Assembly: GCA_019931185.1 (NCBI GenBank)
Contig: JAINDK010000005.1
Coordinates: 1-33,702, forward strand
Length of the DNA: 33,702 nucleotides
Origin: Bryobacter sp. CoA8 C33
GTDB lineage: Bacteria; Acidobacteriota; Terriglobia; Bryobacterales; Bryobacteraceae
Reading direction: 5' to 3'
The notes under the pieces were generated by a model. The model was given only the letters and a program-made list of their open reading frames with translations. It searched no databases and had not been told where the DNA came from. Shown here piece by piece: positions 1 to 33,702 of this stretch. Every line of letters starts with the position of its first letter. Position 1 is the stretch's first letter. A program made the position numbers and the translations under genes.

Positions 1-208
1 AGCTTCCCACACCCCGATCGTCGCGCTAACCGCCCACGCCGTCGTCGGGTACAAGGAACGCTGCATCGCCGCCGGAATGAACGACTTCGTCACCAAGCCG
101 GTTCAAGTGCAACAGCTCTTTGAAGTGATCCATCGCCTCACAGCGGGAGACATTTCTCCAAACTCTCTCGCCGCCGATACCCTCGACCCGGTCTCCACTA
201 CCAGCTAG
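1..208 (+). CDS. Receiver-domain C-terminus of a response regulator or hybrid histidine kinase (5' partial)
   Basis: An open frame enters from the left edge and ends at TAG 206-208. Its 68 visible residues contain PIVALTAHAVVGYKERC followed by AAGMNDFVTKPV. This is the second half of a phosphoacceptor receiver domain: the ALTA threonine at the end of beta-4 and the KP lysine at the end of beta-5 are both present; the aspartate pocket lies upstream of the window. About 30 low-complexity residues follow the KP motif and there is no DNA-binding output domain. The protein therefore ends in its receiver, as hybrid sensor kinases and single-domain regulators do. Which of these it is cannot be told from this fragment. 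The gap of about 80 nt to deoC shows no clear terminator. Confidence 0.85.
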   Translation, partial: ASHTPIVALTAHAVVGYKERCIAAGMNDFVTKPVQVQQLFEVIHRLTAGDISPNSLAADTLDPVSTTS

Positions 209-287
209 GCTCAGTGCCGCGAGCCAACTCGCCCAATCGCAGCTCTTCCCTACCCTCCCCCACCCATCTTGAGCGATCCTATAGAGC

Positions 288-959
288 ATGGTCCTCGCAC
301 GGCTCATTGACCACACTCTCCTTCGCCCCGACGCGACCGAGGCCGAAATCGCTCAACTCTGTGACGAAGCCCGCCAATACAGCTTCGCCAGCGTCTGTGT
401 TAATCCCTATTGGGTCCCCTATGCCGTCAATGCCCTCGAAGGCTCAACCGTCCCCGTCTGCACGGTCGTCGGCTTCCCCCTCGGTGCCGCCCCGGCCGCC
501 TCCAAAGCCTTCGAAGCCTCCACGGCCGTCACCTTCGGCGCCCGCGAAATCGATATGGTCCTCAATATCGGCGCCCTCAAGTCCGGCCTCCTCAGCGATG
601 TCGAATCCGATATCCACGCCGTCGCCGGCGCCATCCGCCCCCATGGCGCCCTCCTCAAAGTCATCTTCGAGACCTGCCTCCTCACCGACCTCGAAAAATA
701 CCATGCCTGCCGCCTCGCCCTCACCGCCGGCGCCCACTTCGTCAAAACCAGCACAGGCTTCTCCCGCGGCGGCGCCACCGTCGAGGATATCCGCCTCTTG
801 CATTCCCTCGTTGCCCCCAAGCTCGGCGTCAAAGCCAGTGGCGGCATCCGTACCTATGACGACGCCATCCGCATGATCGAGGCCGGCGCCACACGCATCG
901 GCGCCTCCGCGAGCATCGCTATCGTCTCCGGCCGGCCCGCTCCCCAGGGAGGATACTGA
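288..959 (+). CDS. deoC: Deoxyribose-phosphate aldolase
   Basis: This 223-residue class I aldolase cleaves 2-deoxy-D-ribose 5-phosphate to glyceraldehyde 3-phosphate and acetaldehyde, in cytosolic deoxynucleoside catabolism. The Schiff-base lysine is K153 in FVKTSTGF. The proton-relay residues are D89 in EIDMVLNIG and K182 in VKASGGIR. Phosphate-binding glycines lie in the final third ([19 protein letters not shown]). Length is normal for the family. The ATG at 288 has only a weak ribosome site, but residue 7 onward (LIDHTLL) is the usual DeoC N-terminus, so the start is probably right. The stop overlaps the ATG of the phosphatase gene by one base (TGATG), which implies co-translation. Confidence 0.95.
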
Positions 960-2707
960 TGCCCCGCGCCGGGGAACGCAAAGTCCGCTTCGAGGAACGC
1001 GCCGATCTCCTCGATTTCCTCCTCGAAGTCGCCGACACCACCGCCTCCACTCTCGATCTCGATCAGGTCCTCGATCACGTCGCCGACGTCCTCCACCGCG
1101 TCATCGGCTTCGACCTTCTCGCCATCCTCCTTTACAGCGACCGTCACAAATACCTCAAGGTCCGCTACGCCATCGGCCACCGCGACGAACTCGTCCGCAC
1201 TCTCAAAATCAAACTCGGCGAAGGCGTCGTCGGCGCCGCCGCCGAGTCCCGCCAACCCATCAATGTCGGCGATACCCGCTCCGATCCCCGTTACCTCAAT
1301 GCCCTCGATGCCGTCCGCAGCGAACTCGCCGTCCCCATGCTCTCCCGCGGCCGCCTCGTCGGCATCATCGACCTCGAAAGCACTCGCCTCCACGCCTACG
1401 GCAAACGCGAAGTCGCCCTCCTCAGCCTCATCGCCAGCCGCGTTGCCTCCGCCGTCGAAAACGCCCGCCTCTACCGCCGTGTCGACCAAAACCACCGTAC
1501 CCTCAAGGTCCTCACCGAACTCACCAAGGAATTCGCCTCCATCCTCGACCTCGATAACCTCCTTCAGAAAATCGCCTCCAGCCTCCGCCAACTCGTCCAG
1601 TTCGACGGCTTCAGCGTCCTCCTCGTCGACGATTCCGGCCAACTCCTCCGCCACCGCTTCAGCCTCCGCTTCGATGAACGCAAAACCAGTGACATCCCCG
1701 TCTCCCGCGGCGTCACCGGCGCCGCCTTCCGCGCCCGCCACGCCATCCGCGTCGCCGATACCGCCGAAGACGTTCGCTACATCGAAACCGCCAGCGGCAT
1801 CCGCAGCGAAGTCGCCGTCCCCCTCATCGTCAACGACCGCGTCATCGGCGTCATGGACATCGAAAGCGAAAAGGTCAACTTCTTCACCGAAGAACATTCC
1901 CGCACCCTCACCCTCATCGCCCCCCAGGTCGCCACCAGCATCGAAAACGCCCGCCTCTACGAGGAAGTCGCCTCCCGCACCGCCCGCATGGAACAGGACC
2001 TCATCGCCGCCCGCCGCGTTCAAAGCCTCCTGCTCCCCAACGAGGCTCCCGATATCTCCGGTCTCGAAATCGGCATGGGTATGCGCCCCGCCCGCGAAGT
2101 CACAGGCGATATCTACGATGTCTTCGAAATCGAAAATCACGTCGCCCTCATCGCCTTCGGCGACTCCAGTGGCAAAGGCGCCGCCGCCGCCCTCTATGGC
2201 GCCATGGTCTCCGGCCTGCTCCGTTCTCTCGCCTACCGCCGCCTCTCCCCCTCCAAGATGATGAAGGTCCTCAACGACCGCCTCTGCGAACGCCGCGTCG
2301 ACGGCCAGTACATTACCCTCCTGCTCCTTCGCTGGGACGCCAACGAAAAGCTCCTTACCTTTTCCTCCGCCGGCGGAGGCCTCCCCATTCATCTCCACCA
2401 CGGCCAGCCCAATCGCCTCCACCTCGAAGGCGTCCCCCTCGGCCTCCTGGAAAATCGCGAATACGAAGACGTCCCGCTCCCCGTCCACTCCGGCGACCTC
2501 GTCGGCCTCTTCAGCGATGGCTTCGAGGACCAAACCAACCCCACCGGCGATACCTTCGGCCAATCCTCCCTGCCGGCCTCCTTCCGCCGCCACCGCCGCG
2601 TCGCCCCCTCCCTCATCTTTGAAAAAGTCCTCGCCGACTTCGACCGCTTCCGCGCCTCAACTCCCATCCACGATGACCAGAGCGCTCTCATACTGAAAGT
2701 AAAGTAA
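959..2707 (+). CDS. GAF-GAF-SpoIIE (PP2C-type) serine phosphatase
   Basis: This is a 582-residue soluble signalling protein. Two GAF-type sensor domains lie at about 25-172 and 190-335; each ends in the same helix pattern (SAVENARLY, TSIENARLY). A short linker helix (EQDLIAARRVQSLLLP) leads into a SpoIIE/RsbU-like phosphatase domain at about 365-582. Metal-binding acidic residues are visible in TGDIYDVF (D384), FGDSSGKG (D402), SDGFEDQ (D520) and HDDQSALI (D572, D573). Proteins of this type usually dephosphorylate an anti-sigma-factor antagonist in a partner-switching pathway, but no anti-sigma or STAS gene is present here. There is no membrane segment or signal peptide, so the ligand is probably cytosolic. 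It is tightly coupled to deoC upstream and has only 3 bases before lysA. Confidence 0.92.
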   Translation: MPRAGERKVRFEERADLLDFLLEVADTTASTLDLDQVLDHVADVLHRVIGFDLLAILLYSDRHKYLKVRYAIGHRDELVRTLKIKLGEGVVGAAAESRQPINVGDTRSDPRYLNALDAVRSELAVPMLSRGRLVGIIDLESTRLHAYGKREVALLSLIASRVASAVENARLYRRVDQNHRTLKVLTELTKEFASILDLDNLLQKIASSLRQLVQFDGFSVLLVDDSGQLLRHRFSLRFDERKTSDIPVSRGVTGAAFRARHAIRVADTAEDVRYIETASGIRSEVAVPLIVNDRVIGVMDIESEKVNFFTEEHSRTLTLIAPQVATSIENARLYEEVASRTARMEQDLIAARRVQSLLLPNEAPDISGLEIGMGMRPAREVTGDIYDVFEIENHVALIAFGDSSGKGAAAALYGAMVSGLLRSLAYRRLSPSKMMKVLNDRLCERRVDGQYITLLLLRWDANEKLLTFSSAGGGLPIHLHHGQPNRLHLEGVPLGLLENREYEDVPLPVHSGDLVGLFSDGFEDQTNPTGDTFGQSSLPASFRRHRRVAPSLIFEKVLADFDRFRASTPIHDDQSALILKVK

Positions 2708-2710
2708 CGG

Positions 2711-3955
2711 ATGAACTACGAATACCGCGACGGCCAACTCGCCGTCGAAGGCGTCTCTCTCGCCTCCATCGCCGCCTCCTCCGGCACCCCCACTTACGTC
2801 TATAGCGCCGGCATGATCCGCGAACGCTACCTCGCCTACGAAGCCGCCTTCGCCGGCATGCCCCACCAAGTCTGCTACGCCGTCAAGGCCAACTCCAACC
2901 TCGCCGTCCTCGCCACCCTCGCCCGCCTCGGTGCCGGCTTCGACATCGTCAGCGGCGGCGAACTCTTCCGCGTCCTCAAGGCCGGCGGTAACCCCGCCAC
3001 CGTCGTCTTCTCCGGCGTCGGCAAAACCCCCGAGGAAATCCGCTTCGCCCTCGAGCACGGCGTCCATAGCTTCAATTGCGAAAGCTACGCCGAAATCGAT
3101 GTCCTCAACCACACCGCCGGCCTCTGCGGCAAAGTCGCCCACATCGGCCTCCGCGTCAACCCCAACGTCAACCCCATCACCCACGAATACATCTCCACCG
3201 GCCTCCGCGAAAATAAATTCGGCATCGACAGCAGCGCCATCGACGCCGCCTACGAGCACGCCGCCTCTCAGCCACACCTCCGCGTCACCGGCGTCTCCTG
3301 CCACATCGGCTCCCAAATGCTCGACCCCTCTCCCATGGTCGAAGCCGTCGATCGCCTCGTCACCCTCGCCCTCCGCCTCCAGGCCAAAGGCATGCCCATC
3401 GACCACCTCGACCTCGGCGGCGGCCTCGGCGTCCAATATCAACCCAACGAATCCACCCCCTCCATCACCTCTTCCCTCGCCGCCCTCCGCGCCCTCGTCG
3501 AACCCACCGGCCTCAAGGCCGTCGTCGAGCCCGGCCGCTCCATCGTCGCCGAAGCCGGCGTCCTGCTCACCCGCGTCCTCTACCGCAAAAATAATGGCGG
3601 CAAGGAATTCGTCATCGTCGATGCCGCCATGAACGACCTCATCCGCCCCTCCCTCTATAAGGCCTTCCACGACATCGTCCCCGTCTCCACCCTCAATCGC
3701 CCCCACATGCAGGTCGACATCGTCGGCCCCGTCTGCGAAAGCGGCGACTGGCTCGCCAAATCCCGCACCCTCCCCGAGCTCGCCTCCGGCGACCTCCTCG
3801 CCGTCAAAACCGCCGGCGCCTACGGCTTCGGCATGAGTTCCAACTACAATTCTCGCGGCCGCGCCGCCGAAGTCCTCATCGACGGCGCTGCCTTCCAACT
3901 CGTCCGTGCCCGCGAATCCTGGGACGACCTCCTACGCGGAGAATGCCTCCCTTAG
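2711..3955 (+). CDS. lysA: Diaminopimelate decarboxylase
   Basis: This 414-residue fold-type III PLP enzyme decarboxylates meso-diaminopimelate to L-lysine, the last step of lysine synthesis. The PLP lysine is K59 in CYAVKANSN. Other diagnostic motifs are HIGSQ, the phosphate-binding VEPGRSIVAEAG, the active-site cysteine motif CESGDWLAK, and GAYGFGMSSNYNSR near the C-terminus. Length and order match LysA. The HIGSQ and CESGDW motifs favour LysA over ornithine/arginine decarboxylases. It starts 3 bases after the phosphatase stop. Its 3' end overlaps the convergent isomerase gene by 24 nt. Meso-DAP is also a substrate for the MurE encoded in this window. Confidence 0.95.
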   Translation: MNYEYRDGQLAVEGVSLASIAASSGTPTYVYSAGMIRERYLAYEAAFAGMPHQVCYAVKANSNLAVLATLARLGAGFDIVSGGELFRVLKAGGNPATVVFSGVGKTPEEIRFALEHGVHSFNCESYAEIDVLNHTAGLCGKVAHIGLRVNPNVNPITHEYISTGLRENKFGIDSSAIDAAYEHAASQPHLRVTGVSCHIGSQMLDPSPMVEAVDRLVTLALRLQAKGMPIDHLDLGGGLGVQYQPNESTPSITSSLAALRALVEPTGLKAVVEPGRSIVAEAGVLLTRVLYRKNNGGKEFVIVDAAMNDLIRPSLYKAFHDIVPVSTLNRPHMQVDIVGPVCESGDWLAKSRTLPELASGDLLAVKTAGAYGFGMSSNYNSRGRAAEVLIDGAAFQLVRARESWDDLLRGECLP

Positions 3956-4822
3956 CGTCTTCAGACTCTTCGGCACCGCCGTCTGCGCATCCTCGTTGCC
4001 TTCCATCTCCAGGCTCACCCACCCCTGGTAATTCGCCTTCTTCAATATCCCCGCGATCCGCTTGTAGTCCAGATCGAGCGTGTACCAAACTCCCCCGCCG
4101 TGATACGTCTTCGCCTGCACGATACTCGCGTGTGGCGCCAACTCCGCGATCCCCTCATACACCTTGTCCGGATAATTCCCCGTGTCCAGATTGATCCCCA
4201 GCCACGGCGAGTTCACCTTCCGCCAAATGTCGAGCAGCGTCGCCACCTTCGTCGTCAACCCCCAGTGATTCTCGAGCGCCAGCTTCACCCCCGTCGCCTC
4301 GCAATGCGGCAACAGGTCCCGGATCGAATCCACACACCACCCGATCGCATCCGCTTCCTTATAGCCGGCGATCGGCGGCTCGTCCCCCTTCACCTTCATC
4401 AAATCGTCAAAACTCTTGATCGTCTTCCACCGCCCCGAATTCAACCTCACGCACGGGATCCCCAACTGCGCCGCCAGATCCATGCAGTGCTTCGTGTGAT
4501 CGATGTTCTTCTTCCGCTCGGCCGCCTCCGGCGACACAAAATCCTGATGAATCGATAGCATCGGCATCGCCAGCCCCTTGTCGAAAGCCCGCTGCTTCAG
4601 CATGTTCAAATAACTCCGCTCCTCGCTCCCAAACTGACGGTGCAGCAACTCCACCCCGTCAAACCCCATCCGGTGCGCATCGTCAATCACCTTCTCAATC
4701 GGATACCGCTCCCCTTTGAAGTGCCAGAAGCTGTAAGTCGACACCGCAATCTTCTGTCTCGGCTGGGCTTTCAACAAGGGCGCCACCGCGGCCCCGATCG
4801 CAAATCGGCGTGTAATTGACAT
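3932..4822 (-). CDS. Sugar phosphate isomerase/epimerase (xylose-isomerase-like TIM barrel), probably Tat-exported
   Basis: This 296-residue protein has an N-terminus of Tat type, TRRFAIGAAVAPLL, followed by a xylose-isomerase-like/AP-endonuclease-2 TIM barrel. Likely metal-ligand motifs are LALENHWG, GINLDTGNYPD and WVSLEMEGNED. Family members isomerise or epimerise sugars such as keto-sugars or inositols; the exact substrate cannot be read from sequence. It is transcribed divergently from the Gfo/Idh oxidoreductase with only 16 bp between start codons, which suggests a joint role in processing a carbohydrate. Its end overlaps lysA by 24 nt. Its codons end mostly in G, the opposite of the + strand genes around it, because the strand bias here does not follow gene direction. 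Confidence 0.88.
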   Translation of the reverse strand: MSITRRFAIGAAVAPLLKAQPRQKIAVSTYSFWHFKGERYPIEKVIDDAHRMGFDGVELLHRQFGSEERSYLNMLKQRAFDKGLAMPMLSIHQDFVSPEAAERKKNIDHTKHCMDLAAQLGIPCVRLNSGRWKTIKSFDDLMKVKGDEPPIAGYKEADAIGWCVDSIRDLLPHCEATGVKLALENHWGLTTKVATLLDIWRKVNSPWLGINLDTGNYPDKVYEGIAELAPHASIVQAKTYHGGGVWYTLDLDYKRIAGILKKANYQGWVSLEMEGNEDAQTAVPKSLKTLREAFSA

Positions 4823-4832
4823 ATCCTGACAT
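4817..4832. repeat. TGACAT direct repeat in a 16-bp divergent start region
   Basis: TGACAT occurs at 4817-4822 and 4827-4832, a spacing of exactly 10 bp or one helical turn. The pair straddles the start of the minus-strand isomerase and the 16-bp gap to the Gfo/Idh start. The spacing suits a dimeric regulator, but two short copies could arise by chance. Confidence 0.3.
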
Positions 4833-4838
4833 TAGATC

Positions 4839-6176
4839 ATGTCCTCCAGAAGAGAATTCCTCGAAGCCGGCGCCGGCGGCGGTGCCGCCCTCTCCCTCCT
4901 CCAATCCCCCGCCGTTGCCGCCAATGATAAGATCCGCGTCGGCTGTATCGGCATGGGTAACATGGGCCTCGGTGACGTCAAAACCATCTCCACCGTCCCC
5001 GGCGTCGAGTTCGTCGCCGTCGCCGACATCTACGAAGGCCGCCTCACCAACGCCAAGGAACGCTTCGGCAAACAAATCTTCACCACCCGCGACTACCGCG
5101 AACTCCTCGCCCGCCCCGACATCGACGCCGTCATCATCGCCACCCCCGACCATTGGCACGCCGTCCAGGCCGTCGACGCCCTCAAGGCCGGCAAACACGT
5201 CTACTGCCAGAAGCCCATGGTGCAGGACCCCGCCGACGGCCACAAAGTCATCGCCGCTGAAAAAGCCTCCGGCAAGATCCTCCAGGTCGGCAGCCAGCGC
5301 GTCTCGAGCATCCTCTACGCCCGCCTCCGCGAAGTCATCAAGGAAGGCAAGATCGGCGAAATCCGCATGATCGAAGCCTTCTACGACCGCAACTCCGCCC
5401 TCGGCGCCTGGCAGTACGTCATCCCCCACGACGCCTCTCCCTCCACCGTCGATTGGGACCGCTTCCTCGGCTCCGCCCCCAAACGCCCCTTTGAACCCAT
5501 CCGCCTCTTCCGCTGGCGCAACTACCAGGACTACGGCACCGGTATCGCCGGCGACCTCTTCGTCCACCTCTTCTCCGGCATCCACTACGTCATGGATTCC
5601 AATGGCCCCGAGCGCGTCTACGCCTCCGGCGGCACCTATTACTGGCTCGACGGCCGCGACGTCCCCGATCTCATGATCGGCCTTTACGATTACCCCAAGA
5701 CCGACAAGCACCCCGCTCACCAGATCACCCTCCGCGTCAACTTCGAGGCCGGCACCGGCGGCGGCCAGGCCTTCCGCTTCGTCGGCACCGAAGGCTACAT
5801 CACCCTCGATGTCGGCAACGGCTTCACCATCAACTCCATCCCCCGCGAAGCCCGCCCCGGCTACGACCTCGAGCCCTTCCCCAAGCACGTCCGCGAGAAT
5901 TTCCTCACCGGCTACAAACAGAAGTACCCCGATCAGGTCCCCTCGGCCGACTCCATGCGCCCCTCCGCCTCGAGCAGCTTCCGCCTTCCCCAGGGCTACA
6001 CGGAACAATACGCCCACCACGCCAACTTCATCGATGCCATCCGCAACAAGCGCGCCGTCATCGAGGACGCCACCTTCGGCCTCCGCGCCGCCGCCCCCGC
6101 CCTGCTCAGCAATACCAGCTACTTCGAAAAGCGCCAAGTCCTCTGGGACCCCGTCGCCATGAAGGTCAAGGCGTGA
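4839..6176 (+). CDS. Gfo/Idh/MocA family oxidoreductase with Tat signal
   Basis: This 445-residue NAD(P)-dependent sugar oxidoreductase begins with a Tat-like signal: SRREFLEAG, a hydrophobic stretch, then SPAVAA. The Rossmann fold follows from about residue 31, with dinucleotide loop GCIGMGNMG at 35-43. The conserved catalytic lysine motif reads CQKPM (K125) where most relatives have EKP. The C-terminal alpha/beta substrate domain contains DYGTGIAGDLFVHLFSG, typical of the secreted subfamily. The substrate is unknown. It diverges from a TIM-barrel isomerase, a frequent pairing in carbohydrate catabolism. The Tat motif supports the ATG at 4839, even though that leaves a 16-bp gap. The stop overlaps the GTG start of the next ORF by 4 bases. 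Confidence 0.92.
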   Translation: MSSRREFLEAGAGGGAALSLLQSPAVAANDKIRVGCIGMGNMGLGDVKTISTVPGVEFVAVADIYEGRLTNAKERFGKQIFTTRDYRELLARPDIDAVIIATPDHWHAVQAVDALKAGKHVYCQKPMVQDPADGHKVIAAEKASGKILQVGSQRVSSILYARLREVIKEGKIGEIRMIEAFYDRNSALGAWQYVIPHDASPSTVDWDRFLGSAPKRPFEPIRLFRWRNYQDYGTGIAGDLFVHLFSGIHYVMDSNGPERVYASGGTYYWLDGRDVPDLMIGLYDYPKTDKHPAHQITLRVNFEAGTGGGQAFRFVGTEGYITLDVGNGFTINSIPREARPGYDLEPFPKHVRENFLTGYKQKYPDQVPSADSMRPSASSSFRLPQGYTEQYAHHANFIDAIRNKRAVIEDATFGLRAAAPALLSNTSYFEKRQVLWDPVAMKVKA

Positions 6177-6676
6177 CCCTGGCCCTCGCGCTCTTCCTGC
6201 TCCCCCCGGATTGCGCCTCCCGCCCCTCCATCGACGCCGCCGTCGAACGCATCGAAAAAACCGCTGGTGACGCTCCGTCCCAGCGGTTTTTCCGTTCCCC
6301 CGGCAACCAGTGGACCAACGCCCGCAACCGCGAATCCCTTGCTACCGCAACCATCTCCCGCCTCCCCTCCGGCGAATCCCGCGTCGAATTCTCCTCCGCC
6401 TCCGATTCTGGCGACTGGGTCGAATACTCTTACTACTTCTATGACCGCCGCGGCCGCCTCCTCCGCCTCGACCGTACCTACAACACCACCTTCGCCAACT
6501 CCTCCCGCCTCGAACGCTCCTACTTCGATTGCGCCGGCCGCCTCCTCCACAAAGACCAGCAACTCCTCTCCCTCGACACGAAAAAGCCCCTCCCCCCGGG
6601 CACCGAAGACGAAGCCCAGCCCGCCCCCCTCTACCTCACCACCCGCCAGCTCCCCTTCCCCCGCTCACGGCAATAG
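6173..6676 (+). CDS. Small exported protein of unknown function
   Basis: This 167-residue frame starts at GTG overlapping the Gfo/Idh stop (GTGA). The N-terminus LALALFLLPPDCAS looks like a short signal peptide, possibly a lipoprotein with cysteine 14. The mature part is soluble, with an aromatic patch WVEYSYYFYDRRGRLLRLDRT that resembles the YD-type beta repeats which read out as strand-turn-strand. I recognise no family. Its codon use (C-ending, like its + strand neighbours) supports real coding. A strong terminator-like hairpin at 6256-6291 falls within codons 28-40, which is odd for a translated gene. The 3' end overlaps the convergent M56 gene by 12 nt. Confidence 0.6.
   Translation: MTLALALFLLPPDCASRPSIDAAVERIEKTAGDAPSQRFFRSPGNQWTNARNRESLATATISRLPSGESRVEFSSASDSGDWVEYSYYFYDRRGRLLRLDRTYNTTFANSSRLERSYFDCAGRLLHKDQQLLSLDTKKPLPPGTEDEAQPAPLYLTTRQLPFPRSRQ
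6256..6291. terminator. Terminator-like hairpin inside the small exported-protein gene
   Basis: AAAAACCGCTGG at 6256-6267 and CCAGCGGTTTTT at 6280-6291 form a perfect 12-bp inverted repeat with a 12-nt loop. The arms carry an A-tract and a T-tract, so the element has the form of a bidirectional Rho-independent terminator. It lies about 80 nt after the Gfo/Idh stop but inside the downstream reading frame. It could end most oxidoreductase transcripts while leaving some read-through. Confidence 0.6.
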
Positions 6677-8275
6677 CGTGAAGTTCACCTCGATCGCCGT
6701 CGCCACCTCCACCGCATTCCCGTTCAGCAGCGTCGTCTGATACCGCCACAGCTTCACGGCGCTCATCGCCGCCTCCCGCAGCCGCGCATCCACAAATTCA
6801 TTCACCGGCTCCAGACTCAACACCGCCCCGTCCTTGCCTATCACCGCATTCAGTAACACCACCCCCGATACCCCCTCCCGCTTGCAGTCCGGCGGGTACA
6901 CCGGGCTCACCTTGCTCACCAGCTTCGCTGCCTGCACATTTCCTCCCACGCGCACCCGCGTCGGCGTCTGCGCCACAAACGTGCCCGGCGGAGGTGGTGG
7001 CGGAGGTGGTGGCGGCACCCCGCCAGTCACGGTCACCCAATCCGGTTCGTGAATCCGCTCTTCGGCACCGCCAGGCGGAGGTGGTGGCGGCACCCCGCCA
7101 TTCACGGTCACTCTCTCCCGCAATCCCCCCACGTTCAGCGTAAACACCAGCGGCACTGCTCCCGCCCCGCCCAGCTTCAGCGAAGTATTGGTCAGCACCG
7201 CAAAACCTTCCTTCTCCACCAGCACCATATACTCGTCTTCCGGCACTGCGGGAAACGCAAACCGTCCCGTCTCGTCCGTCCGCGCCACTTCCACTCTCCC
7301 CTTGCTCGCCGGATTCAAAAACCGCACCGTTACCTTCGCCCCCGGCACATGCGCGCCGCGGGCATCCATCACAACACCTCTCACTCCACTCCCACCCTGT
7401 GCCATCAATCGTAGCGCCCCCACGGGAGCCAGCAGCAGCACGCTCAACGCCATTGCCAACACAGCCGTTCCTCTCGTCAACGGCCCTCTCTCAACCAGCG
7501 GATCGAGAACCGCCCGCAATCTCTTCTCCAGCTTCGATGTCTGTGCCATGGCCAGACCTCCTTTCAGATTTCGTTGCTGTGGCAACGATTTTGCAATCTC
7601 CAGCAAATGCCCGGCATACTCCGCCGCCTCTACCCCTCTTCCCAGCACGCCATCATCACAAGCCTCTTCACAGGCCATCCGCTGTTCCCGCAACGCCACC
7701 CAAGCCAGCGGATTCAACCAGTAAACAGCCCTCGCCACCCTTCCCACCAGTTGCCACCACAAATCCCCCCGCTCCACATGCATCCGTTCATGCGCCATCA
7801 CCGCCTCCAGCCGCCGCTCATCCCAGCCCTCGGCTTCTTCCGGCAACACAATCCGTGGCCGCCACAATCCGCACACCGCCGGCACGCCGATCTCCCCGCT
7901 CATCCATGCATCCTCACGCCAGTGTCGCGCCCGCCGCGCCACTCCCCCACTGGCGCATTGCGCCACCACTTCCCGCCCCGCTAGCATCACGGCCCCGCAC
8001 AGCCAGATTCCCCACCACCAGTCCACGCTCCGCCGGCTCTCTTCGCTTCCTTCCGGGCGCACCACGATCCGCGTCACGCCTGCGTCAATCGGTGAAAACT
8101 CCACCACCCGCGCCCGCTCCGGCCAGAGCGGCAGCAACAGTAGCCATGCCAGTCCCAGCGTCCACACCAGATGCCGCACCGCCGCGCTCGCCCGCCGCAT
8201 TCCCCACGCCACCACCATCGTCATCAGCAGCAGCACTCCGCTCTGTAATCCCAGCGTCGCCATCGCCTCGGTCAT
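6665..8275 (-). CDS. BlaR1/MecR1-type M56 metallopeptidase with carboxypeptidase-regulatory and TonB C-terminal domains
   Basis: This 536-residue inner-membrane sensor protease has hydrophobic segments at about 9-25, 35-52, 88-105 and 268-290. The zinc site is HERMH at 162-166, with the downstream glutamate motif CEEACDD at 202-208. After the last membrane segment comes a carboxypeptidase-regulatory-like beta-sandwich (about 296-382, starting GVRGVVMDARGAHVPGAKV). Two proline runs of 6 and 10 residues follow, then a TonB C-terminal domain at about 445-536 (VSPVYPPDCKREGVSGVV). BlaR-type proteases cleave their cognate BlaI repressor. The usual penicillin-binding sensor domain is absent, so the signal is unknown. 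It overlaps blaI by 4 bases and is its natural partner. Confidence 0.9.
   Translation of the reverse strand: MTEAMATLGLQSGVLLLMTMVVAWGMRRASAAVRHLVWTLGLAWLLLLPLWPERARVVEFSPIDAGVTRIVVRPEGSEESRRSVDWWWGIWLCGAVMLAGREVVAQCASGGVARRARHWREDAWMSGEIGVPAVCGLWRPRIVLPEEAEGWDERRLEAVMAHERMHVERGDLWWQLVGRVARAVYWLNPLAWVALREQRMACEEACDDGVLGRGVEAAEYAGHLLEIAKSLPQQRNLKGGLAMAQTSKLEKRLRAVLDPLVERGPLTRGTAVLAMALSVLLLAPVGALRLMAQGGSGVRGVVMDARGAHVPGAKVTVRFLNPASKGRVEVARTDETGRFAFPAVPEDEYMVLVEKEGFAVLTNTSLKLGGAGAVPLVFTLNVGGLRERVTVNGGVPPPPPPGGAEERIHEPDWVTVTGGVPPPPPPPPPPGTFVAQTPTRVRVGGNVQAAKLVSKVSPVYPPDCKREGVSGVVLLNAVIGKDGAVLSLEPVNEFVDARLREAAMSAVKLWRYQTTLLNGNAVEVATAIEVNFTLLP
7001..7111. repeat. 36-bp direct repeat encoding the proline-rich linker of the M56/TonB protein
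   Basis: Positions 7001-7036 and 7076-7111 are identical except for one base and are spaced 75 bp apart. On the coding (minus) strand they encode TVTGGVPPPPPP and TVNGGVPPPPPP. The element appears to have arisen by internal duplication, and the poly-proline tracts are likely to vary in length by slippage. Confidence 0.85.
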
Positions 8276-8643
8276 TTCTTTCGCGCCTCCTCGATCATTT
8301 CGGACAGCCGGTCCAGTTCTTCCGGCGTCATCCGCGTCGCCTTTTCATCCAGTAGCGCCGCCATCGCTTCGCTCGCCGAGCCCCCGAAAAACGTCTCCAC
8401 CAGATGCCGCACCGCCGACTTCCGCGCCTTGGCCCGGTTGATCACCGGCAGATACACATACCGAAGTTGTTCCTGCTCATGCCGCACATGCCCCTTCTCC
8501 TCAAGCACGCGCAGGTGAGCCCGCACCGCCGAGTAGCTCGGCGCATCATCCATCGCCGCTTCCACCTCCGCCGCACTGGCCCGGCCCAGCCGGTAGAGAA
8601 TATCCATGATTTGCCGCTCGCGGCGGCTGAGTTCCTGCTTCAT
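8272..8643 (-). CDS. BlaI/MecI/CopY-family transcriptional repressor
   Basis: This 123-residue winged-helix repressor starts LSRRERQIMDILYRLG, with recognition-helix region APSYSAVRAHLRVLEEKG and wing HVRHEQEQLRYVYLP. These are the hallmarks of the Penicillinase_R/BlaI family. The C-terminal half (about 72-123) is the helical dimerisation arm, and the length is standard. It is the first gene of an operon with the M56 protease, with a 4-base overlap. Two TGCTA-N6-TAGCA-like dyads lie directly upstream and cover the predicted -10, so it very probably represses its own operon until the protease inactivates it. The target need not be beta-lactam resistance; no beta-lactamase gene is nearby. Confidence 0.93.
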   Translation of the reverse strand: MKQELSRRERQIMDILYRLGRASAAEVEAAMDDAPSYSAVRAHLRVLEEKGHVRHEQEQLRYVYLPVINRAKARKSAVRHLVETFFGGSASEAMAALLDEKATRMTPEELDRLSEMIEEARKK

Positions 8644-8644
8644 A

Positions 8645-8678
8645 TGCTAAATTTCTAGCACCTGCTGGAAATCTAGCA
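8645..8678 (-). promoter_or_regulatory. Tandem operator dyads of the BlaI-type repressor
   Basis: TGCTAAATTTCTAGCA (8645-8660) and TGCTGGAAATCTAGCA (8663-8678) are two 16-bp imperfect palindromes whose centres are 18 bp apart. The first ends one base before the repressor ATG, and the second covers the predicted -10. BlaI-type repressors bind such paired dyads. The TGCTA/TAGCA half-site differs from the TACA/TGTA core of staphylococcal BlaI. Confidence 0.75.
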
Positions 8679-8698
8679 TCTCCCGCCACGCAATGCAA
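8670..8698 (-). promoter_or_regulatory. Predicted promoter of the blaI-M56 operon
   Basis: Read on the minus strand, TTGCAT (8693-8698) and TAGATT (8670-8675) are separated by exactly 17 bp. They resemble the -35 and -10 boxes of a housekeeping promoter. The -10 lies inside the second operator dyad. The predicted start would give a leader of only about 20 nt. The same TTGCAT-17-bp arrangement is seen ahead of mraZ. Confidence 0.5.
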
Positions 8699-8701
8699 GC
8701 C

Positions 8702-9379
8702 TTAAATCGTATACCCCGCGTCGTACCGCAATTCCGCCCCCGTCATCCCCCTCGACGCATCGCTCGCCAGAAACAGTATCGCCTCCGCCACCTCGTCCGG
8801 AAACGCCATCCTTTCGAGCGCCGGCCGGTTCCGGTCCGGCGCCTCCGGCAGCTCCTTCCACATCGGCGTCACCACTCCCCCCGGGCTCAACCAGTTCACC
8901 CTCACCTTTCCCTCTTTCCCCTCGAGCGCCGCACATCGCGCCAGCATCGCCACCCCCGCCTTCGACACACAATAAGCCGCCGCCCCCGCCGCCGCTTTCG
9001 TCCCCGATGCCGACCCAATCAACACCACGCTCCCCCCGCCCGCGTTCCGCCGCAGCAGCGGCATCGTATGCTTCAACGCCAGAAAACTCCCCGTCAGATT
9101 CACCCCAATCGTCCGCTCCCACTCCCCCAACTCACACTCCTCAATCCCTCCCCACGTCGCAATCCCCGCCGAATGCACCACTACATCCAATCTGGGAATT
9201 TCGGCCACCACCCGCCGCCAATCCTCCTCACACGCCACATCCAGACTCACCCCCGCCCCCTCAACCCGGTCCGCACGGTACACCAATGCCCCTTCCGCTT
9301 CGAGCAAATCCGCCGCCGCCAACCCAATCCCTGAGGCGGCCCCGGTCACCAGCGCCGCCTTGCCCGCCAATACTCCCAT
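8702..9379 (-). CDS. SDR-family NAD(P)-dependent oxidoreductase
   Basis: This 225-residue classical short-chain dehydrogenase/reductase carries the cofactor loop TGAASGIG (12-19), the HSAGIA version of the NNAG motif, and N94. The catalytic residues are in the SASG region (S123/S125) and in YCVSK (Y136, K140). The SPGGVVTP motif follows. Residue 37 is an aspartate after beta-2 (YRADRVE), which suggests NAD(H) preference. The substrate is unknown. The gene follows ppa with a single-base overlap and is probably co-transcribed with it, although no functional link is obvious. Confidence 0.92.
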   Translation of the reverse strand: MGVLAGKAALVTGAASGIGLAAADLLEAEGALVYRADRVEGAGVSLDVACEEDWRRVVAEIPRLDVVVHSAGIATWGGIEECELGEWERTIGVNLTGSFLALKHTMPLLRRNAGGGSVVLIGSASGTKAAAGAAAYCVSKAGVAMLARCAALEGKEGKVRVNWLSPGGVVTPMWKELPEAPDRNRPALERMAFPDEVAEAILFLASDASRGMTGAELRYDAGYTI

Positions 9380-9930
9380 CAGAGCTTGCCCGTCGGGTTC
9401 TCCTTCGCCTCCAGATACGCCTGCCGCGACTCGAGAATCGCCTTCCGCGCCTCCTTCGGCCCTCCCCAGCCCTCCATCACCGTCCGCTTCCCCTCTAGCT
9501 CCTTGTAGATCGTGAAAAAGTGCTCAATCTCCCGCCTCGTATGCGGAAACACCTGGTCAATCGTGTGTATCTGCTCAAACCGCGGGTTCCGCGTCGGCAC
9601 CGCCAACACCTTCTGATCCCGCTCCGCGCTGTCAATCATGTTCAGGATCCCCACCGGCCTCACCATCATCATGCAGCCCGTGATGCTCGGGTTCGACACC
9701 AATACCAGGATGTCCAACGGGTCATGGTCCTCCGCCAGTGTCCCCGGTATAAATCCGTAATCCCCCGGATAATGTACCGACGCGTACAACGACCGGTCCA
9801 GCCGGAACAACCCGAATTCCCCGTCATACTCATACTTGTTCGCGGAATGCATCGGAATCTCCACGATCATCCGCACAATCTCCGGCATTTCATCGCCGGG
9901 ATCAATGTCATACAAAGACTGCCCTAGCAT
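9379..9930 (-). CDS. ppa: Inorganic pyrophosphatase (family I)
   Basis: This 183-residue soluble enzyme hydrolyses pyrophosphate to two phosphates and so pulls biosynthetic reactions forward. Family I motifs are all visible: KYEYD near the N-terminus, YPGDYGFIPGT, the signature DHDPLDILVL with its metal-binding aspartates, and DSAERDQKVLAV. Length is typical of bacterial PPases. The ATG at 9930 is preceded on the minus strand by GAGAAGG at a good spacing. It is divergent from mraZ across about 200 bp and is followed by an SDR gene with a one-base overlap. Confidence 0.95.
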   Translation of the reverse strand: MLGQSLYDIDPGDEMPEIVRMIVEIPMHSANKYEYDGEFGLFRLDRSLYASVHYPGDYGFIPGTLAEDHDPLDILVLVSNPSITGCMMMVRPVGILNMIDSAERDQKVLAVPTRNPRFEQIHTIDQVFPHTRREIEHFFTIYKELEGKRTVMEGWGGPKEARKAILESRQAYLEAKENPTGKL

Positions 9931-10050
9931 AGCCTTCTCACTCTAGCAGACAGCCCCCCAATTGCAATTCCCCCTTTTCTATCTCTAAGTCGAAGAAAAT
10001 ACGAAACCTATATTCCCTATGGGGGTATGCAAATTTTTCGCACAGGCCTA

Positions 10051-10079
10051 TTGCATGCTCCGCTGTTTCCACGTACACT
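10051..10079 (+). promoter_or_regulatory. Predicted promoter of the dcw cluster (Pmra)
   Basis: TTGCAT (10051-10056) and TACACT (10074-10079) are separated by exactly 17 bp. They fit -35 and -10 boxes about 60 bases before the preferred mraZ start. The position, upstream of the candidate MraZ boxes, matches the layout of the mra promoter in other bacteria. Confidence 0.5.
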
Positions 10080-10092
10080 CGATTTTGTACTG

Positions 10093-10108
10093 GTGGCCGA
10101 AAGTGGCC
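10093..10108 (+). promoter_or_regulatory. Candidate MraZ-binding repeats
   Basis: GTGGCC occurs twice, at 10093-10098 and 10103-10108, with a 10-bp period and just after the predicted transcription start. MraZ is known to bind G-rich direct repeats with this periodicity at its own promoter. Only two repeats are seen here. Confidence 0.5.
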
Positions 10109-10137
10109 TGTTTTCCCAGACTCAATCAGGATCTAGC

Positions 10138-10632
10138 GTGGCAGACTTCCTCCATTCCGGAGCTCAAGCCCCTTTGGGCTTCTACGACTGTTCTGTCGAC
10201 GCCAAGGGCCGTTTGAAGCTTCCTGCCGATTTCGTGAAGTATTTGAAGTCGCTCGGGGCACAGTTCTTTCTCACATCCTACGACGAACTTGATATTCACA
10301 TTTATACCCGGGATTCTTTCCTGAAACAATGCAGCTGGCTCGAAGAGCTGGCCACCAAGGAGGAGTTTCAGGACGCCGCCGAAGACACTCTCTTCCGTAT
10401 GCGTGACCTCGGGGCCGACGTTACCCCTGATGCAGACGGCCGGGTTCAACTTCCCCCGGTTCTCCGGCAGCGCCTGCAACTCAACGAGTTCCCAGCCCCC
10501 TTTCATATCGGGGTCGACCGTGACCATTTTGTCGTCATGTCCGGGGCTCGCTATCAGGCAAAACGCGCTAAGGCCAGCCAATCCAACCCCGCCGAGTCCG
10601 CCAAGCGGCTCCGCCAGTTGGGGCTGCGTTAA
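10138..10632 (+). CDS. mraZ: Transcriptional regulator MraZ
   Basis: This 164-residue protein from GTG 10138 carries two AbrB-like DNA-binding repeats, each with its signature: DAKGRLKLPADF at 21-32 and DADGRVQLPPVLR at 98-110. MraZ forms a ring-shaped oligomer and represses the dcw promoter. The frame extends upstream to an ATG at 10027. I prefer GTG 10138 because it follows a CAGGA ribosome site at good spacing, gives close to the usual MraZ length, and keeps the promoter and binding repeats outside the gene. About 14 residues precede the usual MraZ N-terminus. It has nearly balanced G and C, unlike the C-rich genes on both sides. Confidence 0.93.
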   Translation: MADFLHSGAQAPLGFYDCSVDAKGRLKLPADFVKYLKSLGAQFFLTSYDELDIHIYTRDSFLKQCSWLEELATKEEFQDAAEDTLFRMRDLGADVTPDADGRVQLPPVLRQRLQLNEFPAPFHIGVDRDHFVVMSGARYQAKRAKASQSNPAESAKRLRQLGLR

Positions 10633-10641
10633 TCGGGTTCG

Positions 10642-11520
10642 ATGCCGCACTTCCCGGTGATGTCCGCGGAGGTGCTTCAATACCTCGCTGTCTCGCCGGA
10701 CAGCCTGGTGGCGGACTTAACCGCCGGCCTGGGGGGCCATTCCAAACAAATTGCCGCCCTCCTCGATACCGGCACGCTGGTCATGAATGATCGGGATGGC
10801 GAGAGCCTTGCCGAAGCCCTGGATAACACGCGCGAATTCTCCGCGCGCATCCGGCCCACGCAGGGTGTTTTCTCCACCTTCCCAAAAAGGTTTCGGGACA
10901 TGGGCCTCGGCACATTGAACGCTTTACTCTTCGACCTCGGCGTCAGCATGAAACAGCTGACCGAGCCCGGACGCGGCTTCAGTTTCCGCCTCGACGGCCC
11001 CCTCGATATGCGTATGTCGAGAGATTCCCAGTCCGATCTTACGGCGGCGGATGTGGTCAACACGTTCTCCGAAAAAGAGCTCGCCGATATCCTTTACGAA
11101 TACGGCGAAGAATGGAGGTCCCGGGCGATTGCCAGAGCCGTGGTCCGGGCCAGACCCATCAAGAGCACTCTCCAGCTTGCCCGGCTGGCGGGGCACGGGT
11201 CCGCGGCCCGGGACACAAAAATTTCGCCCGCTACCAAAACCTTTATGGCTCTCCGGCTTTACGTCAACCGCGAATTGGAAGAGTTGAAAGCGCTCCTCGA
11301 TGCCCTGCCCGGCCTCATGGCTCCGGGCGGCCGGGTCGTGGCCCTCACCTTCCATAGCTCCGAGGATCGCATCGTTAAGCAGCGCTTCCTCGATTATCAG
11401 CGCTCCGGCCAGGCTACCGTTCTGACCAAGCACGTCGTCAAGCCGACCGGCCAAGAGGTCGGCCTCAACCCCGCGTCTCGCAGCGCTAAACTGCGGGCGC
11501 TCTCGTGGCAGACAACTTAG
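10642..11520 (+). CDS. rsmH: 16S rRNA (cytosine(1402)-N4)-methyltransferase
   Basis: This 292-residue SAM-dependent enzyme methylates N4 of C1402 in 16S rRNA at the ribosomal P site. Motifs are HFPVMSAEVLQYL at the N-terminus, the SAM loop ADLTAGLGGHSKQI, LFDLGVSMKQL, FRLDGPLDMRM, and the C-terminal TFHSSEDRIVKQRF. Length is typical of RsmH/MraW. It lies 9 bases after mraZ, the conserved order at the head of dcw clusters. Like mraZ it lacks the strong C bias of the genes downstream. Confidence 0.96.
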   Translation: MPHFPVMSAEVLQYLAVSPDSLVADLTAGLGGHSKQIAALLDTGTLVMNDRDGESLAEALDNTREFSARIRPTQGVFSTFPKRFRDMGLGTLNALLFDLGVSMKQLTEPGRGFSFRLDGPLDMRMSRDSQSDLTAADVVNTFSEKELADILYEYGEEWRSRAIARAVVRARPIKSTLQLARLAGHGSAARDTKISPATKTFMALRLYVNRELEELKALLDALPGLMAPGGRVVALTFHSSEDRIVKQRFLDYQRSGQATVLTKHVVKPTGQEVGLNPASRSAKLRALSWQTT

Positions 11521-11550
11521 CCACTCTTACTGTACTCTCTGGAGGATCTT

Positions 11551-12057
11551 ATGCCGGCATTCGCTTACTTAACTCAGCAACCGCCTCAACACTCCCTCCG
11601 CCCCGCTCAGCCCCAGCGGGTCGCCTCCACGCGCTTCCGCCACCCTTTCGCCGGCTCGCGCAAACTCCCCGCCTTCCCCGGCGAAGACCTCTTCTTCGAG
11701 GTCAAACCGGTCGACAACTCCATGGTTGTCCGCGCCGATGACCCCCATCAGCGCCGTACCTCCTGGCGCGCCCTCGGCGCTCTCATCTCCGGTACTCTCA
11801 TCTTTACCGGCCTCCTCCTGCCAGGCGCTTACCGCATGGTCGCCGGCAAACAGATCCACCAGCTTCGCGAGGAACAGGAAAACCTCCGCCGCGAAATCGC
11901 CGAACTCCGCGCCCTCGAGGCCAACCATACCAATTTGAAAAAGCTTGAAGAAGTGGCCCGCACCCAGGAGCTCATCGACCCGGCCCCGGAAATGGTCCAA
12001 CATCTGACTCCCAAGGGTTCCTACGCCATGAACAATAATCTCCCCTCCGGCAAGTAG
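11551..12057 (+). CDS. ftsL: FtsL-like cell-division protein
   Basis: This 168-residue bitopic membrane protein is preceded by a strong GGAGGA ribosome site. It has a long cytoplasmic N-terminus (about 1-72, basic and proline-rich), one membrane segment at about 75-95 (ALISGTLIFTGLLLPGAY), then a coiled coil at about 97-137 (QLREEQENLRREIAELRALE). This topology and the place between rsmH and ftsI are those of FtsL, which forms the FtsQLB complex and activates FtsWI. Sequence identity within this family is low, so the call rests on topology and position. The N-terminal tail is roughly twice as long as in E. coli FtsL. Its stop codon lies within the stem of a terminator hairpin. Confidence 0.82.
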   Translation: MPAFAYLTQQPPQHSLRPAQPQRVASTRFRHPFAGSRKLPAFPGEDLFFEVKPVDNSMVVRADDPHQRRTSWRALGALISGTLIFTGLLLPGAYRMVAGKQIHQLREEQENLRREIAELRALEANHTNLKKLEEVARTQELIDPAPEMVQHLTPKGSYAMNNNLPSGK

Positions 12058-12102
12058 AAGGCATTCGGCGCTCTGCTCTGAGTGCCTTCTACTTGTTTTT
12101 TT
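12052..12102 (+). terminator. Rho-independent terminator between ftsL and ftsI
   Basis: AAGTAGAAGGCA (12052-12063) pairs perfectly with TGCCTTCTACTT (12083-12094) across a 19-nt loop. It is followed by one G and seven T (12096-12102). The stem contains the ftsL stop codon and the T-tract ends 14 bases before the ftsI ATG. The opposite strand has no matching T-run, so it acts in the operon direction. It should end or attenuate transcription inside the dcw cluster. Confidence 0.8.
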
Positions 12103-12116
12103 GTGGATTTCTCAAG

Positions 12117-14123
12117 ATGCCCTCGCCCCTCCATCCCGCCGTCGATAAACGAGCGCGCTGGCTCCTGCGCATCCTCCTGTTCTGGGGCTTCGCCATTGTC
12201 TGCCGTCTTTTCTATCTCCAAATCATCCGCCACGATTACTACGCCGATTTCGCTTACTCCCAACAAACCCGCCTCGTCGAAATTCCCGCCCACCGCGGCT
12301 CCATCCTCGACCGCAACGGCCACATCCTCGCCCTCTCCGTACCCATCTCCACCGTCATCGTCAACCCCGCTCAGCTCCCCGATGTCGATGTCGCCGCCAC
12401 CATCCTCGCCAACATCCTCGGCCTCGATGAGCTCCAGTTGCGCTCCCGGCTCGCCGCCAGGAAAAATCAAAATCGCGGCTACTTCAAAGTCGCCGAACAC
12501 GTCAACCAACAACAGCTTAAGCGCCTCAAAAGTCTCTCCCTCGACTGGATCCAGTTCGAATCCTCTTCCGCCCGCCTTTACCCCAATGACCACTTGGCCG
12601 CCCATATCCTCGGCGGCGTCGACTTCGAAAAACGCGGTAATGGCGGCATCGAACAAGGCATGGAGGACGAACTCGGCGGCCGCCCCGGCTTCGCCAGCAT
12701 GGTCACCGATGTTCGCCACCGGGGCTTTGAAAGCAACATCGAGGTCGAGCCCATCCCCGGCAACGACATCGCTCTCACCATTGACTACCGCGTTCAATAT
12801 GAACTCGAAAAACTCCTGGCACAGTCCGTCGAATCCGAAAAATGCTGGTCCGGCCGCGGTATCGTCATGGATCCCCACACCGGCGAAATCCTCGCCATGG
12901 CCAGCTTCCCCACCTACAACCCCAACGGCAAGGTCACCGATCTCGAAGCCCGCCAAAACCTCGCCATCCAAAGCGCCATCGAACCCGGCTCCGTCTTCAA
13001 GGTCTTTACCATCGCCAGCGCCCTCGAGGAAAAAACCGTCAATCCCTCATCCGGTTTCAATTGCCATCACGGCAAATTCAACCTCTTCGGCCGCATCATC
13101 CACGATAGCTCCAAGGGCGGCTACGGCTACCTCACCGTCGAGGACATCCTCGCCAAGTCCAGCAACATCGGCTCCATCCAGGTCGGCATGACCATCGGCG
13201 ATAAGTTGTTCCACAAATACATCCAGGATTTCGGCTTCGGCGCCCGCACTGGCCTCCCCCTGCCGGGAGAGTCCACAGGCCGCGTCCTCCGACTCTCCAA
13301 GTGGAACAAAAGCTCCATCGGCTCGGTCGCCATGGGCCACGAAATCATGGCCACCACCGTCCAACTCGCACAAGGCGCCAGCATCATCGCCAACGGCGGC
13401 AAGCTCGTCCGCCCTAAACTCCTTCACTACATCGCCACTCCCGGCGCTAGCGGCTTCGCCATCCGCAAAACTTCCTTCAGCGATCCGCCATCCCGCCCCA
13501 AGCAGATCCTCTCCCCGGAAACCGTCGTCCAGATGCGCAAAATGATGGAACATGTCGTCCTCGCCGGCACCGGAACCAATGCCCGGATCCGCGGCTACTC
13601 CGTCGGCGGCAAAACCGGCTCGGCTCAAATCTACGACCCCAAATCCAAACAGTACCTCCACCGCTACCACGCCTCCTTCATGGGTTTCACCCCCGTCAAT
13701 GATCCCCGTCTCGTAACAGTCATCACTCTCAACGGATCTTCTGTTTATGGTGGCGTCGCCGCCGCGCCTGTGTTCAGTAAAGTTACCGAAGCTGCTCTCC
13801 GCGTTCTCAATATACCCAGGGATCTTCCCGACACCCTCGTTTCTTCTCCCCAGTCCGCTCACCAAGTTATCGCTGATGCCGCCTTTCCTTTACTAAATGA
13901 GGAAAACCCTGTGGAAGAAGTGGAAAACTCTTCTAACAACATCAGCACTACTCTTATCACTCCCAATTTTCTCGGACTTACTCTCCGCCAAGTGCTCGAG
14001 CAAGCCAGCCCAAAAGGCTTCCGCATCGACCCCGCCGGCGCCGGTCTCGTCCGCCAACAATCACCCGCGCCCGGCGAACCCATCGCCTATGGTCAAAGAA
14101 TCAAATTGCGCCTCGGACGATAA
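12117..14123 (+). CDS. ftsI: Septal peptidoglycan transpeptidase FtsI (PBP3), with C-terminal PASTA domain
   Basis: This 668-residue class B penicillin-binding protein cross-links septal peptidoglycan. One N-terminal membrane anchor lies at about 15-33. The pedestal domain with HRGSILDRNG begins near residue 59. The transpeptidase motifs are SVFK (catalytic S292, K295), SSN (348-350) and KTGS (499-502). A PASTA-like domain occupies about 612-668 (TPNFLGLTLRQVLEQA), as in SpoVD/PBP2x rather than E. coli FtsI. I chose ATG 12117. A TTG 24 bases upstream is in frame but lies inside the terminator stem. The ribosome site is weak, which is unusual for a dcw gene. It probably works with FtsW, encoded downstream. 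Confidence 0.94.
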   Translation: MPSPLHPAVDKRARWLLRILLFWGFAIVCRLFYLQIIRHDYYADFAYSQQTRLVEIPAHRGSILDRNGHILALSVPISTVIVNPAQLPDVDVAATILANILGLDELQLRSRLAARKNQNRGYFKVAEHVNQQQLKRLKSLSLDWIQFESSSARLYPNDHLAAHILGGVDFEKRGNGGIEQGMEDELGGRPGFASMVTDVRHRGFESNIEVEPIPGNDIALTIDYRVQYELEKLLAQSVESEKCWSGRGIVMDPHTGEILAMASFPTYNPNGKVTDLEARQNLAIQSAIEPGSVFKVFTIASALEEKTVNPSSGFNCHHGKFNLFGRIIHDSSKGGYGYLTVEDILAKSSNIGSIQVGMTIGDKLFHKYIQDFGFGARTGLPLPGESTGRVLRLSKWNKSSIGSVAMGHEIMATTVQLAQGASIIANGGKLVRPKLLHYIATPGASGFAIRKTSFSDPPSRPKQILSPETVVQMRKMMEHVVLAGTGTNARIRGYSVGGKTGSAQIYDPKSKQYLHRYHASFMGFTPVNDPRLVTVITLNGSSVYGGVAAAPVFSKVTEAALRVLNIPRDLPDTLVSSPQSAHQVIADAAFPLLNEENPVEEVENSSNNISTTLITPNFLGLTLRQVLEQASPKGFRIDPAGAGLVRQQSPAPGEPIAYGQRIKLRLGR

Positions 14124-14138
14124 GGAACCCCAACCCAG

Positions 14139-15656
14139 TTGCCTACAAGCCCCACGACGATCGCCCAACTCCTCTCCGGGATCACCCTGGCCGCACCCCT
14201 GTCGCCCTCCCTGGCCTCCCGCACCGTCTCCGGCCTCCACTTCGATTCCCGCCTCGTCTCCCCAGGTGACCTCTTCTTCGCTTTCTCCGGCGCCAACGCC
14301 GATGCCCGCTCCTTCGCCCCTTCCGCTGTCGAGCGCGGCGCCGTCGCCGTCGTCAGCGACCTGCCAGCCCCCCCCGGCCTCGAACCTCTTTGGATCCTCG
14401 TTCCCCATGGCCGCCAGGCTCTCGCCCTCGCTGCCCGCCAACTCTTCGGCGATCCCTCCCGCTCGGCCCTCCCCCTGTTCGGCGTCACCGGCACCAACGG
14501 CAAAACCACCTCCACCTACATCCTTGCCTCCATTCTCGAAGCCGCCGGTTACTCCGTCGGCCTCTTCGGCACCATCGAATACCGCCTCGGCTCCCAGCGC
14601 CTCTCCAGCATCAATACCACCCCGGAGAGCATCGATCTTTACCGCCACTTCGCCGCCCTCTCGGCCCTTCCCCGCCCCGCCGTCGCCATGGAAGTCTCCA
14701 GCCATGCCCTCGCCCTCGGCCGCGTCTGGGGCCTCCACTTCCAATCCGCTATCTTTACCAACCTCACTCGCGATCACCTAGATTTTCACGGTGGCATGGA
14801 CTCCTACTTCGCCGCTAAATGCCAGCTCTTTCTCGGCCAGGACGCCCCCCCTCCCCGCGTGGCCGCCCTCAACTTCGATGACCCCTACGCCCGCCGCGTC
14901 CCCGTTTCCCATCAAACCCGCCTCGTCAGCTTCGCCCTCCAACACGCCTCACCCCCCACCACGTTCCGCGCCACCAACATCCGCGCCGGATTCGATGGTG
15001 TCCGCTTCGATCTCATCACCCCGGCCGGCTCTTTCCCCATTGCCTCTCCCCTGCTCGGCCTCGTCAATGTCTCCAATATCCTCGGCGCCGCTGCCGCCAC
15101 CCTCGGCCTCGACATCCCCCTCGAGGCCGTCCGCCAAGGCATCGCCCGCTGCGCCGCCGTCCCCGGCCGCTTTGAGCGTGTCGATGCCGGCCAACCCTTC
15201 CTCGTCATTGTCGACTACAGCCACACCGACGACGCCCTCCGCAATGCCATCGCCGTCGCCCGCGCTCTCCAACCCTCCCGCGTCATCACTCTATTCGGCT
15301 GCGGCGGAGACCGCGACCGCTCCAAGCGCCCCCTCATGGGCGCCGCCGCCGCCGAAGCCTCCGATCACGTCGTCCTCACCAGCGATAACCCACGCACCGA
15401 AGACCCCATCGCCATCATGAACGATGCCCTCGTCGGCCTCCGCCGCTTCGACACCCCTCTCACCATCGAGCCCGATCGCGAAAAAGCCATCTTCAAGGCC
15501 CTCGCCCTCGCCCGCCCCAACGATATCGTCCTCCTCGCCGGCAAGGGCCACGAGCACTACCAGATCCTCGGCAAATCCAAGACTCCCTTCGACGACCGCC
15601 TCGTCGCCCGCCGCGCCCTCGCCCAGCTCGGCTATGAACAGGAGCCAACGAAATGA
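14139..15656 (+). CDS. murE: UDP-N-acetylmuramoyl-L-alanyl-D-glutamate--2,6-diaminopimelate ligase
   Basis: This 505-residue Mur ligase adds the third amino acid to the peptidoglycan stem peptide. The P-loop is GTNGKT at 118-123. The carbamylated lysine is likely K227 (YFAAKCQLF). The DNPRTEDP motif at 416-423 marks meso-diaminopimelate rather than lysine specificity. KGHEHYQ is near the C-terminus. A TTG at 14139 is the best start: AAGGA lies 11 bases upstream, and no ATG occurs early in the frame. It follows ftsI by 15 bases and overlaps murF by 4 bases (ATGA). Confidence 0.95.
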   Translation: MPTSPTTIAQLLSGITLAAPLSPSLASRTVSGLHFDSRLVSPGDLFFAFSGANADARSFAPSAVERGAVAVVSDLPAPPGLEPLWILVPHGRQALALAARQLFGDPSRSALPLFGVTGTNGKTTSTYILASILEAAGYSVGLFGTIEYRLGSQRLSSINTTPESIDLYRHFAALSALPRPAVAMEVSSHALALGRVWGLHFQSAIFTNLTRDHLDFHGGMDSYFAAKCQLFLGQDAPPPRVAALNFDDPYARRVPVSHQTRLVSFALQHASPPTTFRATNIRAGFDGVRFDLITPAGSFPIASPLLGLVNVSNILGAAAATLGLDIPLEAVRQGIARCAAVPGRFERVDAGQPFLVIVDYSHTDDALRNAIAVARALQPSRVITLFGCGGDRDRSKRPLMGAAAAEASDHVVLTSDNPRTEDPIAIMNDALVGLRRFDTPLTIEPDREKAIFKALALARPNDIVLLAGKGHEHYQILGKSKTPFDDRLVARRALAQLGYEQEPTK

Positions 15657-16996
15657 ACCTCCCGCTCTCTTCCGCCGCCACCCTTCTCGGCCTTCCTTTC
15701 TCCGGCCCCGCCGCCACCCTCACCGGCTATCAGATCGATTCCCGCCATGTCCGCCCCGGCGATCTCTTCATCGCCTTCCCCGGTGAATCCGCCGACGGCC
15801 ATGACTTCGTCGAAGCCGCCTTCCGCGCCGGCGCCGCCGCCGCCCTCGTCCAGCGCGACCTCCCCGCCTCCTCCGGCCCCCTTCTCCGTGTTCCCGATAC
15901 CCTCGCCGCTCTCCAAACTCTCGCCGCCGCCGCCCGCCGCCAATGGGGCAAAACCGTCGTCGGCATCACCGGCAGCGCCGGCAAAACTTCCACCAAGGAA
16001 TCTGTCGCCGCCCTTCTCGCCGCCACCCTGCCCACCAGCAAAACCACCGGCAACTTCAACAACCACATCGGCCTCCCCCTCTCCCTGCTCCGCGTCGCCG
16101 GCTCCTCCGAGGTCGCCGTCCTCGAAATGGGCATGAATCACCAGGGCGAAATTGCCCGCCTCTGCGAGATCGCCTCCCCACAGATCGGCCTCGTCACCAA
16201 CGTCGGCTACGCCCACATCGAAAACTTCTCCAGCATCGATGGCATCGCCGCCGCCAAACGCGAACTCATCGAATCCCTCCCCTCCTCCGGCGTTGCCATC
16301 CTCAACGCCGACGACCCCCGCGTCTCCTCCTTCGCCTCCTTTACCCGCGCCCGCTCCGAATCCTTCGGTACCTCTCCCTCCGCCCGCACCCGCGCCTCCA
16401 ACATCTCTTACTCACTCGATAGCGCCCGCTTCGAAATCGACGGCCAGCCCTTCGAGTCCAAAGTCCCCGGACGCATCGGCGTCCTCAACATTTCCGCCGG
16501 CGTCGCTGTCGCCCGCCTCTGGGGTGTCCCCCTCCGCCAGCTCAGCGAAGCCGCTCACTCGATCGAATTGCCCAGGATGCGCACCGAGCGCCTCTCCCAC
16601 AACGGCATCACGATCTGGAACGATTGCTACAACTCCAACCCGGACGCCGCCAAAGCCATGCTCGACCTCCTGCGCGATACCGCCCCAGGCCGCCGCATCG
16701 CCGTCCTGGGGGAGATGCGCGAGCTTGGCCACTGGGCCGGGACTCTCCATGCGGAGCTCGGAAGCTACGCCGTGGAAAGTGGTGTTTCTGTGCTACTTGG
16801 GATACGCGGCGCCGCTCGATTCACAGTCGAGTCAGCAAGGAAAGCTGGTCTGTCTGCTCGCGCCGCGTGCTTTTTCGAAGATCCCGCCTCCGCCGGTGAC
16901 GCCCTCAAATCCATCGCCGCCCCCGGCGACACCATCCTCTTTAAAGGCTCCCGCGGCACCCGCGTCGAACTCGCCCTCGAAAGGTTCCTCGCCTGA
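15653..16996 (+). CDS. murF: UDP-N-acetylmuramoyl-tripeptide--D-alanyl-D-alanine ligase
   Basis: This 447-residue Mur ligase attaches D-Ala-D-Ala to complete UDP-MurNAc-pentapeptide. The P-loop is GSAGKT at 107-112. Also visible are NFNNHIGLPLSLL, VLEMGMNHQGEI, and NDCYNSNPDAAKAML, which is diagnostic for MurF. The start overlaps the murE stop (ATGA). Codons about 360-405 (bases 16735-16875) have balanced or slightly G-rich composition, in contrast to the strong C bias of the rest of the gene. The reading frame is intact through this patch. Confidence 0.95.
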   Translation: MNLPLSSAATLLGLPFSGPAATLTGYQIDSRHVRPGDLFIAFPGESADGHDFVEAAFRAGAAAALVQRDLPASSGPLLRVPDTLAALQTLAAAARRQWGKTVVGITGSAGKTSTKESVAALLAATLPTSKTTGNFNNHIGLPLSLLRVAGSSEVAVLEMGMNHQGEIARLCEIASPQIGLVTNVGYAHIENFSSIDGIAAAKRELIESLPSSGVAILNADDPRVSSFASFTRARSESFGTSPSARTRASNISYSLDSARFEIDGQPFESKVPGRIGVLNISAGVAVARLWGVPLRQLSEAAHSIELPRMRTERLSHNGITIWNDCYNSNPDAAKAMLDLLRDTAPGRRIAVLGEMRELGHWAGTLHAELGSYAVESGVSVLLGIRGAARFTVESARKAGLSARAACFFEDPASAGDALKSIAAPGDTILFKGSRGTRVELALERFLA

Positions 16997-16997
16997 C

Positions 16998-18131
16998 ATG
17001 CTCTACTGGCTTCTCTTTGAGAAACTCCAACCCGTCTTCGGCCCCTTCCGCCTCTTCGGCTACGTCACCTTCCGCACCGCCTTTGCTCTCATTACCGCTC
17101 TGCTGATTTCCCTCCTTCTTGGCCCTTGGATGATCCGCAAACTCCGCCATCTCGCCGTCGGCCAGTTCATCCGCGACGAAGGCCCTCAGTCCCATCAAAC
17201 CAAGGCCGGCACCCCCACCATGGGCGGTCTTCTCATCGTCATTTCCATCCTCGTGCCCACTCTCCTCTGGGCCAACCTCCGCAATGTCTACGTCTGGATC
17301 GCCCTCTCAAGCCTCCTCGGCTTCGGCGCCATCGGCTTCTACGACGACTACACCAAGCTCAGAAAAATGCGCAACCTCGGCCTCACCGCCCGCCGCAAAT
17401 TCCTCCTCCAGGTCCTCGTCGCCATGGCCATTGGATTCTTCCTCCTCCTGCTCAACGCCTCCGGCCAGTACACCACCGCCATGAACGTCCCCTTCCTCAA
17501 ATCCTTCCGCCCCGACCTCCTCATCGATGGCCTCGCCCATAACCCCTGGACTTTTCCCCTCGCCTTCGCCCCCTTTTACATCTTCATGATCCTCGTCCTG
17601 GTCGGCTCAAGCAACGCCGTCAACCTCACCGACGGCCTCGATGGCCTCGCCATCGGCCTCATGATCATTGCCTCCTCCGCCATGACCGCTCTCTGCTACC
17701 TCGCCGGACACCGCGAGTTCGCCAATTACCTCGAACTCCAGCGCGTTCCCGGCTCGAGCGAACTCACCATCTTCTGCGCCACCATGATCGGCGCCTCTCT
17801 CGGCTTTCTCTGGTACAACGCCCACCCCGCCGAGGTCTTCATGGGCGATGTCGGCTCCCTCGCCCTCGGCGGCAGCATGGGCACCGTCGCCGTCCTCATC
17901 AAACAGGAACTCCTCCTCCCCTTCATCGGCGGCATCTACGTCATCGAACTCCTCAGCGTCGTCCTCCAGGTCGGCAGCTTCCAACTCCGCGGCAAACGCA
18001 TCTTTAAGATGGCCCCCCTCCACCATCACTTCGAGCTCCTCGGCTGGAAGGAATCGAAAGTCATCGCCCGCTTCTGGATCGCCGGCCTCATCATGGCCCT
18101 CTTTGCCCTCGCCACTCTCAAGCTCAGATGA
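16998..18131 (+). CDS. mraY: Phospho-N-acetylmuramoyl-pentapeptide transferase
   Basis: This 377-residue polytopic inner-membrane enzyme transfers phospho-MurNAc-pentapeptide to undecaprenyl phosphate, making lipid I. It has about ten hydrophobic segments. Motifs are HQTKAGTPTMGG (66-77), FYDDYTK with D116/D117, NAVNLTDGLDGLA, HPAEVFMGDVGSLALGG, and the family-specific MAPLHHHFELLGWKE. The frame is open far upstream into murF, but ATG 16998, one base after the murF stop, gives the normal N-terminus. The stop overlaps the murD ATG (ATGA). Confidence 0.97.
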   Translation: MLYWLLFEKLQPVFGPFRLFGYVTFRTAFALITALLISLLLGPWMIRKLRHLAVGQFIRDEGPQSHQTKAGTPTMGGLLIVISILVPTLLWANLRNVYVWIALSSLLGFGAIGFYDDYTKLRKMRNLGLTARRKFLLQVLVAMAIGFFLLLLNASGQYTTAMNVPFLKSFRPDLLIDGLAHNPWTFPLAFAPFYIFMILVLVGSSNAVNLTDGLDGLAIGLMIIASSAMTALCYLAGHREFANYLELQRVPGSSELTIFCATMIGASLGFLWYNAHPAEVFMGDVGSLALGGSMGTVAVLIKQELLLPFIGGIYVIELLSVVLQVGSFQLRGKRIFKMAPLHHHFELLGWKESKVIARFWIAGLIMALFALATLKLR

Positions 18132-19450
18132 ACCCCATGCGTTTCTCCGGCCAAACTATTCTCGTTCTCGGCCTCGGCAAGAGTGGCCTCGCCGCCGCTC
18201 GCTTACTTTCTTCCCAGGGTGCCTCCGTTATTGCCGCCGATAACCGTCCTCTCGCCGACTTACCCGCTGTGAATAACTCGGTGCAAAACTCGGAAATATT
18301 TTTAGTCCCCGAATCCGAAGTGAATTTATCCGGACTTAGCCGCCTCGTTGTATCTCCCGGGGTGCCGCTCGACCGGCCCCTCCTCGCCGAGGCCCGCCGC
18401 CGCGGCATCCCCATCCTCGGCGAGGTCGAGCTCGCCTTTGAATTCCTCCGCGGCCCCATCATCGCCATCACCGGCTCCAACGGCAAAACCACTACCACCG
18501 CCCTCGTCGGCCATATCCTCCAACAGGCCGGCATCGACTGCCAGGTCGGCGGCAACATCGGCCTCCCCGTCACCGCCATGATCGATTCCTCCCGCTTCAC
18601 CCGCTGGAACGTTCTCGAACTCTCCAGCTTCCAGCTCGAAACCGTCGACCGCTTCCACGCCCAGATCGCCGCCGTCCTCAACGTCACCCCCAATCACCTC
18701 GACCGCCACGGCGCCTTCGATGCCTACGCCGCCGCCAAGGGCAGAATCTTCCGCAATCAGCGCTCCGCCGATTGGGCTGTTCTCAATGCCGCCAATCCCA
18801 CCAGCGCCGCCTACGCCCCCTCCTCCCCCGCCTCCATCGCCCGCTTCTGCGGCGAATCCGCCTCCCTCCACGACGGCACAATCCAAGTCTTCGGACAAAC
18901 TCTCATGCCCCTGTCTGACATCCCCCTGCCCGGCGCCCACAACCAGCAAAATGTCATGGCCGCCGCTCTCATTTCAAGCCTCGCCGGCGTTTCCCACTCC
19001 GCCATCGCCAGCGCCGTTTCCTCCTTCCGCGGCGTCCCACACCGCCTCGAATTCATCCGCGAACTCCGCGGCGTTCGCTTTTACAACGACTCCAAGGCCA
19101 CCAGCGTCGACGCTACCCTCAAGGCCCTCGAAGCGCTCCCCGGCCCCCTCTGGGTCATCCTCGGCGGCCTCGGTAAGGGCGCCAGCTATTCTCCCCTTCT
19201 CCCCCAACTCCGCGCCAAGGCCAAAGCCGCTCTTCTCATCGGCGCCGCCGCCGCCGGCATCGCCCACGACCTCGAGGGCCACCTCCCCCTCGAACTCTCC
19301 CTCACCCTCGACAACGCTCTCGCTTCCGCTTTCCGTCAGGCCCAGCCCGGCGACTCCATCCTGCTCGCCCCAGCCTGCGCCAGCTTCGACCAGTTCCTTA
19401 GCTTCGAACACCGCGGCGACACTTTCCGCCAACTCGTGGAGAACCTCTAA
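18128..19450 (+). CDS. murD: UDP-N-acetylmuramoyl-L-alanine--D-glutamate ligase
   Basis: This 440-residue Mur ligase adds D-glutamate to UDP-MurNAc-L-Ala. The N-terminal substrate domain has VLGLGKSGLAAARLL (13-27). The P-loop is GSNGKT at 116-121. LELSSFQLE, NHLDRHG, NDSKATSVDATL and LAPACASFDQF are all standard MurD motifs. Another in-frame ATG at codon 4 is equally possible as the start. Bases about 18180-18350 are noticeably more AT-rich than the rest. The stop overlaps the ftsW ATG by one base (TAATG). Confidence 0.96.
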   Translation: MNPMRFSGQTILVLGLGKSGLAAARLLSSQGASVIAADNRPLADLPAVNNSVQNSEIFLVPESEVNLSGLSRLVVSPGVPLDRPLLAEARRRGIPILGEVELAFEFLRGPIIAITGSNGKTTTTALVGHILQQAGIDCQVGGNIGLPVTAMIDSSRFTRWNVLELSSFQLETVDRFHAQIAAVLNVTPNHLDRHGAFDAYAAAKGRIFRNQRSADWAVLNAANPTSAAYAPSSPASIARFCGESASLHDGTIQVFGQTLMPLSDIPLPGAHNQQNVMAAALISSLAGVSHSAIASAVSSFRGVPHRLEFIRELRGVRFYNDSKATSVDATLKALEALPGPLWVILGGLGKGASYSPLLPQLRAKAKAALLIGAAAAGIAHDLEGHLPLELSLTLDNALASAFRQAQPGDSILLAPACASFDQFLSFEHRGDTFRQLVENL

Positions 19451-20604
19451 TGGCCCGAAAAATTAATGACTGGACCCTCTACTTCACCATCCTCATGATG
19501 ACCTGCTTCGGCCTCATCATGGTCTACAGCACTACCTCCATCAACGCCGGCTTCCGCGGCGGTTACATGGAGGAATCCTTCCTCCGCCAGTTCGCCGCCG
19601 CCGCCGTTTCCTGCCTCATCTTCATGTTCATCAAGCGGCAAAATTACCTCCTCCTCAAGGACCCCCTCTGGGCTTTCATCCCCCTCGGTATCGTCATCGC
19701 CCTCCTTCCCGTCGCCTACCTCATGGATGCCCGTGCCCACCGCTGGATCCGCCTCCCCTTTTTCCAACTCCAGCCCTCCGAGTTCGCCAAACCCGCCCTC
19801 ATCGTCTTCGTCGCTTACTTCCTCACCCGCCGCCTCCCCGCCATCAATAGCCGCTACACACTCCTGCCCGCCTCTTTCACTCTCCTCGTCGTCGCCGGCG
19901 TCGTCCTCGTCTCCGACCTCGGCACCTCCATCGCCCTCGTCCTGCCCGTTATCGCTCTACTCTATGTCGCCGGCATCCGCAAACGCTATCTCGGCATGGC
20001 CGCCGCCCTCGCCGGTATCATCATTGTCGCCAGCATCATCCATAAGCCCTATCGCTTAAGCCGCATCGTCGAATTCGTCGATCCCGACTACCAGATCATC
20101 CCCACCTTCGATCACTATGGCTGGATCAAAAGCAGAATCTCCACTTCCAATTCCACCCGCGATCCCGGCTACCAGATCCGCCAGGCCAAGATCGCCATCG
20201 GCTCCGGCGGCGCCCTCGGCCTCGGCATGATGCAGGGCCGCCAAAAACTCCTCTACCTCCCCGAAGCCCATACCGACTGCATCTACGCCGTCATCGGCGA
20301 AGAACTCGGCCTCTGGGGCGCCACCGCCGTCCTCGGCGGTTACTTCGTCATCTTCTGGCGCGGCTTCCGCCTCTTCTGGCTCGCCCGCGAAGACTTCGGC
20401 CGCTTTCTCGCCCTCGGCATCAGCCTCTCCCTTCTCGTCCAGGCCCTCATCAACATCAGCGTCGTCCTCGGCATGGCCCCCGCCAAGGGCATCCCTCTTC
20501 CCCTCATCAGCTATGGCGGCAGCTCCCTCATGAGCACTCTCATCTCCCTCGGTATCCTGCTCAGCGTCAGTGAGGACGCGCAATGGATCGAAAACGCATC
20601 CTGA
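19450..20604 (+). CDS. ftsW: Septal peptidoglycan polymerase FtsW (SEDS family)
   Basis: This 384-residue inner-membrane glycosyltransferase polymerises lipid II at the septum together with FtsI. It has about ten membrane segments. SEDS motifs are HRWIRLPFFQLQPSEFAKPA, GYQIRQAKIAIGSGG, LPEAHTDCIYAVIGEELG with the conserved aspartate of the large periplasmic loop, and AKGIPLPLISYGGSS. The position between murD and murG supports FtsW over RodA. The stop lies 22 bases inside murG, so the two are probably translationally coupled. Confidence 0.95.
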   Translation: MARKINDWTLYFTILMMTCFGLIMVYSTTSINAGFRGGYMEESFLRQFAAAAVSCLIFMFIKRQNYLLLKDPLWAFIPLGIVIALLPVAYLMDARAHRWIRLPFFQLQPSEFAKPALIVFVAYFLTRRLPAINSRYTLLPASFTLLVVAGVVLVSDLGTSIALVLPVIALLYVAGIRKRYLGMAAALAGIIIVASIIHKPYRLSRIVEFVDPDYQIIPTFDHYGWIKSRISTSNSTRDPGYQIRQAKIAIGSGGALGLGMMQGRQKLLYLPEAHTDCIYAVIGEELGLWGATAVLGGYFVIFWRGFRLFWLAREDFGRFLALGISLSLLVQALINISVVLGMAPAKGIPLPLISYGGSSLMSTLISLGILLSVSEDAQWIENAS

Positions 20605-21668
20605 TGGCCGGCGGCGGTACCGGCGGCCACGTCGTGCCCCTGCTCGCCGTCGCCGAGGAACTCCGCCTCCGCGGCTACGAACCCTGGTTCGTTGGCACCG
20701 CAACCGGTTTCGAGGCTCGCCTCGTTCCTGCCCGCGGCTTCCCCCTCGAATTCATCGAAATCGGCGGCTTCATGGGCCTCGGCCTCGCCCGCCGCCTCCG
20801 CCTCCTCTGGCAGCTCCCCCTCGCCGTCCTCCGCTGCCTCGTCCTGCTTTCCTCCCGCGGCGCCTCCGCCTGCTTCAGCCTCGGCGGCTACGCCGCCGCT
20901 CCTCCCGTCCTCGCCTGCCTCCTCCGTGGTCTTCCCCTGGTCGTCATGGAACCCAACGCCATCCCCGGCCTCGTCAACCGCCTCCTCGGCCGCTTCGCCC
21001 GCCGCGCCCTGCTTTCCTTCCCCCAATCCGCCCGCTGCTTCCCTCCCGCCTCCGTCGAGATCACCGGCCTCCCCGTCCGCTCGGAGTTCTTCTCAATCCC
21101 CCCCAAGCCCCACTCCGCCGTCTTCACCCTCCTCATCACCGGCGGCAGCCAGGGCTCCCAAACCCTCAACCGCGCCGTCCGCGAGCTCTGGCCCCTGCTC
21201 TCGGACTCAGCCCTTCCTGTTCACCTCATCCACCAGTGCGGCAAACGCGACTTTGAAACTTTTTCTCGTGATTTTGTCTCCACCGGCCTCTCCGGCCAGG
21301 TCAGCGCCTTCCTCGAGGACATGCCCGCCGCCTTTGCCGCCTCCGACCTCGTCCTCTGCCGCGCCGGCGCTGGCGCCGTCAGTGAGCTCGCCGCCGCCGG
21401 CCGCCCCGCTATCCTCGTTCCCTTCCCCTTTGCCGCCGATGACCACCAAACAAAAAACGCTCAGGCCTTCGTCGCCGCCGGCGCCGCCCTCATGTTCCAC
21501 GACGAACAGCTCACCGGCCCCGTTCTCTTCGAAATCCTGCGGGACTTCCTCGCCCATCCCGCCCGTCTCTCCGCCATGGCCGACGCCTCCCGCCGCCTCC
21601 GCAAACCCGGCGCGGCTGCCCGCGCGGCTGATATTCTAGTGGAAATTATTAAAACGTCAATTCACTGA
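20583..21668 (+). CDS. murG: UDP-GlcNAc--undecaprenyl-pyrophosphoryl-MurNAc-pentapeptide GlcNAc transferase
   Basis: This 361-residue GT28-family enzyme converts lipid I to lipid II on the inner face of the membrane. The N-terminal glycine loop is AGGGTGGHVVPLLAVA (9-24). HQCGKRDFE and LEDMPAAFAASDLVLCRAG follow, then the UDP-GlcNAc-binding SELAAAGRPAILVPFP with nearby DDHQTKNA. ATG 20583 is preceded by GAGGA and gives the usual MDRKRILMAGG N-terminus. This start lies 22 bases within ftsW. murC begins one base after its stop. Confidence 0.96.
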   Translation: MDRKRILMAGGGTGGHVVPLLAVAEELRLRGYEPWFVGTATGFEARLVPARGFPLEFIEIGGFMGLGLARRLRLLWQLPLAVLRCLVLLSSRGASACFSLGGYAAAPPVLACLLRGLPLVVMEPNAIPGLVNRLLGRFARRALLSFPQSARCFPPASVEITGLPVRSEFFSIPPKPHSAVFTLLITGGSQGSQTLNRAVRELWPLLSDSALPVHLIHQCGKRDFETFSRDFVSTGLSGQVSAFLEDMPAAFAASDLVLCRAGAGAVSELAAAGRPAILVPFPFAADDHQTKNAQAFVAAGAALMFHDEQLTGPVLFEILRDFLAHPARLSAMADASRRLRKPGAAARAADILVEIIKTSIH

Positions 21669-21669
21669 A

Positions 21670-23034
21670 ATGTTCTTCCGCGAGCAACACTTTCACTTCG
21701 TCGGCATCGGCGGCATCGGCATGAGCGGCATCGCCGAGGTCCTGCTTACCCTCGGTCACGCCGTCTCCGGCTCCGACCTCCGCCCCTCCCCCATCACCAG
21801 CCGCCTCGCCTCCCGCGGCGCACGCATCTTCACCGGCCACCACGCCGCCAATGTCGAGCCCGACGTCACCGCCCTCGTCGTCACTTCCGCCGTCAACGAG
21901 TCCAACCCCGAGATCCAGGAGGCTCGCCGCCGCAAGGTCCCCGTCATCCCCCGCGGCGAACTCCTCGCCGAACTCATGCGCCTCAAATACGGCGTCGCCA
22001 TCGGTGGCAGCCACGGCAAAACCACCACTACTTCCATGACCGCCACCATCCTCAGCCACGGCGGCCTCGACCCCACCGTCGTCGTCGGCGGCCGCGTCAG
22101 CACCATGGGCGGCTCCAATGCCCGCGTCGGCCAAAGCGACCTCCTCGTCGTCGAAAGCGATGAAAGCGACGGCAGCTTCCTCAAGCTCGCCCCCATCATC
22201 GCCGTTGTCACCAACATCGACCGCGAACACCTCGACTACTACAAAACCTTCGAGCGCATCCTCGATAGCTTCCTCGATTTCGTCAACCGCGTCCCCTTTT
22301 ACGGCGCCGCCATCCTTTGCCTCGACGACGAAAACGTCCAGCGCATCCTCCCCTCCGTGCGCCGCCGCGTCGTCACCTACGGCTCCACCCCTCAGGCCGA
22401 CTTCGTTATCCGCGACATCGAGGCCGCCAGCACAGCCTCTTCTTTTTCCATCCCCGGCCTAGGCCGCTTCGAGGTGCCGCTCACCGGCCTTCATAACGTG
22501 CTCAATGCCACCGCCGCCATCGCCGTCGCCCGCGAACTCGGCCTCGACCCCACCCTCATCGCACAAGGCCTCGCCGCCTTCCGCGGCGTCGACCGCCGCT
22601 TCCAGCTCAAAGGTGAAGTCGCCGGCATCACCGTCATCGACGACTACGGCCACCACCCCACCGAAATCCGCGCCACCCTCAACGCCGCCCGCCAGCGCCG
22701 CTTCAACCGCATTCATGTCCTCTTCCAGCCCCATCGCTTCACCCGTACCCAAATTCTGATGGACGACTTCGCCCGTAGCTTCTTCGATGCCGACAGCGTC
22801 ACCGTCCTCGATGTCTACGCCGCCAGCGAGCCCCCCATCGAGGGCGTCTCGGCCCACACCCTCATCGACCGCATGCGCGCCTCCGGCCAACGCGAAGTTT
22901 CCTATGCCCACAGTCTCGAAGAGGCTGCCGCCGTCCTGGCCCGTAAAGCCAAGCCCGGCGAAATGATTCTGACTCTCGGCGCCGGCAGTGTCTCCCAGGC
23001 CGGCGACCTGATCCTCTCGGAGTTACGCCAGTGA
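21670..23034 (+). CDS. murC: UDP-N-acetylmuramate--L-alanine ligase
   Basis: This 454-residue enzyme is the first Mur ligase of the pathway and adds L-Ala to UDP-MurNAc. The N-terminal HFVGIGGIGMSGIAEVLL (9-26) is diagnostic for MurC. The P-loop is GSHGKT at 113-118. VESDESDGSFLKL and IDDYGHHPTEI follow. Length is normal, with no MurB or Ddl fusion. Its stop overlaps the GTG of ftsQ (GTGA). In many dcw clusters murB and ddl lie here; in this window they do not. Confidence 0.96.
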   Translation: MFFREQHFHFVGIGGIGMSGIAEVLLTLGHAVSGSDLRPSPITSRLASRGARIFTGHHAANVEPDVTALVVTSAVNESNPEIQEARRRKVPVIPRGELLAELMRLKYGVAIGGSHGKTTTTSMTATILSHGGLDPTVVVGGRVSTMGGSNARVGQSDLLVVESDESDGSFLKLAPIIAVVTNIDREHLDYYKTFERILDSFLDFVNRVPFYGAAILCLDDENVQRILPSVRRRVVTYGSTPQADFVIRDIEAASTASSFSIPGLGRFEVPLTGLHNVLNATAAIAVARELGLDPTLIAQGLAAFRGVDRRFQLKGEVAGITVIDDYGHHPTEIRATLNAARQRRFNRIHVLFQPHRFTRTQILMDDFARSFFDADSVTVLDVYAASEPPIEGVSAHTLIDRMRASGQREVSYAHSLEEAAAVLARKAKPGEMILTLGAGSVSQAGDLILSELRQ

Positions 23035-23819
23035 ATTCAGCCGGCCTGTCCAAAACAATCAGCCGCATGGCCATGGCCTGCGGCGCGATTCTCCTCATCG
23101 GCGGCGGCGTCCTGCTCGAGGGCCGCGTCGAACGCTACTTCCTGCGCGACCCCCGCTTTGCCCTCGAGCGCGCTCCCGAATACGGCGACCCGCCCCCCAA
23201 TCTCTCCATCGCCGGTATCCAATACTCCAGCCGTAATGCCATCATCCAGCTCTTCGAACAGGACCTCGGCCGCAGCATCTTCCTCCTTCCTGTTGCCCAG
23301 CGCCGCCTCGATCTCATGGGCATGCCCTGGATCAAGGACGCTGCCGTCGCCCGCCTTTGGCCCAACCGCATCACCGTCGTCATTGCCGAACGCCAGCCCG
23401 CTGCCTTCGTCAAGCGCGCGGGGGGCGCCCTCACCACTCTGATCGATAATGAAGGTGTTTTGATGGAAGCCCCGTCCTCCGCCAGCTTCAGTCTCCCCGT
23501 CGTCGACGGCGTCGGTCCTGAAGTCGAACAAGCCGCCCGCCAAGTCCGCATGCACCGCGTCGACCGCCTCCTCCGCGACCTCGCCCCCCACCTGGCTAAA
23601 ATCGGCGAAATCGATGCCTCCGACAGCGAGAACCTCCGTATCCTCCAACCTTTCCGCGGCCGGGCGGTTACTCTGGTATTGGGCAACCGCAACTTCAAGC
23701 TCCGCTATGAGAACTTCCTCACCATGGCGGACCAGTTGCTCGAAAAGCTCCCTAATGCCGCCAGCTTCGACCTCAGGCTCGAGGAACAGGTCACGGCGGC
23801 GGAAGAGCAAAGGAGGTAG
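23031..23819 (+). CDS. ftsQ: Cell-division protein FtsQ
   Basis: This 262-residue bitopic protein has one N-terminal membrane segment at about 13-30 (MAMACGAILLIGGGVLL). A POTRA-like region at about 56-125 follows, ending in PWIKDAAVARLWPNRITVVIAERQPAAF, which is the strongest FtsQ/DivIB signature. The beta domain extends to about 240. FtsQ links cytoplasmic division proteins to FtsL/FtsB and FtsWI. The GTG start overlaps the murC stop by 4 bases. The tail is glutamate- and arginine-rich, and the last codons contain the AAGGAGG ribosome site of ftsA. Confidence 0.92.
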   Translation: MNSAGLSKTISRMAMACGAILLIGGGVLLEGRVERYFLRDPRFALERAPEYGDPPPNLSIAGIQYSSRNAIIQLFEQDLGRSIFLLPVAQRRLDLMGMPWIKDAAVARLWPNRITVVIAERQPAAFVKRAGGALTTLIDNEGVLMEAPSSASFSLPVVDGVGPEVEQAARQVRMHRVDRLLRDLAPHLAKIGEIDASDSENLRILQPFRGRAVTLVLGNRNFKLRYENFLTMADQLLEKLPNAASFDLRLEEQVTAAEEQRR

Positions 23820-23820
23820 C

Positions 23821-25020
23821 TTGGCCGACAAAAAAACCTATGCCGTCGGACTCGATGTAGGCAGCGCCTGGACCCGCTGCCTGATCACCGAGTTGATCGA
23901 GGGCGCCCTCGAATTCCGCGGCCATGGCCTCTTTGAGTCCAAAGGCTGGATCAAGGGCCGCGTCAGCGACCAGAAGGCGCTGACCGACAGCATCCGCTGG
24001 GCCGTCCAGATGGCTGAGTGCCAGGCCTTGGTCAGCGTCAGCGGCGTCGTGGCCGGAGTCGGCGGCAGCGGTATCGACGGCATGACCTCCCGCGGTGTCT
24101 ACGAGTTCGGCCGTCCGCGCCAGATCGAATCCGCGGACATGAACTATGTCATCAAGCAGGCCGCCGAAGTCAAAATGGAGCACGACCGCATGATCCTCCA
24201 GGTCTGCCCCCAGGATTTCATCGTCGATGGCCGCGCCCACATCCGCAACCCGAAAGGCATGAGCGCCACGCGCCTCGAGGCGCACGTTCACCTCATCACG
24301 GCCAGCGATCAGGAGCACAGCGTGATCCAAAACGCGATCCACGAAGCGCATCTGGCCCTCGACGAAAGCATTTTCGAGCCCGTGGCGGCTGCTTATTGCG
24401 CTACCAGCGAAGCGGACCGGGAACACGGCATCGGCATCATTGATATCGGTGCCCAATCAACCGAAGTAGCTCTTTATGAGGGAGAGGCGCTGGTCGGCAG
24501 CTTCAGCGTCGGCATCGGCGGTGACCACTTCACCAAGGATCTGGCCTACTACCTGACCAGTAGCCGCGAGGACGCGCAACTGCTCAAGGAGGAGTTCGGC
24601 TGCGCCCTGCTGGGGCTCTCGAGCGGCCACACGCTGATCGAGGTGCCCGGAGCGGACGGACGCGAGCCGCGCGAGATCTCACGCTGGCAGATCGTCGAGA
24701 TCCTCGAGGCCCGCGCCGAACAGCTCTTCCAGGTCATCCGCAAGGAGATCGCCCAACTCGGCATGGACGGCAACCTGCAGGAGGGGGTCGTACTCACCGG
24801 CGGTGGCGCCAAGTTGCCCGGCATGCTCGACATCGCTGAGCGTGAGTTGAATTGCCCCTCCCGCAACGGGTTGCCCGATACCATCAATCAGTGGCCGGAC
24901 GAACTGCTCAGTCCGGACTGGACAACGGTAGCTGGCCTGGCGATGTACGCCGGGCGGCTCAAGATGCGCCGCGACGACAAGCGTAGAACACCGCGGCTGC
25001 TCAATCTCGTTCTGCGCTAG
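23821..25020 (+). CDS. ftsA: Cell-division protein FtsA
   Basis: This 399-residue actin-like ATPase anchors FtsZ to the membrane. Motifs are the phosphate-1 loop VGLDVGSAWTR (9-19), phosphate-2 GIIDIGAQSTEVALYEGE, and the adenosine-binding VVLTGGGAKLPGM. A basic amphipathic tail KRRTPRLLNLVLR serves as the membrane-targeting helix. The TTG start at 23821 follows AAGGAGG (23810-23816) by 4 bases, a strong site, and gives the expected N-terminus. The frame is open upstream, but that part overlaps ftsQ. Base composition changes from C-rich to G-rich along this gene. Confidence 0.94.
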   Translation: MADKKTYAVGLDVGSAWTRCLITELIEGALEFRGHGLFESKGWIKGRVSDQKALTDSIRWAVQMAECQALVSVSGVVAGVGGSGIDGMTSRGVYEFGRPRQIESADMNYVIKQAAEVKMEHDRMILQVCPQDFIVDGRAHIRNPKGMSATRLEAHVHLITASDQEHSVIQNAIHEAHLALDESIFEPVAAAYCATSEADREHGIGIIDIGAQSTEVALYEGEALVGSFSVGIGGDHFTKDLAYYLTSSREDAQLLKEEFGCALLGLSSGHTLIEVPGADGREPREISRWQIVEILEARAEQLFQVIRKEIAQLGMDGNLQEGVVLTGGGAKLPGMLDIAERELNCPSRNGLPDTINQWPDELLSPDWTTVAGLAMYAGRLKMRRDDKRRTPRLLNLVLR

Positions 25021-25029
25021 GAGCCGACA

Positions 25030-26235
25030 ATGGAACTGAAATACGCACTGGACGATGATTTCTCCCAGAGTACGAAGATCAAGGTGATCGGCGTGGGCGG
25101 CGCGGGCGGCAACGCCGTTGCCCGCATGATGAACTCGGGCCTGACCGGGGTCGAATTCTTCATTCTCAACACCGACCGGCAGGCGCTGCAAGCCTCGCCG
25201 GTGCCCAACAAGCTAGCGATTGGCGCCAAGATCACCAACGGGCTGGGCGCGGGGGCGGACCCCTCGATCGGGCGCAACGCCGCCCTCGAGGACACCGACA
25301 AGATCATCGAGATCCTCGAGGGCGCCGACATGGTCTTCGTCACGGCAGGCCTCGGCGGCGGCACCGGTACGGGGGCTGCCCCGGTTGTGGCGTCGCTGGC
25401 GCGGGAGATGAACGCCTTGACAGTGGCTGTGGTCACCAAGCCGTTTGAGTTCGAGGGGCCGCGGCGCAAGAAAAGCGCCGAGCGGGGCTTGAGCGATCTG
25501 GCGGCGGCGGTGGATACGGTGATCCCGATCCCGAACGACCGTCTGCTCTCGCTCGTGCCGAAGGGTACGGGATTTCTCGAATCATTCCGGATTGCCGACG
25601 ATGTACTGCGGCAGGCGGTTCAGGGCATCAGCGACATCATCACCACGCCGGGGCTGATCAACCGTGACTTCTCCGACATCCGCGGCATCATGACTGGCAT
25701 GGGCTACGCGATGATGGGCACGGCGACGGCGAGTGGCGACAACGCGGCCCTGCACGCCGCCGAGCAGGCCATCAGTTGTCCACTGCTCGAGGAGGGTGGT
25801 GTGAAGGGCGCGCGGGGCATCCTGATCAACATCACGGGTTCAAGCCGGCTGGGCTTGCACGAGGTAAACGAGGCTTGCTCCCTGATCCGGCGGGCGGCGT
25901 GCTATGACGACGTACAGATCAACTTCGGCGTGGTCATTAACGAAAGCATGGCGGAGGAAGTCAAGGTGACGGTCATCGCGACCGGCTTCGAGCGTGAGAC
26001 TCTGCCACAGATCGAGCGGCGGGTCCGCATGGCCGAACCGGTGATCGAAACCCCCATGGTGATGACCGCCGTGGCGGGCGTGGCGGTAAACGTCTTCGGC
26101 CAGCCTGAAGCGGAGCAGCCGGATGAGCCGGTCACCGAGTATGTCCCGCGGATCGAGCCGGTGCCCCAGGAAGAGGAAGTGGACGACTACGAGATGCCGG
26201 CATTTCTCAAGCGGGAGCGGCGGCTGTTCAGCTAG
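25030..26235 (+). CDS. ftsZ: Cell-division GTPase FtsZ
   Basis: This 401-residue tubulin homologue forms the Z ring. Motifs are [13 protein letters not shown] (21-33), NTDRQAL, and the tubulin signature [18 protein letters not shown] starting at 108. The T7-loop aspartates lie in NRDFSDI. After a short acidic linker the conserved C-terminal peptide is [12 protein letters not shown], which binds FtsA. AGGAG precedes the ATG. This ends the dcw run: the stop TAG and the stop of the convergent aldo/keto reductase share the 4-bp palindrome CTAG at 26232-26235. Confidence 0.98.
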
Positions 26236-27161
26236 GCGTCCTGGTGGTCGTGGAAGAAGCGGTCGATGGAGGCCTTGTACTGGCCGAGTTGCTGATTGAG
26301 TTTCTGGCGCTCGGGCAGCGGCATCGGTGCGAAAGCGCGGGCGATGGCGGTATTCTCTTCGAGAAACTCAAGCTTAGGCATGCCAAGCACGACAGCGCCG
26401 ACAGGGAGCGATAAGGAGTAGCGGATGAGGTTCTCGACCGAGGTGGCGCCGTTGAGCTTTTCCTGAGCGAAGATCTTCATGGCGGTGACGCCCATTTTCT
26501 TGCGCAGGGCAACGGGCAGGGCGAGTGACTCGAAGCTGTCGCGCAGGGGATCGGCGTCGATGCGGGCCTGACCGATGCGAGCGGCGTTGAGGGCCATCTG
26601 GGTGACGTTGAAGTCATGGCGCTCGAGCGCAGTCTTGAGGACGCGGGGGTCGGTATGGCAGGAGACGCCGACGTTGCGGGCGACTTTCTGCTCGCGCATC
26701 TTGTACAGGGCGTGAAGGACGCCGTCTTTGGCCTCGATGGCGGCGAGGTCTTCCTCGGTGGTGAGGGAGTGGATGTGGACGGTGTCGAAGTAATCGGTCT
26801 GGCAGCGCTTGAGGGAGCCTTCGAGGATGCGCATGGCGGCATCGCCGTTGCGGGCGGGAAGCTTGGTGGCGAGGTAGACATTCTGGCGGCGGCCCGCGAG
26901 GGCCTTGCCGACGCGGGATTCGCTAAGGCCGGCTCCGTAGTCGTATGCGGTATCAAAATAGGTGATGCCAAGATCAAGGGCGCGGTGGATGACCGCGATC
27001 GCCTCGTCCTCCTGCTTGTAGGACAGGAAGCGGCTGCCGCAACCGAAGGCGACGAGGGAGATACGTTTGCCGGTTTGGCCGAACTCACGGGTGGGCAGCG
27101 TGGCGGGGGCGGCGGAGAGGGCGGCGGCGGCGCCCAGGAAGGTACGACGGGTCTGACTCAC
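26232..27161 (-). CDS. Aldo/keto reductase with Tat-type signal
   Basis: This 309-residue protein starts at GTG with [17 protein letters not shown], a Tat-like export signal. An AKR TIM barrel follows. The catalytic tetrad is visible: D70 and Y75 in FDTAYDYG, K100 in LATKLPAR, and H131 in VHIHSL. These secreted AKRs reduce unknown carbonyl or sugar substrates. It is convergent with ftsZ and diverges from the M28 peptidase across 32 bp that hold a perfect dyad. Its coding strand is C-rich because the + strand is G-rich here. Confidence 0.92.
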
Positions 27162-27167
27162 GACGCT

Positions 27168-27187
27168 CAGTTTATCAACTTAAACTG
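27168..27187. promoter_or_regulatory. Perfect dyad between divergent AKR and M28 peptidase genes
   Basis: CAGTTTA (27168-27174) and TAAACTG (27181-27187) form a perfect 7-bp inverted repeat with a 6-nt spacer. It fills most of the 32-bp gap between the two start codons. It may be an operator shared by both genes; no regulator gene is adjacent. Confidence 0.45.
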
Positions 27188-27193
27188 AAGGTT

Positions 27194-28579
27194 ATGCGAT
27201 ACGGATTATTGTTCCTGCTGGCAGGTGCGCTGGCTGCTTCCGAGGTGGTGCGGGAGGCGGATGCGAAGGCCTTGAGCGCGATGGTGAGTTTTCTGGCCAG
27301 CGATGTGCTGGAGGGCCGGGATACGCCGTCGATGGGACTGAAGGTGGCCAGCGAGTACATCGCCAGCGAGTTCCGGGCGGTGGGGTTGAAGACGAGTTTT
27401 CAAGAAGCGAAGCTGCGGGTGCGGCGGGTGGAGCGCAAGGGCTTCGCGGTGAGCCTGACGGACGGGCAGCGCAGCCTGAGTCTGCCGGTGGAGAACGCGA
27501 TGTGGACGGCGGGGCCGAAGCTGGACCTCGCCGGAGTGACGGTGGGGCGGGCCAAATTAGATGCAATGCCGGAGAAGGTGGAGCCGGTGATGGTTCTCGA
27601 AGGGCCGATGGGGCCGGGCCTGCGGGGAGCCGTTGAGAAGCTGGCGGGAGGGGGTGCGAAGGTGATCGTGCTGGTGGGGATCGCGATGCCGGTGCCGGCG
27701 CAGGCAGTAGAGTTCGAGGACCAACCGCAGACGGGCTATGTGATGTTGCGGACGACGAATGCGGAAGCCGAGGCAATGTTGAAGGCTGGGGTGGAACTGA
27801 AGGCGAATGTGCATATCGAAGAGGCGGGCGTGACGGTGGAGGCGGCGCGGAACGTGATTGGGGTGCTCGAGGGGAGTGACGAGAAGCTGAAGAGCGAGTA
27901 TGTATTGCTGACGGCGCACTACGACCATTTGGGGATGCGGCCGAACGACGCAGGGGACCGGGTGTACAACGGGGCGAACGATAACGCAAGCGGGGTGGCG
28001 AGCATTATCGAGAGTGCGCGGCTGCTGGCGGGGCTGAAGGTGGCGCCGAAGCGGAGCGTAATGTTCGTGGCGTTCTTTGGCGAGGAGCGGGGACTGTTGG
28101 GGAGCCGGTATTTTGTGCGGAATCCGGTAGCGCCGCTGTGGCAGATGGTGGCGAACCTGAACCTGGAGCAGACGGGGCGAACGGACTCGAGCGAGGGACC
28201 GAACGTGGGGCAGGTCAATTTGACGGGCTATCACTTCACGACGATACACCGGCACATGGAGGCGGCGGGGGAGGCGACCGGGTTGAAGGTGGTGAAGCAT
28301 GAGCGGTTCAGCGACGCTTACTTCATGGCGAGCGACAATGCGGCGCTGGCGGCGGTGGGGGTGCCTTCGACGACGCTGAGCGTGACTTATGCGTTTCCCG
28401 ACTATCACCAGAAGGGGGACGAATGGGAAAAGATCGACTACGCGAACATGGCGAAGGTAACGAGGGGGATCGCGCAGGGGACGTATCTCGCGGCGGAGGC
28501 GGCCGAGCGGGTGAGTTGGAATGAGGCGGAGGACAAGACTAAGGTGTATCGGGAGGCGGCGGCGAAGCTGGTGCAGTAA
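27194..28579 (+). CDS. Secreted M28-family zinc aminopeptidase
   Basis: This 461-residue protein starts with a signal peptide (RYGLLFLLAGALAAS). A region with PA-domain character (about 105-215) lies ahead of the M28 catalytic domain. Zinc-site residues are H242 in TAHYDHLG, D263 in GANDNASGVAS, E297/E298 in FFGEERGLLGS, a glutamate in LNLEQTGR where many relatives have aspartate, and the histidine in FPDYHQKGD. Family members remove N-terminal residues from peptides outside the cytoplasm. The ATG lies 32 bp from the divergent AKR start. The last 41 bases overlap the convergent uvrC. Confidence 0.93.
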   Translation: MRYGLLFLLAGALAASEVVREADAKALSAMVSFLASDVLEGRDTPSMGLKVASEYIASEFRAVGLKTSFQEAKLRVRRVERKGFAVSLTDGQRSLSLPVENAMWTAGPKLDLAGVTVGRAKLDAMPEKVEPVMVLEGPMGPGLRGAVEKLAGGGAKVIVLVGIAMPVPAQAVEFEDQPQTGYVMLRTTNAEAEAMLKAGVELKANVHIEEAGVTVEAARNVIGVLEGSDEKLKSEYVLLTAHYDHLGMRPNDAGDRVYNGANDNASGVASIIESARLLAGLKVAPKRSVMFVAFFGEERGLLGSRYFVRNPVAPLWQMVANLNLEQTGRTDSSEGPNVGQVNLTGYHFTTIHRHMEAAGEATGLKVVKHERFSDAYFMASDNAALAAVGVPSTTLSVTYAFPDYHQKGDEWEKIDYANMAKVTRGIAQGTYLAAEAAERVSWNEAEDKTKVYREAAAKLVQ

Positions 28580-30383
28580 GACCAGGGTGGTAGAAGTCGT
28601 GGACCTTGCGGGCGGCGGCGGGGCCGATGGCGGCTGAGAGGGCCTCGAGGGGGGTTGATTTGACCTGTTCGGGGCTGCCGAATTCGCGGAGGAGTTTGCC
28701 GAGGGTGATCTTGCCGATGCCGGGGATTTGTTCGAGTTCGCTGGTGAGGCGGCTGGCGTTGCGGCGGGTGCGGTGGAAGGTGACGGCGAAGCGGTGGGCT
28801 TCGTCGCGGATGGTTTGGATGAGGTGGAGGACGGGGTTATGGCGCTCGAGGATGGCGGGTTCGTCTTCCTGGCCATAGACGTAGATGATCTCTTCGCGTT
28901 TGGCGATGGAGGCGAGGGGCTGGTTGGTGAGGCCGAGGGCTTCGAGGGCTCCGGCGGCGGCGTGGAGTTGGCCGAGCCCGCCGTCGATGAGGACGAGGCC
29001 GGGAAAAGGTTGGCCTTCCTGCTGGAGGCGGCTATAGCGGCGGGTGACGACCTCGCGCATGGAGGCGAAGTCGTCGTTGCCGGCGACGGTATTGATGATG
29101 AACTTGCGGTAGTCGGATTTCTTCATGCGGCCGTCTTCCCAGACGACCATGGAGGCGACTTTATCGGTGCCCTGAATGTGAGAGATATCGAAGCACTCGA
29201 TGCGGCGGGGGGCTTTCTCGAGGTTGAGGGCATCCTGGAGGGCTTCCTTGATGGCTTCGGAGGAGGGCTTCAAGACGCGGAAGCGCTGCTCGAAACTATG
29301 GCGGGCATTGGTTTCGACGAGGCCGAGCATGGCCTTTTTCTCACCACGCTGGGGAGTATTGATGGTGCATTTGCGGCCGCGCTGTTCGGAGAGAAGTTCC
29401 TCGAGGACATCGCGGTCTTCGAAGTCGATGGGGACGTGGATGAAGGCGGGGATGTGCTGCTGGTTGAGGTAGACTTGGAGGAGGAGTTGCTGGAAGAAGT
29501 CGGGGGCGTGGAAAGCGGGGAGGTCTTCCCAGAAGAACTCGCGGCGGTCGACGATGCGGCCGCGGCGGAGGTGGAAGAGGTTGACGGCAACAAGGGGGGG
29601 CTCGGCGTAGAAGGCGAAGATATCGGTATCGTCGCCTTCGGCGGAGGCGACTTTCTGGCGCTGCTCCATTTCGGTGACGGTGGAGATGAGATCGCGGAGG
29701 CTGGCGGCGCGTTCGAATTCGAGGTTTTCGGCGGCGAGTTGCATGCGGGCTTCGAGGTCGCGGGTGAGGTCTTTTAGTTTGCCCTCGAGGAAGCGGCGGA
29801 CATCATTGACGGAGTGGTGGTAGGTTTCGTTGGAGACGAGGCCGGAGACGCAGGGGCCGTGGCAGCGGTTGATGTGGTATTCGAGACAGGGGTGGGTATG
29901 AGTGCGGTTAAAGTCGACTTTACAGGAGGGGACTTTGAAATTGCGATGGATGAAATTGACGAGGCGGTGGGCGAGGTTGCCGGGGAAGTAAGGGCCGAAG
30001 TAAGTGCCATCCTTACGGAGGCGGCGAGTGACGTAGACGCGGGGGAACTTTTCGTTGGTGAGTTTGATGTAGGGGTAGGTTTTGTCGTCGCGGAGGAGGA
30101 CATTGAAGCGGGGCCGGTGTTGCTTGATCAGGTTGTTTTCGAGGCCGAGAGCTTCTTTTTCGTTGTCGACGAGGATGTAGGAGACGTCACGGGCTTCGTG
30201 GACCATGGCGCCGTTTTTAGCTTCGAGGAGGCGGTCGTCGTTGAAGTAGCTGCGGACGCGGGCGCGGAGGTTTTTCGCTTTGCCGACATAAAGAACGGTG
30301 TTCGAGGCATCGCGCCAGAGGTAGACCCCGGGGCCGGAAGGGAATTGGGAGACCTTTTCGCGTAGGGTATCGAGCCAATTCAT
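28539..30383 (-). CDS. uvrC: Excinuclease ABC subunit C
   Basis: This 614-residue dual-incision endonuclease of nucleotide excision repair has a GIY-YIG nuclease domain at the N-terminus, with GVYLWRD at 19-25 and LYVGKAKNLRARVRSYF at 31-47. The cysteine-rich CLEYHINRCHGPC lies mid-protein. The UVR motif that meets UvrB contains ENLEFERAASLRDLI. The RNase H-like domain has LVLIDGGLGQLHAA, and helix-hairpin-helix repeats sit near the C-terminus (QIPGIGKITLGKLLREFG). I chose ATG 30383, giving MNWLDTLREK. The frame is open 105 bases further upstream, but that part would overlap the divergent gene and is not UvrC-like. No clear ribosome site is seen. Confidence 0.96.
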   Translation of the reverse strand: MNWLDTLREKVSQFPSGPGVYLWRDASNTVLYVGKAKNLRARVRSYFNDDRLLEAKNGAMVHEARDVSYILVDNEKEALGLENNLIKQHRPRFNVLLRDDKTYPYIKLTNEKFPRVYVTRRLRKDGTYFGPYFPGNLAHRLVNFIHRNFKVPSCKVDFNRTHTHPCLEYHINRCHGPCVSGLVSNETYHHSVNDVRRFLEGKLKDLTRDLEARMQLAAENLEFERAASLRDLISTVTEMEQRQKVASAEGDDTDIFAFYAEPPLVAVNLFHLRRGRIVDRREFFWEDLPAFHAPDFFQQLLLQVYLNQQHIPAFIHVPIDFEDRDVLEELLSEQRGRKCTINTPQRGEKKAMLGLVETNARHSFEQRFRVLKPSSEAIKEALQDALNLEKAPRRIECFDISHIQGTDKVASMVVWEDGRMKKSDYRKFIINTVAGNDDFASMREVVTRRYSRLQQEGQPFPGLVLIDGGLGQLHAAAGALEALGLTNQPLASIAKREEIIYVYGQEDEPAILERHNPVLHLIQTIRDEAHRFAVTFHRTRRNASRLTSELEQIPGIGKITLGKLLREFGSPEQVKSTPLEALSAAIGPAAARKVHDFYHPGLTAPASPPPPDTP

Positions 30384-30392
30384 GGGGGGACT

Positions 30393-30405
30393 ACAATTTA
30401 ATTGT
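30393..30405. promoter_or_regulatory. ACAATT-T-AATTGT dyad between uvrC and the TPR gene
   Basis: A perfect 13-bp dyad lies within the 20-bp gap between the divergent starts of uvrC and the TPR protein, reaching into the latter's GTG. It is one of few AT-rich spots in the region. It could be an operator or simply overlapping promoter -10 elements. Confidence 0.4.
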
Positions 30406-30817
30406 GGCATGGCACAGGGTATTGGCTTTGTTTTGTAGCGTTCTGGCGGCGCAGGTAAAGCCGCCGGAGCCGGCGGTGGAGGAGCCACCGGAAGAGGATG
30501 AACTGCTCGTCCGGGAAAAGAAGGAGTATGAGTTCAACCCGTTGCAGGCGCAGCAGGAGGTGAAGGTAGGCCGCTTTTATATGAAGCGGGGGAGCTGGAA
30601 GGCGGCGGCGGGCCGATTTCTGGAGGCGACGCTCTGGGACCCGACGAGCGCGGAGGCTTTCTACGAGTTGGGGAAAGCGCGGGAGAAATCGGGCAACCAA
30701 AAGGGGATGCGCGAGGCCTGGTTAAAGTTTTTGGAATTGGCGCCGGAGGACAAGCGGGCGGCGGAAGTCAAGAAGAAGCTCGCCGCCGGGCGGAGTGTTG
30801 GGCGATCGCCCGAATAA
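30404..30817 (+). CDS. Exported TPR-containing protein of unknown function
   Basis: This 137-residue frame starts at GTG 30404. The N-terminus WHRVLALFCSVLAAQ looks like a signal or lipoprotein peptide. An acidic-proline stretch follows (about 20-36), then two TPR-like helix pairs at about 48-122. These include FYMKRGSWKAAAGRFLEAT and FYELGKAREKSGN, with the usual alanine, glycine and tyrosine spacing. TPR proteins of this kind act as scaffolds, and BamD-like lipoproteins share the opening pattern, but this one is much shorter. It diverges from uvrC by 20 bp. Its 3' end overlaps the TIR gene by 50 bases. Confidence 0.75.
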   Translation: MAWHRVLALFCSVLAAQVKPPEPAVEEPPEEDELLVREKKEYEFNPLQAQQEVKVGRFYMKRGSWKAAAGRFLEATLWDPTSAEAFYELGKAREKSGNQKGMREAWLKFLELAPEDKRAAEVKKKLAAGRSVGRSPE

Positions 30818-31343
30818 CGCGATCGATACCAGCGGGAGAATCGGGGAAGAGATCGATGTACTGGATCTCGCCGCGGATGCGGGCGGGGACACGGCAATCA
30901 TCAAAACGGATGGGAATGAGAAAGGTGTCCTCGAGAGGGAGCCTGCGGGCGATGTCGAGGGCATAGCGAATCTCGGCCTGGAAGCCACCGCGTTTATTGA
31001 CGGAATTGGTGGACAGGCAGGCGATGAAGAAATCGCTGGCTTCGATGGCGGCCTCGATGAGGCGGGGCCAATTCTGGCCGGCTTTGAGATTGCGGCGGTC
31101 CATCCAGGGGTTGAACCCGGCGGCGGAGAGGGCGTCGTAGAGATTTTCGGCGAGGGCGGCGTCTTCGGTAGCGTAGCTGATGAAGACACGAGGGGCGTCG
31201 AGGGCGATGAAGCGGAAGCCACCATCGGGGGAGGGATGGAAGGTACCGAAGCCTTCGATCTCGACGGGTTTGCCCTGGCGGAGACAGTCATGGATGATGG
31301 CGGCGACCTGTTTTGGGTCGAAGCGGGAGTGATGGAGGGGCAT
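30768..31343 (-). CDS. TIR-domain protein with an HU-like N-terminal segment
   Basis: This 191-residue protein has a bacterial TIR domain at about 51-180. The domain opens with PRVFISYATEDAALAENLYD (BB-loop side) and continues with LKAGQNWPRLIEAAIEASDF. STNSVNKRGGFQAEIRYALD follows, where E124 is the likely catalytic glutamate of NAD-cleaving TIRs. The first 46 residues are not TIR: KQVAAIIHDCLRQGKPVEIE followed by GFGTFHP resembles helix 2 and the first beta strands of HU/IHF proteins, without helix 1 or the DNA-binding arm. The gene overlaps the upstream HU-like gene by one base and is probably co-translated. TIR proteins in bacteria often act in phage defence or signalling; that role is inferred here. 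Confidence 0.88.
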   Translation of the reverse strand: MPLHHSRFDPKQVAAIIHDCLRQGKPVEIEGFGTFHPSPDGGFRFIALDAPRVFISYATEDAALAENLYDALSAAGFNPWMDRRNLKAGQNWPRLIEAAIEASDFFIACLSTNSVNKRGGFQAEIRYALDIARRLPLEDTFLIPIRFDDCRVPARIRGEIQYIDLFPDSPAGIDRVIRAIAQHSARRRASS

Positions 31344-31549
31344 CAGGCAGCCTCTTTTTGGGCGGACTTGCGATTGGGCGGCTGGGCACCGGCGCGGGAG
31401 AAGATGCCGAGGCCGGGCCAGTCGGTGATTTCGCCATGTTTCCAGCGTTTGAGGATGGCGAGAATCGTCTGGTCAAGGTAGTCGGCGGCCTCCGTGGAGG
31501 AGGTATGAGTGGCGCGGGCGAGGCGGCGGGCGAGATCGGTTTTATTCAT
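31343..31549 (-). CDS. Short HU/IHF-like protein lacking the DNA-binding arm
   Basis: This 68-residue protein starts MNKTDLARRLARATHTSSTE, matching the N-terminal helix of HU/IHF (MNKTELI...). A second helix follows (EAADYLDQTILAILKRWKHG), then WPGLGIFSRA in place of the usual PGFGTF hairpin. It ends where HU would begin its beta-arm. The RNP motif is missing and the tail is basic (NRKSAQKEAA). About 90 residues is usual for HU, so this is a truncated or specialised form. It lies between the STGP-motif protein (8-base overlap) and the HU-TIR gene (1-base overlap), indicating one coupled operon. Confidence 0.78.
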   Translation of the reverse strand: MNKTDLARRLARATHTSSTEAADYLDQTILAILKRWKHGEITDWPGLGIFSRAGAQPPNRKSAQKEAA

Positions 31550-32189
31550 GGCGGCGCAGCTCCGGAGAGGAGTTCATGAGGCGGTCGGCTTGTTCGAAGG
31601 CATGGAGGCGGTGCTGGCCGAGGTAGGCGAGGCGGAGGGCGGCATCTTTAGCGGGGACGCGATAGGACTCGGGGGCGAGCAAGCGGGAGATAGGGGCCGA
31701 GGAGGGGAGGACGACCGGGGAGTTGAGTTCGTGGGTAACGATGTCCTGGAGGTCGACGGCGGCGCAGCGGTCGGCGTAGGCTTGCTGGAAGGCGGCGGTG
31801 GTTTCGCGGGCGGAGCGTTCGAGGCCGCGCATGTAGCGCTGGATGCGGGTGAGCTGGGCAAAGACGGCGGGGTCATCCTGCTGGCGGAGGGTGTTTTCGA
31901 GCGCGGTGATGTGGAGCGCTTCGGCGCGGAGCAGGAGGAAGCGGGCGAAGGCCATTTGCTCGAAGAGGTGGAGTTCATGGGCCGAGGCGGGTTGGAAGTC
32001 GGCGAGGAGTTCTTCGCGGAAGCTGAGGTAGGCATCCTGAACGTGAGCGGGAAACTGGTCGATGGAATTGGCGGTGAGGCCGTGGCGGAGAGCGTTGCGG
32101 CTGACGGTGAGTTTACCGGCCGGGGATTTTGGACCGGTGGAAGCCTGGGCATTTTGGCGGTTGGCTTCGATCTGATTTTGGCTGGCCAT
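31542..32189 (-). CDS. Conserved protein of unknown function with STGPKSPAGK...NALRHGL motif
   Basis: This 215-residue soluble protein carries an N-terminal block, ANRQNAQASTGPKSPAGK (9-26), followed by SRNALRHGL (30-38). I recognise this as a recurrent motif in Acidobacteriota and Planctomycetes hypothetical proteins whose function is not established. The remainder is mostly helical (QDAYLSFREELLADF, HELHLFEQMAFARFLLLRAE, RIQRYMRGLERSARETTAAF), consistent with a coiled or bundled structure. On the minus strand GGAG lies about 8 bases before the ATG. It is first in a likely three-gene operon with the HU-like and HU-TIR genes. Confidence 0.8.
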   Translation of the reverse strand: MASQNQIEANRQNAQASTGPKSPAGKLTVSRNALRHGLTANSIDQFPAHVQDAYLSFREELLADFQPASAHELHLFEQMAFARFLLLRAEALHITALENTLRQQDDPAVFAQLTRIQRYMRGLERSARETTAAFQQAYADRCAAVDLQDIVTHELNSPVVLPSSAPISRLLAPESYRVPAKDAALRLAYLGQHRLHAFEQADRLMNSSPELRRHE

Positions 32190-32431
32190 GATGGGCTCCG
32201 GGACAAAGGGATTTGAGTGGGAGGGATGGGATCGCCTCCGAGGAAACGCTAGCAGAGGGAGAGAGCGGAGGGAGGGGGTGCGAGGAGGGAGGATGAATGG
32301 AATGAAGGGGCTAGGGGGTAAAAATAAATTTCAATTTGCTGTGAAAAAAGTCGGAAGTGAGTGCAGCATGGAGAGGGAGGGAATTGGAAAGTATGCCGGG
32401 GAGGAGAGACGGCTGGCGGGAGGGGAGCGCG
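32190..32431. other. Divergent intergenic region between the HU/TIR operon and the nuclease gene
   Basis: This 242-bp stretch separates the minus-strand STGP gene from the nuclease. It contains a G-rich part (32215-32320) and an AT-rich part (32318-32350) likely to hold the nuclease promoter. I could not assign -35/-10 boxes with confidence and see no strong dyad. Confidence 0.4.
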
Positions 32432-32920
32432 ATGAGGGCACTGGTATGGAGTTGTGTACTGAGCCTGATGCTGGCCGGCGTGGCGGCGGGGGAGGAATTT
32501 TCCGGGCGCGTGGTGGGCGTTACGGATGGTGACACGATTACGGTACTGGCCGGGCGGGAGCAGCGGAAGGTGCGGCTGGCGGGAGTGGATGCGCCGGAGC
32601 GGGGGCAGGCATTTGGCCAGCGGGCCAAGCAAGCGTTGGGTCTGATGGTATTTGGGCGGGAGGTGAGGGTGGTGAGCACGGGGCGGGACCGGTATGAGAG
32701 GACGCTGGGGATTGTGCGGCTGGCGGACGGGAGTTCGGTGAATGAGCGGATGGTGGAGAACGGGTGGGCGTGGCACTATGTGAAGTATTCGAAGGACGGG
32801 CGGCTGGGGGAGTTGGAGGCGAGGGCACGGGCGGCGCGGCGGGGACTGTGGGCGGATGCGGATCCGGTGGCGCCGTGGGAATTTCGGGCGAGCGGACGGA
32901 GGAGGGGGCTGGAGGAGTAA
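32432..32920 (+). CDS. Secreted thermonuclease-like (SNase) nuclease
   Basis: This 162-residue staphylococcal-nuclease-fold protein has a signal peptide (LVWSCVLSLMLAGVAAG). Active-site residues align with the family: D32 in VTDGDTITV, R48 in VRLAGVDAPE, D53, E56, and R90 in DRYERTLGIV. Members hydrolyse DNA and RNA with calcium. The C-terminal WADADPVAPWEFR motif is also typical. ATG 32432 follows a GGAGGGGA ribosome site and is preferred to an in-frame start 75 bases upstream, which would mask the signal peptide. It is probably transcribed from the AT-richer leader at 32310-32360. Confidence 0.92.
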   Translation: MRALVWSCVLSLMLAGVAAGEEFSGRVVGVTDGDTITVLAGREQRKVRLAGVDAPERGQAFGQRAKQALGLMVFGREVRVVSTGRDRYERTLGIVRLADGSSVNERMVENGWAWHYVKYSKDGRLGELEARARAARRGLWADADPVAPWEFRASGRRRGLEE

Positions 32921-33602
32921 AGGATTTTTTGGGGGTGGCGAGCAATACAAATGGCCATCATTGGCAAGATTGAAGAGGACAGAAATGAAAACGACACAAG
33001 TGTGCGCCGTCAGCAATTCAACTGTGGCGTTGGGTTCCCGATTCGGCGCTAAGGGAAAAGCTACGTTCGTGGCGTATCGGCAGATTTAGCTGGAGGGTTG
33101 GGACTTGGAGCCGTTGCGAAGGGTTGCCGATTGCATCCTCTTCCACCTCGAAGTGAAGGGTAGCGCCGCCTACCCTTGCATTATTTGGGAATGCGCCGAA
33201 GGCTTCGATATCGGCTGGTGCGGAGAACCGCCCGCCGAACTGATGGATAGGCCGATTACCGTGGCCGGAACGCCCCTCGGACTCCAACGTACCGACGGGC
33301 GTTTGAGGATGGTGTAGCAGCCCACCCCTGTGGCCGCTTCAAGCCGTTCTCGCGTCGAACACCATGCGGATCCGGGCGCGGGCGGACAAAAGGCGTTCGA
33401 TGCTTGATTATCGATCTGTAGTGCAAATCAAATTTTGCCGAATAGAAAGTAAGGAGGGATTGCCGCTTTGCGGTAGATCTCGAATACGCTTTCGGAGTAA
33501 GCTAGTGCCTCAGCAACAATCGATTCCTCAGCTTCGTACACCTCCGGTGAACCTTGAATCCCCGGCGCGTGTCAACGACTTTGAGACAGTCGGCAAAGAA
33601 GT
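32921..33602. other. Gene-poor, compositionally different stretch
   Basis: About 680 bp after the nuclease lack any recognisable gene. The + strand G excess seen from 26 to 32.9 kb fades and AT content rises. Short frames exist on both strands (33018-33287 minus, 33105-33317 plus, 33364-33609 plus), but none matches a family I know. The region borders a probable transposase tail, so it may be decayed mobile DNA. Confidence 0.5.
33105..33317 (+). CDS. Possible small protein of unknown function
   Basis: This 70-residue frame from TTG 33105 is preceded by GGAGGG at about 7 bases. It contains tryptophans and cysteines in CIIWECAEGFDIGWCGEPP, and its codon use looks partly natural. I recognise no family. 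A minus-strand frame covers the same bases, so coding is unproven; it could be a remnant of a longer gene. Confidence 0.25.
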   Translation: MEPLRRVADCILFHLEVKGSAAYPCIIWECAEGFDIGWCGEPPAELMDRPITVAGTPLGLQRTDGRLRMV

Positions 33603-33702
33603 TTACTGAGTATTGTTGTCTGGTTTCGCCACGGGTTTGTTGATCCAGACGGCGATTGGCGCTTGGGGATGAACTGGCGGCTTTTTCACAAAGCGTTCCG
33701 GA
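33603..33702 (-). CDS. C-terminus of a transposase, probably IS3-family OrfB (5' truncated by window edge)
   Basis: Reading leftward from the window end, an open frame gives about 32 residues ending at TAA (33603-33605). It contains PERFVKKPPVHPQAP then IAVWINKPVAKP. HPERFV...P...VWINxP is a pattern I associate with the C-terminal tail of IS3-group transposases after the DDE core. The catalytic domain lies beyond the window. No terminal inverted repeat is obvious just past the stop, so the element may be degraded. The call is tentative because only the tail is seen. Confidence 0.5.
   Translation of the reverse strand, partial: PERFVKKPPVHPQAPIAVWINKPVAKPDNNTQ

Follow-up and report, generated by a model that had tools for sequence, protein, structure and literature searches.

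The window analysed here, a contig of 33,702 nucleotides taken whole (C10), carries two adjacent genes that form a real, co-conserved pair. One encodes a small HU-like protein and the other an HU-TIR protein, in which a TIR domain follows an N-terminal stretch related to HU. The best reading of the pair's distribution is that it is vertically inherited and widespread in one acidobacterial family. The source genome is 5.05 Mb in size and 98% complete. The window also contains a cell-division and peptidoglycan cluster (gene names were read from the translations), uvrC, and a minus-strand trio at 30768-32189 to which the pair belongs. Within the trio, the HU-TIR gene (30768..31343, minus strand, 191 residues; from the open reading frame list and Pfam) shares one base (31343) with the HU-like gene (31343..31549, minus strand, 68 residues), which in turn shares eight bases (31542-31549) with the gene for an STGP-motif protein (31542..32189, minus strand, 215 residues). 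The original prediction described these three minus-strand reading frames with their coordinates, their 1- and 8-base overlaps and a glutamate at residue 124 of HU-TIR, and all of this was confirmed by re-reading the sequence. The 3' end of the HU-TIR gene shares 50 bases with a convergent plus-strand gene (30404..30817), whose product has weak TPR-repeat matches under the Pfam cut-offs. The downstream neighbour of the pair is uvrC (28539..30488, minus strand; named from sequence).

We compared the pair across 81 loci, comprising the window and 80 others, which come from named genome records and are the best 80 among 170 relatives found by a pattern scan. A single-sequence search places the HU-like gene next to HU-TIR in 76 of the 81. 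A profile search finds it preceding HU-TIR in 80, where 71 of the 80 detected genes are themselves rows of the profile, and the remaining locus is cut by a contig end. The HU-like gene is present in all of 11 loci picked for a failure of the single-sequence search or of its start call, two of these being derived from one genome sequence. The outcome opposed to pairing, a TIR protein found mostly alone with no HU-like neighbour, is not what the loci show. Overlap between the two reading frames is seen at 65 of 74 loci, with 8, 4, 11 or 14 shared bases as the commonest cases. Starts were assigned to the first start codon met from a point 25 bases ahead of the upstream stop, a rule that favours overlap. 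Since distant relatives have the same gene order, the overlap within the pair cannot be a chance product of open frames in a GC-rich genome. In one genome (G081), the HU-like and HU-TIR genes lie on different contigs.

The third gene of the trio is a lineage-specific neighbour that stands outside the conserved pair. Just 4 of the 72 loci with enough upstream sequence have an STGP gene in the 1.5 kb ahead of the pair, so the trio is not co-conserved, and the three-gene module of the original prediction, with STGP as a general third component, is ruled out. The four STGP-bearing loci are the window, L111, L112 and L114, and a fifth close relative (L113) has no STGP gene, so that within the genus it stands directly upstream in four of five loci compared, the window included. 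This arrangement recurs in the closest relatives only, and the other three copies are 56-64% identical to that of the window. The STGP protein matches no Pfam family above threshold. Seven stretches of the window genome match it (two of them weakly) against a single HU-TIR, those besides 31542-32189 lying on contigs C13, C67, C65, C82, C99 and C14. Divergent from the STGP gene is a small staphylococcal-nuclease-like gene (32357-32920) with a start that, on our own reading, resembles a signal peptide; tblastn gave no match to it in the loci of L111-L114, the four nearest named relatives, or in any other named locus. The contig ends 1.5 kb upstream of STGP.

The 68-residue partner is a shortened relative of HU. 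It matches Bac_DNA_binding (HU, PF00216) in Pfam with E = 1.5e-4 and 22.4 bits, which is exactly the gathering score. A profile of the HU-like family (71 rows) matches solved HU at E = 3e-10 over residues 1-57 and stops where the HU arm starts. Once this profile is used the assignment is firm at the level of sequence homology, and it bears out the description of the protein as an arm-less member of the HU/IHF group. The predicted layout consists of helix 1, helix 2 and the short first beta hairpin of HU followed by a tail, and differs from the HU/IHF family in that the DNA-binding beta arms and helix 3 are absent. The median length of 69 residues leaves no space for an arm and a third helix. 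The DNA-bending arms of canonical HU are missing from HU-TIR as well, which also lacks helix 1. HU-like proteins are mostly basic, with a median net charge of +7 and a lowest value of -1 (+4 for the window copy). The structure model of the HU-like protein alone is poor (mean pLDDT 66), and the PGLG hairpin is absent from the partner in three loci (L087, L088 and L089). Similarity to the CCDC81-type prokaryotic HU domains (PF18175) is weak, at 14.7 and 11.6 bits against a gathering score of 35. A paper from the Aravind group reportedly describes novel HU clades.

HU-TIR combines a TIR domain with what appears to be about half of an HU fold. Residues 53-176 match TIR_2 at E = 2.1e-30, above the curated Pfam cut-off, and HU-like Pfam matches over residues 13-37 are all sub-threshold. 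The N-terminal 50 residues align to the HU-like family profile across the hairpin and the last part of helix 2, with an hhalign score of 50.3 against at most 18.8 for 100 column-shuffled controls, and this match indicates a half fold without helix 1. The structure model (mean pLDDT 87.6) has one helix and three short strands over residues 10-47 and a TIR fold thereafter. The fold search covers the TIR part, so the HU half is supported by sequence profiles. The C-terminal tails of HU-TIR are positively charged in 77 of 80 sequences.

The TIR domain retains the candidate catalytic residue expected of a TIR NADase, a glutamate in the alpha-C region. This residue, E124, is invariant in 80 of 80 sequences, as are W80, D82, G89, Q90, W92, S111 and F121, and one of the three search patterns underlying that set includes the glutamate. 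E124 is also invariant (68/68) in a second, overlapping set that has many genomes in common with the first. Short or overlong rows were excluded from both, the larger set omitting the overlong row L114 and the smaller one short row and low-scoring fragments. The claim of an intact candidate catalytic glutamate at position 124 therefore stands. The closest solved structures to the TIR part, in both profile and fold searches, are SPARTA TIR-APAZ chains and SARM1. SARM1-type TIRs have an aromatic residue four positions ahead of the catalytic glutamate, and HU-TIR has glycine at this position (residue 120) in 52 of 80 sequences. The Crt SPARTA chain likewise has glycine four residues before its glutamate position, and in a profile alignment residue 77 of this TIR-APAZ chain is the one opposite E124. 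The catalytic mutant of a TIR-APAZ/Ago complex is given as E77A in a passage of PMC10474274, whose numbering may differ from that of the Crt chain. HU-TIR probably carries an active NAD-consuming TIR. In two genomes of the same genus the gene is split across frames (G055:C3:25768-26329 and G146:C501:2862-3351), which may reflect decay or assembly error.

The arrangement differs from the TIR systems to which its TIR domain is related. SPARTA has APAZ fused to its TIR and an adjacent short Argonaute; APAZ is absent from the 191-residue HU-TIR, no short Argonaute occurs among the window proteins scanned, and the PADLOC SPARTA model matches HU-TIR over the TIR part only (positions 5-135 of 430). 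In the pair the TIR is instead joined to half of an HU fold and partnered by an HU-like protein, and the whole is a widespread trait of one family. Thoeris resembles the pair in having a small TIR protein and a partner gene, and ThsB models match HU-TIR weakly. It differs in its ThsA component, which PADLOC found neither among 10 window proteins, in agreement with the prediction that no ThsA-like partner is present, nor in the trio, and which was not seen among the recurrent neighbours either. The ARM/SAM or coiled-coil regulators of the NADases SARM1 and AbTir are absent from HU-TIR, which also differs in the glycine that 52 of 80 sequences have four positions before the glutamate. No named system with an HU-like/HU-TIR arrangement was found in the open-licence literature, PADLOC or NCBIfam, as had been supposed from the sequence at the outset.

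In the genomes sampled, the pair is common in one family and nearly confined to it. Among the matches listed, full-length HU-TIR (an alignment that begins no later than query residue 21 and reaches at least residue 153) occurs in 115 of 150 family genomes, including G055 with its frame-split gene, and fragments occur in six more. Each of the 115 genomes has one full-length copy among these matches, and the further matches listed in family genomes are TIR domains or fragments. The other 29 genomes, some of them incomplete, have no trace of HU-TIR among the matches listed. All 94 family genomes with an HU-like match also have HU-TIR or a fragment of it. Wider sampling was done at the level of class and phylum, with the best 13 candidates per genome scored. 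Of 250 class genomes, 46 contain full-length HU-TIR, and 45 of these are among the at least 54 that belong to the family. Outside the family, where the class sample numbers at most 196 genomes, both genes occur together in one (G169, 4% contamination), and this copy could be a transfer or contamination. In 247 genomes of the phylum, full-length HU-TIR is found in two, both of the family, and the other listed matches are TIR domains.

The family, one of soil bacteria, is probably the Bryobacteraceae/Solibacteraceae, judging by related named records. Among named records the closest relatives of the window are Bryobacter; names given at family level are Bryobacteraceae or Solibacteraceae, bar three records labelled as other phyla. 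Three loci (L157, L167 and L188) are labelled Nevskia soli, Arcobacter and Acidimicrobiia; because their HU-TIR sits among acidobacterial sequences in the tree, they are probably mislabelled or come from mixed bins. One near-complete genome of the same genus (G104, four contigs, 98% complete) has neither HU-like nor HU-TIR. Its contig C3 (L244:720-1560) runs from a small peptide gene through a short spacer to the TPR gene and uvrC, with the pair cleanly absent, so the pair is dispensable. A mobile-element origin was also considered and rejected: a pattern-based search of viral contigs gave no full-length HU-TIR match, phage records gave no HU-TIR match, and of 28 plasmid matches, mostly TIR among those listed, none extends over 80% of the query.

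Pairwise distances of HU-TIR, HU-like and UvrC proteins correlate across the 21 loci with all three proteins usable (Spearman 0.62, 0.52 and 0.47), and none of 500 permutations gives values as high. Joint transfer of the region is compatible with this correlation too, since UvrC was taken from these very loci. Of 76 testable loci, 32 have the TPR gene and 30 have uvrC no more than 2.5 kb downstream of the pair. One or the other is found within 7 kb in 33 of 73 loci, with 8 changes on the HU-TIR tree against a shuffled mean of 24. The adjacency to uvrC is explained by descent because it is clustered on the tree in this way, and a functional link between the pair and UvrC was rejected on the same ground. 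A second recurrent context lies upstream and consists of a regulator (Rrf2-like on our own reading; 20/81 loci) and a cysteine-synthase-like gene (15/81 loci).

Neighbours were scanned at 16 loci outside the uvrC context, taking the largest-scoring downstream reading frame of 10 and the upstream reading frame of 10. They include an ABC transporter, a glycosidase, an amidohydrolase, a secretin, a permease, an outer-membrane barrel, a carbohydrate kinase and a PLP enzyme, among others. PADLOC returned two generic matches for 10 downstream neighbours (an ABC-ATPase and a beta-galactosidase) and one nuclease-domain match for 10 window proteins. As far as its neighbours were examined, the pair is not in a defence-island setting.

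The explanation we favour, tentatively and at a little under an even chance for the whole of it, is that the pair is a vertically inherited two-gene system in which an HU-like/HU-TIR heteromer gates an NAD-using TIR as a cell-intrinsic switch. The HU-like protein and the half-HU N-terminus of HU-TIR would most likely assemble with each other, possibly on nucleic acid by way of their basic tails. A heteromer is the likeliest arrangement because the two proteins share HU half-folds, their genes overlap and their pairing is constant. A TIR enzyme switched on by assembly is described for TIR-APAZ/Ago in a passage of PMC10474274. Since TIR enzymes can be switched in this manner, assembly of the HU parts may set the spacing of the TIR domains and so control NAD consumption. 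Once triggered, the TIR domains would use the conserved Glu124 pocket and the BB-loop region to consume NAD+ or to produce an NAD-derived signal, and the outcome could be a stress, growth-arrest or immune switch intrinsic to the cell. What the data show is the pair itself, its homologies, conservation and context and a predicted TIR fold; the heteromer, the enzymatic activity, the trigger and the outcome are inferred. Against this explanation count the absence of an aromatic residue four positions before the glutamate, the poor model of the HU-like protein and the dispensability of the pair. Bacterial TIR proteins are mostly known as patchy defence effectors. A TIR gene that is widespread across a family, present in one full-length copy and constantly accompanied by an HU-like gene points to TIR chemistry with a resident role in these cells, and the HU-type dimer fold suggests itself as a new means of gating a TIR.

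The nearest competitor is anti-phage abortive infection, in which the HU-like part would recognise invading DNA or a structure in it and switch on an NAD+-depleting TIR. We regard it as possible but unlikely. The TIR is nearest to defence TIRs (it matches PADLOC Aga_TIR-PNTD at E = 2.9e-21, and SPARTA chains are among its closest PDB structures), and its glutamate is invariant. The clean loss in G104 and the single copy in another family of the class, whether transferred or a contaminant, would also suit such a module. Defence modules are usually patchy and mobile, whereas the pair is present in roughly four out of five genomes sampled from a single family, among ordinary neighbours with generic PADLOC matches, and has no viral or phage copy. 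Patchy spread in a defence-island or mobile context is therefore not what we observe, and the coupling to phage defence put forward in the original prediction is weakened, while the TIR and HU assignments on which it drew are retained. With some four in five of the family's genomes carrying it, the pair looks more like a standing function of the cell, or an immune switch resident in it, than like a mobile defence cassette.

Many of the loci have a further conserved feature upstream of the pair. A divergent gene for a lysine-rich peptide of 43-85 residues with an export-signal-like start stands beside the pair in 46 of 77 loci whose upstream sequence is long enough, a set to which the window and L210 belong (examples are upstream of 7775 in L125 and at L210:2897-3073). 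Fourteen of the 46 loci have two or three copies. The identical scan of 272 control stretches elsewhere in the loci found none. The out-of-family copy of the pair also has a peptide gene alongside. On the HU-TIR tree the loci with a peptide gene group together, requiring 10 changes where shuffling gives a mean of 23.9. Of 24 genomes searched with a pattern for the peptide start, 18 have matches, 26 in total, and every one falls at the pair locus. This pattern overlooks diverged copies, in that four of the six genomes with no match have a peptide gene by the reading-frame scan.

In front of the peptide gene is a 38-base operator-like element, ATGAA-N6-CTTAA-N6-ATTAAAAT-N3-TTCAT. It was first seen in counts of dyads over 67 loci, where it occurs in 28 against at most 6 in each of 10 shuffles, and a looser pattern finds it at 39 of 70 loci, ahead of the HU-like gene (about 137 bases before the HU-like start in L125). 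With two mismatches allowed, all of 20 genomes chosen because their locus carries the element have one copy at the pair locus. Five have second copies 380-740 bases away, and two have a diverged copy elsewhere. A reversed control pattern has no match in the 20 genomes, and the window genome has no match to the element at three mismatches. The extra copies stand before extra peptide genes, and G104 retains the peptide gene and a recognisable element without the pair. On these two grounds the element is assigned to the divergent peptide gene, which it most likely serves, and the reading as an SOS-like or autoregulatory operator of the pair is rejected.

This element bears on a second alternative, which we consider improbable and rank below abortive infection. 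Here the TIR would be a non-enzymatic scaffold and the pair a nucleoid-associated or regulatory complex that controls, for example, neighbouring genes. The HU homology, the basic HU-like proteins, the positive HU-TIR tails and the recurrence of an operator-like element in the same intergenic region of many relatives are all in keeping with it. A scaffold would not need the invariant Glu124 and its surrounding residues, however, and the element is not necessarily targeted by the pair, since it is kept in the pair-less genome and recurs before extra peptide genes. A more specific form of the switch, in which a chromosomal arm-less HU/HU-TIR heteromer would set off its TIR in response to foreign DNA or a damaged nucleoid and would be both vertically inherited and tied to a peptide gene with a locus-specific operator, has in our view a still smaller chance of being correct.

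Least probable of all is that the genuine module includes the exported peptide, acting together with the HU-like and HU-TIR proteins: the contrast with the control stretches and the restriction of the start pattern to the pair locus speak for such a module, but 31 of 77 loci have no peptide gene nearby, the pattern misses diverged copies, G104 has the peptide without the pair, relatives of the peptide occur away from the pair, and shared synteny would also produce the clustering on the tree. In the window genome the best relative lies at the beginning of a different contig (G000:C125:885-1025, 79% identity), and in G146 it is likewise off the contig of the pair. Weak relatives are found elsewhere in the genus, at 45-50% identity and E values of 0.002-0.01 and worse.
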